Source of the DNA: an uncultured Alistipes sp. | GTDB taxonomy: Bacteria; Bacteroidota; Bacteroidia; Bacteroidales; Rikenellaceae | DNA: 53,630 nt | Direction of reading: 5' to 3' | NCBI GenBank assembly: GCA_947364365.1 | Contig: CANASP010000016.1 | Span: 1-53,630, forward strand | Part shown: in pieces, positions 1 to 53,630 of the stretch | How positions within the stretch are numbered: the first letter of the stretch is position 1 | Layout of the letters: each line of letters opens with the position of its first letter | Made by a program: the position numbers and the translations under genes | Notes under the pieces: generated by a model | The model's database searches: none | What the model was told of the DNA's origin: nothing | What the model saw: only the letters and a program-made list of their open reading frames with translations

Positions 1-1
1 C

Positions 2-1096
2 CACCTCGAAACCTCGTCGGCCTACGACATCCACATCATCAACGCCCTCTACGACAGCGGGATCATCGACAAGGACCGTTACATCGTCTGCAACGGCTTC
101 AAGCGTCCGCAGTATGTCGAGAACATCGCCCAGCTGGTCAACGACGGCTTTACGAACACGATTCCCGTGCTCGACAACAAGGAGGAGCTGGATCTGTTCG
201 AGGATGCCTTCACCAAGAAGTGCAAGGTGGGTATCCGCATCGCCTGCGAGGAGGAACCCAAGTTCGATTTCTACACCTCGCGCCTGGGTATCCGCTACAA
301 CGACATCGTCGATTTCTACAAGGCGAAGCTGAAGAACAGCAAGAAATTCCAGCTGAAGATGCTCCACTTCTTCATCAACACGGGCATCAAGGATACGGCC
401 TACTATTGGAACGAGCTGTCGAAGTGCATGAACGTCTACTGCGAGCTGAAGGCGATCTGCCCCGAGCTCGACAGCCTCAACATCGGCGGTGGACTGCCCA
501 TCAAGAACTCGCTCGACTTCACCTACGACTATGAGTACCTCATCGAGGAGATCATCGCCCAGATCAAGGCGATCTGCCAGCGCAACGGCATCGAGGAGCC
601 CAACATCTTCACCGAGTTCGGCTCGTTCACCGTGGGCGAGAGCGGCGCTTCGCTCTACTCGATCGTCAACCAGAAGCAGCAGAACGACCGCGAGAACTGG
701 TATATGATCGACTCGTCGTTCATGACCACGCTGCCCGACACGTGGGGCATCAACCAGCGTTACATCATGCTGGCGGTGAACAACTGGGACAAGGAGTACC
801 AGCGCGTGTTCCTCGGCGGACTGACCTGCGACAGCGAGGACTTCTACAACTCGGAGTGCCACACCAACGCCATCTTCCTGCCCAAACTGGAAAAGGGCAA
901 CACGCAGTATATCGGCTTCTTCCACACGGGAGCCTACCAGGAGTCGTTGGGCGGCTTCGGCGGTATCCAGCACTGCCTGATCCCGGCGCCGAAGCACGTG
1001 GTGATCGACCGCGACAAGTCGGACAACGAATACTACACGCGTCTGTTCGCCAAGGAGCAGTCCTACCGCTCGATGCTGCGCATCCTGGGCTATTGA
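2..1096 (+). CDS. speA: Arginine decarboxylase, C-terminal part (5' end outside window)
   Basis: This is the last 364 codons of a biosynthetic, PLP-dependent arginine decarboxylase (arginine to agmatine, polyamine synthesis). The frame is open from base 2, so the start and the PLP-binding lysine lie upstream of the window. Visible landmarks are HLETSSAYD near the left edge, the phosphate-loop GGGLP, the EFGSFTVGESGA segment that corresponds to the EPGR region of fold-III decarboxylases, and TCDSED, whose Cys matches the specificity/acid residue of this family. Bacteroidota SpeA is about 630 residues, so roughly 265 residues are missing. A long hairpin at 1131-1170 follows the stop codon. The identification rests on family knowledge and is strong. 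Confidence 0.93.
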   Translation, partial: HLETSSAYDIHIINALYDSGIIDKDRYIVCNGFKRPQYVENIAQLVNDGFTNTIPVLDNKEELDLFEDAFTKKCKVGIRIACEEEPKFDFYTSRLGIRYNDIVDFYKAKLKNSKKFQLKMLHFFINTGIKDTAYYWNELSKCMNVYCELKAICPELDSLNIGGGLPIKNSLDFTYDYEYLIEEIIAQIKAICQRNGIEEPNIFTEFGSFTVGESGASLYSIVNQKQQNDRENWYMIDSSFMTTLPDTWGINQRYIMLAVNNWDKEYQRVFLGGLTCDSEDFYNSECHTNAIFLPKLEKGNTQYIGFFHTGAYQESLGGFGGIQHCLIPAPKHVVIDRDKSDNEYYTRLFAKEQSYRSMLRILGY

Positions 1097-1130
1097 TCCG
1101 CTCCCCGCTCCGTCGGCGGCCGACATGAAA

Positions 1131-1173
1131 GCCGAATCCCCGGTCTTCCGAAAAGGGAGACCGGGGATTCGTT
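1131..1173. terminator. Bidirectional stem-loop between convergent speA and the SMR gene
   Basis: Arms 1134-1149 and 1155-1170 form a 16-bp stem (one G-T pair) around a GAAAA loop. Only short T runs flank it on each side (GTTT on plus, CTTT on minus). Its place between two converging genes suggests it ends both transcripts. Confidence 0.75.
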
Positions 1174-1195
1174 TGCCGGTTGCGGCGTCGCGGGC

Positions 1196-1519
1196 TTATC
1201 CGACGACCTTGAGCCCGACGATCGAGGCGACGAGCAGCGCGATGAAGAAGAGTCGCCCCGCGGTGGCCGGTTCGTCGAGAAAGAGGATGCCCAGCACGAC
1301 CGTCCCCACGGCGCCGATGCCCGTCCACACGGGATAGGCCGTGCCGATGGGGAGCGTGCGTGCGGCGCGGGCGAGCAGACACATGCTCAACGCCAGCGAC
1401 AGAAGAAACCCGGCGATCCACAGGTGGTGTTCCCACCCCGCGGCCTCCCGGGCCTTGCCCAGGCAGAAGGCGAAGAGCGATTCGAAGCACCCCGCCACGA
1501 TCAGAATGATCCAGTCCAT
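1196..1519 (-). CDS. gdx: Small multidrug resistance (SMR) protein, guanidinium-exporter (Gdx/SugE) type
   Basis: This 107-residue protein has four predicted transmembrane helices. It has the SMR glutamate E13 after a conserved G10, and the AYPVWTGIGAVGT segment typical of the Gdx/SugE branch rather than the EmrE branch. Gdx proteins work as dual-topology dimers that swap guanidinium for protons; some SugE members carry quaternary ammonium compounds. Residue 16, often Trp in Gdx, is Phe here. The gene starts 12 bases after the stop of the upstream alpha-N-acetylglucosaminidase, so the two are probably co-transcribed. No guanidine riboswitch is visible before it, since the 12-base gap leaves no room. 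The substrate is inferred from the family. Confidence 0.85.
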   Translation of the reverse strand: MDWIILIVAGCFESLFAFCLGKAREAAGWEHHLWIAGFLLSLALSMCLLARAARTLPIGTAYPVWTGIGAVGTVVLGILFLDEPATAGRLFFIALLVASIVGLKVVG

Positions 1520-1531
1520 ATCGTTTGACGT

Positions 1532-3760
1532 TTAACGGTTGCCGGAGCGGTGTTCCGGGCGGTTCGCCATGATCTCGGCGAAGACCTCGCGCGCCGTGTC
1601 GATGCAGTCGCCCGCCGGGGCGGCGGGGTAGGGATTGGTCGCGCGGGCCCACGCCTCCTCGATGGCGTAGAAGTCGATCTCCTCGGTCGCCTCGCCCGCC
1701 ATGCAGCGCTCCATGTTCTCTATCCACCGCTGCCAGCGCACGGCGTAGAGGTCGCGCAGGATGCCGCTCCACTCCTTGTGGGCGTAGTCGTGCAGGCCCC
1801 CTTCGGCTGCCGCGCGGTCGCCCCACGATGCGATCTGCACGCGGGCGTTCCACTCCAGCAGCGCCTTGTCGGCCTCGCTGCGGCCCAGCGCGCGGGCCGC
1901 GGCGATCCAGCTCCCCACCATGAACTCGGGGTGCGTCGCCAGCAGCCGGTCCTGCAACAGCAACAGACGCATGAACCGCTTCGCCGCTGCGGCGAAGGCC
2001 TCGCGGTCGCCCGCGCGGTAGGCTGCGGCGAAGACCTTCTGCTGGAGCTTGCCTGCCTCGGCCACGGCCTGGCGGACGACGTCGATCAGGTCGTATTCGA
2101 AACGGGGGTTGCCGCGGTAGCCGTCGGAGGCCGCGAGCAGCAGCCGCGCGGCGTCGAACACATCCTGCGGGTCGTAGTAGTCGGTCGGGTGGGCCCACGT
2201 CGAGGCGCTGCGGAAGTCGAGGGTAGGCCGGGCGCAGAAGACCGATTCGTTGGTCCCCTCCTGCGTCGACGACTTGGGGCATGCGTAGACCGATCGCGCG
2301 AGCAGTTCCCAGGCCGCCTCGACCCGCTCGTCGTGCCGCCCGTAGCGGGCGCCGAGGTAGCCGTGCAGCCACTCCGCGCGCGTGAAGCGCCCGGCGCGCC
2401 ACGGCAACTCGGTGAGCAACTCGTACATCACGGGGTTGTTTCCGATGCCCTCGGGCGTGAGACCCACGCCGCGGAGCGTGCGGCCGGCACGGGGGTGTTC
2501 GAGGGCGTCGTAGAAGCCGTCGATCACCGTCTCCATCTTGCCGTGCAGCCCCACGTTGCCGCCGAAGTTGAGCAGCATGCAGTAGATCCACGGGTGGTCG
2601 CCGAACCCCTCTTCGCGGTACCACGGTGACGAGGGGGCGCCCCACTGGGGGCGCGACTCGCTGAAGAGGTCGAGCACGACGACGTCGTCGGCCGGCAGCG
2701 CGTCGATCATCGCCGCGCGGGGGTTGGCCTGCCAGGCCTGGATCACCCAGGCTGCGTCGGGCGAGCGGCGCTTCATCGCGTCGAGGATCGCCCGGCCTGA
2801 GGCCGGCAGGTCGACGCCCGCGACCGAGCCGCCCTCGTGGAAGGGGTCGCACGAGTAGTAGCGTGCAGGGCCGCACACCCGCTCCAGAGCGTCGTAGTAG
2901 CGCGCGGCGATCTCGCCGAAGCGGGGGTCCTGAGGCTGGAGGAAGGCCGGGCGGCGGAAACTGCCCCACAGCCCCGGATCGGCCACGTCGAGCCCCAGCC
3001 GCCCGCGGGCGTCGGAGGGGACCATGCCGGCGTAACCCGGCAGCACGGGCTCGATGTCCAGCTCGCGCATGCGGTCGAGGATCCGGCGGGCCAGCGCGGC
3101 ACGCTCGTCGTACCACCCCTCGGGCGAGGGGCCTCCCCACCCTTCGAGGTTGTTCATGAGCCACCAGGCCTGGAAGGCGGGCCCGGCGATGAAGCGGTCG
3201 ATCGAGGCCTCGTCGTAGCCCAGCGAGAGCAGCACGTCGCGCCATACGGCCTCCATGCCCACGGCCACGAGCGGCAGGTTGATGCCGTGCAGCGCCATCC
3301 AGTCGATCTCGCGCTCCCAGCGCTCCCAGTCCCAGAAGGCCATCGAGTAGGAGTACGTACAATAGTTGTAGGCGTAGCGCAGCGCGAGCGGCGAGGTGTG
3401 GCGCTCGGGTGCGGCGACCGCGGGCAGCACGTCGGGCAGGCGGGCGGTCATGCACTCCCAGGTGAGCTGCACGCCGGCATGGTATTTCAGGTACCAGTGG
3501 ATGCCGGCGGCGATGCTCACGTTGTCGTTGCCGCGCACGACCACGCGCCGGCCGCGCTGGTCGAGCTCGAAGAAGTCGACGTCGGAGGCGACGCGTTCGA
3601 TGACGAACTTTTTCGACGCGCCGGGGTCGATGCGTTCGAGCAGATCGGCGACGGGGTCGGTCGCGCGCCGCGCGGCGGCACGGAGGGGAAGCGCGGCGAG
3701 GAGCAGCGCGAGGACGAGGAGCGCGAGGCGGCTTTTCGGCCGGAGGGCGGTGTGGCGCAT
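1532..3760 (-). CDS. Alpha-N-acetylglucosaminidase (GH89, NAGLU-like), exported
   Basis: This is a 742-residue glycoside hydrolase that should remove terminal alpha-GlcNAc, for example from mucin glycans or heparan-sulfate fragments. The start at 3760 is chosen because it begins a clear signal peptide (basic MRHTALRPKSR, hydrophobic stretch to about residue 27, then ARAA-type cleavage) and lies 25 bases after a consensus -7 box; a longer frame would start upstream of that promoter. Domains in order are NAGLU_N, TIM barrel and C-terminal helical domain. The likely catalytic acids are E309 in DPFHEGG and E437 in TPEGIGNN, matching the two GH89 glutamates. SESRPQW near 368 is also typical. The promoter is carried on a palindromic repeat (3786-3857). 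The SMR gene follows in the same unit. Confidence 0.92.
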   Translation of the reverse strand: MRHTALRPKSRLALLVLALLLAALPLRAAARRATDPVADLLERIDPGASKKFVIERVASDVDFFELDQRGRRVVVRGNDNVSIAAGIHWYLKYHAGVQLTWECMTARLPDVLPAVAAPERHTSPLALRYAYNYCTYSYSMAFWDWERWEREIDWMALHGINLPLVAVGMEAVWRDVLLSLGYDEASIDRFIAGPAFQAWWLMNNLEGWGGPSPEGWYDERAALARRILDRMRELDIEPVLPGYAGMVPSDARGRLGLDVADPGLWGSFRRPAFLQPQDPRFGEIAARYYDALERVCGPARYYSCDPFHEGGSVAGVDLPASGRAILDAMKRRSPDAAWVIQAWQANPRAAMIDALPADDVVVLDLFSESRPQWGAPSSPWYREEGFGDHPWIYCMLLNFGGNVGLHGKMETVIDGFYDALEHPRAGRTLRGVGLTPEGIGNNPVMYELLTELPWRAGRFTRAEWLHGYLGARYGRHDERVEAAWELLARSVYACPKSSTQEGTNESVFCARPTLDFRSASTWAHPTDYYDPQDVFDAARLLLAASDGYRGNPRFEYDLIDVVRQAVAEAGKLQQKVFAAAYRAGDREAFAAAAKRFMRLLLLQDRLLATHPEFMVGSWIAAARALGRSEADKALLEWNARVQIASWGDRAAAEGGLHDYAHKEWSGILRDLYAVRWQRWIENMERCMAGEATEEIDFYAIEEAWARATNPYPAAPAGDCIDTAREVFAEIMANRPEHRSGNR

Positions 3761-3785
3761 GGTGTCGGTTTCGGTTTGTGGAATA

Positions 3786-3857
3786 CAAATATACGGATAA
3801 GCGAGGGTAAAAACCAAACCGGTTCGGTTTTTACCGGGCGGAAGTATATTCGATGAA
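3786..3857 (-). promoter_or_regulatory. Promoter-bearing palindromic repeat, copy 1 (drives GH89 gene)
   Basis: Read on the minus strand: an upstream box CGAATATACT, a near-perfect palindrome of about 30 bp that contains TTTG (-33; CAAA at 3815-3818 on plus), a 21-base spacer ending in CTTATCCG, then TATATTTG (-7; 3786-3793). The -7 box lies 25 bases before the GH89 start codon. The same architecture recurs at 3860-3934 and 29068-29140. Confidence 0.75.
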
Positions 3858-3859
3858 GT

Positions 3860-3934
3860 CAAATATACGGATAAGGCCCGGGAAACCTAAACTTGTTTTG
3901 GGTTTCCCGAGCCGGAGTATATTCGGCGCGAAGC
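3860..3934 (-). repeat. Promoter-bearing palindromic repeat, copy 2
   Basis: On the minus strand it starts GCTTCGCGCCGAATATACTC, then has a 13-bp stem-loop (plus-strand arms at about 3879-3891 and 3897-3909), then CTTATCCGTATATTTG. The -7 box (3860-3867) is perfect but the -33 position reads TTTA rather than TTTG. It stands head-to-tail with copy 1, just after the amide hydrolase stop codon, so it may be a second, weaker promoter for the GH89 gene. Confidence 0.65.
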
Positions 3935-3936
3935 CG

Positions 3937-3972
3937 GCGGACGGAGCGGCGGACGGAGCGGCGGACGGAGCG
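3937..3972. repeat. Three perfect 12-bp tandem repeats
   Basis: The unit GCGGACGGAGCG occurs three times in a row (3937, 3949, 3961), followed by a degenerate fourth copy, between the stop codon of the amide hydrolase and repeat copy 2. Confidence 0.9.
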
Positions 3973-3982
3973 GCGGGCGGCG

Positions 3983-5053
3983 TCACGAGTCGATGCGGAG
4001 CATCTCCACGGGCTGCCGCTGCCGGAGATCGAGCGGACGGGTGCGGTAGTCCGTGCGGTCGAAGTCGATCGTGCGGAGGTCGATGCAGCGGATCGTGTTG
4101 TCGTAGGCCGTCTTGTAGTAGATCATGCGGTTCGTGAGATCGATCGCCGAGGTCCACTGCGTGGCGCTGGGGATGTCGGGCGCCTCGCCCGCGGGGTGTT
4201 CGATGCCGATGGGGATGTCGAAGGCGTTGAGCAGGTGGAAGCATTGCATGACGGTGTCGAAGGCCGTCGCGCGCTGCGGCGCCGTCGCGCGGTAGAAGGC
4301 TGCGCGGACGAAGCGCGAGGGCGGGGTGGCGTCGCCCGGCAACCCCAGGAAGCCCGAGTTGCCGCCCAGGGGGCGCAGTTCGAGGTCGCTCAGCTGCTGC
4401 GCGGTGGCGTCGCCGGGGCGGAGGTTGACGTAGTTGGCGAGGTTGGTGAGGTGCCATTCGAATCCCGGGGCGTTGGTCAGCACGCCGACCGGATTCTCGA
4501 AGAAGTGCGCCTCGCCGCCCGTGATCTCCAGCACCACCTGGCGACCCGACGGCTCGCCGATCCGCCAGTGGACCACCGACGAAGGCTCCAGCCCCGTGAT
4601 CCGGACCGATCCGATCGCCGCTTTCACCTCGTCGATCGTGGCGAACTGCGTGAGGATCCAGGCCACGAGTTGCAGATCGGCGATCGTGCGGTCGGCCTCC
4701 GAGGGGTCGTAGGGCGTGTAGCCGCCGTAGCGCGGGAAGAAGAAGAGCCCGGCCGAAAGTCCCTTCTCGTTGATGCCTTCGGCGATGAATTCGGGGCGGA
4801 CGACCGCCAGTCCCACCGTGCCGTAGCGGGCGCGGAACTCCATGCCGTTGTCGCCCGCGGGGGTGAACGACCGCAACGCGTGGTGGCGCGGGATGACGAC
4901 GCAGAGGCTTTGCAGGGGGCCGTGCGACCACTCGATCGTGCGGGCCTGGACGTAGCCGCCGTCGGCGGCCGTGAGCGAGATGCCGGTGCAGGCGATGGCC
5001 CGGACGGCGGGGGCGCACGCGCTGGCGGCGCCCAGTAACAGATTTTTGAGCAT
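3983..5053 (-). CDS. Linear amide C-N hydrolase (choloylglycine hydrolase / penicillin V acylase family), exported
   Basis: This 356-residue Ntn hydrolase has a signal peptide (MLKNLLLGAASACAPAVRAIA) that would be cut just before C22, leaving Cys as the N-terminal nucleophile, as in exported Bacteroidota members. After it come R38 (position 17 of the mature chain) in QARTIEW, the NEKGL segment, the TNAPGFEWHLTNLANYV block and PGDATPPSRFVRA, all typical of bile-salt hydrolases and penicillin V acylases. The position usually Asp in Gram-positive bile-salt hydrolases is Glu here. The start at 5053 is preferred because it gives the signal peptide. Whether the substrate is a conjugated bile acid, an acyl-homoserine lactone or another amide cannot be read from sequence. 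Confidence 0.88.
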   Translation of the reverse strand: MLKNLLLGAASACAPAVRAIACTGISLTAADGGYVQARTIEWSHGPLQSLCVVIPRHHALRSFTPAGDNGMEFRARYGTVGLAVVRPEFIAEGINEKGLSAGLFFFPRYGGYTPYDPSEADRTIADLQLVAWILTQFATIDEVKAAIGSVRITGLEPSSVVHWRIGEPSGRQVVLEITGGEAHFFENPVGVLTNAPGFEWHLTNLANYVNLRPGDATAQQLSDLELRPLGGNSGFLGLPGDATPPSRFVRAAFYRATAPQRATAFDTVMQCFHLLNAFDIPIGIEHPAGEAPDIPSATQWTSAIDLTNRMIYYKTAYDNTIRCIDLRTIDFDRTDYRTRPLDLRQRQPVEMLRIDS

Positions 5054-5119
5054 GTCGGTGTGCGGATTCGGTTTGTCTGCTGCCGACGTTGCAAAATCCG
5101 GGCCGGAAGCCGCATGTAC

Positions 5120-5218
5120 GCTTCGGGCAAGTCCGAAGCGGCGGCCCGCAGCCACCCCCGGCGGAGGGCCGCTCTGTCGGCTGGCGCCTACCTTCGTCCC
5201 TCCGCTGGCTGCGGACCG
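5120..5218. repeat. Intergenic ~100-bp inverted repeat, copy R1 (orientation B)
   Basis: A small CTTCGG/CCGAAG hairpin (5120-5139) is followed by a large inverted repeat with outer arms GGCCCGCAGCC and GGCTGCGGACC and inner arms GGCGGAGGG and CCCTCCGC. It fills the gap between the amide hydrolase and the glnS terminator. Sister copies are listed below. Confidence 0.85.
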
Positions 5219-5240
5219 AAGCGTGCGGCCATATAAATGA

Positions 5241-5275
5241 AGAAGACCGCCCCTTTCCGGAACGGTCTTCTCTGC
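5241..5275 (-). terminator. Terminator of glnS
   Basis: On the minus strand AGAAGACCG pairs with CGGTCTTCT (5263-5271 with 5241-5249) around a 13-base loop, followed by TCATTT. It lies 32 bases after the glnS stop codon. Confidence 0.75.
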
Positions 5276-5302
5276 ATCGCGCCCGACGGGCGCGGCGCTT
5301 GT

Positions 5303-6982
<1,680 letters not shown>

Positions 6983-6983
6983 T

Positions 6984-8117
6984 TTATTTTCGGTGTTTTC
7001 TGTGATTCTTGCTGTTGTAGACGGGCTTGAGCAGCTTCACTCCCACTTCGAGCAGCTGCTGCGTGCCGAGCGCCGTGCCGTCGTGGTGGGCGACGAACTC
7101 GGCGCGGACCGAGAGCGTGTCGTCGAAGAACGACCGGCGGTAGGAGAGCGACGTGCGGCTGTAGACCTTCTCGGTCGTGCGGAAGAAGCTCTCGCCGGGG
7201 TAGAGCTCGCGGCCGTAGGCGAGATGGGTGCCGTCGTCGAGCGTGTGGCCGTGGAAGAAGGGGTGCATGTTGTCGCCCAGGTAGAGCCGCTCGTCGAGCG
7301 TCAGCCCCCAGCGGCTCATTTTCAGCCCGAACTCGGCCATGCGGGGCGTCTCCCACGAGTGGCCGAAGCTGCGGTCGCGCTGGGCCGATTGCAGGAGGCC
7401 GACCTTGATGTCGAAGTCGAAGAAGGCGTTGAACTTCACGCCGACGCAGGGGTTCAGCAGCTGGAGGTCGACGACGTTCTCGGTCTCCTCGCCGCCCGTG
7501 GGGCTCTTCTGCCCGGCGAAATGGAACATCGAGTAGTTGAAGCCGTAGTAGAAGTAACGGGCCAGAAAGTGCCTGCCTGCAAGCAGTATGCGGAACTTCT
7601 CGCGCGATGCCGTCGAGTACATGCCCTCCCAGTCGCAGACGAACTCGACGTAGGAGTTGCGCCGGCCGTTGTACTGGGCCAGCACGCCGTTCAGACGATT
7701 GTGGCGGAAGCGCTCGGCCTCGCTGAAGAAGGCCGTGGAGTAATCCTCGTCGTGCATCAGGTTGCGGGTGAAGATGCCCGCTGCGGCGCGCACGTGGCGG
7801 CTTTCGAACTGGTAGTAGAGGATCGGCTTGACCTCCGAGAGGAAGGCCGACGACTTCTCGCCGAAGTTCTGGAGCATGTCGGCGCCGAAAAAGAGCGAGT
7901 TCTTCTCCTCCCAGCGGATGCCGATGCGCGGGGTGAGACGGGCGGCGAAGTCGGTGCCCGACTCGATGTCGAGTCCCGGCACGGCGAAGGTGTTGCCGCC
8001 GAACTCCTTGTTGTCGAAATACATCTTGAAGTCGGCGCCGACGAGGATCTCCTGCGCGGCGGCCGGACGGACAAGGCCCCCCGCCAGCAATGCGAGGGCT
8101 AAGAGGATTTTTTTCAT
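6984..8117 (-). CDS. Probable outer-membrane beta-barrel protein of unknown function
   Basis: This 377-residue exported protein starts with a clear signal peptide ([22 protein letters not shown]). The rest is made of alternating polar/aromatic strands with turns (for example [31 protein letters not shown]) and ends in a strand-like [10 protein letters not shown] segment, which suggests an outer-membrane barrel of roughly a dozen strands or more. I do not recognise a named family. The start at 8117 is chosen over an in-frame ATG seven codons earlier because it begins the signal peptide. It is the first gene of a unit with glnS. A TATTTTTG -7 box lies at 8143-8150 (minus) with no clear -33 box. 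Confidence 0.7.
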
Positions 8118-8142
8118 GTCGCTAAAAAATCGGAACAACCGA

Positions 8143-8180
8143 CAAAAATAGGGAAAAGTTTTCGATTTTGGTTACATTTG
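8143..8180. promoter_or_regulatory. Divergent -7 boxes between the barrel gene and the RNA methyltransferase
   Basis: On the minus strand TATTTTTG at 8143-8150 faces the barrel protein gene; on the plus strand TACATTTG at 8173-8180 lies 18 bases before the methyltransferase ATG. Both fit the Bacteroidota TAnnTTTG box. -33 boxes are not obvious. Confidence 0.55.
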
Positions 8181-8198
8181 CCCCGAAAACCGACACTT

Positions 8199-8729
8199 AT
8201 GCGCAAAATAACCAACGAAGAACTGGGCCGTCCGACGGCGGCCGAATTTGCCGCGATGGAGAAGATGCCGGTCGTGGTCGTGCTCGACAACGTCCGCTCG
8301 TCGCAGAATGCGGGGGCCTTCTTCCGCACGGGCGACGCCTTCGCCGTCGAGCGGATCGCCCTGTGCGGGATCACTCCCACGCCGCCCAACCGCGACGTCC
8401 ACAAAACGGCGCTCGGGGCCGAACTGACCGTCGCGTGGAGCTACCATGCCTCGACCGCGGAGTGCGTCGGGGCGCTGCGCGACGAGGGCTACCGGATCTA
8501 TGCCGTCGAGCAGGTCGAGGGGGCGGCGATGCTCGGCGCCTTCCGCGCCGAACCCGGGACGAAATACGCGCTGGTCTTCGGCAACGAGGTCGAGGGGGTG
8601 GACCAGCAGGTCGTCGACCGCTGCGACGGGGCGATCGAAATTCCGCAGGCGGGGACCAAACACTCGGTCAACGTCTCGGTGGCGGGCGGTGTGGTGCTGT
8701 GGGAGCTGTTCAGGCAGCTCATGAGATGA
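8199..8729 (+). CDS. SpoU/TrmH-family RNA 2'-O-methyltransferase
   Basis: This 176-residue SPOUT enzyme uses S-adenosylmethionine to methylate a ribose 2'-OH in tRNA or rRNA. The three SpoU motifs are visible: NVRSSQNAGAFFRT (motif 1, catalytic Arg and Asn), LVFGNEVEGV (motif 2) and IPQAGTKHSVNVSVAGGVVLWE (motif 3, knot and cofactor site). It is the minimal length for the family, with no substrate-binding N-terminal L30e-like domain. The ATG at 8199 is used because it lies just after a -7 box; an in-frame start seven codons earlier would overlap that box. The target nucleotide cannot be read from sequence. Confidence 0.88.
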   Translation: MRKITNEELGRPTAAEFAAMEKMPVVVVLDNVRSSQNAGAFFRTGDAFAVERIALCGITPTPPNRDVHKTALGAELTVAWSYHASTAECVGALRDEGYRIYAVEQVEGAAMLGAFRAEPGTKYALVFGNEVEGVDQQVVDRCDGAIEIPQAGTKHSVNVSVAGGVVLWELFRQLMR

Positions 8730-8756
8730 ATCCCGCAATCGACAGTTGCAATGCAA

Positions 8757-8800
8757 TATGCGAAAGAGGAGAATCCGCAGGGATTCTCCTCTTTCGCGTT
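8757..8800. terminator. Bidirectional terminator between convergent methyltransferase and panB
   Basis: A perfect 16-bp stem (8761-8776 with 8781-8796) with loop GCAG. It stands between converging genes, so it probably ends both transcripts. Confidence 0.85.
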
Positions 8801-8814
8801 GGTCGCCGTGTCGG

Positions 8815-9630
8815 CTAATACTGCTCCTTCTCGTTGGGGAAATCGCCCTCCTTGACGTCGGCGACGTAGCGTCCCACGGCGTCGGTCATCACCGTGTGCA
8901 GGTCGGCGTAGCGGCGCAGGAAGCGGGGCGAGAAACCTTTGTTGATGCCCAGCATGTCGTGGATCACCAGCACCTGGCCGTCGCAGGCGCCGCCGGCGCC
9001 GATGCCGATCGTCGGCATGCCGACCTCGGCCGTCACGCGGGCGGCTAGCGTGGCGGGGATCTTCTCCAGCACGCAGGCGAAGCAGCCCGCCTGGTCGAGC
9101 AGCCGGGCGTCGCGCACGAGCTTCTCGGCCTCGGCCTCCTCCTTGGCGCGCACGGCGTAGGTGCCGAACTTGTGGATCGACTGGGGCGTCAGCCCGAGGT
9201 GGGCCATGACGGGAATCCCGGCCGAGAGGATGCGCTGCACCGATTCGAGGATCTCCTCGCCGCCCTCCATCTTCACGGCGTCGGCCTCGGTCTCCTTCAT
9301 GATGCGGACGGCCGAGTCGAGGGCCACCTTCGAATTGCCCTGGTAGGTGCCGAAGGGCAGGTCGACGACCACGAGCGCCCGCTCGACGGCGCGGACGACC
9401 GAACGGGCGTGGTAGATCATCATATCGAGCGTAATGGGAAGCGTCGTTTCGTACCCGGCCATCACGTTGGCGGCCGAGTCGCCCACCAGAATCACGTCGA
9501 TGCCGGCGGCGTCGACGATCTTGGCCATCGAATAATCGTAGGAGGTGATCATGGCGATCTTCTCGCCGCGCTGCTTCATCTCCGTCAGGCGGTAAGTCGT
9601 TACCGCACGGACCGTACTTTCAACAGACAT
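8815..9630 (-). CDS. panB: 3-methyl-2-oxobutanoate hydroxymethyltransferase
   Basis: PanB makes ketopantoate from 2-oxoisovalerate and methylene-tetrahydrofolate, the first committed step of pantothenate and CoA synthesis. The 271-residue chain matches the usual 260-280. Family landmarks are [16 protein letters not shown] (Mg-binding Asp), the VDLPFGTY stretch, [15 protein letters not shown] and [21 protein letters not shown]. It stands alone; panC and panD are not in the window. A TACATTTG -7 box lies at 9695-9702 on the minus strand. Confidence 0.97.
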
Positions 9631-9740
9631 GTCTCTTCTTTTTGGTTGCGTTGTTTGAGTCTTCGGCGGCCCTCCCTGCGGAGCGGCCGGCGGGCAAATG
9701 TACGAAACTTTATCGAAAATGAAAACGGATCGCCCGCGGA

Positions 9741-9772
9741 TTTGGCCGATCCCGAAAAAACGGTTATCTTTG
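9741..9772 (+). promoter_or_regulatory. Promoter of the Cys-tailed membrane protein gene
   Basis: TTTG at 9741-9744, a 20-base spacer, then TATCTTTG at 9765-9772. The start codon is at 9830, which gives a leader of about 50 bases. Confidence 0.8.
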
Positions 9773-9829
9773 TCCGTGAAGTCGTTTCGTGTTTCGACCG
9801 TCCGTTTTCCCCTTCAACCTTTCCGATTT

Positions 9830-10387
9830 ATGAAAAATGCGATCAAATACTTCGGTTACATGATCTTCGCGATGATGCTCCTCGGGATGACCGTCGGCAT
9901 CTTCCAGGACAACTCCATCCACCCGCTCCATGCCGTCTTTACGCTGGTGTTCATGTATTTCCTCCTCAAGGAGTGCTGGTTCGCGCTGCGCTTTCTCTTC
10001 TGGTTCGACGAACTGCGGCAGGAGTTCAATGCGAAGGCCGGCGAGCGGATCGTCCCCCGCCAGCGGCTGACGTGGGAGCTGCTGACCTCGTGGCGCGGCT
10101 CGACGAGGCGGGCGACGCGCTGGCGCCGCCGCTACAACATCATGGCGATCTTCGCCATCCTGATGTGCTGCTCGGTGCTGATCTACGCGGCGATGATCTA
10201 TCTGGTGCTGGGTTTCCTGGGCGGTTCGTCGGGCGGCTCGGGCGGCAAGTCGGGCGGCGACGGGGAGACCCCTTGGGAGCGTCGCGGCTGCCACAACTGC
10301 CGCTTCGGCTACGTGGGCGGCTGTCAGTTGGCCGACGGAGGAAATTCGGCGGGCCCGGGCGGCAGCTGCTCGCGGTGGCAACCCTGA
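9830..10387 (+). CDS. Membrane protein of unknown function with Gly/Ser linker and Cys-rich tail
   Basis: This 185-residue protein has no recognised family. Hydrophobic helices lie near residues 8-24 and 32-50, and again near 105-127, with a basic loop between (RGSTRRATRWRRR). After the last helix comes a low-complexity linker GGSSGGSGGKSGGDG, then a C-terminal tail with four Cys: a CHNC pair, a third Cys eight residues later, and a fourth near the end. The tail could bind a metal or form disulfides. The start at 9830 follows a consensus promoter; the longer frame would start inside it. The gene stands alone before guaB. Confidence 0.6.
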   Translation: MKNAIKYFGYMIFAMMLLGMTVGIFQDNSIHPLHAVFTLVFMYFLLKECWFALRFLFWFDELRQEFNAKAGERIVPRQRLTWELLTSWRGSTRRATRWRRRYNIMAIFAILMCCSVLIYAAMIYLVLGFLGGSSGGSGGKSGGDGETPWERRGCHNCRFGYVGGCQLADGGNSAGPGGSCSRWQP

Positions 10388-10481
10388 AGCTGATCCGGCG
10401 GGGAATCCGCCCGGTGCGGACGATTTTCGGCGGTGCGGGCGAAATCTTCGTCCGGCGTTAGGATTTTTCCCGGAAATTGTT

Positions 10482-10489
10482 TACTTTTG
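10482..10489 (+). promoter_or_regulatory. -7 box of guaB
   Basis: TACTTTTG lies 24 bases before the guaB ATG. The matching -33 position reads TTAG, so the promoter is only partly consensus. Confidence 0.55.
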
Positions 10490-10513
10490 CGGGCAACAAA
10501 AATCCGCGTTCTT

Positions 10514-11992
10514 ATGTCCTTTATCAATGAAAGGGTGCAGCCCGAAGGCCTTACCTTCGACGACGTGCTGCTCGTGCCCGCCTATTCGGAAGTGTTGCCG
10601 CGAGAGGTCTCGCTCCAGACCCGTTTCTCGCGTAATATCGCCCTGAACATCCCCATCGTGTCCGCCGCCATGGACACCGTGACCGAGGCGCCGCTGGCCA
10701 TCGCGCTGGCCCGCGAAGGCGGTATCGGCGTGATCCACAAGAATATGACCATCGCCGAGCAGGCCGCGCAGGTCCGCCGCGTGAAGCGCGCCGAGAACGG
10801 CATGATCTACGACCCGGTGACCATCTCGAAGGAGCACACCGTGGGCGACGCCCTGGAGATGATGCGCGAGAACAAGATCGGCGGCATCCCCGTCGTCGAC
10901 GGCGAGCGCAAGCTCATCGGTATCGTCACCAACCGCGACCTGCGCTTCCAGCGCGACATGGCGCGGAAGATCGCCGAGGTGATGACCCCTCGCGAGCGGC
11001 TCGTCACCACCCACAATCCCGAACTTTCGCACGCCTCGGAGGTGCTGCTCAACAACAAGATCGAGAAACTGCCCGTCGTCGACGATGCCGACCGGCTGGT
11101 GGGACTGATCACCTACAAGGACCTCACGAAGGTGCAGGACCATCCCAACGCTTGCAAGGACGACAAGGGGCGCCTGCGCGTGGCTGCCGGCGTCGGCATC
11201 ACGCCCGACGTGATGGACCGCGTCGCCGCGCTGGTCGCCGAGAGCGTCGACGCCGTGGTGCTCGACTCGGCCCACGGCCATTCGGCCAACATCGTCCGTG
11301 CGCTGCGCTCGATCAAGGCCGCCTACCCGTCGCTCGACGTCGTGGTGGGCAACATCGCCACGGCCGAGGCCGCGCGCTTCCTCATCGACGCGGGTGCCGA
11401 CGGCATCAAGGTGGGCATCGGCCCCGGCTCGATCTGCACCACGCGCATCATCGCCGGTGTGGGTGTGCCGCAGCTCTCGGCCGTCTACGCCGCCGCTTCG
11501 GAGGCGAAGAAGTCGGGCGTGCCGGTGATCGCCGACGGCGGTCTGCGCTATTCGGGCGACATCGTCAAGGCGCTGGCCGCGGGCGGCGACTGCGTGATGA
11601 TCGGTTCGATGTTCGCCGGTACGGAGGAGGCTCCGGGCGAGACGATCATCTACAACGGCCGCAAGTTCAAGGCCTACCGCGGCATGGGCTCGATCGACGC
11701 CATGAAGGCGGGGTCGGCCGACCGCTATTTCCAGAAGGGCTGCGAGGGCAACATCAACAAGCTGGTGCCCGAAGGCATCGTCGCCCGCGTGCCGTTCAAG
11801 GGCATGTTGAGCGAGACGGTCTACCAGCTCATCGGCGGCATCCGCTCGGGCATGGGCTACTGCGGCGCCAAGGACATCCCCGCGCTGCAGACCGCCAAGT
11901 TCATCCGCATCACCGCCTCGGGCATGATGGAGAGCCATCCCCACGACGTGACCATCACGCGCGAGGCCCCCAACTACTCCAGCGAACGGTAG
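10514..11992 (+). CDS. guaB: IMP dehydrogenase
   Basis: GuaB oxidises IMP to XMP with NAD, the first step of GMP synthesis. The 492-residue chain has the (beta/alpha)8 barrel split by two CBS domains (about residues 95-215) and the catalytic loop GSICTTR with C308, the position also seen in other bacterial IMPDHs. The IMP-phosphate site GGLRYSGD and the flap YRGMGS are present. The start at 10514 gives the standard N-terminus ([20 protein letters not shown]). It is followed by a small membrane protein gene and guaA, so the two GMP-synthesis genes form one unit. Confidence 0.97.
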
Positions 11993-11995
11993 ACC

Positions 11996-12166
11996 ATGGC
12001 ACGGCAGATCGATAAATCCGACTGGTGGGCGCTGGCTCTCGTCCTGGTGCTCTTCGTCGCCTGGCGTGCGACGGGCTGCGAGGCCCTGCGCTACACCGTG
12101 CTGGCCGTGACGTTCGGCTACTTCCTGGTGGTGCGTATCGTCCTCCGCAATTGGAAAAACAAGTAA
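11996..12166 (+). CDS. Small membrane protein (56 residues) between guaB and guaA
   Basis: This short frame starts three bases after the guaB stop and ends 13 bases before guaA. The product begins [11 protein letters not shown] and has two hydrophobic helices, about residues 10-23 and 30-47, joined by RATGCEALR, and ends in a basic NWKNK tail. No family is recognised. Its tight fit between two real genes, uninterrupted frame and membrane-like composition support it being expressed. The function is unknown. Confidence 0.6.
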
Positions 12167-12179
12167 TCCCTACATCATA

Positions 12180-13709
12180 ATGCAGGAAAAAATCATCATT
12201 CTCGACTTCGGTTCGCAGTACACGCAGCTCATCGCGCGGCGCGTGCGCGAACTGAACGTCTATTGCGAGATCCACCCCTTCCACAAGATCCCGGCGCTCG
12301 ACGCCTCGGTGCGGGGCGTGATCCTCTCGGGCAGCCCCTCGTCGGTGCGCGACGCCGCTGCCCCGACCCCCGACCTTTCGCAGATCAAGGGCCGTTTGCC
12401 GCTGCTGGGCGTCTGCTACGGCGCGCAGTACCTCGCGCATGCCTACGGCGGCGAGGTGAAGCCCGCGCCGAGCCGCGAGTACGGCCGCGCGATGCTCACG
12501 GTGGGCGATCCGGCCGACGCGCTCATGCGCGACCTGCCGACGACGACCCAGGTGTGGATGTCGCACGGCGACACGATCACCTCGGTGCCCGACACCTACC
12601 GCATCGTCGCCTCGACCGAGGACGTGCGCGTGGCGGCCTACCGCATCGAGGGCGAGCCCACCTGGGGCATCCAGTTCCACCCCGAGGTCTACCACTCGAC
12701 CGACGGCAAGCAGCTCCTGAAGAACTTCGTCGCGGGCATCTGCGGCTGCGCGCAGTCGTGGACCTCGGAGAGCTTCGTGGAGACGACCGTGCGCGAGCTG
12801 CGCGAGAAGCTGGGCGACGACCGCGTCGTGCTGGGCCTTTCGGGCGGTGTCGATTCGACGGTGGCCGCCGTGCTGCTCCACAAGGCTATCGGCCGCAACC
12901 TCTACTGTATCTTCGTCGACTCGGGCCTGCTGCGCAAGAATGAGTTCGAGGAGGTGTTGGCCTCCTACGAGAACATGGGCCTCAACGTCAAGGGCGTGAA
13001 GGCGGGCGACCGCTTCCTGGGCGACCTGGCGGGCGTGAGCGATCCCGAGACCAAGCGCAAGATCATCGGCCGCGACTTCGTCGAGGTCTTCAACGACGAG
13101 GCCCAGCGCATCGAGGAGGTGAAGTGGCTGGCGCAGGGTACGATCTATCCCGACGTGATTGAGTCGTGCTCGGTCAACGGTCCTTCGGCGACGATCAAGT
13201 CGCACCACAACGTGGGCGGCCTGCCCGAGAAGATGCATCTGGGCATCGTCGAGCCGCTGCGGCTGCTCTTCAAGGACGAGGTGCGCCGCGTGGGCCGTTC
13301 GCTCGGCATCTCCGAGCAGCTCATCGGCCGTCACCCCTTCCCCGGACCGGGTCTGGCGATCCGCATCCTGGGCGACATCACCCCCGAGAAGGTCGAGATC
13401 CTCCAGAACGTCGACAAGATCTACATCGACGGCCTGCGTGCGGCGGGTCTCTACGACAAGGTATGGCAGGCCGGCGCCATCCTGCTCCCCGTCAAGAGCG
13501 TGGGCGTGATGGGCGACGAGCGCACCTACGAGAGCTGCGTGGCCCTGCGCGCCGTGACCTCGACCGACGGCATGACCGCCGACTGGGTCCACCTGCCCTA
13601 CGAGTTCCTGGCCGACGTTTCGAACGAGATCATAAACAAGGTCCGCGGCGTCAACCGCGTGGTCTACGACATCTCCTCCAAGCCGCCCGCAACGATCGAG
13701 TGGGAGTAA
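12180..13709 (+). CDS. guaA: GMP synthase (glutamine-hydrolysing)
   Basis: GuaA turns XMP into GMP using ATP and glutamine ammonia. The 509-residue chain (E. coli 525) has an N-terminal class I glutamine amidotransferase domain with nucleophile C79 in GVCYGAQ and the His/Glu pair in FHPEVYHS, then the ATP-pyrophosphatase P-loop [11 protein letters not shown] near residue 220, and the C-terminal dimerisation domain ending KPPATIEWE, the usual GuaA terminus. It is the last gene of the guaB unit. A strong hairpin follows at 13792-13825. Confidence 0.98.
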
Positions 13710-13791
13710 GGGAGTGTCCGGGCCGGACTTTCGCGGCTTCTCCATGCCGGGGCTGCGACCCTTCCGGCGTTCCGGCTCCATGAACTTCCGA

Positions 13792-13830
13792 CGCACGAAT
13801 GCGGCCTTCGGGCCGTGTTCGTGCGTTCGT
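13792..13830 (+). terminator. Probable terminator after guaA
   Basis: A long hairpin: CGCACGAA (13792-13799) pairs with TTCGTGCG (13818-13825) and an inner CGGCC/GGCCG stem closes a TTCG tetraloop. The T tail is weak (TTCGTATC). Confidence 0.6.
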
Positions 13831-13854
13831 ATCTCCGACGGACTATTGTTTTCA

Positions 13855-13956
13855 GGCCGCAGCCGGCGGAGGGAGCTTTTCGAGCGATAGCGAAAAGAGC
13901 AGCCCTCCGCGCCGGGTGGCTGCGGGCTGCCGCTCTTCGGGCGTGTCCGAAGAGCG
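13855..13956. repeat. Intergenic ~100-bp inverted repeat, copy R2 (orientation A)
   Basis: Starts GGCCGCAGCCGGCGGAGGG and closes CCCTCCGC ... GGTGGCTGCGGGCTGCC, followed by a perfect CGCTCTTCGG/CCGAAGAGCG hairpin. The variable centre itself folds (CTTTTCG 13876-13882 with CGAAAAG 13891-13897). It sits between guaA and the exonuclease gene. Confidence 0.85.
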
Positions 13957-13988
13957 GATGTTTTCCATAATAACTTTTTGCCATCTCC

Positions 13989-14483
13989 ATGACCGACTTC
14001 GCCGCCATCGATTTCGAAACCGCCAACAGCCAGCGCACGAGCGTCTGCTCGGTGGGCGTGGTGGTCGTGCGCGGCGGCGAGATCGTCGACACGTTCTACA
14101 GCCTGATCCGCCCGCGCCCCAACTACTACAGCCGCTTCACCACCGCCGTCCACGGCCTCGCCTACCACGATACGGTCGATGCCCCCGACTTCGCCGAGGT
14201 GTGGCGCGAGGTGGCGCCGCGCATCGAAGGGCTGCCGCTGGTGGCCCACAATGCCCCGTTCGACGCCGGGTGCCTGCGCGCCGCGTTCGACCTCTACGGG
14301 CTGCCGTGGCCCGGCTACGAGTTCCGCTGCACGTGCAGCGCCTCGCGCCGCGTCTTCGGTCGCCGGCTGCCTAATCACCAGCTCCACACCGTCTCGGCGG
14401 CCTGCGGCTTCGACCTGCATGCTCACCACAATGCCTTGGCCGATGCCGAGGCGTGCGCCCGTATCGCGCTGAAGATTCTCTGA
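13989..14483 (+). CDS. DnaQ-like 3'-5' exonuclease (DEDDh)
   Basis: This 164-residue stand-alone exonuclease domain is of the DNA polymerase III epsilon / RNase T fold. The metal-binding residues are visible: D and E in AIDFETA (motif Exo I), the Asp in AHNAPFDAG (Exo II), and the His and Asp in AHHNALADAEA (Exo III, DEDDh type). It lacks the polymerase-binding or BRCT tail seen in longer relatives, so it is more likely a repair or RNA-trimming nuclease than the replicative proofreading subunit. It starts a plus-strand run with tpx and a monooxygenase gene, but gaps of 54 and 23 bases leave co-transcription open. Confidence 0.88.
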   Translation: MTDFAAIDFETANSQRTSVCSVGVVVVRGGEIVDTFYSLIRPRPNYYSRFTTAVHGLAYHDTVDAPDFAEVWREVAPRIEGLPLVAHNAPFDAGCLRAAFDLYGLPWPGYEFRCTCSASRRVFGRRLPNHQLHTVSAACGFDLHAHHNALADAEACARIALKIL

Positions 14484-14537
14484 ACAGAGCCTTTGGCGCG
14501 GAATTTGCGCCCTTGGCAACGAACAAAACAGCAAACG

Positions 14538-15047
14538 ATGAAAACTACCGCATTCAAAGGCACGCCCGTCGCGCTTTCGGGCCGCCTGCCCGAGCCCGGC
14601 ACGCCGGCCCCCGACTTCACGCTGGTCCGCACCGACCTCACGCCGCTCACGCTCGCCGACCTGAAGGGCCGGCGCGTGGTGCTCAACATCTTCCCGAGCC
14701 TCGACACGGGCGTCTGCGCCGCGTCGGTGCGCCAGTTCAATAAGCTGGCCGCCTCGCTGCCCGACACGACGGTCGTGGCCGTTTCGAAAGATCTGCCCTT
14801 CGCCCATGCCCGTTTCTGCACCACCGAGGGCATCGCCGATGTTGTCCCGGCCTCCGATTTCCGCGCCTCGGGTTTCGCCGAGGCCTATGGCGTGGGGATG
14901 GTCGACGGCCCCCTGGCCGGTCTGCTGGCCCGCGCCGTGGTGGTGATCGACCGTGCGGGACGCGTGGTCTACGCGCAGCTCGTGCCCGAGATCACCGAGG
15001 AGCCCGACTACGACGCGGCCGTCGCGGCGGTCCGCTCGTGCGACTGA
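14538..15047 (+). CDS. tpx: Thiol peroxidase (atypical 2-Cys peroxiredoxin)
   Basis: Tpx reduces hydrogen peroxide and alkyl hydroperoxides with electrons from thioredoxin. The 169-residue chain is the size of E. coli Tpx (168). The peroxidatic C60 lies in SLDTGVCAAS and the resolving C94 in RFCTTEGI, matching C61 and C95 of the E. coli enzyme. The start at 14538 gives the family N-terminus (KTTAFKGTPVALSG). A small monooxygenase gene follows 23 bases later. Confidence 0.96.
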   Translation: MKTTAFKGTPVALSGRLPEPGTPAPDFTLVRTDLTPLTLADLKGRRVVLNIFPSLDTGVCAASVRQFNKLAASLPDTTVVAVSKDLPFAHARFCTTEGIADVVPASDFRASGFAEAYGVGMVDGPLAGLLARAVVVIDRAGRVVYAQLVPEITEEPDYDAAVAAVRSCD

Positions 15048-15070
15048 CCCACACTTAAACCTCAATTGAT

Positions 15071-15346
15071 ATGATTCGTCTGAATGTTTTTATCCGTACC
15101 ACGGCGTCCAGCCGCGACGAGCTGGTACGCACGGCCCGCGAACTGGTCGCCGCCTCGCTCGGCGACGACGGCTGCATCGCCTACGACCTTTTCGAGAGCG
15201 CGACGCGCCCCGAGGTGCTGATGATCTGCGAGACGTGGCGCGACGCCCGGGCGCTCGCGGCCCACGAGGCGGCACCCCACTTCACGACGCTCGTCCCGCG
15301 CCTCAGGCAGCTCGGCGAGATGAAGGCCGAGAAGTTCCTTTTCTGA
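15071..15346 (+). CDS. Small monooxygenase-like protein (ABM / YgiN-like fold)
   Basis: This 91-residue single-domain protein is of the antibiotic-biosynthesis-monooxygenase type, a dimeric ferredoxin-like barrel often annotated as a putative quinol monooxygenase. It starts IRLNVFIRT, has CIAYDLFES, the VLMICETWRD strand and the HEAAPHF helix seen in YgiN relatives, and ends in a KAEKFLF strand. It follows tpx closely, so a role in oxidative or quinone stress is plausible but is inference. An intrinsic terminator follows at 15370-15398. Confidence 0.8.
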   Translation: MIRLNVFIRTTASSRDELVRTARELVAASLGDDGCIAYDLFESATRPEVLMICETWRDARALAAHEAAPHFTTLVPRLRQLGEMKAEKFLF

Positions 15347-15369
15347 CGCTCCGACGTCTGCTTTGTCCG

Positions 15370-15398
15370 GGTCCTGCGCTGTGCGCAGGGCCCTTTTT
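15370..15398 (+). terminator. Intrinsic terminator after tpx / monooxygenase
   Basis: GGTCCTGCGC (15370-15379) pairs with GCGCAGGGCC (15383-15392) around a TGT loop, followed by CTTTTTG. It lies only 25 bases before the next start codon, so it separates the acetyltransferase from the tpx unit or attenuates it. Confidence 0.8.
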
Positions 15399-15422
15399 GC
15401 CCTGATCCTAAACCTTGTAACG

Positions 15423-16040
15423 ATGAAACATGAAATCGACCCGGCCGCGACGACCCGCGACCGGGCTTTCCGACTGTGGATGGATGCCCCGATGCCCATG
15501 GTCACCTTCTTCCGCACGCTCGACGTCACGCGCCTGCGCCGCGTCGCCCGCCGCCGGGGACTGAAGTTCAACATGCTGATGTGCTACTGCATCGGGCGCG
15601 CCGCCTCGACGGTCAAGGAGTTCTACCTGCTGCCCGTCGGCCGCAAGCTGCTGCGCTACGATGCGCTCGCCGTGAACACGATCGTCGCCAACCGTACGGG
15701 CGAGGTGAGCTCGTGCGACGTCCCCTTCACCGACGACCTGGCCGCGTTCAACGCCGACTACCTGCGTCTCACCGGACGGGTGCGCGAGACCTGCACCGAT
15801 CACGACCTGCCCGACAGCATGGTGATCGGCACCTCGGCGCTGGCCCGCTACGAGATCGACGGGGCGGTGGGGATGTACAGCGGCATCTTCAACAACCCCT
15901 TTATGATCTGGGGGCGCTATCGCCGCCGTCTGCTGCGCACGACGCTCTCGGTGTCGTTCCAGTTCCACCACACGCAGATGGACGGCGCCCATGCCGCGCG
16001 GTTCCTCGATGCGCTCCAGCGCGAGATCGACCGGTTGTGA
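15423..16040 (+). CDS. CAT-fold acyltransferase (chloramphenicol acetyltransferase family)
   Basis: This 205-residue protein of the CatA family is close to the usual 213 or so. The HHxxxDG signature is intact as FHHTQMDGAH, with the likely catalytic H183 and structural D187. The LNMLMCYCIGRAA helix and the SVSFQFHHT strand also fit. Family members form trimers with active sites at subunit interfaces and use acetyl-CoA. The GMYSGIFNNPFMIWGRY stretch differs from classical resistance enzymes, and the gene is in a household context with no mobile element, so chloramphenicol resistance should not be assumed. The start at 15423 follows the terminator. Confidence 0.82.
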   Translation: MKHEIDPAATTRDRAFRLWMDAPMPMVTFFRTLDVTRLRRVARRRGLKFNMLMCYCIGRAASTVKEFYLLPVGRKLLRYDALAVNTIVANRTGEVSSCDVPFTDDLAAFNADYLRLTGRVRETCTDHDLPDSMVIGTSALARYEIDGAVGMYSGIFNNPFMIWGRYRRRLLRTTLSVSFQFHHTQMDGAHAARFLDALQREIDRL

Positions 16041-16150
16041 CGGGGCGGGAGGGTAGGTGATCGGGAGTCCGACGAGGCGGGATTACGTCGCTGTGCTCCG
16101 TCGAGCGTCGAGATTGGCTCGCTGCGCTTCGCCTTTCTCTTCGCTGCCGC

Positions 16151-16199
16151 GGGCATCCTTGCAATCGGGAAATCGACAAGGCAAGATGCCCTTATTTTT
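16151..16199 (+). terminator. Plus-strand terminator after the CAT-like gene
   Basis: GGGCAT(C)CTTGC pairs with GCAAGATGCCC across an 18-base loop and is followed by TTATTTTTTT (about 16190-16199). Confidence 0.75.
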
Positions 16200-16249
16200 T
16201 TGCCATAGGCGCATGCGAATCGAATTCGCTGCCCCTACGGCAAAAAAAA
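16190..16249. repeat. Imperfect palindrome joining two opposed terminators
   Basis: The T run of the plus-strand terminator and the A run that becomes the minus-strand T tail are the ends of one palindrome: TTTTTTTGCC ... GGCAAAAAAA, with TAGG/CCTA and a perfect GCGAAT-CGA-ATTCGC core. The two transcription units thus end into a shared cruciform. Confidence 0.7.
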
Positions 16250-16274
16250 GGATGCAAACATGTTTGCATCCTTG
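16241..16274 (-). terminator. Terminator of tRNA-Ser
   Basis: On the minus strand a perfect 22-base palindrome (16250-16271; core GCAAACATGTTTGC) is followed by eight T residues. It begins about 16 bases after the tRNA 3' end. Confidence 0.92.
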
Positions 16275-16289
16275 TCGATTTTCCGATTG

Positions 16290-16379
16290 CGGAGAGAACG
16301 AGATTCGAACTCGTGGTACGGGTTCACCCCGTACGTCGGTTTAGCAAACCGGTGGTTTCAGCCACTCACCCATCTCTCC
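16290..16379 (-). tRNA. tRNA-Ser (anticodon GCU)
   Basis: The 90-base class II tRNA has acceptor stem GGAGAGA/TCTCTCC with discriminator G, D arm with GAGTGGCTGAAA, anticodon loop TTGCTAA (anticodon GCT, reading AGC/AGU), a long variable arm (GTACGGG/CCCGTAC) and T arm with TTCGAAT. The first base pair of the anticodon stem is a C-A mismatch. CCA is not encoded. It has its own promoter (16418-16449) and terminator. Confidence 0.96.
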
Positions 16380-16417
16380 GGGCACCTTCTCGCGACGGGT
16401 TCGTCCGAAAAGGTGTG

Positions 16418-16449
16418 CAAATATAGAATCTTTTCGCCGAAAAAACAAA
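16418..16449 (-). promoter_or_regulatory. Promoter of tRNA-Ser
   Basis: On the minus strand TTTG (CAAA at 16446-16449), a 20-base spacer, then TATATTTG (16418-16425). It lies about 38 bases before the mature tRNA 5' end; the leader can fold (CACCTT with AAGGTG). Confidence 0.85.
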
Positions 16450-16585
16450 AAAATGAAGCCTAAAATTCGGGGCGACGGCGTTTTTGTAGCCGTTTCGCGT
16501 GAAACGGGCCGGCCGAAGGGCCGGCTTTGCGCCCGAGGCCCTTCGGCTAAAATGTATGGTATACCGAGCATTTCCGGCGCACGCG

Positions 16586-16616
16586 TTGCGTATGTGCGAC
16601 GATTTTTATACCTTTG
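16586..16616 (+). promoter_or_regulatory. Promoter of the suf operon
   Basis: TTG at 16586-16588, a 20-base spacer, then TACCTTTG at 16609-16616, 18 bases before the sufB ATG. No IscR- or SufR-like site was recognised nearby. Confidence 0.75.
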
Positions 16617-16634
16617 TACGATAATTCGCTTGCA

Positions 16635-18080
<1,446 letters not shown>

Positions 18081-18153
18081 TGCGTCGGAAACCGGCCGGG
18101 AGCGCCGGAATGCAAGACGGAGCCGCTCCCTCGGGTGCCGTTGTGCGGATCGA

Positions 18154-18249
18154 CGCACTTCGGACTGCCCGCGAAGTGCGGCGGCCCTCCTCCGCGGAGG
18201 GCGCTCTGCGAGCCGCCGCCCGCCCGCAGCCTCTGCCGGCTGCGGACCG
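18154..18249. repeat. Intergenic inverted repeat, copy R3 (orientation B, degenerate)
   Basis: A GCACTTCG/CGAAGTGC hairpin (18154-18161 with 18171-18178) is followed by a rearranged core that still ends GCCGGCTGCGGACCG. It splits the suf operon between sufB and sufC. Confidence 0.7.
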
Positions 18250-18300
18250 ATGCTGACGACAGGATAAAAGGAAATAATTGGGATATAAACGATACGCAAT

Positions 18301-19052
<752 letters not shown>

Positions 19053-19053
<1 letters not shown>

Positions 19054-19874
19054 TGGAGGCATTTCTCGATACGATCCGCCGCTTCCGTGCGGTGGACGGC
19101 CGTCGGCTGACGGTCGCGCAGAGCGAGGCGACGCCCTTCGCGGCGGTCGACCCCGGGCAGCTGCGCGTGGAGGTGGCGGCCGGTGCTTCGGCACAGTTGG
19201 CGGTGGTGCATACCGCGGCCGGCGCCGCGTCGCTGGAGATCGATCTGGCGGAGGGGGCGCGGCTGGCGTTGACCGAAGTGTTCCTCGCCGAGGCCTTCGC
19301 CGAGGTGCGGGTGCGTCAGGCTGCCGGCAGCGCCTTCGCCCTCGTCGTCGTCCAGACGACGAGCGCCAACGGCAGCTGGACGGTCGGTCTGGAGGGACGC
19401 GACGCCTCCTGCGAGGCCGACTGCCTCTTTCTCGCGGCCGCCGACGAACATTGCGTCGTGCGCCTGCGCACCGACCACCGGGTGGCCGACTGCCGCAGCC
19501 GCTCGCTCGTCAAGGGGGCGGCTGCCGGCCGCGCCGTGGGCGAGTTCCATGGGCTGGTCTACGTGGCCCCCGACGCCCAGCGCACCGACGCGCGGCAGCA
19601 GAGCCGCAACATCGTCCTGGGCGACGCGGCCCGCATCGTCGCCGAACCCCAGCTGGAGATCTACGCCGACGACGTGAAGTGTTCGCACGGCGCCACGGTG
19701 GGGCAGATCGACGACGAGGCGATCCTCTACATGCGCCAGCGCGGCCTGAGCGAGGCGCAGGCCCGGAGGCTGCGTCTCGAAGGATTCGCCGGCGACGTGG
19801 TTTCGCGCTGCGGCATCGAACCGCTGCGCGAGGCGCTGGACGCGCTCGTCGCCGCTAAACTGGAGCTATTCTGA
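19053..19874 (+). CDS. sufD: Fe-S cluster assembly protein SufD
   Basis: SufD is the SufB paralogue that completes the SufBC2D complex. At 273 residues it is much shorter than E. coli SufD (423): the N-terminal helical region is cut down and the beta-helix follows directly. The C-terminal hallmark is present (VKCSHGATVGQIDDEAILYMRQRG), with the conserved Cys-Ser-His. The start at 19053 overlaps the sufC stop; an in-frame start four codons earlier would lie inside sufC. Short SufD forms are also seen in other Bacteroidota, as I recall; that comparison is from memory. Confidence 0.93.
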
Positions 19875-19875
19875 C

Positions 19876-21096
19876 GTGTCGGAGATGGATAACATACGCG
19901 CGGAGTTCCCGATTCTCTCGCGCACGGTCTACGGCAAGCCGCTCGTCTACCTCGACAGCGGCGCCACGGCGCAGAAGCCCCGGCAGGTGATCGATCTCAT
20001 CGACCGCCTCCACCGCGAGCAGAACGCCAACATCCACCGCGGGGTCCACAGCCTCTCGGAGGAGATGACCCGCCGCTACGAGGAGGCCCGGGCCGAGATC
20101 GCCCGCTTCATCGGGGCGGCCGCCCCGGAGGAGGTCGTCTTCACGGCGGGCGCCACCGCGTCGCTCAACACCGTGGCCTATGCCTGGGGCGGGCGGTTCG
20201 TCGCGGCGGGCGACAACATCGTCGTCAGCGAGATGGAGCACCACTCCAACATCGTGCCGTGGCAGCTGCTGTGCGAACGGCAGGGCGCCGAGCTGCGCGT
20301 GCTGCCCTTCGACGACGAGGGGGCGCTGCGCACGGAGCTGCTGCCCTCGCTCATCGATGCGCGCACCCGCGCCGTCGCCGTCACGCAGGCCTCCAACACG
20401 CTCGGTACGCGGCCCGACCTGCGGCCGGTGGTCGAGGCGGCCCACGCCGTGGGGGCCGTCGTCGTGGTCGACGGCTGCCAGGGCGTGGTCCACGGCGGCG
20501 TCGACGTGCAGGCGCTGGGGTGCGACTTCTACGCCTTCTCGGGCCACAAGCTCTACGGCCCGACGGGTATCGGCGTGCTGTGGGGCCGCCGCGAGCTGCT
20601 CGATGCGATGCCCCCCTTCCTCGGCGGCGGCGACATGGTCGACCGGGTGACCTTCGCCCGCACGACCTATGCCCCCGTGCCGCTCAAGTTCGAGGCGGGC
20701 ACGGCCAACTTCGTCGGCGCCGTCGCGCTGGGCGAGGCCGTGCGGTTCGTCCGGCAGTTCGACCCGGCGGCCGTCGAGGCCCACGAGACGGCGCTGTTGC
20801 GCCGTGCGACGGAGCGGCTGGAGGCGATCGACGGCCTGCGCATCTACGGCTCGACGCCCGACAAGTGCGCGATCGTGTCGTTCGGCATCGAGGGCGTGCA
20901 CCCCTACGACGTGGGGATGATCCTCGACAAGCTCGGCATCGCGATCCGCACGGGACACCACTGCGCCGAGCCGGTGATGGACCACTACGGCGTCACGGGG
21001 ATGTGCCGGGCCTCCTTCGCATTGTACAATACGCTCTCCGAGGCCGACGCGCTGGCCGACGGCGTCGCGCGCGCCGTGCGGATGTTGAAACAATAA
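19876..21096 (+). CDS. sufS: Cysteine desulfurase SufS
   Basis: SufS is a group II PLP-dependent cysteine desulfurase that supplies sulfur to SufBCD. From the GTG at 19876 it has 406 residues; the ATG at 19885 (403 residues) is an equally good start. The PLP lysine is in SGHKLYGPTG (K225 from GTG, K222 from ATG) and the active-site Cys in RTGHHCAEPVM (C363 or C360). Both loops are of the SufS type, not the IscS type. No sufE or sufU is in the window, so the sulfur carrier must be elsewhere. Confidence 0.95.
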   Translation: MSEMDNIRAEFPILSRTVYGKPLVYLDSGATAQKPRQVIDLIDRLHREQNANIHRGVHSLSEEMTRRYEEARAEIARFIGAAAPEEVVFTAGATASLNTVAYAWGGRFVAAGDNIVVSEMEHHSNIVPWQLLCERQGAELRVLPFDDEGALRTELLPSLIDARTRAVAVTQASNTLGTRPDLRPVVEAAHAVGAVVVVDGCQGVVHGGVDVQALGCDFYAFSGHKLYGPTGIGVLWGRRELLDAMPPFLGGGDMVDRVTFARTTYAPVPLKFEAGTANFVGAVALGEAVRFVRQFDPAAVEAHETALLRRATERLEAIDGLRIYGSTPDKCAIVSFGIEGVHPYDVGMILDKLGIAIRTGHHCAEPVMDHYGVTGMCRASFALYNTLSEADALADGVARAVRMLKQ

Positions 21097-21106
21097 CTCT
21101 CCTTTC

Positions 21107-21790
21107 ATGTTTATCGTACTCGAAGGTTTGGACGGAGCGGGCAAATCGACCCAGATCCGCATGTTACGGGAGCGGTTCGCCGCGCAGGGCGTCGCGAGCG
21201 AATACATCCACTTCCCGCGTTTCGACGCCCCGGTCTACGGCGAGCTCATCGCCCGTTTCCTGCGCGGCGAGTTCGGCGCGGCCGACGGGGTCGATCCCTA
21301 CCTGGTGGCGCTGCTCTTCGCGGGCGACCGTGCCGGGGCGGCTCCGCAGATCCGCGCCTGGCTGGCCGAGGGGCGGGCGGTCATCCTCGACCGCTACGTC
21401 TACTCCAACGTGGGCTACCAGTGCGCCAAGCTGCCCGCCGGCGGGCAGCGCGAGCGTCTGGCCCGCTGGATCCTCGACCTGGAGTTCGGCACCAACGACC
21501 TGCCGCGCCCCGACCTGTCGCTGTTCCTCGACGTGCCGTTCGCCTTCACCGAGCGGCGTCTGACGGAGGCGCGCGAGGGCGACGACCGGGACTATCTGCA
21601 CGGCGGCGAGGATATCCACGAGGCGTCGCTGTCGCTGCAACGCGCCGTGCGCGAAGTCTATCTGGCCGCCGCGGCCGACGATCCCTCGCTGCGCGTGGTC
21701 GACTGCGCCGACGCCTCGGGCGCGATGGCCGATCCCGCCACCGTCTTCGCCCGGATCGTGGAGACGATCGAAAAACACCGCTGCCGATGA
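21107..21790 (+). CDS. tmk: Thymidylate kinase
   Basis: This 227-residue dTMP kinase makes dTDP. The P-loop is GLDGAGKST (residues 7-15), followed by the DR(Y/H) motif in ILDRYVYSN and a LID region RLTEAREGDDRDYLHGG. It starts 10 bases after sufS, and its TGA overlaps the ATG of the next gene (ATGA). The pairing with suf genes seems to be for convenience rather than function. Confidence 0.93.
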   Translation: MFIVLEGLDGAGKSTQIRMLRERFAAQGVASEYIHFPRFDAPVYGELIARFLRGEFGAADGVDPYLVALLFAGDRAGAAPQIRAWLAEGRAVILDRYVYSNVGYQCAKLPAGGQRERLARWILDLEFGTNDLPRPDLSLFLDVPFAFTERRLTEAREGDDRDYLHGGEDIHEASLSLQRAVREVYLAAAADDPSLRVVDCADASGAMADPATVFARIVETIEKHRCR

Positions 21791-22893
21791 GAACGAAACG
21801 TTGGTTCAAAGTGCTGGCCGCTCTCTGCCGGCTCGTGCTCGCCTGCACCTTCGTCGTGTCGGGCTTCACCAAGGTGATCGATCCCTGGGGCACGGCCCTC
21901 AAGATCGACGAATACCTGGCGATCTACTCGCTCGAATGGCTCGAACCCGCCGCCATGTGGTTCTCCATCTGGCTGTGCGGCGCCGAGATGATGATGGGGT
22001 GCATGCTGCTCTTCAAGGTGCGCATCCGCCTCATCTCGATCTTCGCCCTGCTGTCGATGTGCTTCTTCACCCTGCTGACGCTGTTGAGCGCCACGCTGCT
22101 GCCGGTCGAGGACTGCGGCTGCTTCGGCGAGGCGATCAAGCTCTCGCCCTGGGCCACCTTCGTCAAGAACCTGGTGCTGCTGCCTCTCTCCGTCGCGGTG
22201 TGGTGGCGCTACCGTCCCGACCGCATCTTCGCCTTCAAGCCCGTCGAGGTCTTCCTGACGATCTTCTTCTTCGCGGGCACCATGTCGATCGGCATCCATT
22301 GCTACCGCCACCTCCCGCTCGTCGATTTCATGCCTTATAAGGTCGGCACCGACATCCTCGCCGCGATGCACGACGCGGAGTCCGATGCGGAGCCCGGGGT
22401 CGAGACGGTGCTCGTCTACCGCAACCTCTCCACGGGCGAGCTGCGCGAGTTCTCGCTCGACGACACCGAGTGGCAGGACGCCGCGCGGTGGGAGTGGGTC
22501 GACACGCGCACGGGCGAGGCTCCGGCCCTGCGGCCCACGGTCGCCGAATTCGCGCTGCGCGACGCCTCGGGCGATGTCACCGAGCGGATCCTCACGCATC
22601 CCGGACGGCTCTACATGCTCTGCGTCACCTCGTTCGACCGCCTGCCGCGCGGTTGCGCGCGCCGGATGGCCCGTCTGGTCGGGCGTGCCCGGGAGGAGGG
22701 GGCCGCGGTCGTCTGCCTCACGCCGCAGCCGCTCCACGACCGCTGGCAATACGATTTCGGCTCGGGAGCCGTCGCCTGCTGCAACATCGACGCCTCGACG
22801 ATGCTCACCATGCTGCGTGCCCGCAACGGGGTGGTGGTGCTCGACGACGGGGTGATCGCCGATAAGAGAAACTGTCGCGATATTCGTCCGTAA
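21787..22893 (+). CDS. DoxX/MauE-like membrane protein with periplasmic C-terminal domain
   Basis: This 368-residue protein has an N-terminal four-helix DoxX/MauE-type membrane domain (about residues 8-135, with FVVSGFTKVIDPWGTALKI and the Cys pair EDCGCFGEAIKL), a fifth helix near 155-175, then a soluble domain of about 190 residues. The soluble part resembles the thiol-disulfide-linked tails of Bacteroidota DoxX proteins, with Cys in YMLCVTSFD, RGCARRM, VVCLTP and ACCNID. The family is often linked to membrane redox or disulfide chemistry, but no function is proved. It overlaps tmk by four bases and ends the suf-tmk unit. Confidence 0.75.
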   Translation: MRTKRWFKVLAALCRLVLACTFVVSGFTKVIDPWGTALKIDEYLAIYSLEWLEPAAMWFSIWLCGAEMMMGCMLLFKVRIRLISIFALLSMCFFTLLTLLSATLLPVEDCGCFGEAIKLSPWATFVKNLVLLPLSVAVWWRYRPDRIFAFKPVEVFLTIFFFAGTMSIGIHCYRHLPLVDFMPYKVGTDILAAMHDAESDAEPGVETVLVYRNLSTGELREFSLDDTEWQDAARWEWVDTRTGEAPALRPTVAEFALRDASGDVTERILTHPGRLYMLCVTSFDRLPRGCARRMARLVGRAREEGAAVVCLTPQPLHDRWQYDFGSGAVACCNIDASTMLTMLRARNGVVVLDDGVIADKRNCRDIRP

Positions 22894-22900
22894 GGATCGG

Positions 22901-22918
22901 TCGTACAGCCTGGTACGA
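22901..22918. promoter_or_regulatory. Dyad TCGTAC-N6-GTACGA before the efflux operon
   Basis: A perfect 6-bp inverted repeat with a 6-base centre, in the 61-base gap before the MFP gene. It could be an operator or the base of an RNA hairpin. No TAnnTTTG box is evident here. Confidence 0.35.
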
Positions 22919-22923
22919 AAGTT

Positions 22924-22951
22924 GGTTTTCCCTCGGGAAAATCGACTTTTT
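22924..22951 (+). terminator. Possible terminator or attenuator before the efflux operon
   Basis: GGTTTTCCC (22924-22932) pairs with GGGAAAATC (22935-22943), followed by GACTTTTT. It ends four bases before the MFP start codon, so it would cut or hinder read-through from the suf-tmk unit into the efflux genes. Confidence 0.5.
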
Positions 22952-22954
22952 CGT

Positions 22955-23986
22955 ATGCGCCCACCCATCTTTCTGCTGGCACTCCTCGCTGCGGGAGGTT
23001 GCCGCCCGACACCGCCGCCCGTCGCGGCGCCCCGTTCGGTGAAGGTCGTCACGGCCTCCGACGCGGGAATCATCGACAAGGATTTCGCCGGCATGGCCAC
23101 AGCCGACCGCGCCGTCACGCTCGCCTTCAAGGTCGAGGGCCAGCTGCTCGACATCCCCGTCACCGAGGGACGTCGCGTCGTGCGCGGCGAGTTGCTCGCC
23201 GAGCTCGACCCGCGCGATGTGCGGCTGAAGGTCGACGCCGACCGCTCGGCCTACGACGAAGCCCGTTCCCAGTTGCAGCGCATGAAGCGTCTGGTCGAGC
23301 ACGAGGCGGTTTCGCGTCAGGACTACGAGGCGGCGCAGACGCGCTTCTCGCAGGCCCATTCGACCTATGAAAACAGCTTGGGACTGCTCCGGGAGACCAA
23401 GCTCCGCGCACCGTTCGACGGGGTGGTCGAGCGCACCTACGCCGACAACTTCGAGCGCGTGCAGGCCGGCCAGTCGATCGTCCGCGTGGTCGATCCCGTT
23501 ACCTCGACGGTCAAGTTCACCATCCCCGAAAGCGGTCTCGACATGCTCAAATCGCCGACGACGCGCTTCCGCGTCGAGTTCGACAACTACCGCGGCGTCC
23601 GTTTCCCGGCCCGCCTCAAGGAGTATGTCCGCACCTCGTCCGACGCCTCGGGGTTCCCCGTCTCGCTGCAACTCACCGATGTCGACACGGCGCGTTACCA
23701 CCTCGCCCCCGGCATGTCGTGCGTCGTCACGGCGGAGAGCGAGGATCCCGTCCGCGGCGCCGTGTCGCTGCCCCTCTCGGCCATCTATGCCCCCACCGAG
23801 GGCGGCACCTATGTCTGGGTGGTCGTCGCGGGCGACAGCGTCGCGCTGCGGCGGGTGACACCCGGCGAACTCTACGGCCGCGACCGCGTGGTGATCGACA
23901 GCGGCGTGGTGGCGGGCGAACGCATCGTCACGGCGGGCGTCTACCGTCTGCGCGAGGGCGAACGGGTACGGATTCTCAACGACTGA
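22955..23986 (+). CDS. RND efflux periplasmic adaptor (membrane fusion lipoprotein)
   Basis: This 343-residue HlyD/AcrA-family adaptor links an inner-membrane RND pump to an outer-membrane channel. The start at 22955 gives a lipoprotein signal ending LLAAGGC (C16). The order is beta-barrel strand, lipoyl half (VEGQLLDIPVTEGRRVVRGELLAELD), a short alpha hairpin (about residues 85-135), second lipoyl half (LRAPFDGVVERTYADNFERV), then barrel and membrane-proximal domains. The pump gene starts four bases after its stop. Confidence 0.93.
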   Translation: MRPPIFLLALLAAGGCRPTPPPVAAPRSVKVVTASDAGIIDKDFAGMATADRAVTLAFKVEGQLLDIPVTEGRRVVRGELLAELDPRDVRLKVDADRSAYDEARSQLQRMKRLVEHEAVSRQDYEAAQTRFSQAHSTYENSLGLLRETKLRAPFDGVVERTYADNFERVQAGQSIVRVVDPVTSTVKFTIPESGLDMLKSPTTRFRVEFDNYRGVRFPARLKEYVRTSSDASGFPVSLQLTDVDTARYHLAPGMSCVVTAESEDPVRGAVSLPLSAIYAPTEGGTYVWVVVAGDSVALRRVTPGELYGRDRVVIDSGVVAGERIVTAGVYRLREGERVRILND

Positions 23987-23990
23987 CGCC

Positions 23991-26900
23991 ATGAACCTCT
24001 CCGAATACTCCCTGCGCAACCGCCGTGTGGTGTGGTTCTTCCTGGCGCTCCTCGTCGTGGGAGGCATCGCGGGATTCCGCACCCTGGGCAAGAAGGAGGA
24101 CTCCACCTTCGTCATCAAGAGCGCCTCGCTCGTCTGCTCCTATCCGGGCGCCTCGCCCGCCGAGGTCGAGCAGCTCGTAACCGAACCCATCGAACGCGAG
24201 GTGCAGTCGATGCGCCGCGTCCACAAGATCACCTCCGAGTCGCACTACGGTCTGTCGAAGATCCTCGTGGAGCTCGACCCCGCGACGTCGGCCGCCGAGA
24301 TCCCCCAGCTGTGGGACGAGCTGCGCCGCAAGGCGCTCGATATCCGTCCCAAACTGCCGGCGGGCGTCTCCGACATCACCGTGGCCGACGATTTCGGCGA
24401 TGTCTACGGCATCTACTACGGCCTGGCCGTCGACGCCGGTTTCTCGTGGTCGGAGCTGCGCGATGCGGCCCAGCGGATCCGAACGGCGCTGGTGGCCGTC
24501 GACGGCGTGCAGAAGGTGACACTCTACGGCGAGCAGTCGCCCGTGGTCAACCTCTACGTGAGCCTGTCGACGCTGGCCAACTTCTCGATCCGTCCCGAGA
24601 CCATCGTGTCGATCATCGCCCAGCAGAACGCCGTGGTGAGCAGCGGCGAGAAGCGGGCCGGCGAGCTGGAGGTGCGTATCCTCGAAGACGGGGCCTACCG
24701 CTCGCTCGACGACCTGGCCGACCAGCTGCTCATGTCGGCCGAAGGCAAGCAGTACCGCCTGGGCGACATCGCCCGCGTGGAGCGGAGCTACCAGTCGCCG
24801 CCCCGCACGCTGATGCGCATCGACGGCCGGCGGGCCGTGGGCATCGGCATCTCGACCGAAGCGGGGGCCGACGTGGTGGCCACGGGACGCCGGATCGAGC
24901 AGACGCTCTCGCCGATCACGGAGCGCATGCCCGTGGGCATGGAGCTCGTGTCGCTCTACCCCGAGAACCGCATCGCACGCGAAGCGACGAACACGTTTCT
25001 GCTGAATCTGGCCGAATCGGTGGCGATCGTCGTCGTGGTCATCATGCTCGTCATGGGATTCCGCTCGGGCGTGGTCATCGGCAGTTCGCTGCTCTTCTCC
25101 ATCGGCGGTACGCTGCTGCTGATGCAGTGGCTGGGCGAGGGGTTGAACCGCACGTCGCTGGCCGGCTTCATCATCGCCATGGGCATGCTCGTCGACAACG
25201 CCATCGTCGTCACCGACAACGCCCGCCAGGCCATGCGGCGCGGCACGGAGCGTCGCCGGGCCCTCGTCGCCGGCGCCACGGCGCCCCGCTGGAGCCTGCT
25301 GGGCGCCACGCTCATCGGCATCTTCTCGTTCCTGCCGCTGTATCTCGCCCCCTCGTCGGTGGCCGAGATCGTCCGGCCGCTCTTCGTCGTCGTGGCCCTC
25401 TCGCTGCTGCTGAGCTGGGTGCTGGCCCTGACGCAGACGCCCCTGTTCGGCGATCTGCTGCTGCGGGCCGAGCCGACGGGCGGCGATCCCTACGACACGC
25501 GTTTCTACCGCGCGTTCGATCGCCTGCTCGGCGGCCTGCTGCGCCGCCGCCGGACGGTGGTCGCGGTAGTCGCGGCGCTCTTCGCCCTGTCGCTCGTCGT
25601 CATGGGGCGCCTGCCGCAGAACTTCTTCCCGTCGCTCGACAAGCCCTATTTCCGCGCCGACGTCATCCTGCCCGAAGGGTACGACATCCGCACCACCGAG
25701 GCCGAGATCGCCCGCATGGAGCGGTGGCTCGCGGCCCAGAAGGAGGTGAAGACCGTCTCGGCGACGATGGGATCGACCCCTCCGCGCTACTACCTGGCGA
25801 GCGGCAGCGTCTCGCTGCGTCCCAACTTCGGCAACCTGCTCGTCGAGGTGCACGACCGGCGGCAGACGGCCGCCGTCGAGGAGCGGTTCGGCACCTATGT
25901 CGCCGCGGAGTTCCCCGACGTGTGGCTGCGTTCGTCGCTCTTCAAGCTCTCGCCCGTGCCCGACGCCGCCATCGAGTTCGGCTTCATCGGCGAAAACATC
26001 GACACGCTGCGCCATCTCACGGCCCTCGCCCGCGAGGTGATGGCCCGCACGCCCGGAGCGGTCAACATCCGCAACAGCTGGGGCAACCGCATCCCCGCCT
26101 GGACCCCCGTCTATTCGCAGATGAAGGGGCAGCGTGTGGGCGTGAGCCGCAGCCAGCTGGCCCGCGGACTGAGCATCGCCACGCAGGGCTATCCGCTGGG
26201 CGAATACCGCGAGGGCGACCAGCTGCTGCCGATCCGGCTCATGGACGAACACGTCGACAGCTACAACCTCACCAACCTCCAGGCCCTGCCGCTCTTCAGC
26301 GCCTCGGGCAAGGCGGTATCGGTGGGGCAGGTCGTCGACGGCTTCCGGTTCGATTTCCGCGACGGGACGATCAAGCGCTACAACCGCCAGCGGGTGATGA
26401 AGGCGCAGTGCGACCCGGCCCGCGGGGTCAACACGATGGCCCTGTTCGCCGCGCTGCGCACCGAGATCGAGCGTGCGGTCGTGCTGCCCGAGGGCTACCG
26501 CATGAAGGTCTTCGGCGAGCAGGAGAGCCAGCAGGAGTCCAACGAGGCGCTGGCCGCCTACCTGCCGCTCACGCTCGTGCTGATCTTCGTCGTGCTGCTG
26601 CTCCTGCAGCGCAACTACCGCGAGCCGGTCGTCATCCTGCTCATGATCCCGCTGATCTTCATCGGTGTCGTGCTGGGGCTGCTCCTCACGGGCAAGGTCT
26701 TCAACTTCTTCTCGCTGCTCGGCCTGCTGGGGTTGGTGGGCATGAACATCAAGAACGCCGTGGTGCTCGTCGAGCAGATCGACACCCTGCGCTCCGGCGG
26801 CATGGCCCCCTACGAGGCGCTCACCGCCGCCACGCGCAGCCGCATCGTCCCCGTGGCGATGGCTTCGGGCACGACGGTGCTGGGCATGTTGCCGCTGCTG

Positions 26901-27029
26901 TTCGATTCGATGTTCGGTGCCATGGCCGCCACGATCATGGGCGGTCTGCTCATCGCCACGCTGCTCACGGTGCTGGTGCTGCCCGTGGTCTACGCGTTGT
27001 TCTACGATATCAGACCTGTGAAATCATGA
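23991..27029 (+). CDS. RND family efflux permease (AcrB-like)
   Basis: This 1012-residue inner-membrane pump has the twelve-helix, two-large-loop layout of the RND family: TM1 at about 12-29, a porter loop, TM2-6, TM7, a second loop and TM8-12. The proton-relay aspartate lies in TM4 (MGMLVDNAIVVTDN). VNIKNAV-like sequence in TM10 is typical (GMNIKNAVVLVEQ). The N-terminus NLSEYSLRNRRVVWF and the KEDSTFVIK stretch place it with Bacteroidota multidrug-type (HAE1-like) rather than heavy-metal pumps; substrates are unknown. Its TGA overlaps the ATG of the TolC-like gene. Confidence 0.95.
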   Translation: MNLSEYSLRNRRVVWFFLALLVVGGIAGFRTLGKKEDSTFVIKSASLVCSYPGASPAEVEQLVTEPIEREVQSMRRVHKITSESHYGLSKILVELDPATSAAEIPQLWDELRRKALDIRPKLPAGVSDITVADDFGDVYGIYYGLAVDAGFSWSELRDAAQRIRTALVAVDGVQKVTLYGEQSPVVNLYVSLSTLANFSIRPETIVSIIAQQNAVVSSGEKRAGELEVRILEDGAYRSLDDLADQLLMSAEGKQYRLGDIARVERSYQSPPRTLMRIDGRRAVGIGISTEAGADVVATGRRIEQTLSPITERMPVGMELVSLYPENRIAREATNTFLLNLAESVAIVVVVIMLVMGFRSGVVIGSSLLFSIGGTLLLMQWLGEGLNRTSLAGFIIAMGMLVDNAIVVTDNARQAMRRGTERRRALVAGATAPRWSLLGATLIGIFSFLPLYLAPSSVAEIVRPLFVVVALSLLLSWVLALTQTPLFGDLLLRAEPTGGDPYDTRFYRAFDRLLGGLLRRRRTVVAVVAALFALSLVVMGRLPQNFFPSLDKPYFRADVILPEGYDIRTTEAEIARMERWLAAQKEVKTVSATMGSTPPRYYLASGSVSLRPNFGNLLVEVHDRRQTAAVEERFGTYVAAEFPDVWLRSSLFKLSPVPDAAIEFGFIGENIDTLRHLTALAREVMARTPGAVNIRNSWGNRIPAWTPVYSQMKGQRVGVSRSQLARGLSIATQGYPLGEYREGDQLLPIRLMDEHVDSYNLTNLQALPLFSASGKAVSVGQVVDGFRFDFRDGTIKRYNRQRVMKAQCDPARGVNTMALFAALRTEIERAVVLPEGYRMKVFGEQESQQESNEALAAYLPLTLVLIFVVLLLLQRNYREPVVILLMIPLIFIGVVLGLLLTGKVFNFFSLLGLLGLVGMNIKNAVVLVEQIDTLRSGGMAPYEALTAATRSRIVPVAMASGTTVLGMLPLLFDSMFGAMAATIMGGLLIATLLTVLVLPVVYALFYDIRPVKS

Positions 27030-28270
27030 AAACGTTGCTTCTTCCGTTTTTCGCTCTGCTCTGCACGGCGGTGCAGGGGCAGACCCCGATCGCGCTCGAC
27101 GACTATTGCGCGGCCGTCGATGCGCACAGCCGCCGGCTGAAGATCGCCGCCGCGCGCAGCGATGCCGCCGCAGAGGAGCTGGGGCGGGCCCGCACGGGCC
27201 GTCTGCCGCGCCTGACGCTGGAGGGTAATTTCTCGGCCACGGTGCGCCGCGCCGCGGGTGTCGAACGCTGGAGTTCCGATCTCGGTCCGCAGCTCGTGCA
27301 GACGCTCTACGGCGGCGGTGCCGTGCGGGCCGCGGTCGACGGCGCCGAACTCGACTGCGCCGCCGCGCGCCGCGACGAGCTCTTCACCCGCGGCGAGGTG
27401 CGCTATGCGGCCGAGTACGCCTACTGGAATCTCTCGGCGATGACGCTCTACGTCGCCTCGATGCGCGAGTACGTGGCGCTGATCCGTTCGCTCAAGCGCG
27501 TCGTCGACCGCCGTTTCGAGGAGGGCTACATCGCCCGGGGCGACGTGCTGATGATCGACACGCGTCTGAGCGAGGCCGCCTACCGGCTCGCCAGCGCCGA
27601 GCAGCGGGCCGCCGTGGCGCTGCACGACTTCAACGTGTTGCGCGGTGCGGATCCCGATGCCGGCGTGTCGCTCGCCGCGACGATCCGCGACACGCTGCCG
27701 GTGCCCTCGCGCGCGCCGTTCCAGGAGACGATCGCCCGTCGTTCGGACTATGCCGCGGCGCAGCTCCGCGCCGAGCGGGCCGGGGCGGGGATCCGGAGTG
27801 CGGTCGCGCCGTTCAATCCCCAGTTGAGTGTCGGCGTGGGGGCTTCGTGGCAGACGTGGACCCCCAACCTCACGGGCCGGACCTATGTCGACGGCGTGGC
27901 TTTTGTCCGGCTCTCGGTGCCGATCTTCCACGGCGGCGAGCGGCGTCGTGCCGAGGCGGCGGCCCGAGCCGTGCAGCGCCGGAGCGTGTGGGAGGCCGAG
28001 CAGCTGCGCGACGATATCCGGCGCGAGGAGAGCGACGGATGGACGGCGCTCGTGCAGAGCCTCGCCCGGGTCGAAGCCTCCCGCGAAAATCTCCGCCTGG
28101 CGGGCGAGAATCTCTCGTTGAGCACCTATTCCTATAACGAGGGGCTGGCTTCGATCCTCGATGTCATGCAGGCGCAGCTGAGCTGGATCCAGCTCAACAC
28201 CAACGATATCGAGGCCTGCTTCGACCGGGCCGTCGCCGTGGCCGACTACCGCCGCATCACGGCGCGGTAG
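27026..28270 (+). CDS. TolC-family outer-membrane channel protein
   Basis: This 414-residue exported protein has a signal peptide (MKTLLLPFFALLCTAVQGQ) and the duplicated helix-strand-helix plan of TolC (FEEGYIARGDVLMIDTRLSEA and YNEGLASILDVMQAQLSW, the two 'G-x-x-x-x-D-V' turn motifs). It forms the outer-membrane exit duct of the efflux complex. It overlaps the RND pump stop by four bases (ATGA), so adaptor, pump and channel come from one mRNA. A strong hairpin terminator follows. Confidence 0.93.
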   Translation: MKTLLLPFFALLCTAVQGQTPIALDDYCAAVDAHSRRLKIAAARSDAAAEELGRARTGRLPRLTLEGNFSATVRRAAGVERWSSDLGPQLVQTLYGGGAVRAAVDGAELDCAAARRDELFTRGEVRYAAEYAYWNLSAMTLYVASMREYVALIRSLKRVVDRRFEEGYIARGDVLMIDTRLSEAAYRLASAEQRAAVALHDFNVLRGADPDAGVSLAATIRDTLPVPSRAPFQETIARRSDYAAAQLRAERAGAGIRSAVAPFNPQLSVGVGASWQTWTPNLTGRTYVDGVAFVRLSVPIFHGGERRRAEAAARAVQRRSVWEAEQLRDDIRREESDGWTALVQSLARVEASRENLRLAGENLSLSTYSYNEGLASILDVMQAQLSWIQLNTNDIEACFDRAVAVADYRRITAR

Positions 28271-28291
28271 GGGGCTGCCGGCCCGATGAAA

Positions 28292-28331
28292 AAAGGGTGT
28301 TGCAAAATCGTTTTGCAACACCCTTTCGCTT
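28292..28331. terminator. Bidirectional terminator between tolC-like gene and osmC-like gene
   Basis: A perfect 16-bp stem (28292-28307 with 28311-28326) with loop TCG, flanked by CGCTTTT on plus and TTTTCATC on minus, between two converging genes. Confidence 0.9.
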
Positions 28332-28344
28332 TTCCGGGAAGGTT

Positions 28345-28752
28345 TTAGCAGCGGCGCTCGTCGTAGGCGTAGACCGACATCTCGTAGGACACCGGGGCGA
28401 TCCGGCCCAACATCTGCACCATGCTGCAATGTTTCTCGTGGGTGAGGCGGAAGGCGCGGATCGCGGCCGCCTGGTCGGCATCGGTGTCGCATGCTGCTTC
28501 GTAGAAGAAGTGGAACGAGAGGAAGAGGCTCTCCGACTGCACGGTGTCGGTCGAGAGCTCGCCCGAGACGCCGACCTTCAGCCACCGGGGCTCGACGCGC
28601 GATTTGAGGAGAATGTGCCGGGCCGTCAGGGCGGCGCACTTGGCCGCCGCGTAGAGCAGGAGCGCCTTGGGGTTGGTCTGTTCGCAGGGAATGCCGCTCG
28701 TGGCCTCTATCCGGCCGTCGGCCGTAAGGTGCAGGGTGACTTTTTCGATCAT
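28345..28752 (-). CDS. OsmC-family peroxiredoxin-like protein
   Basis: This 135-residue protein has the OsmC/Ohr fold, which reduces organic peroxides through two Cys. The first Cys lies in the central helix (AAAKCAALTARH, about residue 39) and the second in HEKHCSMVQ (about residue 108); an extra Cys is in GIPCEQTNPK. TSGIPCEQTNPKALLLYA matches the substrate-side motif of the family. The start at 28752 is chosen because the longer frame runs through repeat R4. The gene is single. Confidence 0.85.
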   Translation of the reverse strand: MIEKVTLHLTADGRIEATSGIPCEQTNPKALLLYAAAKCAALTARHILLKSRVEPRWLKVGVSGELSTDTVQSESLFLSFHFFYEAACDTDADQAAAIRAFRLTHEKHCSMVQMLGRIAPVSYEMSVYAYDERRC

Positions 28753-29067
28753 GGCTTTCGTGTTTTTGGTGTGATACGCGTTCCCCGGCAAGAATCGTTC
28801 CCCGATCGCCGGGCGTCGGCCGGAAATGACCTCTTTTCTCGGTCCGCAGCCAGCGGAGGATGCCGGCGAGCTTGTGCGAGACGAGCAGCCCTCCGCCGGG
28901 GGTGGCTGCGGGCTGCCGGCTCCAAAGGAGCCGCAATTCATAAAAAACACTCCTCCGCCCGGGACGGCTGCGCCCCGCCGCTTCCCGGAACGCTCCGATA
29001 CGTATTGTTTTCACAGCAACACGATCCGTATAATTGCCCGTTTTCAACTTTCCATTTTCAATTTTTT
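28753..29067. other. Gene-free stretch upstream of osmC-like and TPR genes
   Basis: It holds repeat R4, a decayed fragment of the same repeat (CTCCGCCCGGGACGGCTGCG, near 28950), and an AT-rich run (TTTTCAACTTTCCATTTTC, from 29041) of a kind also seen at 40430-40475 and 49755-49780. No reading frame here looks real. Confidence 0.6.
28841..28933. repeat. Intergenic ~100-bp inverted repeat, copy R4 (orientation A)
   Basis: Starts GGTCCGCAGCCAGCGGAGG and closes CCCTCCGCC ... GGTGGCTGCGGGCTGCC, followed by a GGCTCC-AAA-GGAGCC hairpin. Confidence 0.85.
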
Positions 29068-29140
29068 GCTTCGCCGAAGATACTCACGTTCGGCAAACTG
29101 CAAACAAGTTTGCGTTTGCCCTCACTTATTCGTATCTTTG
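29068..29140 (+). promoter_or_regulatory. Promoter-bearing palindromic repeat, copy 3 (drives the TPR gene)
   Basis: Starts GCTTCGCCGAAGATACTC, then a 29-bp palindrome (29092-29120) that holds TTTG (29109-29112), a 20-base spacer ending CTTATTCG, and TATCTTTG (29133-29140). The ATG of the TPR gene is 20 bases further. Layout and key words match copies 1 and 2 on the other strand at 3.8-3.9 kb. Confidence 0.8.
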
Positions 29141-29159
29141 TCCATCCGAAATCTACGTT

Positions 29160-32141
29160 ATGCGACGATACTCCAAACTTCTGTGTGTTTTGGCTTTCGC
29201 CTCGGCCGGACTCTCGGCCCGCGGGGCGACGCCCGAGACGCTTTCCGCGCTGGGCCGCGGCCGCGATCTGTTCTCCTTCGGCCGCTGGGCGGATGCCCGG
29301 CACGAGTTCCTCTCCGCCCGCGAGACACTGGAGGCCGAGGACCTGGCCGAACGCCAGCAGATCGACTTCTACCTGGCGGCCTGCGCCGTCGAGTTGGGCG
29401 ACGGCGATGCCGAGGCGATGCTGCGCCGTTTCGAGGTGCGCTATCCCGGCTCGGTCTATGCCAACGACGTGCGCTTCTCGCTGGGCTCCTACTACTGTGC
29501 CGCCGGCGATACGAAGCGCGCGCGCGAGGCCTTCGGGCGGACCGACTACCGCCGTCTGACGGCGCAGCGGCGCGTGCAGTACGACGTGCGCATGGGCTAC
29601 GTCGCCTTCATGGAGGGCGACTACGCCGAGGCCTACGGCTATTTTGACCGGGTGCCCGCCCGCAGCGAATATGCCGACCATGCCGCCTACTACCGCGCCT
29701 ACATCGACTATGCCGAGGGTCGGTACGCCCGTGCCAAGCAGACCTTCCTCTCGCTCGAACGCAGCGACGCCTACCGCGACGTGGTGCCCTATTACCTGCT
29801 CCAGATCGAGTTTCGCGAGGGGAACTACCGCTATGTGGTCGAGCACGGCGAGGAGCTGGCCCGCCGGGCCGTCCCCGAGCGCCGTGCCGAGATCGAGCGC
29901 GCGATGGCCGAGGCGTGGTTCCACCTCGACGACTATGCCCGCACGATCGACCATCTCCAGGCCTTCCTCGATGCCGGGGGCCAGGCCGACCGCGACACCG
30001 ACTACCTGATGGGCTTCTCGCTCTACCGCACGGCCCGTTACGCCGATGCCGCCGAGTGGCTGCGCCGTGCGTGCGGCGCCGACGACGCCCTGACGCAGAA
30101 CGCCTCCTACCACCTGGCCGACTGCTATCTGCGTGCGGGCGACAAGCAGGCGGCGATGCAGTCGTTCGCCATGGCTGCCGCCGACGGGTTCGACGCCGAG
30201 ATCGCCGAGGATGCGCTGTTCAACTACGCCAAGCTGCAATACGAGCTGGGCGGCGGCGCCTTCAACGGGGCGATCAACCTCCTGCAACGCTATATCAACC
30301 GCTATCCCTCCTCTCCGCGTACGCCCGAGGCCCGCACGCTGCTGGCCGCGGCCTACTACAACTCGCGCGACTACGACGCCGCCTACCGCGCCATCAAGGC
30401 GATGCCCTCGACCGATGCCGAGACGCGCGCCGCCTTGCAGAAGATCGCCTACTTCCGCGGCCTGGAGGCCTATGCCGGGGGCGACATGCGTGCCGCGCGC
30501 AGCTATTTCGCCGAGTCGGCCGCGCTCAATGTCAGCGCGCGCTATGCGGCGCTCAACGCCTTCTGGCAGGGGGAGATCGCCTTCTCGGAGGGCGACTATG
30601 CGCTGGCCGCCACCCGTTACGACACCTACCTGAAGCGTGCGCCGCGCAATACGCGGGAATACGCCATGGCGTGGTACAACCTCGGCTACTGCGATTTCGC
30701 CCGCGAGCGGATGTCGTCGGCCGAGAGCGCGTTCGAACGCTTCCTCTCGCTCTACGGCGCCCGCGACCGCTACCGCGCCGACGCGCTGAACCGGCTGGGC
30801 GACGTGCGTTATGCCGCGCGCCGTTTCGACGAGGCGGTCGCCCAATACGACAAGGCGATCGCCCTGGGCGGCGACGAGGCCCACTACGCCCGTTACAAGC
30901 GGGCCGTGTCGCTGGGCATCCTCGGCCGTGCGGAGCAGAAGGAGCAGGCTCTGCGGCAGATCGTCGCCGACGGACAGGGCGCCTATGTCGATGCCGCGGC
31001 CTACGAGCTGGGCCGCACCTGCATCGCCCAGCAGCGCTATGCCGACGGTGCCGCGGCGCTGGAGCGCTTCGTCGCCGACTTCCCCTCGTCGCCCCGTCTG
31101 GCGCAGGCCTATTCCGATCTGGGACTGGCCTACCTCAATCTGGGCGACCGGTCCCGGTCGCTGGCCTATTATCAGAAGGCGGTCGCGGCGGCTCCCCGTT
31201 CGCAGGAGGCGCGCGACGCCATGCAGGGCATCCGCGACATCTATGTTTCGGAGGGCGACGTCGACGCCTACTTCGACTACGCGGCCAAGGCCGGTATGGA
31301 GAGCGACCTGACGACCCTTTCGCGCGATTCGCTGTCGTTCGCCGCGGCGCAGAAGCTCTATCTCGACGGCAGCGACGAGGCGGCCGTCAAGTCGCTGCGC
31401 AGCTACGTGAAGAGCTACCCCCGGGGATCGTACCTTACCGACGCGCTCTACTACCTGAGCGACTGCTACCTCCGCACGGGCGAGCGCCAGGCGGCCATCG
31501 AGACCCTGACGACGCTGGCGGCCGAGGCTCCCAACCGCTATTCGCAGAACGTGCTGGAGCACCTCTCGGAGATGACCTACGCCGACAAGCGCTACGACGA
31601 GGCTGCGGCGGCCTACCGCAAGCTCTACGACGTGACCCCCGCGGCCGCCGGGCGCGAGGCGGCCATGACGGGCTACGTGCGCTCGACGATCGCCACGGGC
31701 GACGCCGCACGCATCGGGGCGCTGGCCGACGAACTCGTTTCGCTGCCGGATGTCGGCGCCACGGCCCTGCGCGAGGCGCGCTTCGCCTGCGCCGAGCAGT
31801 TGCGCACGGCGGGACGGCGCGATGCGGCGGCTGAATATTACCGCGAGCTCGCCCGGGAGGTCCGCACGGCCGAGGGTTCGGCGGCGGCCTACTACCTGAT
31901 CGAGGCGCTCTTCGAGGCGGGCGACACGGAGGCTGCCGAAAAGGCCGTCTTCGCCTACTCCGAGCGTTCGCCGCGCGCCTACTGGCTCGCCCGCGCCTTT
32001 CTCATTCTGGGCGACATCTACGTCGCCAAGGGCGATACGTTCCAGGCCCGTGCGACCTACCAGAGCATCGCCGACGGCTATTCGCCCGCCGACGACGGCA
32101 TTGTCGACGAGGCCAAGGCCCGGATCCAAAAACTCAACTGA
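29160..32141 (+). CDS. Large exported TPR-repeat protein
   Basis: This 993-residue protein has a signal peptide (MRRYSKLLCVLAFASAGLSARG) and then almost only tetratricopeptide-type helix pairs to the C-terminus. Repeats are easy to see as A-x-x-x-Y/F and G-D/N-x-x-A spacing (GDYAEAYGYFDR, GDYALAATRYDTYLKR, RFDEAVAQYDKAIALGG, RYDEAAAAYRKLYDV). It is probably periplasmic and serves as a scaffold. It ends two bases before the start of a barrel-like protein, and the pair are almost surely made together. I do not recognise a specific family beyond TPR. The start follows a clear promoter. Confidence 0.88.
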   Translation: MRRYSKLLCVLAFASAGLSARGATPETLSALGRGRDLFSFGRWADARHEFLSARETLEAEDLAERQQIDFYLAACAVELGDGDAEAMLRRFEVRYPGSVYANDVRFSLGSYYCAAGDTKRAREAFGRTDYRRLTAQRRVQYDVRMGYVAFMEGDYAEAYGYFDRVPARSEYADHAAYYRAYIDYAEGRYARAKQTFLSLERSDAYRDVVPYYLLQIEFREGNYRYVVEHGEELARRAVPERRAEIERAMAEAWFHLDDYARTIDHLQAFLDAGGQADRDTDYLMGFSLYRTARYADAAEWLRRACGADDALTQNASYHLADCYLRAGDKQAAMQSFAMAAADGFDAEIAEDALFNYAKLQYELGGGAFNGAINLLQRYINRYPSSPRTPEARTLLAAAYYNSRDYDAAYRAIKAMPSTDAETRAALQKIAYFRGLEAYAGGDMRAARSYFAESAALNVSARYAALNAFWQGEIAFSEGDYALAATRYDTYLKRAPRNTREYAMAWYNLGYCDFARERMSSAESAFERFLSLYGARDRYRADALNRLGDVRYAARRFDEAVAQYDKAIALGGDEAHYARYKRAVSLGILGRAEQKEQALRQIVADGQGAYVDAAAYELGRTCIAQQRYADGAAALERFVADFPSSPRLAQAYSDLGLAYLNLGDRSRSLAYYQKAVAAAPRSQEARDAMQGIRDIYVSEGDVDAYFDYAAKAGMESDLTTLSRDSLSFAAAQKLYLDGSDEAAVKSLRSYVKSYPRGSYLTDALYYLSDCYLRTGERQAAIETLTTLAAEAPNRYSQNVLEHLSEMTYADKRYDEAAAAYRKLYDVTPAAAGREAAMTGYVRSTIATGDAARIGALADELVSLPDVGATALREARFACAEQLRTAGRRDAAAEYYRELAREVRTAEGSAAAYYLIEALFEAGDTEAAEKAVFAYSERSPRAYWLARAFLILGDIYVAKGDTFQARATYQSIADGYSPADDGIVDEAKARIQKLN

Positions 32142-32143
32142 CG

Positions 32144-33883
32144 ATGAAAAAGATCCTTCTGATAGCCGCCCTCGCGGCGGTGCTGCCCTGGCGCGCCGGG
32201 GCGCAGGTCGAGAAGCAGGTCGAGGTGACCAAGGCCTATGTCCCGCGCCTCGACGGTGCGACCAAGCTGGCGATGGTGCCCGACATGACCGACACCACGC
32301 GCATGCGGCCCGAGATCGACTACACGATCACGCCGCTCTCGATGACCACGACCCTCTCCACGCGGCCCATCCGCCCGGCGACGGTCACCTACTGGGAGTT
32401 CAACCGTCCGACCCCCTTCTACCTCAAGGTCGGTGCCGGCTATCCGCTCAACTCGGTGGTCGACTTCTACGCCTCGACGCAGAACCCCGGCACGGGCTAC
32501 GCCATCGGCTACGTCAACCACGAGGGGCTCTACGGCAAGCTGCGCAACGACTACGACGTGAAGCGTACCGCCACGCAGATGCTCAACCGCGTGGGCGGGG
32601 CTGCCGGCAAGTACTTCGGCCGCCGCACGCTCGAGGGCGAGCTCTCCTACGAGAACCGCATGTACCACCGCTACGGTGCCCACAGCGAATTCCTCTACGG
32701 GGCTGCGGGGGCCGATGCGCTGCCCGAGGCGGATGCGCCGGGCCGGATGATCGACTACGGCGCGGCCGACCTGCGGCTGCGCTTCGGCGACGACTTCGAG
32801 GACCTCTCGCACTTCAACTTCGAGGTGGAGGCCCGCGGCGGGCTCTTCTTCGACCACTCGGAGCGGATCGGCGCGGCGGACCGCGCGCAGCAGCTCTCGC
32901 TGGGCGTCTCGGCGCGCATCGCCCGCGGGTGGGGCAAGCACCGTTTCTCGCTGAGTGCGGGCTACGACCGCGAGGCGGGCCGCAAGCGGCTCGAAGGGCT
33001 CTGGACCGACCGCGTTCTGGCCGGCATCCGCTACGGCGTCGACGGCGGCGTGGTGCGCCTGGAGGCGGGGGCCGACTTCTATTACACCCGCATCGAAGGG
33101 TATGCCGGGCGCGAGCAGAAGTGCTACGTGATCCCCTTCGCCCGGCTCGACTTCAACCTCGGGGCGGCGGGTCTGCGGCCCTTCGTCGAGATCGACGGCG
33201 ACGTGCGCGACAACAGCATGCGGTCGCTCGTGGAGCGGAATCCCTATGCCGCCGAGGACGTGTGGGGCGATCTTGCGTCGGTCGACTACGACGGCCGTGC
33301 GGGTATCGGCGGCAGCCTGTGGCGCGGCAAGGTCAACTACCGGGCCTACGTCGCCTTCTCGATCCACGACAACCACCTCTACTGGATCGGGCAGCGTCAT
33401 CTGCTCGCCGGCCGGATGGTCGACTACGGCTGCTTCTCGCCCGTCGCGGGGCGTCAGACCGTGGGGTCGCTCAACGGCGAGGTGGAGTACCGTCCCGTGA
33501 CCAGCTTCCTGCTGACGCTCGGTGCCCACGGATACCTCTACAACGACGACGAATACTACGCCAACGGCTCTCCCGCCTTCCGCGGCGACCTGGCGCTGCG
33601 CTACGAAGGCCGCAAGATCTCGTTCGGCGCGGGCGTCGAGGCGCAGAGCCGCCGCTCGTGGTCGGTGGCCGTGGCCGACATGCAGACCCTGGCGGATCCC
33701 GTGATGGAGACGGTCTCGGCTCCGTTCGATTTCGATCTGAAGGCCGACTTCGCATGGCGCATTTCGAGCCGTGTCGAGGCCTTCGTCGAGGGGCGCAACC
33801 TGGCCAACCGCCGCATCTACGCATGGCCCGGCTACCGGAGCTTCGGCGCGCGGGTGACCGTCGGGGCCAAACTGGTCTTTTAA
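32144..33883 (+). CDS. Outer-membrane beta-barrel protein (TonB-receptor-like barrel, no plug)
   Basis: This 579-residue exported protein has a signal peptide (MKKILLIAALAAVLPWRAGAQ), a short conserved N-terminal segment (VEKQVEVTKAYVPRLDGATKL), then about 20 amphipathic strands with aromatic girdles. It ends in a typical last strand (GARVTVGAKLVF) with C-terminal Phe as BAM recognises. It resembles the barrel part of Bacteroidota TonB-dependent receptors but lacks the carboxypeptidase-like and plug domains. It sits between a TPR protein and glutaminase. Confidence 0.82.
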   Translation: MKKILLIAALAAVLPWRAGAQVEKQVEVTKAYVPRLDGATKLAMVPDMTDTTRMRPEIDYTITPLSMTTTLSTRPIRPATVTYWEFNRPTPFYLKVGAGYPLNSVVDFYASTQNPGTGYAIGYVNHEGLYGKLRNDYDVKRTATQMLNRVGGAAGKYFGRRTLEGELSYENRMYHRYGAHSEFLYGAAGADALPEADAPGRMIDYGAADLRLRFGDDFEDLSHFNFEVEARGGLFFDHSERIGAADRAQQLSLGVSARIARGWGKHRFSLSAGYDREAGRKRLEGLWTDRVLAGIRYGVDGGVVRLEAGADFYYTRIEGYAGREQKCYVIPFARLDFNLGAAGLRPFVEIDGDVRDNSMRSLVERNPYAAEDVWGDLASVDYDGRAGIGGSLWRGKVNYRAYVAFSIHDNHLYWIGQRHLLAGRMVDYGCFSPVAGRQTVGSLNGEVEYRPVTSFLLTLGAHGYLYNDDEYYANGSPAFRGDLALRYEGRKISFGAGVEAQSRRSWSVAVADMQTLADPVMETVSAPFDFDLKADFAWRISSRVEAFVEGRNLANRRIYAWPGYRSFGARVTVGAKLVF

Positions 33884-33894
33884 CAGGCGGAGCG

Positions 33895-34809
33895 ATGGAC
33901 TACCAACGGATTCTCGAGGAGATCTACCGTGAGATTCTCCCCTTCGCACGCGAGGGGCGTGCGGCCGACTACATTCCTGCGCTGGCCGAGGTCGATCCCG
34001 ACCAGTTCGGCATCTGCATCCGCACGATCGACGGCGCCACCTACTGCCACGAGCGGGCCGATGTGCGCTTTTCGATCCAGAGTATCACCAAGGTCTTCTC
34101 GCTGGCGATGGCCCTCGGCTGCGAGGGCGACGCCCTGTGGCGCAGGGTGGGGCGCGAGCCTTCGGGCACGGCCTTCAACTCGCTCGTCCAGCTCGAGGCC
34201 GAGCGGGGCGTGCCGCGCAACCCCTTCATCAACGCCGGGGCGATCGTCGTGGCCGACGTGCTCGCGGAGCGCTTCGACGATCCCGAGGGGCGTTTCCTCG
34301 CGTTCGTCAGGTCCCTGTGCGGCAACGACGCCATCGACTACGACGACGAAGTGGCGCGCTCGGAGCGCGCCACTGGCTATCTCAACGCTGCGATCGCCAA
34401 CCTGCTCAAGTACCACGGCAACCTCCGGGGTGACATCGAGCGGGTGCTGCGCTTCTATTTTCTCCAGTGTTCCGTCGCGATGAGCTGCCGCGACCTGGCG
34501 TGCGCCTTCGGTCCCTTCGCCGACCACCGGGCGCCGTTCGTCTTCGGCGATGTCACGCTCACGGCGTCGCAGGTCAAGCGCATCAACGCCATCATGCAGA
34601 CCTGCGGCTTCTACGACGAGGCGGGCGAGTTCTCCTTTCTGGTGGGGTTGCCGGGCAAGAGCGGCGTCGGCGGCGGTATCGCGGCGGTCTGTCCGCAGAA
34701 ATACTCGGTGGCGGTGTGGAGCCCGCGGCTCAACGGCAAGGGCAATTCGGTGATGGGCATGAAGGCGCTGGAGCTGCTGACGACCCGCACCGAGGAGTCG
34801 ATCTTCTGA
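33895..34809 (+). CDS. glsA: Glutaminase
   Basis: This 304-residue serine-dependent beta-lactamase-related glutaminase turns glutamine into glutamate and ammonia. E. coli YbaS/YneH are 308-310 residues. The SxxK catalytic pair is S63 and K66 in SIQSITKVF; other signatures are EPSGTAFNS, NPFINAGAI and GKSGVGGGI. The start at 33895 gives a standard N-terminus. It lies 11 bases after the barrel gene, so it may be read from the same mRNA. A hairpin terminator follows. Confidence 0.95.
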   Translation: MDYQRILEEIYREILPFAREGRAADYIPALAEVDPDQFGICIRTIDGATYCHERADVRFSIQSITKVFSLAMALGCEGDALWRRVGREPSGTAFNSLVQLEAERGVPRNPFINAGAIVVADVLAERFDDPEGRFLAFVRSLCGNDAIDYDDEVARSERATGYLNAAIANLLKYHGNLRGDIERVLRFYFLQCSVAMSCRDLACAFGPFADHRAPFVFGDVTLTASQVKRINAIMQTCGFYDEAGEFSFLVGLPGKSGVGGGIAAVCPQKYSVAVWSPRLNGKGNSVMGMKALELLTTRTEESIF

Positions 34810-34832
34810 CCGCTTCTCTCCGAAACAGAATG

Positions 34833-34872
34833 CGGATGCCGGCCTCCGAAGGGGCGGCATCCGTTCGTTTTG
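34833..34872 (+). terminator. Terminator of glsA
   Basis: CGGATGCCG (34833-34841) pairs with CGGCATCCG (34855-34863), followed by TTCGTTTTG. The T-rich tail is also the first unit of the minisatellite that follows. Confidence 0.75.
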
Positions 34873-35100
34873 CGGAGTGGCTCCGTTTGTTTTGAGGGGA
34901 GGCTCCGTTCGTTTTGAGGGGAGGCTCCGTTTGTTTTGAGGGGAGGCTCCGTTTGTTTTGAGGGGAGGCTCCGATTGTTTTGCGGGGGTGGCTCCGTCCG
35001 TTTTGCGGGGGTGGCTCCGTTTGTTTTGCGGGGGGCCCGTTCGTTCTGCGGGGGTGGGTCCGTTCGTATTGCAGGGGGCGTCCGTTCGTTTTGCGGTGCG
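34861..35100. repeat. GC-rich minisatellite, about eleven units of 20-23 bp
   Basis: The unit is close to CCGTTTGTTTTGAGGGGAGG plus CT; units start near 34861, 34883, 34905, 34927, 34949, 34971, 34994, 35017, 35038, 35060 and 35082. The left units are most alike (four in a row at exactly 22 bp), the right ones have drifted. A period of 22 is not a multiple of three, and all frames are open, so the proline-rich frames here are not evidence of a gene. Confidence 0.92.
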
Positions 35101-35380
35101 GTGCGGATCGGGTGCGGTTTTGGGGCGGAACTTGTTTGGGTCGGGTGTGGTTTGGGCGGGTGGCGGCTATCTCCCGGCAGGTCTCTTTTATCCGCCGCAG
35201 CATGCAGCTCGCTATTCGGCTCTTCGGAGCCGGCAGCCCGCAGCCGTCCGGTGCGGAGGGCCGCTTCTCTCGCGTTGGCCCGGGAAGCCGCCTCCGCCGG
35301 CTGCGGGGCGTTTCTGCGTTCGGACCGCATGGCTCCGCGCTGCGCATTCGGCCGTTGTCGTTGGGGTAGGGATACGAAAA
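35101..35380. other. Gene-free stretch between minisatellite and SRP RNA
   Basis: It holds repeat R5 and otherwise GC-rich sequence with no believable gene on either strand. Confidence 0.6.
35218..35308. repeat. Intergenic ~100-bp inverted repeat, copy R5 (orientation B)
   Basis: A CGGCTC-TTC-GGAGCCG hairpin is followed by GGCAGCCCGCAGCCG, GTGCGGAGGGCCGC, and closes GCCTCCGCCGGCTGCGG. A distant GGACCG lies at 35321. Confidence 0.8.
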
Positions 35381-35479
35381 AAGGGTGAGCTCCTTATATC
35401 GCACCGCTACGACCACATACCCTTGCTCGATTCCTCGCCTGGGGGATTCTGTGGGAGCTGGTCGTATAAGACTCACCCG
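35377..35479 (-). ncRNA. ffs: 4.5S / SRP RNA
   Basis: On the minus strand a rod-shaped RNA of about 100 bases can be folded: end stem GGGTGAG/CTCACCC, then CTTATA/TATAAG and CGACCA/TGGTCG, and at the tip CAGG-CGA-GGAA-TCG-AGCA (about 35425-35441). The tip is the conserved domain IV of SRP RNA, with its GGAA tetraloop and the CAGG/AGCA symmetric loop that binds Ffh. A perfect promoter precedes it and a T run (TTTTTT) follows. No Alu domain is present, as in the short bacterial type. The 5' end is set from the -7 box and could be off by a few bases. Confidence 0.9.
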
Positions 35480-35482
35480 GTA

Positions 35483-35514
35483 CAAAAGTAGGAAAAAATT
35501 TGCGTCGCTGCAAA
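35483..35514 (-). promoter_or_regulatory. Promoter of the SRP RNA
   Basis: On the minus strand TTTG (35511-35514), a 20-base spacer, then TACTTTTG (35483-35490), placed a few bases before the RNA. Confidence 0.88.
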
Positions 35515-35554
35515 CTTTGGCGGCGGAATAATGCGTATCCGGCCGCTTTTTTCG

Positions 35555-37192
35555 TCATTCGAGGCGGACGTAGACGGGCAGATGGTCGCTGTAACCGCCC
35601 AGATAGCGCTTCCCGGCGTAGGTGCGGAAAGGGCATCCGCGGTAGGGGCCGTCGGTGTGGAGCAGGTAGGCGGGGGCGAAGATCGTGCCGTGAAATCCCG
35701 TCGCGGGGTCGGCGACCAGCCGCAAGGACGAGGCGGGCGTTTCGGCCGGGCTTGCCGGAGCGGCTGCGGCTTGTGCGGGCGGTGTGCCGGAGGTGTCCGG
35801 GGCTGCTGGACGGGCGGCGGGGATTGCCCGCGGAGTAGGAGCGACGGGGCCGGCTGCGGCGGAAGTGCCCCGTGTCCCAGCTGTTCCTGCCATGTCGGTC
35901 GTCTCCTCCGGGGAGCCGGTGCCGAGTAGGTTGTTGCCGACGATGATCTGGTCGAAGAGCTGCCACGTGCGGTCGTAGACGAGCGTGCCGCGACCTGCGC
36001 GGTAGAGGGCGAAGAAGGGGTTGTAGAGGCCCTCCTCTCCGGGCCCGGGGGCTTTGCCGCGGGCTCCCAGCCCTTCGGTGACGCTGGGATCGATGGGGTC
36101 GTCATTGAGGTCGCCCATGATGACGATGCCCCGGAGGGGATCGGTGCGGCGTATAGAGTCGACGATCGCGCGTATGCGCCGGCCGGCCGTGAGCCGCAGC
36201 GCGGCCGCCGCCTCGCCTCCGCGGCGCGAGGGCAGGTGGGCGACCAGAAAGAAGCAGGGCATGCCGCGGAGAAGGCCCCAGACGGTCAGTAGGTCGCGCG
36301 TTCGGAGCGACGGTGCGGCGGGGTCGAGCGGTTCGGTGCGGTGGCCTTGCAGTTCGAAGAGGTCCGTGCGGTAGAGCAGCGCCACGTCGATGCCGCGCGG
36401 ATCGGCCGACTGTTCGTGCACGACGGCATAGGTTCCGGCGGTGGGCAGCGCATCGGCGGTGAGTGAGGGCGCGGCAGCGGGAGGCGTGCAGGCGGAGCGG
36501 GAGCGGGTGGCCGCGGGATTCCCGGCGGCAGAAGGCAGTGTGTCGGCGGCGAGTGAGGGCGCGGCAGCGGGCGGCGTGCAGGCGGAGCGGGAACGGGTGA
36601 CTGCGGGATTCCCGGCGGCAGAAGGCAGTGTGTCGGCGGCGAGGAGCGGGAGCGCAGCGGCGGGAGGCGGGTCGGCGGCGGAAAGAGGCGAGGCGGCGTT
36701 TCCTGCGGCGAAAAAGGCGTGTGGGGCGCGGGTTGCGGCGAAGTGCCCGGCGGGAAGACCGGAGGCGGCAGGGCGAGCGGTGAGTGAGGGCACGGCAGCG
36801 GGAGGCGTGCAGGCGGAGAGGGAGCGGGTGACCGCGGGATTCCCGGCGGTAGGCAGCGTGTCGGCGGCGAGGAACCCGGCAAGGCAGCGGGCGAGGCGGC
36901 GGGAGATTTCGGGGGTCTCCGTTTCCGCGAGGCCGATGACGGCCGCGGGGCCGCCCTCGGCGTCGTCGATGTCGGCCAGCACGCGGGCGAGGCGCCGGAG
37001 CTTGTCGGTGCAGCGCGCCTCGGTCCAGCGCATGGCGCCGCGGGGCGTGAAGTCGTCGTCGCGCACAGCAGGGTTGTCGGCGGTGTCGAAGAGGTTCTCG
37101 ACGTTGTAGAAGACGATCTTGAGCGGCCGCCGGGACTGGGCCGGCAGCCAGGCGGCGAGCAGGAGGAGGAGCAGCAGCAGCAGGCGGCGCAT
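35555..37192 (-). CDS. Exported endonuclease/exonuclease/phosphatase-family nuclease with repeat insertions
   Basis: This 545-residue EEP (DNase I-like) protein starts with a signal peptide (MRRLLLLLLLLLAAWLPAQS). The fold's motifs are present: FYNVENLFDT, GLAETE (metal-binding Glu), RGIDVALLYR, GDLNDDP and, at the end, GYSDHLPVYV (catalytic His). Two low-complexity stretches interrupt it: about residues 130-265, an Ala/Pro-rich insertion built on a 30-residue repeat (ADTLPSAAGNPAVTRSRSAC...), and about 440-500 (Ala/Pro/Thr-rich). Without them the protein would be a normal 340-350 residues. It starts four bases after the NucA-like gene stop, so two exported nucleases are made together. Confidence 0.85.
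   Translation of the reverse strand: MRRLLLLLLLLLAAWLPAQSRRPLKIVFYNVENLFDTADNPAVRDDDFTPRGAMRWTEARCTDKLRRLARVLADIDDAEGGPAAVIGLAETETPEISRRLARCLAGFLAADTLPTAGNPAVTRSLSACTPPAAVPSLTARPAASGLPAGHFAATRAPHAFFAAGNAASPLSAADPPPAAALPLLAADTLPSAAGNPAVTRSRSACTPPAAAPSLAADTLPSAAGNPAATRSRSACTPPAAAPSLTADALPTAGTYAVVHEQSADPRGIDVALLYRTDLFELQGHRTEPLDPAAPSLRTRDLLTVWGLLRGMPCFFLVAHLPSRRGGEAAAALRLTAGRRIRAIVDSIRRTDPLRGIVIMGDLNDDPIDPSVTEGLGARGKAPGPGEEGLYNPFFALYRAGRGTLVYDRTWQLFDQIIVGNNLLGTGSPEETTDMAGTAGTRGTSAAAGPVAPTPRAIPAARPAAPDTSGTPPAQAAAAPASPAETPASSLRLVADPATGFHGTIFAPAYLLHTDGPYRGCPFRTYAGKRYLGGYSDHLPVYVRLE
36461..36871 (-). repeat. In-frame 90-bp tandem repeat inside the EEP nuclease gene
   Basis: Two adjacent copies start with GAGTGAGGGC (plus strand) at 36461 and 36551, exactly 90 bp apart and nearly identical; a further copy starts at 36782, and a partial one lies between. 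A multiple of three keeps the reading frame. Confidence 0.9.
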
Positions 37193-37196
37193 CGCG

Positions 37197-38372
37197 TCAG
37201 AGCCCCCAGGCCCGTTTGTCGTGTTGCCGCTTGGCGGCGGCGGGGATCGTGGGGAAGAACTCCAGCCCCGTGCGCCGTTCGATCTCCTCGACGCTCGCGG
37301 TCCACTCCTTGAACGATCTCTGCCCCTCGGCATTGGCCACCCAGAAGCCGATCGTGCGGAGCTGCGCGGCGTCGTAGCTGCCCAGCCGGTCGCCCGCGGT
37401 GCGGACGTCGCCGCGGCGGGTGCGGAGCAGCACCTTGAAATAGTAGTCGGGGACGGGGCAGTCGCGCCCGGCGCGGTCGGGGGTCGTGCGGCCCGTCTCC
37501 CACACGGCGCCCGTCACCACGTAGAGCGTGTCGGGGCAGATCCAGCTGCGGCGGATGCGCTCTTCGAGGCGCGCCCATGCGCCGCCGTTGAGCGTGGCGG
37601 CCTGGGGCGTGGAGTTGGAGCAGTAGAAGGTCTGCGCCTGCATGGCGGCGGTGCGGTTGCGGTCGGCGTTGGGGATCTGGTGGCCGCGGTCGTAGGCGCG
37701 GTCGGGGTAGCTGCGGTCGACCACCGAGGCCTGCAAGCGCTCGTCGATCGCGGGGTCGTAGGCCCAGCGGTCGGGCCGCGGCTGCGCGCCCGTGTAGGCC
37801 GCGACGAGCGGGTAGGCGACCCATAGCGCGCCCCGCTTCGAGGGGTCGAAGCACATCGTGTAGTTGCGTACGGTGCGGCCGTCGAGCGTGCACCACGTGG
37901 TGTGGCAGAGGAGGTCGTCCGGGGTCGTGACGCCCTGCCCGTGAGCGATCGGGGCGGGCAGCTCGGGCCAGACCTCGGCACGCGTGAGCGGCGTGGCATC
38001 GCCGGTCGGTTGCGGAGCCGGGGCCGCAGCGCGGGGGTCGGCCGACAGGGCGGCAGGATCGGTTGCGTCCGGCAGGGTGGGGGCGTCGGCGGAGCCTTCG
38101 GTGGGGACCTTCCCGGTGCGGTCGGGCGAGGCGGCGGAGGGTGCGGGCCGGTCGGCGGTCTCGGCGACGGTTCCGGTGGCGGCGGGGCGCCGGCAGGTCG
38201 GGAGGCCGGGGAGGAGCCCCTCGCGGCGGGCGCAGAGGAGCACCGTGGCGACGAGGAGGACGAACCCCGCGATGCGTCCCGCGAGCGAGCCTGTGCGCCG
38301 TCGCGGGCGTCTCCGGGCGGGGCGCCTTGCGGAGCGGCTCTTTGCCGGGGTCTTTGCTGTCTGGCGCTTCAT
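37197..38372 (-). CDS. DNA/RNA non-specific endonuclease (NucA/EndoG type), membrane-anchored or exported
   Basis: This 391-residue protein has a very basic N-terminus (RSARRPARRRPRRRT), one hydrophobic helix at about residues 30-47, an Ala/Pro/Thr-rich linker (to about 140), and then the beta-beta-alpha-metal nuclease domain. The catalytic motif is intact as DRGHQIPNADR (H231), with the Mg-binding Asn about 30 residues later (FYCSNSTPQ). Such enzymes cut DNA and RNA without sequence preference outside the cytoplasm. The EEP nuclease follows directly, and a DUF4293 protein precedes it by 42 bases. Confidence 0.9.
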   Translation of the reverse strand: MKRQTAKTPAKSRSARRPARRRPRRRTGSLAGRIAGFVLLVATVLLCARREGLLPGLPTCRRPAATGTVAETADRPAPSAASPDRTGKVPTEGSADAPTLPDATDPAALSADPRAAAPAPQPTGDATPLTRAEVWPELPAPIAHGQGVTTPDDLLCHTTWCTLDGRTVRNYTMCFDPSKRGALWVAYPLVAAYTGAQPRPDRWAYDPAIDERLQASVVDRSYPDRAYDRGHQIPNADRNRTAAMQAQTFYCSNSTPQAATLNGGAWARLEERIRRSWICPDTLYVVTGAVWETGRTTPDRAGRDCPVPDYYFKVLLRTRRGDVRTAGDRLGSYDAAQLRTIGFWVANAEGQRSFKEWTASVEEIERRTGLEFFPTIPAAAKRQHDKRAWGL

Positions 38373-38414
38373 CGGCGGCGGGTCGGCGACGGATCGACTG
38401 GATGCGGCCCGGGA

Positions 38415-38879
38415 TCAGCGGATGCGGTCGGCGGCGCGGACCAGCGCCTCGTCGCGCAGGATGGCGCGGGCGGCGAGGAAGGCCAGCGGCAGGCAGACGA
38501 GCGGCAGGAAGATGGCCGGGCGGAGCGCCTGGGCGTGGATCTGTGTCTGGGCGAAGAGGCGGCAGCCGAGGAAGTAGTAGATGCCCTCCATGAGCGCCGT
38601 GCCGAGCAGCAGCACCATCTCGACGGCGCACAGGCGCAGCTGGAGCATGCGGCGGCGGAAGAGGAAGATCGTCACCACGGGCAGCGCCGTGGCCAGCACG
38701 GCCAGGACGGCGAGGTAGCGGGTCGACAGCTCGACCTGGCCGCCGGCGTTTTCGATCCCCAGGGCGCGCAGGACGAACTCGTTGCCGTCGCCGGCGAACC
38801 ACCCCAGCGGGGCGAAGAGCGCGACGGCCATGAGCGCCGCGACAAGGAGCAGGTAGAGGGTCTGGATGCGTTGTATCAT
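38415..38879 (-). CDS. DUF4293 family membrane protein
   Basis: This 154-residue protein has four predicted helices. It starts MIQRIQTLYLLLVAALM, which is the family hallmark in Bacteroidota, followed by a polar loop and a basic FLFRRRMLQLRLC stretch. The function is unknown. It starts three bases after the glycosyltransferase gene stop and is part of the minus-strand run. Confidence 0.85.
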   Translation of the reverse strand: MIQRIQTLYLLLVAALMAVALFAPLGWFAGDGNEFVLRALGIENAGGQVELSTRYLAVLAVLATALPVVTIFLFRRRMLQLRLCAVEMVLLLGTALMEGIYYFLGCRLFAQTQIHAQALRPAIFLPLVCLPLAFLAARAILRDEALVRAADRIR

Positions 38880-38882
38880 CGT

Positions 38883-39848
38883 TTAGAGTGTTTTGTCGAT
38901 CAGGTATTTGTTGCGGTCGCTCGACCCGCGGTTGATGAGCTCGCCGAGGAACCCCGCCAGGAAGAGCTGCACGCCGAGGATGACGGCGGCGATGGCCAGG
39001 TAGAACAACGGCTGGTCCGTGACGGGACGCAGCGCGAGGCCGTGGGCCTGCTTCCAAAGCTTGGCGGCGAGGATCCACGCGGTGGTGGCGCCGCCCACGA
39101 GGAACATCAGCGTGCCCAGCCCGCCGAAGAAGTACATGGGCGAGCGGCCGAAGCGGGTCATGAACGACACGGTGATAAGGTCCAGGTAGCCCTTCACCAT
39201 GCGTTCGAGGCCGAATTTCGAGACGCCGTACTTGCGGGCGCGGTGCTCGACGGCCTTCTCGCCGATGCGGCGGAAGCCCGCCTGCTTGGCCAGGATGGGG
39301 ATGTAGCGGTGCATCTCGCCGTAGACCTCGATCGCCTTGACCACCTTGAGGCGGTAGGCCTTCAGACCGCAGTTGAAGTCGTGGAGCCGGATGCCCGAGA
39401 CGGCGCGGGCCGTCCAGTTGAAGAACTTGCTGGGCCACCGCTTGCCCGCGGGGTCGTGGCGCTTGCGCTTCCATCCCGAGACCAGGTCGTAGCCCTCGTC
39501 GAGGATCATGCGCCGCAGGGCGGGGATCTCGTCGGGCGAGTCCTGCAGGTCAGCGTCCATCGTGAAGACCACCTCGCCGCGCGCCGCCTCGAAGCCGCAG
39601 TAGAGGGCCGCCGACTTGCCGTAGTTGCGCGCAAAACGCAGCGCCCGCAGCGCGGGGTAGTGCCCGCGCAGGCGCTCGATGACCTCCCACGACCCGTCCG
39701 ACGAGCCGTCGTCGATGAGGATCGCCTCGTAGGAGAGTCCCTCGGCCCGGGCCACGCGGTCGATCCACGCCACGAGCTCGGGCAGCGACTCGGCCTCGTT
39801 GTAGAGCGGGACGACGACCGAGATGTCCAGCGGTGCGGGATTATTCAT
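38883..39848 (-). CDS. Family 2 glycosyltransferase with two C-terminal membrane helices (DPM1/GtrB-like)
   Basis: This 321-residue enzyme probably moves a sugar to a polyprenyl phosphate. It has the GT2 start ISVVVPLYNEAESLPELV, the IDDGSSDGS site and a catalytic-region MDADLQDSPDEI. WKRKRHDP and the GLKAYR stretch follow, then two helices (about 235-258 and 268-292). It overlaps the DUF4199 gene by eight bases. The sugar and lipid are not known. Confidence 0.92.
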   Translation of the reverse strand: MNNPAPLDISVVVPLYNEAESLPELVAWIDRVARAEGLSYEAILIDDGSSDGSWEVIERLRGHYPALRALRFARNYGKSAALYCGFEAARGEVVFTMDADLQDSPDEIPALRRMILDEGYDLVSGWKRKRHDPAGKRWPSKFFNWTARAVSGIRLHDFNCGLKAYRLKVVKAIEVYGEMHRYIPILAKQAGFRRIGEKAVEHRARKYGVSKFGLERMVKGYLDLITVSFMTRFGRSPMYFFGGLGTLMFLVGGATTAWILAAKLWKQAHGLALRPVTDQPLFYLAIAAVILGVQLFLAGFLGELINRGSSDRNKYLIDKTL

Positions 39849-40416
39849 TGTCCTGCGATGCGAAGGGACGGCTCTTGCGCGAGGTCACACCGGCGATGAC
39901 CAGGCCGAAGAGGGCGCCGAAGAGCAGGCTCTGCCACATGCCGCCCCACCACGTGGCGACGATCGAGGGGGCCTCGGCGGCCTGCAACTGGGCGAGCGAC
40001 TGGGCGAAGAGGCCCTCCATCGAGGCGGGGAGCCCGCCCTGGCTGTTGATGAGCTCGGTGATCGAGTCGACCATGCGCTCGACGTAGCGGTCGTAGCCGA
40101 CGATCAGGTGCAGCACGACGGCCTGCACGGCGCCGACGATGGCCCCGGCGACGGCCGAGATGCCCATGACGTAGCCGTAGGCCTGGCCGAAGGGGTAGCC
40201 CTCCTCGGCGGAGTAGAGCGCCGCCCGCTGGCGCGAGGCGCGCTGGAGCAGGTAGTAGTGGAGCACGGCCACGGCGATGAACTCCACCGACATGACCATG
40301 TAGAGCGAGGTGCGGCCCGAGAGCTGCATCATGTTCTCGAGGATGAACGAGAGGGCCAGCAGGCCGCCGATGACGACGCCCTGGCGGGCGGCGTCGTTCC
40401 AGAAATTGTTGTTCAT
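39841..40416 (-). CDS. DUF4199 family membrane protein
   Basis: This 191-residue protein has four predicted helices. The N-terminus (FWNDAARQGVVIGG), the central FGQAYGYVMGISAVAGAIVG and the C-terminal helix LLFGALFGLVIAGVTSRK fit DUF4199, a Bacteroidota-wide family next to DPM1-like transferases. The function is unknown. It overlaps the glycosyltransferase gene by eight bases, so translation is coupled. Confidence 0.85.
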   Translation of the reverse strand: MNNNFWNDAARQGVVIGGLLALSFILENMMQLSGRTSLYMVMSVEFIAVAVLHYYLLQRASRQRAALYSAEEGYPFGQAYGYVMGISAVAGAIVGAVQAVVLHLIVGYDRYVERMVDSITELINSQGGLPASMEGLFAQSLAQLQAAEAPSIVATWWGGMWQSLLFGALFGLVIAGVTSRKSRPFASQDNE

Positions 40417-40482
40417 AGCGTTGATTTTATAATTTCCAATTTTTAATCGTCAACTTTCAATTTTCAATTTTTCATTGTCGAC
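40417..40482. other. AT-rich intergenic run
   Basis: Composed of short runs such as TTTTCAATTTTTCATTG and CAACTTTCAATTTTC; strongly AT-rich compared with its surroundings. Related words occur at 29041-29067 and 49755-49780. It could hold the promoter for DUF4199, but no TAnnTTTG box is clear. Confidence 0.5.
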
Positions 40483-41082
40483 TCACTCCATCTCCCTCGC
40501 TCCCTCGCGCACGATCTCGGGTTCGTCGCCGGTGAGGTCGACCACCGCGGTAGGCTGCGTGCCGCCCATGCCGCCGTCGACGACCAGGTCGACCTCGCGG
40601 CCGTGGCGCTCGTGGATCAGCTCGGGGTCGGTCGCATACTCGGTCTCGTCGCCTAAGGGGAGCGACGAGGTGGCCAGCGGCGCGCCGAGCGCCTCGACGA
40701 TCGCCCGTGCGACGGCGTTGTCGGGGATGCGCATGCCGATCGTCCGGCGGCGGCCCAGCGCCCGCGCGGGGATGCGCGACGAGGCCGGCAGCAGGAAGGT
40801 GAAGGGCCCCGGGAGGTTGCGTTTCAGGAGCCGGAAGGCGGCGTTGTCGATGCGGCAGTAGTCGGCCGCGGAGGCGATGTCGGCGAAGAGGACGGACAGC
40901 TCGCCCGCCGTCTTGCCCTTGAGGCGTTGCAGCCGCTCGATGGCCCGCGGCGAATGGAGCGAGCAGCCGTAGGCGTAGAGGCTGTCGGTGGGGTAGATCA
41001 CCACGCCGTCGCGTTCGAGCACCTCGACGATGCGTCGCAGCTCCCTGTCCGAGGGGTTCTTATCGTAGAGTTTGACCAGCAC
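40483..41082 (-). CDS. YciO/TsaC/Sua5-family protein (YciO-like)
   Basis: This 199-residue protein has the YrdC fold, which binds RNA and nucleotides; TsaC and Sua5 make threonylcarbamoyl-AMP for tRNA t6A. The N-terminus (KLYDKNPSDRELRRIVEVL), the VIYPTDSLYAYGC strand, and the late RTIGMRIP and PTAVVDLTGDEP segments follow YciO more closely than TsaC, and the C-terminal Sua5 domain is absent. Whether it makes t6A is uncertain. mltG is 18 bases upstream. Confidence 0.85.
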   Translation of the reverse strand: MLVKLYDKNPSDRELRRIVEVLERDGVVIYPTDSLYAYGCSLHSPRAIERLQRLKGKTAGELSVLFADIASAADYCRIDNAAFRLLKRNLPGPFTFLLPASSRIPARALGRRRTIGMRIPDNAVARAIVEALGAPLATSSLPLGDETEYATDPELIHERHGREVDLVVDGGMGGTQPTAVVDLTGDEPEIVREGAREME

Positions 41083-41100
41083 GTGTGCAAGATACGAAAT

Positions 41101-42117
41101 TTATTTGATTTTCCGCCGGTTCAGCTCGGCCGAGTAGGCGCGGGCGTTGGCGTTGTGCTCCGCGAGCGTGCGGGCGAAGTTGTGGTAGCCGTCGAACGTG
41201 GGGCGCGCGCAGAAGAAGATGTAGTCGTGCTGCTCGAAACGGAGCACGGCGTCGATCGCCTCGGCCGAGGGCATGCAGATGGGCGAGGGGGGTAGCCCGC
41301 GGTTGATGTAGGTGTTGTAGGGCGAGGGGTACTTGAGGTGGCGGTAGAGGATGCGCCGCAGCCCGAAGTCCTGCATGGCGTACTTGATCGTGGGGTCGGC
41401 CTGGAGGGGGATCCCCCGGCGCAGGCGGTTGACGTAGACCCCGGCGATGCGGGGCATCTCGTCGGTCTTGCGCGTCTCCTCGTAGACGATCGAGGCGAGG
41501 GTCATCACCTCCATGCGGCTCAGGCCGCTGCGCTGGCGCGCGGCGTCGCGCTCGGGGGTCCAGAAGCGGTCGTACTCGCGCTTCATGCGGCGGACGAACT
41601 GCTCGGGGGTCACCGTCCAGTAGAACTCGTAGGTGTCGGGCAGGAACATCGAGAAGAGCTCCTCGGGGGTCTCGAAGCCCATCTCGCGGGCGACCTTGCG
41701 CGAGCGCAGCACGCCGAGCAGCTGCGTGGTGTCGGCGTCGATCTGGCGGGCGATGCGCTCGGCCAGCTGGGCCGGGGTGCGCACGTTGTGGAGCGTCACC
41801 TGCACGGGGGTCTGCAACCCCAGCTTGAGCATGCGGACGATCTCCACGACGTTCATCCCCTCGCGGACGACGTAGTGGCCGGGCTTGAAGCTCCCGGCGA
41901 GGTCGAGACGGCGGGCGTAGAGGTCGAAGGCCGCGCGGTGGCGGATGCGCGGGCGCAGCGAGTCGACCACGGCGCCGTAGTCGGCGCGGCGCGAGACGTA
42001 GAGTTCGTACTCCTCGCCCACGGCGTTGCCCTTGAACTGGATGATGGCCACCGAGGCGGCCACGGCGCCTGCGGCCAGGCAGGCGAGGAAGATGTAGAGG
42101 AGGGTTTTCTTTCGCAT
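41101..42117 (-). CDS. mltG: Endolytic murein transglycosylase MltG
   Basis: MltG is a membrane-anchored enzyme that cuts nascent glycan strands and so sets their length. The 338-residue chain has one N-terminal helix (MRKKTLLYIFLACLAAGAVAASV), a LysM-like middle part (SFKPGHYVVREGMNVVEIVRML) and the YceG domain with the catalytic Glu in ASIVYEETRK, then RIAGVYVNRLRRGIPLQADPTIKYA. The ATG at 42117 is preferred; an open frame continues 127 codons upstream, but that part runs through repeats and past the promoter. The mRNA has a long leader (about 360 bases). Confidence 0.94.
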   Translation of the reverse strand: MRKKTLLYIFLACLAAGAVAASVAIIQFKGNAVGEEYELYVSRRADYGAVVDSLRPRIRHRAAFDLYARRLDLAGSFKPGHYVVREGMNVVEIVRMLKLGLQTPVQVTLHNVRTPAQLAERIARQIDADTTQLLGVLRSRKVAREMGFETPEELFSMFLPDTYEFYWTVTPEQFVRRMKREYDRFWTPERDAARQRSGLSRMEVMTLASIVYEETRKTDEMPRIAGVYVNRLRRGIPLQADPTIKYAMQDFGLRRILYRHLKYPSPYNTYINRGLPPSPICMPSAEAIDAVLRFEQHDYIFFCARPTFDGYHNFARTLAEHNANARAYSAELNRRKIK

Positions 42118-42380
42118 CGGGTTCGGTTTTGCGTGCGGCGGTTCTGTCCGGGGCTCGGGCGGTCCGGTTCCGTTCGGGCGGTTCCGGCGGGACGGATCGT
42201 CCGGTTCCTGCGGGGACTGTCCGATTCCGTTCGGGTGGTTCCTGCGGGGACTTTCCTGCGAGGCGGGCTGTCCGGTTCCTGCGGGGACTTTCCTGCGGGG
42301 ACGGATCGTCCGGTTTCCACGGGGACTTCCTGCGGGGCGGATTGTCCGGTTCCAGCGGGACTTTCCTGCGAGGGCCGGGC
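42118..42380. repeat. Imperfect GC-rich tandem repeats in the mltG leader
   Basis: Words such as TTCCTGCGGGGACT, GGACGGATCGTCCGG and GTCCGGTTCC recur about a dozen times with changing spacing between 42150 and 42365. They lie between the mltG promoter and its start codon and would thus be transcribed. Confidence 0.8.
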
Positions 42381-42485
42381 CGCACCGCGATGCGCCCGGG
42401 ACATGCCGGGCACACTCCGGGGCATGTTGGGCGTCTATCCGCGCCTGCCGGGAGCGCGTGTGGCGCCGCGCCGCCGCACGGAGGA

Positions 42486-42516
42486 CAAAATTAGCCAAAG
42501 TTTCTCAAAAATCAAA
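42486..42516 (-). promoter_or_regulatory. Promoter of mltG
   Basis: On the minus strand TTTG (CAAA at 42513-42516), a 19-base spacer, then TAATTTTG (42486-42493). Confidence 0.7.
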
Positions 42517-42579
42517 GCGCCGGGGCGGTTCTTGTCGGGTCGTGCAGGTCCCGAGCTTTTCGGTTGTTGCCGATAGCCG

Positions 42580-42679
42580 CGCTTCGGGGCTCCGAAGCGT
42601 GGCGGCCCGCAGCCACGGCGGGCGGAGGGCCGCTCGGCTCGCTTCGGGCTCGCCCGCACCCTCCGCTGGCTGCGGACCG
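42580..42679. repeat. Intergenic ~100-bp inverted repeat, copy R6 (orientation B)
   Basis: A CGCTTCGG/CCGAAGCG hairpin, then GGCGGCCCGCAGCC, GGCGGAGGG and the closing CCCTCCGCTGGCTGCGGACCG. It is the closest relative of R1. Confidence 0.88.
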
Positions 42680-42776
42680 GGCGATGCGATGGATTTTCGG
42701 CTTGTCCGTAGCTTCGGAGTGTTCTTTGCCGACTGTTGCGGCGCGGGTGGCGGCGACTCCGAGGTGTTTGTCGTCA

Positions 42777-42857
42777 GACCGCAGCCGGCGGAGGGCGCAG
42801 CCTTCGAGCGGATGCGGGAAGGTGCGACCCTCCGCGCCGGGTGGCTGCGGGCCGCCC
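42777..42857. repeat. Intergenic inverted repeat, copy R7 (orientation A)
   Basis: Starts GACCGCAGCCGGCGGAGGG and closes CCCTCCGCGCCGGGTGGCTG followed by CGGGCCGCC. It faces R6 in opposite orientation 97 bases away. The side hairpin is missing. Confidence 0.85.
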
Positions 42858-42920
42858 AATGCGGATTTTCTGTTGATGGAAACGTTGCTGCGGTTGGGTC
42901 GGACCGTCCGGGCGCGGATG

Positions 42921-42993
42921 ACGGCGGTGTCGCACAGCCCTTTGGGCTGTCGTTCAAGTCCGACCCTCCCCCAAACCCCCTCCTCGGAGGGGG
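42921..42993. repeat. 73-bp direct repeat, copy 1
   Basis: Starts ACGGCGGTGTCGCACAGCCC and ends in a CCCCCTCC/GGAGGGGG hairpin. It has an inner AGCCCTTTGGGCT palindrome. Confidence 0.92.
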
Positions 42994-43052
42994 TATTGTT
43001 TTCGCGTATCTGTCGTTTTACTGCTTCTTTGCCGGCCGTTACGACGTGGGGC

Positions 43053-43125
43053 ACGGCGGTGTCGCACAGCCCTTTGGGCTGTCGTTCAAGTCTGACCCTC
43101 CCCCAAACCCCCTCCTCGGAGGGGG
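43053..43125. repeat. 73-bp direct repeat, copy 2
   Basis: Identical to copy 1 except for one C-to-T change (42961 against 43093); the offset is 132 bp. Confidence 0.92.
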
Positions 43126-43171
43126 CTTACGGGGTAGCGCTCTCGTGTGTCGGGGCTTTCCGGAGGAGTGC

Positions 43172-43258
43172 GGGTAACAGAGCGAGTAACAGAAGTAACA
43201 CGAGTAACAGGGGTGGGGTGCACCTGTTACTCGTGTTACTCCATGTTACTCCGGTTAC
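43172..43258. repeat. Large GTAAC/GTTAC hairpin
   Basis: The left side has four spaced GTAAC words, the right side four GTTAC words. The inner 18 bp pair perfectly (43194-43211 with 43223-43240) around a short GC-rich loop; the outer part pairs with a few mismatches. Confidence 0.9.
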
Positions 43259-43366
43259 TTGTCCGTAGCCTCGGGGCGTTTCGGCCGGGCTGTCGGGCCG
43301 CACGGCTGTATCCGCCGCCTCGTGCAAGAAAAAATACGTTTTTTCAACACTTTTTCCCCGAAATAC

Positions 43367-43398
43367 TTGACAAACGGGGGTGCGATGTCGTATCTTTG
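43367..43398 (+). promoter_or_regulatory. Promoter of candidate small RNA
   Basis: TTG at 43367-43369 (in CTTGAC), a 21-base spacer, then TATCTTTG at 43391-43398. Confidence 0.65.
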
Positions 43399-43401
43399 TT
43401 A

Positions 43402-43552
43402 CTCCGGTTACTTATCCGTGACCTACTGCGGGGCGTCGTCCGGAAAGGGCTGCCCCTCCCCTCGAAACATACCCGATCGGATCCTCCATATAATTATGGC
43501 GGTAGCCCCGTCGTATTCCTGCGTCGCCCGAGGGCTATGCAGGAATCTTTTT
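43402..43552 (+). ncRNA. Candidate small RNA of about 150 bases (unknown)
   Basis: The stretch begins just after a consensus -7 box and ends in an intrinsic-type terminator: ATTCCTGC (43515-43522) pairs with GCAGGAAT (43539-43546), with an inner GCCC/GGGC hairpin, followed by CTTTTTC. Its first 26 bases (GTTACTCCGGTTACTT...) repeat, with few changes, the sequence at 43245-43270 beside the GTAAC hairpin. No reading frame in it has a good ribosome binding site. I do not recognise a known RNA family. It could also be a leftover leader of a lost gene. Confidence 0.4.
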
Positions 43553-43652
43553 CGGGGTGCGGGGTGTGCATCGCCCGATGCACGGGCCTGCGGCGTATGG
43601 ACCGGCTTGCGTGAGACCGGTGCGACGGCATGAAAAGGCCTGCGGAGCGACC

Positions 43653-43701
43653 GGGTTACGTCGGTTACGGGGGTGTCGGGCACCCGTAACCTCCATAACC
43701 C
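43653..43701. repeat. Second GTTAC hairpin
   Basis: GGGTTACGTCGGTTACGGG (43653-43671) pairs with CCCGTAACCTCCATAACCC (43683-43701) with a few central mismatches. It has the same GTTAC spacing as the hairpin at 43172. Confidence 0.85.
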
Positions 43702-43731
43702 GTTAACTCCGAGAAGGAAAGTTCCGTAGAA

Positions 43732-43766
43732 AGAGAGAAGCGGCCCCGGATCACCGGAACCGCTTC
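43732..43766 (-). terminator. Terminator of the M16 peptidase gene
   Basis: On the minus strand a 13-bp stem with two G-T pairs (43754-43766 with 43737-43749), loop TGAT, followed by TCTCTTTCT. Confidence 0.8.
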
Positions 43767-43799
43767 CCGAATCGCAGGGGGCTTCGCCCCGCGGGACGC

Positions 43800-46628
43800 T
43801 TACTCGTTCTTGGCCTCGGGGCGCATGACCACCTTGACCATGTTGCCGTCGGAGAGCATCTTGCGGGCGAAGGCCTGCACGTCGGCATCGGTCAGCGCGC
43901 GGATCGCCTGCTCGTAGTCGGCCAGGTAGTCGAGCCCGGCTTCGCGCTTCATCTTCAGGTAGCTCATCCAGCTGCCGTTCTGCTCCAGGCTGTTCTTCCA
44001 GTTCTTGAGCATGAACTCGCGGTGCTTCTCAATGTCCTCCGTCAGGGGACCTTCCGAGGCGATCTTCTCGATCTCGTGGAGGATGATCCCGCAGAGCTCG
44101 TCGGCCTGCTCCTCGTTGGTGTCGAACTGGATCGTCAGCCCGTAGCGCTCCGAAGGCACGTACTCGGTGCGGCCCTGCACGTGCACGCCGTAGGTGCCGC
44201 CCTTCTCCTCGCGGATCGAGACCAGGTAGCGCGACGAGAGCGCCTCGGCGAGGAAGCCCACGGCGAGCTTGTTGGCGATCGTGTGGGGCAGCTGGCCCGA
44301 GAAGAGGTAGCGCACCGAGACCTTGGGCTGCTGCATGGGCGTGCGGAAGTCCTCCTCGACCTTGCCCTCGACGGGGTTGCAGCCATCGTCGACGGAGGCG
44401 AGCGCCTTGCGGCCCGTGGGCAGCGAGCCGATGTACTTCTCGACCAGCGGCTTGAGCGTCTCGGGGTCGATGTTGCCCACGAACGTGAAGGTGAAGCCGT
44501 CGGCCGAGGGGTAGAGCTTGCGGTAGAGGGCCGGAAGAGCGGCGAAGTCGAAGGCGTCGAGCTTGTCGACCGTGAGCATCCCGCGGCGCGGGTTATGGCC
44601 GTAGGCGACGTCGCTGAAGCGCTCGGCAGCCACGAAGTCGGGGTTGGTGCGGGCGTTCTCCAGCTGCGTGCGGACCATCTTCATGAAGGTGTTGTAGTCG
44701 CCTTCGTCGAAGCGCGGCCGCTCGAAGTTGAGCCACAGCAGCTGCAACATCGTCTCGGCGTCGCGGGGCGAGCAGTGGCCGCTCATCGTGCTGGCGTATT
44801 CGTTCACCACGGGCGACACGCCGGCCGACTTGCCGGCGAGCTGCTTGCGGAGCTCCGTGGACGAGAACTTGCCCACGCCCGACATCGAGGCGATCGCGGG
44901 GATCATCGAACCCATGTGGATCTCCTCGTCGGCGAGCAGCGACAGACCGCCCGGGGCCGAGACGTCGAGGCGCAGCTCGTCGGCCTTGTAGGTCGTGGGC
45001 TTGACGACGACGCGCAGGCCGTTGGCCAGCGTCCACTCGGTGGTGCCGTAGGCCTCGTCGCGGCGCTCCTTCTTCACACGCGAACCCTTCAGCGCGACAT
45101 CCTCGGGGATGAGCGGCTCCTTGACCGCGCTGTCCTCGTAGGGTGCGATCTCCGATGCGGTCACCCGCTCGCGGATGGCCAGCAGGTCGGTCTCCGAGGG
45201 GTTGACGACACCCTCCTTCTCGGGGGCGTTGACCACGATCACTTGGTTCTGGGGGGTGATGAGCTGCTGCGCCACGGCGTTGACGGCGTCGACGTTGATC
45301 GACTTGATGAGCAGGCTGTCCATCTGCCACTCGGTCTCGGCGTCGGGCATCGGGCTGTTCTTGCGGTAGTTCTCCAGGCAGACGTCGACCAGTTGGGCGT
45401 TGGTGCGGTCGTTGCGGTTGGCGTACTGGCGCTCGCTCTGGCGCATGAGGTTCTCCTGCGCGCGCTCGAACTCGCCCTGCGTGAAGCCGTAGCGGCGCAC
45501 CTTCTCCATCTCGGTGTAGAGCGCCTCGAAGCCCTCCTTGAGCTTGCCGTCCTGCGTCATGGCCACGAAGGCCGTGATGTCGAGCGTGGGGATGACGCCC
45601 AGGCCGCCCGCCACGCTCACGCCGCCGCCGATGAACGGGGCGTCGGGCCGCATGGCGATCTCCTGCATGCGGGCGTTCTCCATCGTGGTGATGTAGGCGG
45701 CGATGACGTCGATCATCTCGCCGTAGATGAGGCCGTTCATCTGCGCGGGCAGCGCCGGGCGCTTGATGAAGAGCTGCACGCGCGAGCCCTGCATCTCGGG
45801 GTCGGTGTAGATCGATACGATCGGCTCGTCGTTGTCGGGCACGGCGATCGTCTCCTTCTGCGGCGCGTCGGCCGCCGGAGCGGGGATGTCGGCCATCAGG
45901 TTCCCGATCTTGGCCTCGATCCGGTCGACGTCGATGTCGCCCACGACGACCACGGCCTGGTAGTCGGGCCGGTACCACGCGCGGTAGAAGGCCTCCAGCT
46001 CGTCGTGGCTGAAGCCCTTGAGGCCGTCGAGGTAGCCGATCAGGTTACGCTCGGCGTACTTCGTGCCGCGGCCCACGGCCTGCAGCATCTTGATCGTCGA
46101 GCGCCACTGCGCGCCGTCGTGCGTGCGCAGCTCCTCCATGATGACGCCGCGCTCCGAGTCGATCTCCTCGGGACGCAGGGCGATGAAGTGCGACCAGTCG
46201 TGGAGGATCAGCAGCGCCGAGTCGACGACCCCCTCGCGTGCCGTCGGCACGTCGGAGATGTTGTAGACGGTCTGGTCCCAGCTCGTGCCGGCGTTGAGGT
46301 TGTAGCCGAACTTCACGCCGACGGTCTCCAGGTACTCGATCAGCTGCTTGCCCGGAAGGTTCTTCGTGCCGTTGAAGGCCATGTGTTCGAGGAAGTGGGC
46401 CAGGCCCTGCTGGCTGTCGTTCTCCTGGATGGCCCCCACGTTGTGGAGGATGTAGAAGTCGGCCTGCCCCTTGGGCTTCTCGTTGTGGCGGATGTAGTAG
46501 GTCATCCCGTTCGGGAGTCGACCGGTGCGGATCTGCCGGTCCGCGGGAATCGGCTGCATCGGATCGATCTGCGCCGATGCGGCCAAACCGATCATCGTTG
46601 CGGCGATCGTCAAGAGCAATCTCTTCAT
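43800..46628 (-). CDS. Exported M16-family zinc peptidase (pitrilysin-like, double domain)
   Basis: This 942-residue protein has a signal peptide (MKRLLLTIAATMIGLAASAQ). The inverted zinc motif HxxEH is intact as HFLEH (H78, E81, H82), with the third ligand Glu in ERGVIMEELR about 75 residues later. A second M16-like half (from about residue 510) lacks the motif but keeps the late R/Y substrate loop area (RYLVSIREEKGGTYGV). Such proteins degrade peptides in the periplasm. The XRE regulator gene is 56 bases upstream with no clear promoter between. Confidence 0.94.
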   Translation of the reverse strand: MKRLLLTIAATMIGLAASAQIDPMQPIPADRQIRTGRLPNGMTYYIRHNEKPKGQADFYILHNVGAIQENDSQQGLAHFLEHMAFNGTKNLPGKQLIEYLETVGVKFGYNLNAGTSWDQTVYNISDVPTAREGVVDSALLILHDWSHFIALRPEEIDSERGVIMEELRTHDGAQWRSTIKMLQAVGRGTKYAERNLIGYLDGLKGFSHDELEAFYRAWYRPDYQAVVVVGDIDVDRIEAKIGNLMADIPAPAADAPQKETIAVPDNDEPIVSIYTDPEMQGSRVQLFIKRPALPAQMNGLIYGEMIDVIAAYITTMENARMQEIAMRPDAPFIGGGVSVAGGLGVIPTLDITAFVAMTQDGKLKEGFEALYTEMEKVRRYGFTQGEFERAQENLMRQSERQYANRNDRTNAQLVDVCLENYRKNSPMPDAETEWQMDSLLIKSINVDAVNAVAQQLITPQNQVIVVNAPEKEGVVNPSETDLLAIRERVTASEIAPYEDSAVKEPLIPEDVALKGSRVKKERRDEAYGTTEWTLANGLRVVVKPTTYKADELRLDVSAPGGLSLLADEEIHMGSMIPAIASMSGVGKFSSTELRKQLAGKSAGVSPVVNEYASTMSGHCSPRDAETMLQLLWLNFERPRFDEGDYNTFMKMVRTQLENARTNPDFVAAERFSDVAYGHNPRRGMLTVDKLDAFDFAALPALYRKLYPSADGFTFTFVGNIDPETLKPLVEKYIGSLPTGRKALASVDDGCNPVEGKVEEDFRTPMQQPKVSVRYLFSGQLPHTIANKLAVGFLAEALSSRYLVSIREEKGGTYGVHVQGRTEYVPSERYGLTIQFDTNEEQADELCGIILHEIEKIASEGPLTEDIEKHREFMLKNWKNSLEQNGSWMSYLKMKREAGLDYLADYEQAIRALTDADVQAFARKMLSDGNMVKVVMRPEAKNE

Positions 46629-46684
46629 AAGCGTTGGTATTTGGGTGTTTTCTGTTTTACGTCCTGTTCCGGGTGCCGTCGGCT

Positions 46685-46915
46685 TTACTTCCCGTTCTGG
46701 GCGCCGTCGGTCGCGGGGCGGTATTCGATGATGTCGCCCGGCTGGCAGTCGAGCTCGCGGCAGATCGCCTCGAGCGTCGAGAAGCGGATGGCCCTCGCCT
46801 TGCCGTTCTTGAGGATCGAGAGGTTGGCGGGCGTGATCTCCACCCGTTCAGCCAGTTCGCCGAGCGAAATCTTGCGTTTGGCCATCATGACGTCGATGTT
46901 GATGATTATAGCCAT
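46685..46915 (-). CDS. Small XRE/Cro-type DNA-binding regulator
   Basis: This 76-residue helix-turn-helix protein (MAIIINIDVMMAKRKISLGELAERVEIT...) has the recognition part TPANLSILKNGKARAIRFSTLEAICRELDCQPGDII, as in the YozG-like regulators that often pair with DUF2975 membrane proteins. A run of nine G residues lies five bases before its ATG and takes the place of the ribosome binding site. It follows the DUF2975 gene by 60 bases on the same strand. Confidence 0.9.
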   Translation of the reverse strand: MAIIINIDVMMAKRKISLGELAERVEITPANLSILKNGKARAIRFSTLEAICRELDCQPGDIIEYRPATDGAQNGK

Positions 46916-46920
46916 GTCTT

Positions 46921-46929
46921 CCCCCCCCC
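46921..46929 (-). promoter_or_regulatory. Homopolymer G9 tract at the ribosome-binding position
   Basis: On the minus strand nine G, then AAGAC, then the ATG of the XRE gene. This is the only homopolymer of this length seen at a start codon in the window. Slippage here would change Shine-Dalgarno spacing. Confidence 0.75.
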
Positions 46930-46975
46930 GTTGAATCGTGTCGTCGTGTATTGTATCGTGTTCATCGCGATGTGT

Positions 46976-47686
46976 TTAGATGGTCAGCCGCTGCTCCTCT
47001 CCCAGGTTGCGGCCGATGGCGAAGACCTCGGCGGCGAAGAGGATCATGATGCCCATGATGATGGTCGAGTAGGAGATGTCGAGCCGCGTTTCGACCGCGA
47101 ACTGCGTGCCTTCGAGCAGCACGGCGGCACGGCGGGCCATGATCCAGGCCGGGATGTCCTGCAACAGCTCGACGAGGATCGTCAGCGCCCCGATGGCGCG
47201 CAGCAGCCACACGTTGCGGCTTTCGAGCGAGCGCTCCTCGCGGATCGACCGGCGCACCGAGCCGATGATGAGGAACATCATGACGATGATCGCCAGCAGG
47301 CACACGGGGATGAGCATCACCGTGAGGTAGAACCACGGACTGCCGCCGATCGAGCTGAAGGCCAGGCGGAGGGCCGAGCAGTCGGGAGCCTCCTGCTCGA
47401 CCGTGAGCGAAAGGTGCGACACGTAGCCGCGCACGGTGACGGGATCGCCGTCCTGCCCGCCGCGCAGCACCTCGCCGGCCTTGTGGACCGGGATCCGGTT
47501 CATCAGATAGACCTGGCGGGGGTTGCCCAGCGCCCAGCTCTTCATGATGTCGTTGCCGATCTCGGCCCCGTCGGCGTAGCCCTGCGAGAAGCCGGGAAGG
47601 CCGTGGGCGATGCTGACCACCAGCACGACGAAGAAGCTGACGTAGAGGACCAGCAGCCGTCGTAAGAGCGATTTTTTGTTCTGCAT
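46976..47686 (-). CDS. DUF2975 family membrane protein
   Basis: This 236-residue protein has four predicted helices (about 12-30, 103-128, 150-170 and 190-215) and an external loop with VTVRGYVSHLSL. The last part (YSTIIMGIMILFAAEVFAIGRNLGEEQRLTI) is typical of DUF2975. The family usually stands next to a small XRE regulator, as here, and may form a sensory or regulatory pair; its function is unknown. The start at 47686 fits the -7 box at 47714-47721. Confidence 0.85.
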   Translation of the reverse strand: MQNKKSLLRRLLVLYVSFFVVLVVSIAHGLPGFSQGYADGAEIGNDIMKSWALGNPRQVYLMNRIPVHKAGEVLRGGQDGDPVTVRGYVSHLSLTVEQEAPDCSALRLAFSSIGGSPWFYLTVMLIPVCLLAIIVMMFLIIGSVRRSIREERSLESRNVWLLRAIGALTILVELLQDIPAWIMARRAAVLLEGTQFAVETRLDISYSTIIMGIMILFAAEVFAIGRNLGEEQRLTI

Positions 47687-47713
47687 GTTTCCGTTGGGTT
47701 GGTTATTCCGAGG

Positions 47714-47767
47714 CAAAGATACGACAAAATTCCGAAAATCAAATAATATTTATCGTTTTTCGATAAA
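47714..47767 (-). promoter_or_regulatory. Promoter of DUF2975-XRE with upstream dyad
   Basis: On the minus strand TATCTTTG (47714-47721), TTTG 18 bases before it (47740-47743), and a perfect inverted repeat TTTATCG-TTTTT-CGATAAA (47749-47767) just upstream. The dyad is a candidate site for the XRE protein. Confidence 0.6.
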
Positions 47768-47823
47768 CCGGGGCGATGCGCAACTTTTTTCGCTTTCGTG
47801 GCGGCGAAGTCGGCGAAAAGAGC

Positions 47824-47831
47824 TATCTTTG
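47824..47831 (+). promoter_or_regulatory. -7 box of the thioesterase gene
   Basis: TATCTTTG, 31 bases before the ATG; the -33 position (about TTCG) is weak. Confidence 0.6.
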
Positions 47832-47862
47832 TTCGAACGTACCGATCCAATCTTTACCGATC

Positions 47863-48597
47863 ATGGCACAGCAATCACGCTTCGATTTTCGGATCGACCC
47901 CCAGCAGGTCGACTTCACGTTGCGGGCGACTCTGCCGTCGCTCCTCTCGGCGATTCTCAATGCCGCCGGGCTCGACGCCCACAACCGCGGCTTCGGCGTC
48001 GACGCGATCAACGCGGGCAACCGCTCGTGGGTGCTCTCGCGCATGGCCGTGGAGATCGACCGCCGCCCCGAGCAGTACACCGACTACCGGCTGCTGACGT
48101 GGATCAGCGACTACGGCCGCGTGCTCTCGACGCGCAACTTCACCCTCACCGACGCCGCCGGCACGGAGTTCGGCCGGGCCGTCACCCAGTGGGCGATGAT
48201 CGACCTTTCGACGCGCTCGGCCGTCGACCTCTCGTGGGTCGGGCGCGAGCATGCCGACGCCGTGGTGGCCGTCGAGCCCCCCGCCGAGCGGCCGCGCAAG
48301 ATCCGGGCCGTGGAGCCCGAGCGGTCGGTCGCCCACCGCGTCGTCTACAGCGACATCGACTTCAACCGCCACGTCAACACCATCCGCTACGTCGAGACGA
48401 TGGTCGACTGCCTGCCCGTCGAGTGGGCCACCTCCGAGCGCCCCGTGCGCATCGACATCCACTTCCTCCGGGAGTGCCGCTACGGCCAGACGCTCACGAT
48501 CGGGTGGCGTCTGTGCGAGGAGGAGCCGTCGGCACTCTTCGAGATAGCGGCCGACGACGGCCCGGCTGCCGTCCGCGCCTCGTTCTGTTGGAAATAA
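47863..48597 (+). CDS. Acyl-ACP thioesterase (FatA/FatB-like)
   Basis: This 244-residue double-hotdog enzyme frees fatty acids from acyl carrier protein. The catalytic region is visible as YSDIDFNRHVNTIRYVETM (Asp/Asn/His). The first hotdog has the WVLSRMAVEIDRRP strand and the GTEFGRAVTQWAMIDLSTR stretch typical of the family. The start at 47863 is chosen because it follows the -7 box. A glycosyltransferase gene follows after 29 bases. Confidence 0.9.
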   Translation: MAQQSRFDFRIDPQQVDFTLRATLPSLLSAILNAAGLDAHNRGFGVDAINAGNRSWVLSRMAVEIDRRPEQYTDYRLLTWISDYGRVLSTRNFTLTDAAGTEFGRAVTQWAMIDLSTRSAVDLSWVGREHADAVVAVEPPAERPRKIRAVEPERSVAHRVVYSDIDFNRHVNTIRYVETMVDCLPVEWATSERPVRIDIHFLRECRYGQTLTIGWRLCEEEPSALFEIAADDGPAAVRASFCWK

Positions 48598-48626
48598 CGC
48601 CCCCTGTCGGATCAAAGCCCCCAGCT

Positions 48627-49766
48627 ATGAAAATCACCATCCTCGGCCCGGCGCATCCCTATCGGGGGGGCCTGGCGGCCATCATGGAGACCATGGCCCG
48701 CCTCTTCGGCCGTCGCGGCCACGAGGTGCTGGTGCGTACCTTCACGCTCCAGTACCCCTCGCTCCTGTTTCCCGGCGAGAGCCAGACGGTCTCGTCGCCC
48801 GCACCCGCCGACCTGCGGATCGTCCGCTGCGTCGACACCATGAACCCCTTCAACTGGTGGCGTGTGGGCCGTGCGATCCGCCGCGAGCGCCCCGACTTCA
48901 TCCTCATGAAGTACTGGACCCCCTTCATGGCCCCCTGCTTCGGCACGATCGCCCGCATCGCCCGCCGCAACGGCCACACGAAGCTCCTCTGCCAGATCGA
49001 TAACGTCGAGCCCCACGAACACCACCTCACCGACCGGCGGTTCAACCGCTACTTCCTCCGTGCGGTCGACGGCTTCGTCTACATGTCGGAGCAGGTCCGC
49101 GGCGAGCTGCGCGGCTACACCGACGCACCGGCGCTCTTCTCGCCCCATCCGCTCTTCGCCAACTTCGGCGAGCGGGTCGACCGCGGCCGCGCCTGCCTGC
49201 GCCTGGGGCTCGAACCCTCGCTCCGCTATGCGCTCTTCTTCGGGCTCGTGCGCGACTACAAGGGGCTCGACCTGCTGCTCGACGCCTGGGCCCGCCTCCG
49301 CCGCGCGGGGCGCACGGCCGAACGCCGGCTGATCGTCGCGGGCGAGTTCTACACCGACAAGGCCCCCTACCTGCAACGGATCGCCGACAACGGCCTGCAG
49401 GACGAGGTGCTGCTCTACGACCGCTTCATCCCCGACGAGGAGGTCAAGCACTACTTCTCGGTGGCCGACTTCGTGGTGCAGCCTTACAAGAGCGCGACGC
49501 AGAGCGGCGTGACGCAGATCGCCTACCAGTTCTCCACGCCGATGATCGTCACGCGCGTGGGGGGCCTCCCCGAGATCGTGCCCGACGGCCGCGCGGGGCT
49601 GGTGTGCGACCCTTCGGTCGAGGGGGTCGCCGGGGCCATCGACCGCATCTGGGACGACGCGACGCTCGATCGCCTGCGCGAGGGGTGCGCCGAGGAGCGC
49701 AAGCGTTTCTCGTGGGAGGAGATGTGCAACCGCCTTGAGGAGCTCTACGACCAAATTAAGAATTAA
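48627..49766 (+). CDS. Family 4 glycosyltransferase (GT-B fold)
   Basis: This 379-residue retaining glycosyltransferase starts with the Gly-rich loop GPAHPYRGGLAAIMETMA, has FGLVRDYKGLDLLLDA in the linker to the second domain and the nucleotide-sugar site FVVQPYKSATQSGVTQIAYQF (with the E of the usual E-x7-E replaced at its first position), then VGGLPEIV. It resembles Bacteroidota enzymes of lipid or polysaccharide glycosylation. The sugar is unknown. Confidence 0.9.
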   Translation: MKITILGPAHPYRGGLAAIMETMARLFGRRGHEVLVRTFTLQYPSLLFPGESQTVSSPAPADLRIVRCVDTMNPFNWWRVGRAIRRERPDFILMKYWTPFMAPCFGTIARIARRNGHTKLLCQIDNVEPHEHHLTDRRFNRYFLRAVDGFVYMSEQVRGELRGYTDAPALFSPHPLFANFGERVDRGRACLRLGLEPSLRYALFFGLVRDYKGLDLLLDAWARLRRAGRTAERRLIVAGEFYTDKAPYLQRIADNGLQDEVLLYDRFIPDEEVKHYFSVADFVVQPYKSATQSGVTQIAYQFSTPMIVTRVGGLPEIVPDGRAGLVCDPSVEGVAGAIDRIWDDATLDRLREGCAEERKRFSWEEMCNRLEELYDQIKN

Positions 49767-50032
49767 GAATTGAAAGTTGAACTTCGCGGGTAAGCGAGGC
49801 ATAGTCCGCCTTTGCGGCCTCTGCCGAGCCGAAGCGAAGCCAAGCGCCCGAAGGGCGGTTAAAATTGCGGATAGCCGGTGCAGAGATCGGTTGTTCCCTG
49901 CACCGAGCGTGTGCGTGGCGTGGCTCCATTTCCGACATCGGGTTTTCTGTTGCGGGTGCTTTCCGTTTTTCATCTCGCATGCACCCTCCGCGGGCTGGAG
50001 TCCATTTTCAATTTGTCTTGCCTTCGCACGAA
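49767..50032. other. Gene-free stretch with AT-rich motif and decayed repeats
   Basis: It holds AATTAAGAATTAAGAATTG (from 49754, overlapping the gene end), a decayed copy of the promoter-bearing repeat (49785-49840), and ACCCTCCGCGGGCTGGAGTC (about 49983), a remnant of the R1-R7 family. No gene is supported. Confidence 0.55.
49785..49840 (-). repeat. Decayed copy of the promoter-bearing palindromic repeat (copy 4)
   Basis: On the minus strand GCTTCGCTTCGGCTCGGCA, an imperfect palindrome, then TGCCTCGCTTACCCGCG. The order and the CTCGCTTA word match copies 1-3, but the -7 box is gone. Confidence 0.45.
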
Positions 50033-50066
50033 AAAGCCCGACACCTCGCGAAAGGTACCGGGCTTT
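50026..50066 (-). terminator. Terminator of the MFS transporter gene
   Basis: On the minus strand AAAGCCCG (50059-50066) pairs with CGGGCTTT (50033-50040), with an inner ACCT/AGGT stem, followed by TTCGTGCG after a TTTTT run. Confidence 0.8.
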
Positions 50067-50086
50067 CCTGTATCGGTCGCTGCCGG

Positions 50087-51457
50087 TTATTTCTTGATGT
50101 TGGGCAGCTCCAGGCCGTAGCCCTTCTTGCGGTCCTCGATCTTGAGGTAGAAGCTGAAGATGAAGGCCAGCACGCCGAACGACGAGAAGATCACCATCGG
50201 GGCCGTATAGCTGCCCGTGGCGTCGAGCACCTTGCCGATGAGCAGCGGCACCAGACACAGACCGATGTTCTGGATCCAGAAGATGAGGCAGTAGGCCGAG
50301 CCGAGCACCTTCTCGTCGATGATCTTGGGCACCGAGGGCCACAGCGCCGCCGGCACGAGCGAGAACGACACGCCGAGCGTCACCACCAGCAGCAGCGCCA
50401 GCCACTGCGAGGGGAACAACGGTAGCACGAAGGCGAAGCTCAGGTGGCAGGCGATCATGATCAGGGCGCCGACCATGAGCATCGTGGCGCCCTTGCCGCG
50501 GAAGTCGAGCAGCGCGCCGAGGAACGGTGTGAGCACCATGGCCAGCACGGGGAAGCAGCTGAACAGGCGCGCCGCAGCCTCGGCGTCGATCCCGAGGGTC
50601 ACCTCCAGGAAGTTGGGCGCATAGCGCTGGAAGGGGAAGATGGCCGAGTAGTAGAGCACGCAGAGCAGCGCCACTAACCAGAACATCTTGCTCGAGAAGA
50701 TCTGGCGGAGGTCCCGGATCTGGAACTCCTCGTCCGACGACTTCTCCTCCTTCATCTCGCCGGCGGCGATGAGCTGCCGGTCGAGGCGGCGGTCCATGCA
50801 GACGAAGACCGTGTAGCTCAGCATGCCGATCACGAGCAGCGCCGTGCAGAAGGCCACGGGAGCCACCACCGACCGATCGTAGAGGTTCGAGATCATCGGG
50901 GCGATCCACATCACGGCGAAGACGCCCAGACGGGCGATGGCCATCTCAAGACCCATGGCCAGCGCCATCTCCTTGCCCTGGAACCACTTGGCGATCGCCT
51001 TCGAGACGGTCGTGCCGGCCATCTCGGCGCCGCAGCCGAAGATCATGAAGCCCAGCGAGGCCATCTTGGCGCTGCCGGGGAAGGCCGTCCACCAGCTGTC
51101 GAGCCAGCCGCAGAGCGCCGTGGTCTGGAACCAGTCGGTGATGCCCACGAACTTGATCGAGGCGCCGACGACCATCAGGCCGGCCGAGAGCAGCCCCGTG
51201 AAGCGGATGCCCATCTTGTCGAGGATGATGCCCGCGAAGATGAGGAAGAAGACGAAGACGTTGAGGAAGTACTCCGAGGCGGCGTAGGTGCCGAAGGTCG
51301 TGCTGTCCCAGCCGCGCGCCGACTCGATGAGCGACTTGAGCGGCGACATCACGTCGACGAACATGTAGGCGAAGAACATCATCGACGCCACGAGAACGAG
51401 CGCCGTCCATCGCGCGATGAACGAGTCGTTGAGCTTTTGTTGCATGGTTGCTGTCAT
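50087..51457 (-). CDS. Major facilitator superfamily transporter
   Basis: This 456-residue protein has twelve predicted helices with a polar central loop (DRQLIAAGEMKEEKSSDEEFQIRDLRQI, about residues 225-250). The MFS motif between helices 2 and 3 is LDKMGIRFTG, and the domain-two copy is LDFRGKGATM. It belongs to the NarK/OPA-like broad group by eye, but the substrate cannot be told. Two starts are possible (51457 or 51445); the first has AAAGGATAA before it. It starts 17 bases after the TPR gene stop, so the two are probably co-transcribed. Confidence 0.88.
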   Translation of the reverse strand: MTATMQQKLNDSFIARWTALVLVASMMFFAYMFVDVMSPLKSLIESARGWDSTTFGTYAASEYFLNVFVFFLIFAGIILDKMGIRFTGLLSAGLMVVGASIKFVGITDWFQTTALCGWLDSWWTAFPGSAKMASLGFMIFGCGAEMAGTTVSKAIAKWFQGKEMALAMGLEMAIARLGVFAVMWIAPMISNLYDRSVVAPVAFCTALLVIGMLSYTVFVCMDRRLDRQLIAAGEMKEEKSSDEEFQIRDLRQIFSSKMFWLVALLCVLYYSAIFPFQRYAPNFLEVTLGIDAEAAARLFSCFPVLAMVLTPFLGALLDFRGKGATMLMVGALIMIACHLSFAFVLPLFPSQWLALLLVVTLGVSFSLVPAALWPSVPKIIDEKVLGSAYCLIFWIQNIGLCLVPLLIGKVLDATGSYTAPMVIFSSFGVLAFIFSFYLKIEDRKKGYGLELPNIKK

Positions 51458-51474
51458 TTATCCTTTGGTTTGAG

Positions 51475-53472
51475 TTAGTTTTCGATCTGCGCGTGGCGCT
51501 TGAGCACCTCGTAGGCTTCGGCGATACCCAGCTCGCCCGCCTTCGAGATGTCGAGCGCCCCCTTGCGCGTGTCCTTCATGAAGAGCTGGATCACGCCGCG
51601 GTTGTAGTAGGCCTCGGCCAGCGCGGGGTTGAGCTCGATCGCCCGCGTGTAGTCCTCGTAGGCTTCGGGCAGGTTGCCCGAGAGGGCCTGGAGGTTGGCG
51701 CGGTTGTAGTAGGCGTGGGCGAAGTCGGGGAAGAGCTTCAGCGCCTTGTTCAGGTCGGCGATCGCCTCGTCGTAGCTGTAGGTGCGCTTGGAGTTGTTCT
51801 GGAGCCGGTTTGCCGGGTCGGAGTCGATCGTGATGCGCTGGTAGGAGTTGTCGATCGACGAGATGAAGTCGATCATCTCGGCCTGCGTGGTCGAACGGTT
51901 GAGGTAGAGGAACGGATTGGTCGGCAGCTGCTCGATGGCGGCCGTGTAGGTGCTCACCGAGTTGGTGTACTGCTTGATGAGCGACTGCGACACGGCCCGC
52001 TCGAAGAGCTGCGGCCAGCCGTCTTCGCCGCGCCGGATCCGGTCGGCGTAGCGCTTGTCGAGCAGTACGAGCGAGTCGGCCTCCAGGTCGCTCTCGCGGC
52101 ACGAGAGCACGAGCAGCGGATTGTCGATGCGCCGGCGGAAATCCTCGACGCGGCGCAGGCTGTAGGGGTCGGTCGCCGGGAGCGTGTCGGGACGCATCAG
52201 CGTGAACTTGAAGAGCGGCAGCAGGCGCATCTCCTCGCGCGACGAGCCGCTGCCGGCGATCGTCTCGAAGCCGCTGCCGGCGATCTTGCTGTCGAACGAC
52301 AACAGCCGGTCGAAGCGCTGCGTGGTGTCGGCGTAGATCGAGTAGGTGCTGTCGCTCAGCCGCCGGCGGTAGGCGGCGATCTTCTGCTGGGCCGTGCGCT
52401 CGTCGCTGCGCGCGCCGTCGCGGTCGCGCAGCAGCGCGCGCAGCCGTCCGCGGTAGATGTAGGCGTTGGCGAAGTCGGGGTAGAGCCCGATGGCCGTCGT
52501 GTAGTCGGCCACGGCCCGCTCGTAGTCGCCCAGCTGGGCGTGGACCCCCGCCCGGTTGTAGTAGACCAGCACGTTGCCCGGCGAATAGAGCGCCACCTTG
52601 TCGTAGTCCTCCAGCGCGCGGTTGTAGTCGCCGATCTGCGTGCGCAGCATCGCGCGGTTGAAGTAGGTGAGCGAGTTGGTCGAATCGATGGCGATCACGC
52701 GGTCGAAGTCGGCGAGCGCCTGCATCGGGCGCTGCGTGGCGTTGTAGACCAGCGCGCGGTTGAAGAACGAGAGCAGGTAGGTCGAGTCGCACGCGACGGC
52801 CTTGTCGAAATCGGCCTCGGCCTCGGCGTAGCGCTGCTGGCGGAAGTAGAGGTCGCCGCGGCGGTTGTAGCCGTTGGGGCTCTCGCGGTTGGTGCGGATG
52901 GCCGTGTCGAAGTTGTCGTAGGCCCGCACGGTGTCCTTGAGGTGCAGATAGCTCAACCCGCGGCAGATGTAGGCGTCGGCCACCTTGTTTTCCTGGCGGA
53001 TGAACTTGTCGAAATCCTCGATCGCCTCGTGGAACTGCTGGTTGAGCAGGCGCGTCACGCCGCGGCTGTAGTAGGGACCCGGCAGGTCGGGCCGCAGGTC
53101 GATCGCTTCGCGGAAGTCCTGCAGGGCGTCGTCGTAGTTGCCCAGGCGCGAGCGGGTGATGGCGCGGTAGGTGTAGGCCTGGGTGTAGACCGGGTTGAGG
53201 CGGATGGCCGTCGAGAAGTCGGCTTCGGCGCCGATCAGGTCGTCGAGGTTGTATTTGGCGATGCCGCGCAGGAAATAGCCCTCGAAGGCCTCGTCGTCGA
53301 AGCGCAGCAGCGTGTTGAGCGTGCGGATGGCCTCCTGGTAGTCGTTGTTCATCATGCACGTGCGGCCCATCCAGAAGAAGTACTCCTTGTTGTATTGCGC
53401 CCGTGCGCCGAGGCTCCACAGCAGGGCTGCGGCCAGCATGATCCCGGCGAGGGTTTTCCCTATTTTTGTCAC
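51475..53472 (-). CDS. Exported TPR-repeat protein (665 residues)
   Basis: This protein starts with GTG; that start gives a good signal peptide (MTKIGKTLAGIMLAAALLWSLGARAQ), and AGAAAAAG lies before it. About ten TPRs follow (for example DYQEAIRTLNTLLRF, NYDDALQDFREAIDLRP, RYAEAEADFDKAVACD, DYERAVADYTTAIGLYP), then a middle domain without repeats (about residues 370-490), then more TPRs. Tyr/Asn-Arg-Gly-rich TPRs (YYNRG, YFNRA) are typical of the Sel1/TPR type found in Bacteroidota. The function is not known; the MFS transporter follows. Confidence 0.85.
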   Translation of the reverse strand: MTKIGKTLAGIMLAAALLWSLGARAQYNKEYFFWMGRTCMMNNDYQEAIRTLNTLLRFDDEAFEGYFLRGIAKYNLDDLIGAEADFSTAIRLNPVYTQAYTYRAITRSRLGNYDDALQDFREAIDLRPDLPGPYYSRGVTRLLNQQFHEAIEDFDKFIRQENKVADAYICRGLSYLHLKDTVRAYDNFDTAIRTNRESPNGYNRRGDLYFRQQRYAEAEADFDKAVACDSTYLLSFFNRALVYNATQRPMQALADFDRVIAIDSTNSLTYFNRAMLRTQIGDYNRALEDYDKVALYSPGNVLVYYNRAGVHAQLGDYERAVADYTTAIGLYPDFANAYIYRGRLRALLRDRDGARSDERTAQQKIAAYRRRLSDSTYSIYADTTQRFDRLLSFDSKIAGSGFETIAGSGSSREEMRLLPLFKFTLMRPDTLPATDPYSLRRVEDFRRRIDNPLLVLSCRESDLEADSLVLLDKRYADRIRRGEDGWPQLFERAVSQSLIKQYTNSVSTYTAAIEQLPTNPFLYLNRSTTQAEMIDFISSIDNSYQRITIDSDPANRLQNNSKRTYSYDEAIADLNKALKLFPDFAHAYYNRANLQALSGNLPEAYEDYTRAIELNPALAEAYYNRGVIQLFMKDTRKGALDISKAGELGIAEAYEVLKRHAQIEN

Positions 53473-53529
53473 GATTCTTTTTCTAACGCTAACGATTCTG
53501 GTTGCTTTTTTATTTCATCCGGCCGGCGT

Positions 53530-53630
53530 CGCTCCCCGGTGTCCGTCTTCTCTCCGCCTCCGCTCCCCGGTGTCCGGCATCCGTCTTCTCTCCGCCTCCG
53601 CTCCCCGGTGTCCGGCATCCGTCTTCTCTC
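53530..53630. repeat. Minisatellite at the window edge (38-bp unit)
   Basis: One full 38-bp unit (53561-53598, starts CGCTCCCCGGTGTCCGGCAT), one shortened to 31 bp (53530-53560, lacks seven bases) and one cut by the window end (53599-53630). It probably goes on past the window. Confidence 0.88.

Follow-up and report, generated by a model that had tools for sequence, protein, structure and literature searches.

A folded, promoter-carrying miniature repeat of Alistipes that probably targets the -7 box of existing promoters and rebuilds them

A short folded repeat, termed the unit here, carries a promoter at its 3' end, recurs throughout the genome of an uncultured Alistipes sp. and, judged from sequence at the sites compared, is shown to be an insertion into promoters that relatives have without it. 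The unit is probably a miniature, non-autonomous mobile element that targets promoters and rebuilds them. It would land directly 3' of a native -7 box, TAnnTTTG, in the same direction as the promoter; the proximal unit would then serve as the working promoter, and a further unit could land on the box of the previous one. The mobilising enzyme would recognise a folded single strand, either DNA or RNA, and the 5' arm of the unit (GAAKATA), by pairing with the box, would guide it to its -7 target. The window analysed is a stretch of 53,630 nucleotides (contig CANASP010000016.1 of assembly GCA_947364365.1), and it contains three units. The units, their parts and the genes that they serve are as follows.

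1532..3760, minus strand: gene served by units 1 and 2, GH89 (NAGLU), alpha-N-acetylglucosaminidase (Pfam PF05089, PF12971, PF12972)
3786..3859, minus strand: unit 1, proximal to the GH89 gene (covariance model E 8e-20; RNA fold with S1, S2 and S3, z -4.8)
3786..3793, minus strand: -7 box TATATTTG of unit 1, the 3' arm of outer stem S1 (sequence)
3806..3835, no strand: stem-loop S3 of unit 1 (inverted repeat I2, 15-nt arms, 93% complementary)
3815..3818, minus strand: -33 TTTG of unit 1, within the S3 3' arm and 21 nt upstream of the box (sequence)
3860..3932, minus strand: unit 2, distal (covariance model E 3.7e-19; RNA fold z -5.1)
3860..3867, minus strand: -7 box TATATTTG of unit 2 (sequence)
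3875..3913, no strand: stem-loop S3, with S2, of unit 2 (inverted repeat I1, 17-nt arms, 88% complementary)
3888..3891, minus strand: TTTA of unit 2 in place of the -33 TTTG, 20 nt upstream of the box (sequence)
29068..29140, plus strand: unit 3, single, upstream of the TPR gene (covariance model E 1.1e-26; RNA fold z -4.3)
29068..29083, plus strand: 5' linker GCTTCGC and S1 5' arm CGAAGATAC of unit 3 (alignment and fold)
29092..29120, no strand: stem-loop S3 of unit 3; a single T of its 5' arm is unpaired (fold)
29109..29112, plus strand: -33 TTTG of unit 3, within the S3 3' arm and 20 nt upstream of the box (sequence)
29133..29140, plus strand: -7 box TATCTTTG of unit 3 (sequence)
29160..32141, plus strand: gene served by unit 3, TPR protein (Pfam TPR families)

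Units 1 and 2 form a two-unit head-to-tail array with a gap of 0. No recognisable -7 box was present in the sequence upstream of unit 2 or in CAATTTTTT, which directly precedes unit 3. The first-pass annotation of the window had described three elements built on one plan, and the words that it named (CGAAKATACT, a palindrome, CTTATYCG and TATMTTTG) are all present in the sequence. It had also placed a -33 TTTG within each palindrome, which is correct for the copies at 3786 and 29068; the copy at 3860 has TTTA instead. Two copies were said to lie at a suitable distance for driving genes, in agreement with the 25 nt between box and ATG for GH89 and the 19 nt for the TPR gene, the latter being present in 22 same-genus genomes (own included).

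Given that all three window units belong to the 46 units of this genome from which the covariance model was built, their E-values are not independent, and independent support is provided by the genome-wide count of the 3' word and by model-free folds. With up to 3 mismatches, the window has 7 occurrences of CTTATNCGTATNTTTG, 3 of them exact, where 0.57 would be expected, and exact copies in the genome numbered 41; the reversed control of this pattern, with up to 1 mismatch, was found 0 times in the genome. A search of the window with the model filters off returned 9 further matches up to E 1 beyond the three units, and the best of these (E 0.0013 and 0.016) were reverse-strand echoes of the unit palindromes.

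The unit is ~73 bp long, with a range of about 73-86 bp. Read in the direction of the promoter, its 5' half consists of a linker (commonly GCTTCGC), the 5' arm of S1 (CGAAGATAC or CTTAGATAC) and a loop; the middle comprises a short S2 arm, TCGG, the variable hairpin S3, CTC, the S2 3' arm and TTATTCG; and the 3' end is the S1 3' arm GTATCTTTG, the last 8 bases, TATCTTTG, forming the -7 box. All three stems, the outer S1, the short S2 and the variable S3, covary. CGAAKATACT and CGTATMTTTG are the arms of S1, in which K (G, T or A) and M (C, A or T) change together, and most units have GA (27 of 46) or an unpaired TT at S1 positions 9 and 10. S2 occurs as GC/GC, GT/AC, GCC/GGC, GTC/GAC and GGC/GCC, and is paired over 2/2, 3/3, 3/4 or 4/4 positions in 123 of the 150 units, out of 193, that could be parsed by pattern. 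The inner stem carries the -33 TTTG in its 3' arm, 20-21 nt upstream of the -7 box.

For the 46 own-genome units, 90.0% of cells pair, compared with 80.9% in shuffled and 34-50% in slid alignments, and 81 both-sided changes were counted against 28.8 in shuffles. Within S3, both-sided changes occur at 7 of 13 pairs, one pair alone being changed on both sides in 23 of the 46 units. Over the alignment as a whole, the number of pairs having any both-sided change, 8, is not above that of shuffles (7.6). The same behavior was observed in 89 distinct matches from stretches of three other genomes (88.2% of cells pairing against 75.8% shuffled; 232 both-sided changes against 70.0), a set that was aligned with the model and is therefore biased towards it. 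The arms thus differ in sequence while pairing is kept, as had been proposed from the three window copies. Such retention of pairing with varying S3 sequence would be expected if a folded strand, and not a DNA sequence, is what is recognised. When 22 units from 15 loci whose records are not named Alistipes or Rikenellaceae were folded singly with RNA parameters, S1 closed the unit in 20, two of these closures spanning 6 pairs only, and S3 was a different, often longer, AT-rich hairpin. Within the hairpin of one stem type (AAATAAATTTG), at L209, L214, L240 and L255, lies TAAATTTG, itself a TAnnTTTG match. A unit at L015 1439-1516 (G000 C7:103388-103465) resembles two back-to-back 3' halves and has a promoter-like end on each side.

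The genome of the window (G000; 2.15 Mb in 38 contigs, 87% complete) contains 91 model matches at E<=0.1, of which 80 are at E<=0.001, far beyond the three copies originally seen; the 91 include a few partial matches or reverse-strand echoes. Across 61 genomes a match at E<=0.001 was found in 35, namely in 31 of the 37 same-genus genomes, counting that of the window, and in 4 of the 24 remaining, and six same-genus genomes had 0 such matches. Numbers were patchy: at least 77 in G000, 77 in G012, 67 in G002, 38 in G007, 32 in G025, 23 in G009 and 20 in G014, the high counts being lower bounds because no more than 80 candidates per genome were scored, with stricter filters. The junction pattern TATMTTTGGCTKCGCCKWAKATACT occurs in at least 115 stretches of named genome contigs. 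Among the 80 of these listed, for 38 of which the sequence context was inspected, most carry the names Alistipes and Rikenellaceae, with Prevotella, Prevotellaceae, Bacteroidaceae, one Muribaculaceae and one Porphyromonadaceae record also represented; given that most records are metagenome-assembled genomes, single taxon labels may be wrong. The isolate Alistipes muris DSM 112343 is among the listed matches that carry units, and the Prevotella-named records have units with their own AT-rich stems.

Two exact unit patterns gave 0 matches in viral contigs, and a 308-base array query gave 0 in plasmids. The same query matched two unverified “Bacteriophage sp.” faecal records, MT838894.1 (L395) and MT838590.1 (L396). 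Among the 9 open reading frames scanned in both, Pfam named only a sodium:solute symporter, a tyrosine integrase and an AIR-synthase-like protein, and given the cellular appearance of these genes the two records were taken as cellular DNA. Carriage by phage or plasmid was rejected on these grounds.

A promoter consensus of TTTG at -33 and TANNTTTGY at -7 is given in the available text of PMC8748976. The ends of arrays were compiled for 95 distinct arrays or singles from G000, G002, G007 and G012, comprising 188 matches at E<=0.01 (some of them partial, and one or more a reverse-strand echo), for which stretches were taken around the listed matches: 20 in G002, 9 in G007 and 11 in G012. The terminal 8-mer of these ends is TATCTTTG in 49 and TATATTTG in 15. 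TTTG stands 20 or 21 nt before the box at 58 of the 95 ends, and 14-15 nt before it in 38 cases, the latter being the second TTTG of some stems. An open reading frame of at least 120 amino acids starting with ATG follows within 150 nt in 77 of 95 cases (median distance 23 nt), and 34 of 95 have one on the divergent side. The genes served are mixed and include the housekeeping genes aspS, lepA and tkt, together with others recognised by eye from the sequence, which we take to be dnaX, murA, dapF, aroQ and truA. By re-supplying the promoter that it displaces, the unit would be able to settle before essential genes.

Upstream gaps of the orthologues of four genes were compared across same-genus genomes with a model cut-off of E<=0.1. 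Units were found in 7 of 86 gaps, with 79 empty, in favour of the copied, mobile promoter module with a selected palindrome proposed in the first-pass annotation; this proposal is also supported by the many genomic copies and the covariation. Filled gaps comprise 3 of 20 for lepA (four units in G000, two in G007, one in G002), 2 of 22 for tkt (one in G000, three in G012), 1 of 22 for aspS (five in G000, one of them weak) and 1 of 22 for the TPR gene of the window (G000). The 86 do not include an incomplete tkt locus (L238, G021) or a further lepA site in G005 for which no locus was available. Given that the four genes were picked for their units in this genome, the filled fraction applies to these genes only. 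Three species thus differ at the lepA promoter, with 4, 2 and 1 units whose stem types are not the same. In the TPR gap of G007 a decayed half unit, missed by the model, was recognised by eye.

The empty gaps contain exactly one TAnnTTTG in 63 cases, more than one in 8 and none in 8, as counted by hand over the 200-230 nt before the start; those with no exact TAnnTTTG are tkt in G004, G008, G019 and G020, lepA in G003 and the TPR gene in G002, G008 and G020. In a few empty gaps the box lies at least 100 nt from the start. The empty aspS site of G007 reads AATTTTAGC-TACCTTTG-TCAATCGCAAGAAGCCAACA; at the filled site of G000, the last unit ends CTTATTCG-TATCTTTG and is followed by TCATTCGCAAGAAAACAATA in an exact join. 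Both boxes are kept at lepA in G002, which reads AAAATTCG-TATATTTG, then a unit ending CTTATTCG-TATATTTG, then CATTCGCT-ATG, and at tkt in G000, where TTTTTTCC-TATATTTG stands before the unit. At such sites the unit is directly 3' of the native box, with its own box at its end and the native leader adjoining. Upstream of the TPR gene in G000, the sequence before the unit has no recognisable box, though most relatives have one. In the gaps compared, units would replace an existing promoter at a roughly similar distance from the start codon and not create one. The expectation that such a module would rewire the genes that receive it was therefore too strong, the compared units replacing a promoter that relatives already have.

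Directly upstream of the leftmost unit, 19 of the 95 arrays or singles have an 8-mer that matches TAnnTTTG exactly (background 0.04%) and 8 have one with a single mismatch, one of the 8 being an echo (background 0.27%). The remaining 68, both window sites among them, have two or more mismatches, and such mismatched upstream boxes probably represent decayed boxes or truncated units. Upstream box and own box agree at M in 59 of the 63 first units with an upstream TATNTTTG that the filter took as native, a figure in which species is a confounder and which the search pattern itself helped to select. In the 4 with differing boxes (L009, L018, L044 and L110), the K of the unit pairs with its own M; thus, the 3' box is the unit's own and not simply a target duplication. 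Targets with TATATTTG tend to hold T-type units, which may reflect guide pairing, subject to the same confounding. A MITE of a DDE transposon would have terminal inverted repeats and a target-site duplication; in the unit the S1 arms are inverted repeats, with the start of the unit 7-8 nt outside the S1 5' arm, and TAnnTTTG can stand on both sides. Pairing of this 5' arm is possible with the box of its own unit and, within arrays, with the box upstream, giving a junction hairpin.

The joint between a unit and its upstream box has the potential to form the hairpin TATCTTTGGC-TTC-GCCGAAGATA, in which the linkers change in step (GGC/GCC, GAC/GTC and GAT/ATC). Of the 46 own-genome linkers, 31 pair around T-N-C, 6 around C-T-C and 1 around A-T-C, the C-T-C linkers being the end of a longer linker; the other 8 are unpaired over the first seven letters. 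G-N-A is a very stable loop in DNA. The T-N-C junction loop is G-N-A on the other strand, which is suggestive of a stable DNA loop.

Successive units in arrays are joined with a gap of 0 in 63 of 84 cases. For 124 array units, the closest relative is elsewhere in the genome in 92, in the same array in 25 and tied in 7, and neighbouring units are at least 95% identical in 8 of 75 cases. Most arrays are thus mosaics, and repeated insertion of units fits better than tandem duplication, with some duplication within arrays alongside insertion. Most junction boxes remain TATCTTTG or TATATTTG. Boxes inside an array, or just before a unit, are sometimes TACTTTG or TACATTG, one base shorter (CACATTG was also seen); 13 cases were noted in several genomes (L006, L039, L054, L077, L095, L191, L335, L358, L359, L362 and L387). 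In arrays having such altered internal boxes, the box nearest to the gene mostly keeps the consensus, as though the proximal promoter alone were meant to work.

The two indications of which strand folds are in conflict. On the sense strand, G.T-type cells outnumber A.C-type cells by 183 to 35, which favours the top strand, with 114 of the 183 coming from two single pairs (75 and 39). With DNA parameters, the antisense (bottom) strand folds better in 136 of 147 units, an advantage partly explained by composition, as indicated by plain shuffles.

A resident mobilising enzyme was sought by Pfam family. The Y1 transposase (PF01797) was found in 0 of 37 same-genus genomes at E<=0.001, the most unit-rich included, and in 19 of 24 other genomes of the order. 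IS110 (PF01548) was likewise found in 0 of 37, as was Y2/IS91 (PF04986), whose control was found in 0 of 14 control genomes and which matched 4 of the 61 genomes searched. Given that 14 of the 37 genomes are at least 90% complete, the unit-rich G002 and G007 among them, incompleteness alone is unlikely to explain the missing enzymes. RAYT, IS91 and IS110 were rejected as resident mobilisers on these counts. Possible mobilisers are tyrosine recombinases, reverse transcriptases and unusual HUH proteins.

These counts bear directly on the possibility that the unit is an ordinary REP/REPIN or PATE-like element whose REP-associated or IS200/IS605 Y1 transposase has been lost or missed, which is considered unlikely. 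Like REP/REPIN sequences with their RAYT, the unit is short, intergenic, high in copy number, non-autonomous and patchy, with a mismatched or bulged hairpin in the single strand. However, REP/REPIN sequences need the Y1 enzyme that none of the 37 same-genus genomes yielded (own genome 87% complete), whereas most other genomes of the order were positive; the 46-unit alignment shows no invariant tag (GTAG or CGTC) at the base of the palindrome; and REPINs are inverted dimers, whereas the units stand head to tail, with the one back-to-back unit of L015. According to the available text of PMC3733652, head-to-tail REP dimers are absent or rare in most genomes. The unit also differs from REP/REPIN in its promoter target, its carried promoter and the lack of conservation of its stem sequences. 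By these marks it does not belong with REP sequences, no tag, Y1 enzyme or inversion having been found.

IS608 inserts 3' of a short target that is repeated by the element's own 3' end. The unit resembles IS200/IS605 elements, and their small derivatives such as PATE, in insertion 3' of a target matching its own end, guide-like pairing, fixed orientation and an irregular hairpin, and insertion 3' of a short, specific target that is kept was found at lepA in G002 and tkt in G000. By contrast, IS200/IS605 elements have two subterminal hairpins, whereas the unit is one compound hairpin with a -7-box target, and no Y1 gene was found in the 37 genomes. What else speaks for such kinship comes from the literature: the available text of PMC8266576 describes IS200/IS605 transposases as using folded hairpins with unpaired bases and guide pairing, 5' to the palindromes, to choose the cleavage site, and that of PMC6006769 describes a Bacteroidetes TnpA subclass flanked by atypical structures that are copied elsewhere in the genome.

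The fold might instead belong to a structured regulatory RNA (a leader, insulator or attenuator), with transcripts from an upstream promoter beginning close to the 5' arm of the unit and carrying the whole S1-S2-S3 fold, which would terminate or silence them such that only the proximal promoter serves the gene. This explanation, judged quite unlikely, draws on the RNA folds of the window units (z -4.3 to -5.1), the 183 to 35 ratio of G.U-type to A.C-type cells on the sense strand and the alteration of some internal array boxes to TACTTTG or TACATTG. It leaves unexplained the insertion at the -7 box of unrelated genes, the mosaic arrays and the inclusion of the unit's own -7 box in the fold, and no Rfam family was found on a unit in the window or at six unit-bearing loci. 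A structured-RNA role may be the reason why insertions are tolerated and is compatible with the mobile-element explanation.

That the units are not mobile at all, and represent an old shared promoter repeat with arrays grown by slippage and patchiness produced by gene conversion and loss, is very improbable. The presence of at least one match in 31 of 37 same-genus genomes, the 25 array units closest to their own array and the 8 near-identical neighbour pairs are as this explanation would have it; against it stand the 79 orthologous gaps without a model-visible unit, the three different unit complements of the lepA promoter and the 92 array units whose closest relative is elsewhere. Least credible of all is a regulon operator, in which the palindromic site of a regulator over the -33 box was multiplied by ordinary duplication: the -33 box is indeed covered by a palindrome and copies stand before many genes, but a dimeric regulator needs sequence and not pairing, S3 differs between units with pairing kept (both sides changed at one pair in half of the 46 units) and is wholly different in Prevotella-named records, and the genes served are mixed, with aspS, lepA and tkt among them. 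A site for a shared regulator or sigma factor, as suggested in the first-pass annotation, was rejected since the stems change sequence across units and genera with pairing kept.

The preferred explanation, a miniature element that targets promoters, was compared with other known systems. Integron attC sites have a conserved outer stem, unpaired central loops, an extrahelical base and a hypervariable terminal stem, and occur in tandem arrays, all of which have counterparts in the unit; the RYYYAAC/GTTRRRY pair of attC was not seen by eye in the unit consensus, nor were cassette genes seen. Mobile promoters, or promoter propagation, involve the copying of promoter sequence to new sites. At the level of sequence the unit is a mobile promoter, with the same promoter at several unlinked sites and gain or loss between relatives; it differs in entering an existing promoter at base precision and in its conserved fold. 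BrickBuilt of Porphyromonas gingivalis is a MITE-like element with tandem 23-nt repeats and promoter activity (PMC4596501). Like the unit, it is intergenic, tandemly repeated and found in Bacteroidales, but its 23-nt repeats, leader and tail, and inverted termini are different, and the available text of that source makes no mention of a -7 target (PMC4596501).

No curated Rfam family was found on the window units at gathering scores. Six unit-bearing loci searched at E<=5 gave six weak matches, none on a unit above its gathering score, one of them (L017 1554-1631) lying just after a unit. A literature search, with subscription journals mostly outside its scope, found no description of the unit, and a text search for the unit's own sequence words found no related paper. 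The unit is therefore apparently an undescribed promoter-targeting, promoter-rebuilding miniature element, and the case would be for more if its enzyme is new. A broader proposal, that it represents a new class of promoter-parasitic folded unit with a GAAKATA guide and an enzyme outside Y1, Y2 and IS110, which has escaped selection and spread across Bacteroidales, is possible but tentative and somewhat doubtful.

If this is true, the rebuilding of a working promoter at the target would allow the unit to escape selection against insertion, to stack in arrays and to spread through the promoters of essential genes across Bacteroidales. Insertion of a mobile element into a promoter is normally disruptive; on the preferred explanation, the unit hits the most constrained promoter positions but restores them, so that it can stand before genes such as aspS, lepA and tkt. 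Many promoters in unit-rich Bacteroidales genomes would then have been delivered and not inherited with the gene, with a hairpin over the -33 region, and promoter turnover without gene loss would become testable. It would also point to an enzyme that acts with a -7-box target, and comparative studies of promoters and 5' leaders in this order would meet promoters derived from repeats.

Other features were observed near the units. Directly upstream of the two-unit array, at 3935-3980 of the window, is a 12-bp tandem repeat (CGGCGGACGGAG), and just upstream of the array a choloylglycine hydrolase family protein (bile salt hydrolase-like) is encoded at 3986-5155 on the minus strand. A G+C-rich palindromic word, GGCTGCGGSCYGCC, occurs 9 times in the window with up to 1 mismatch, against 0.63 expected, at positions 5140, 13918, 28904, 28966, 35232, 40553, 42601, 42843 and 50566. 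A longer form of this word was found exactly in 6 of 394 loci, and similar words stand upstream of several units in the genome of the window.
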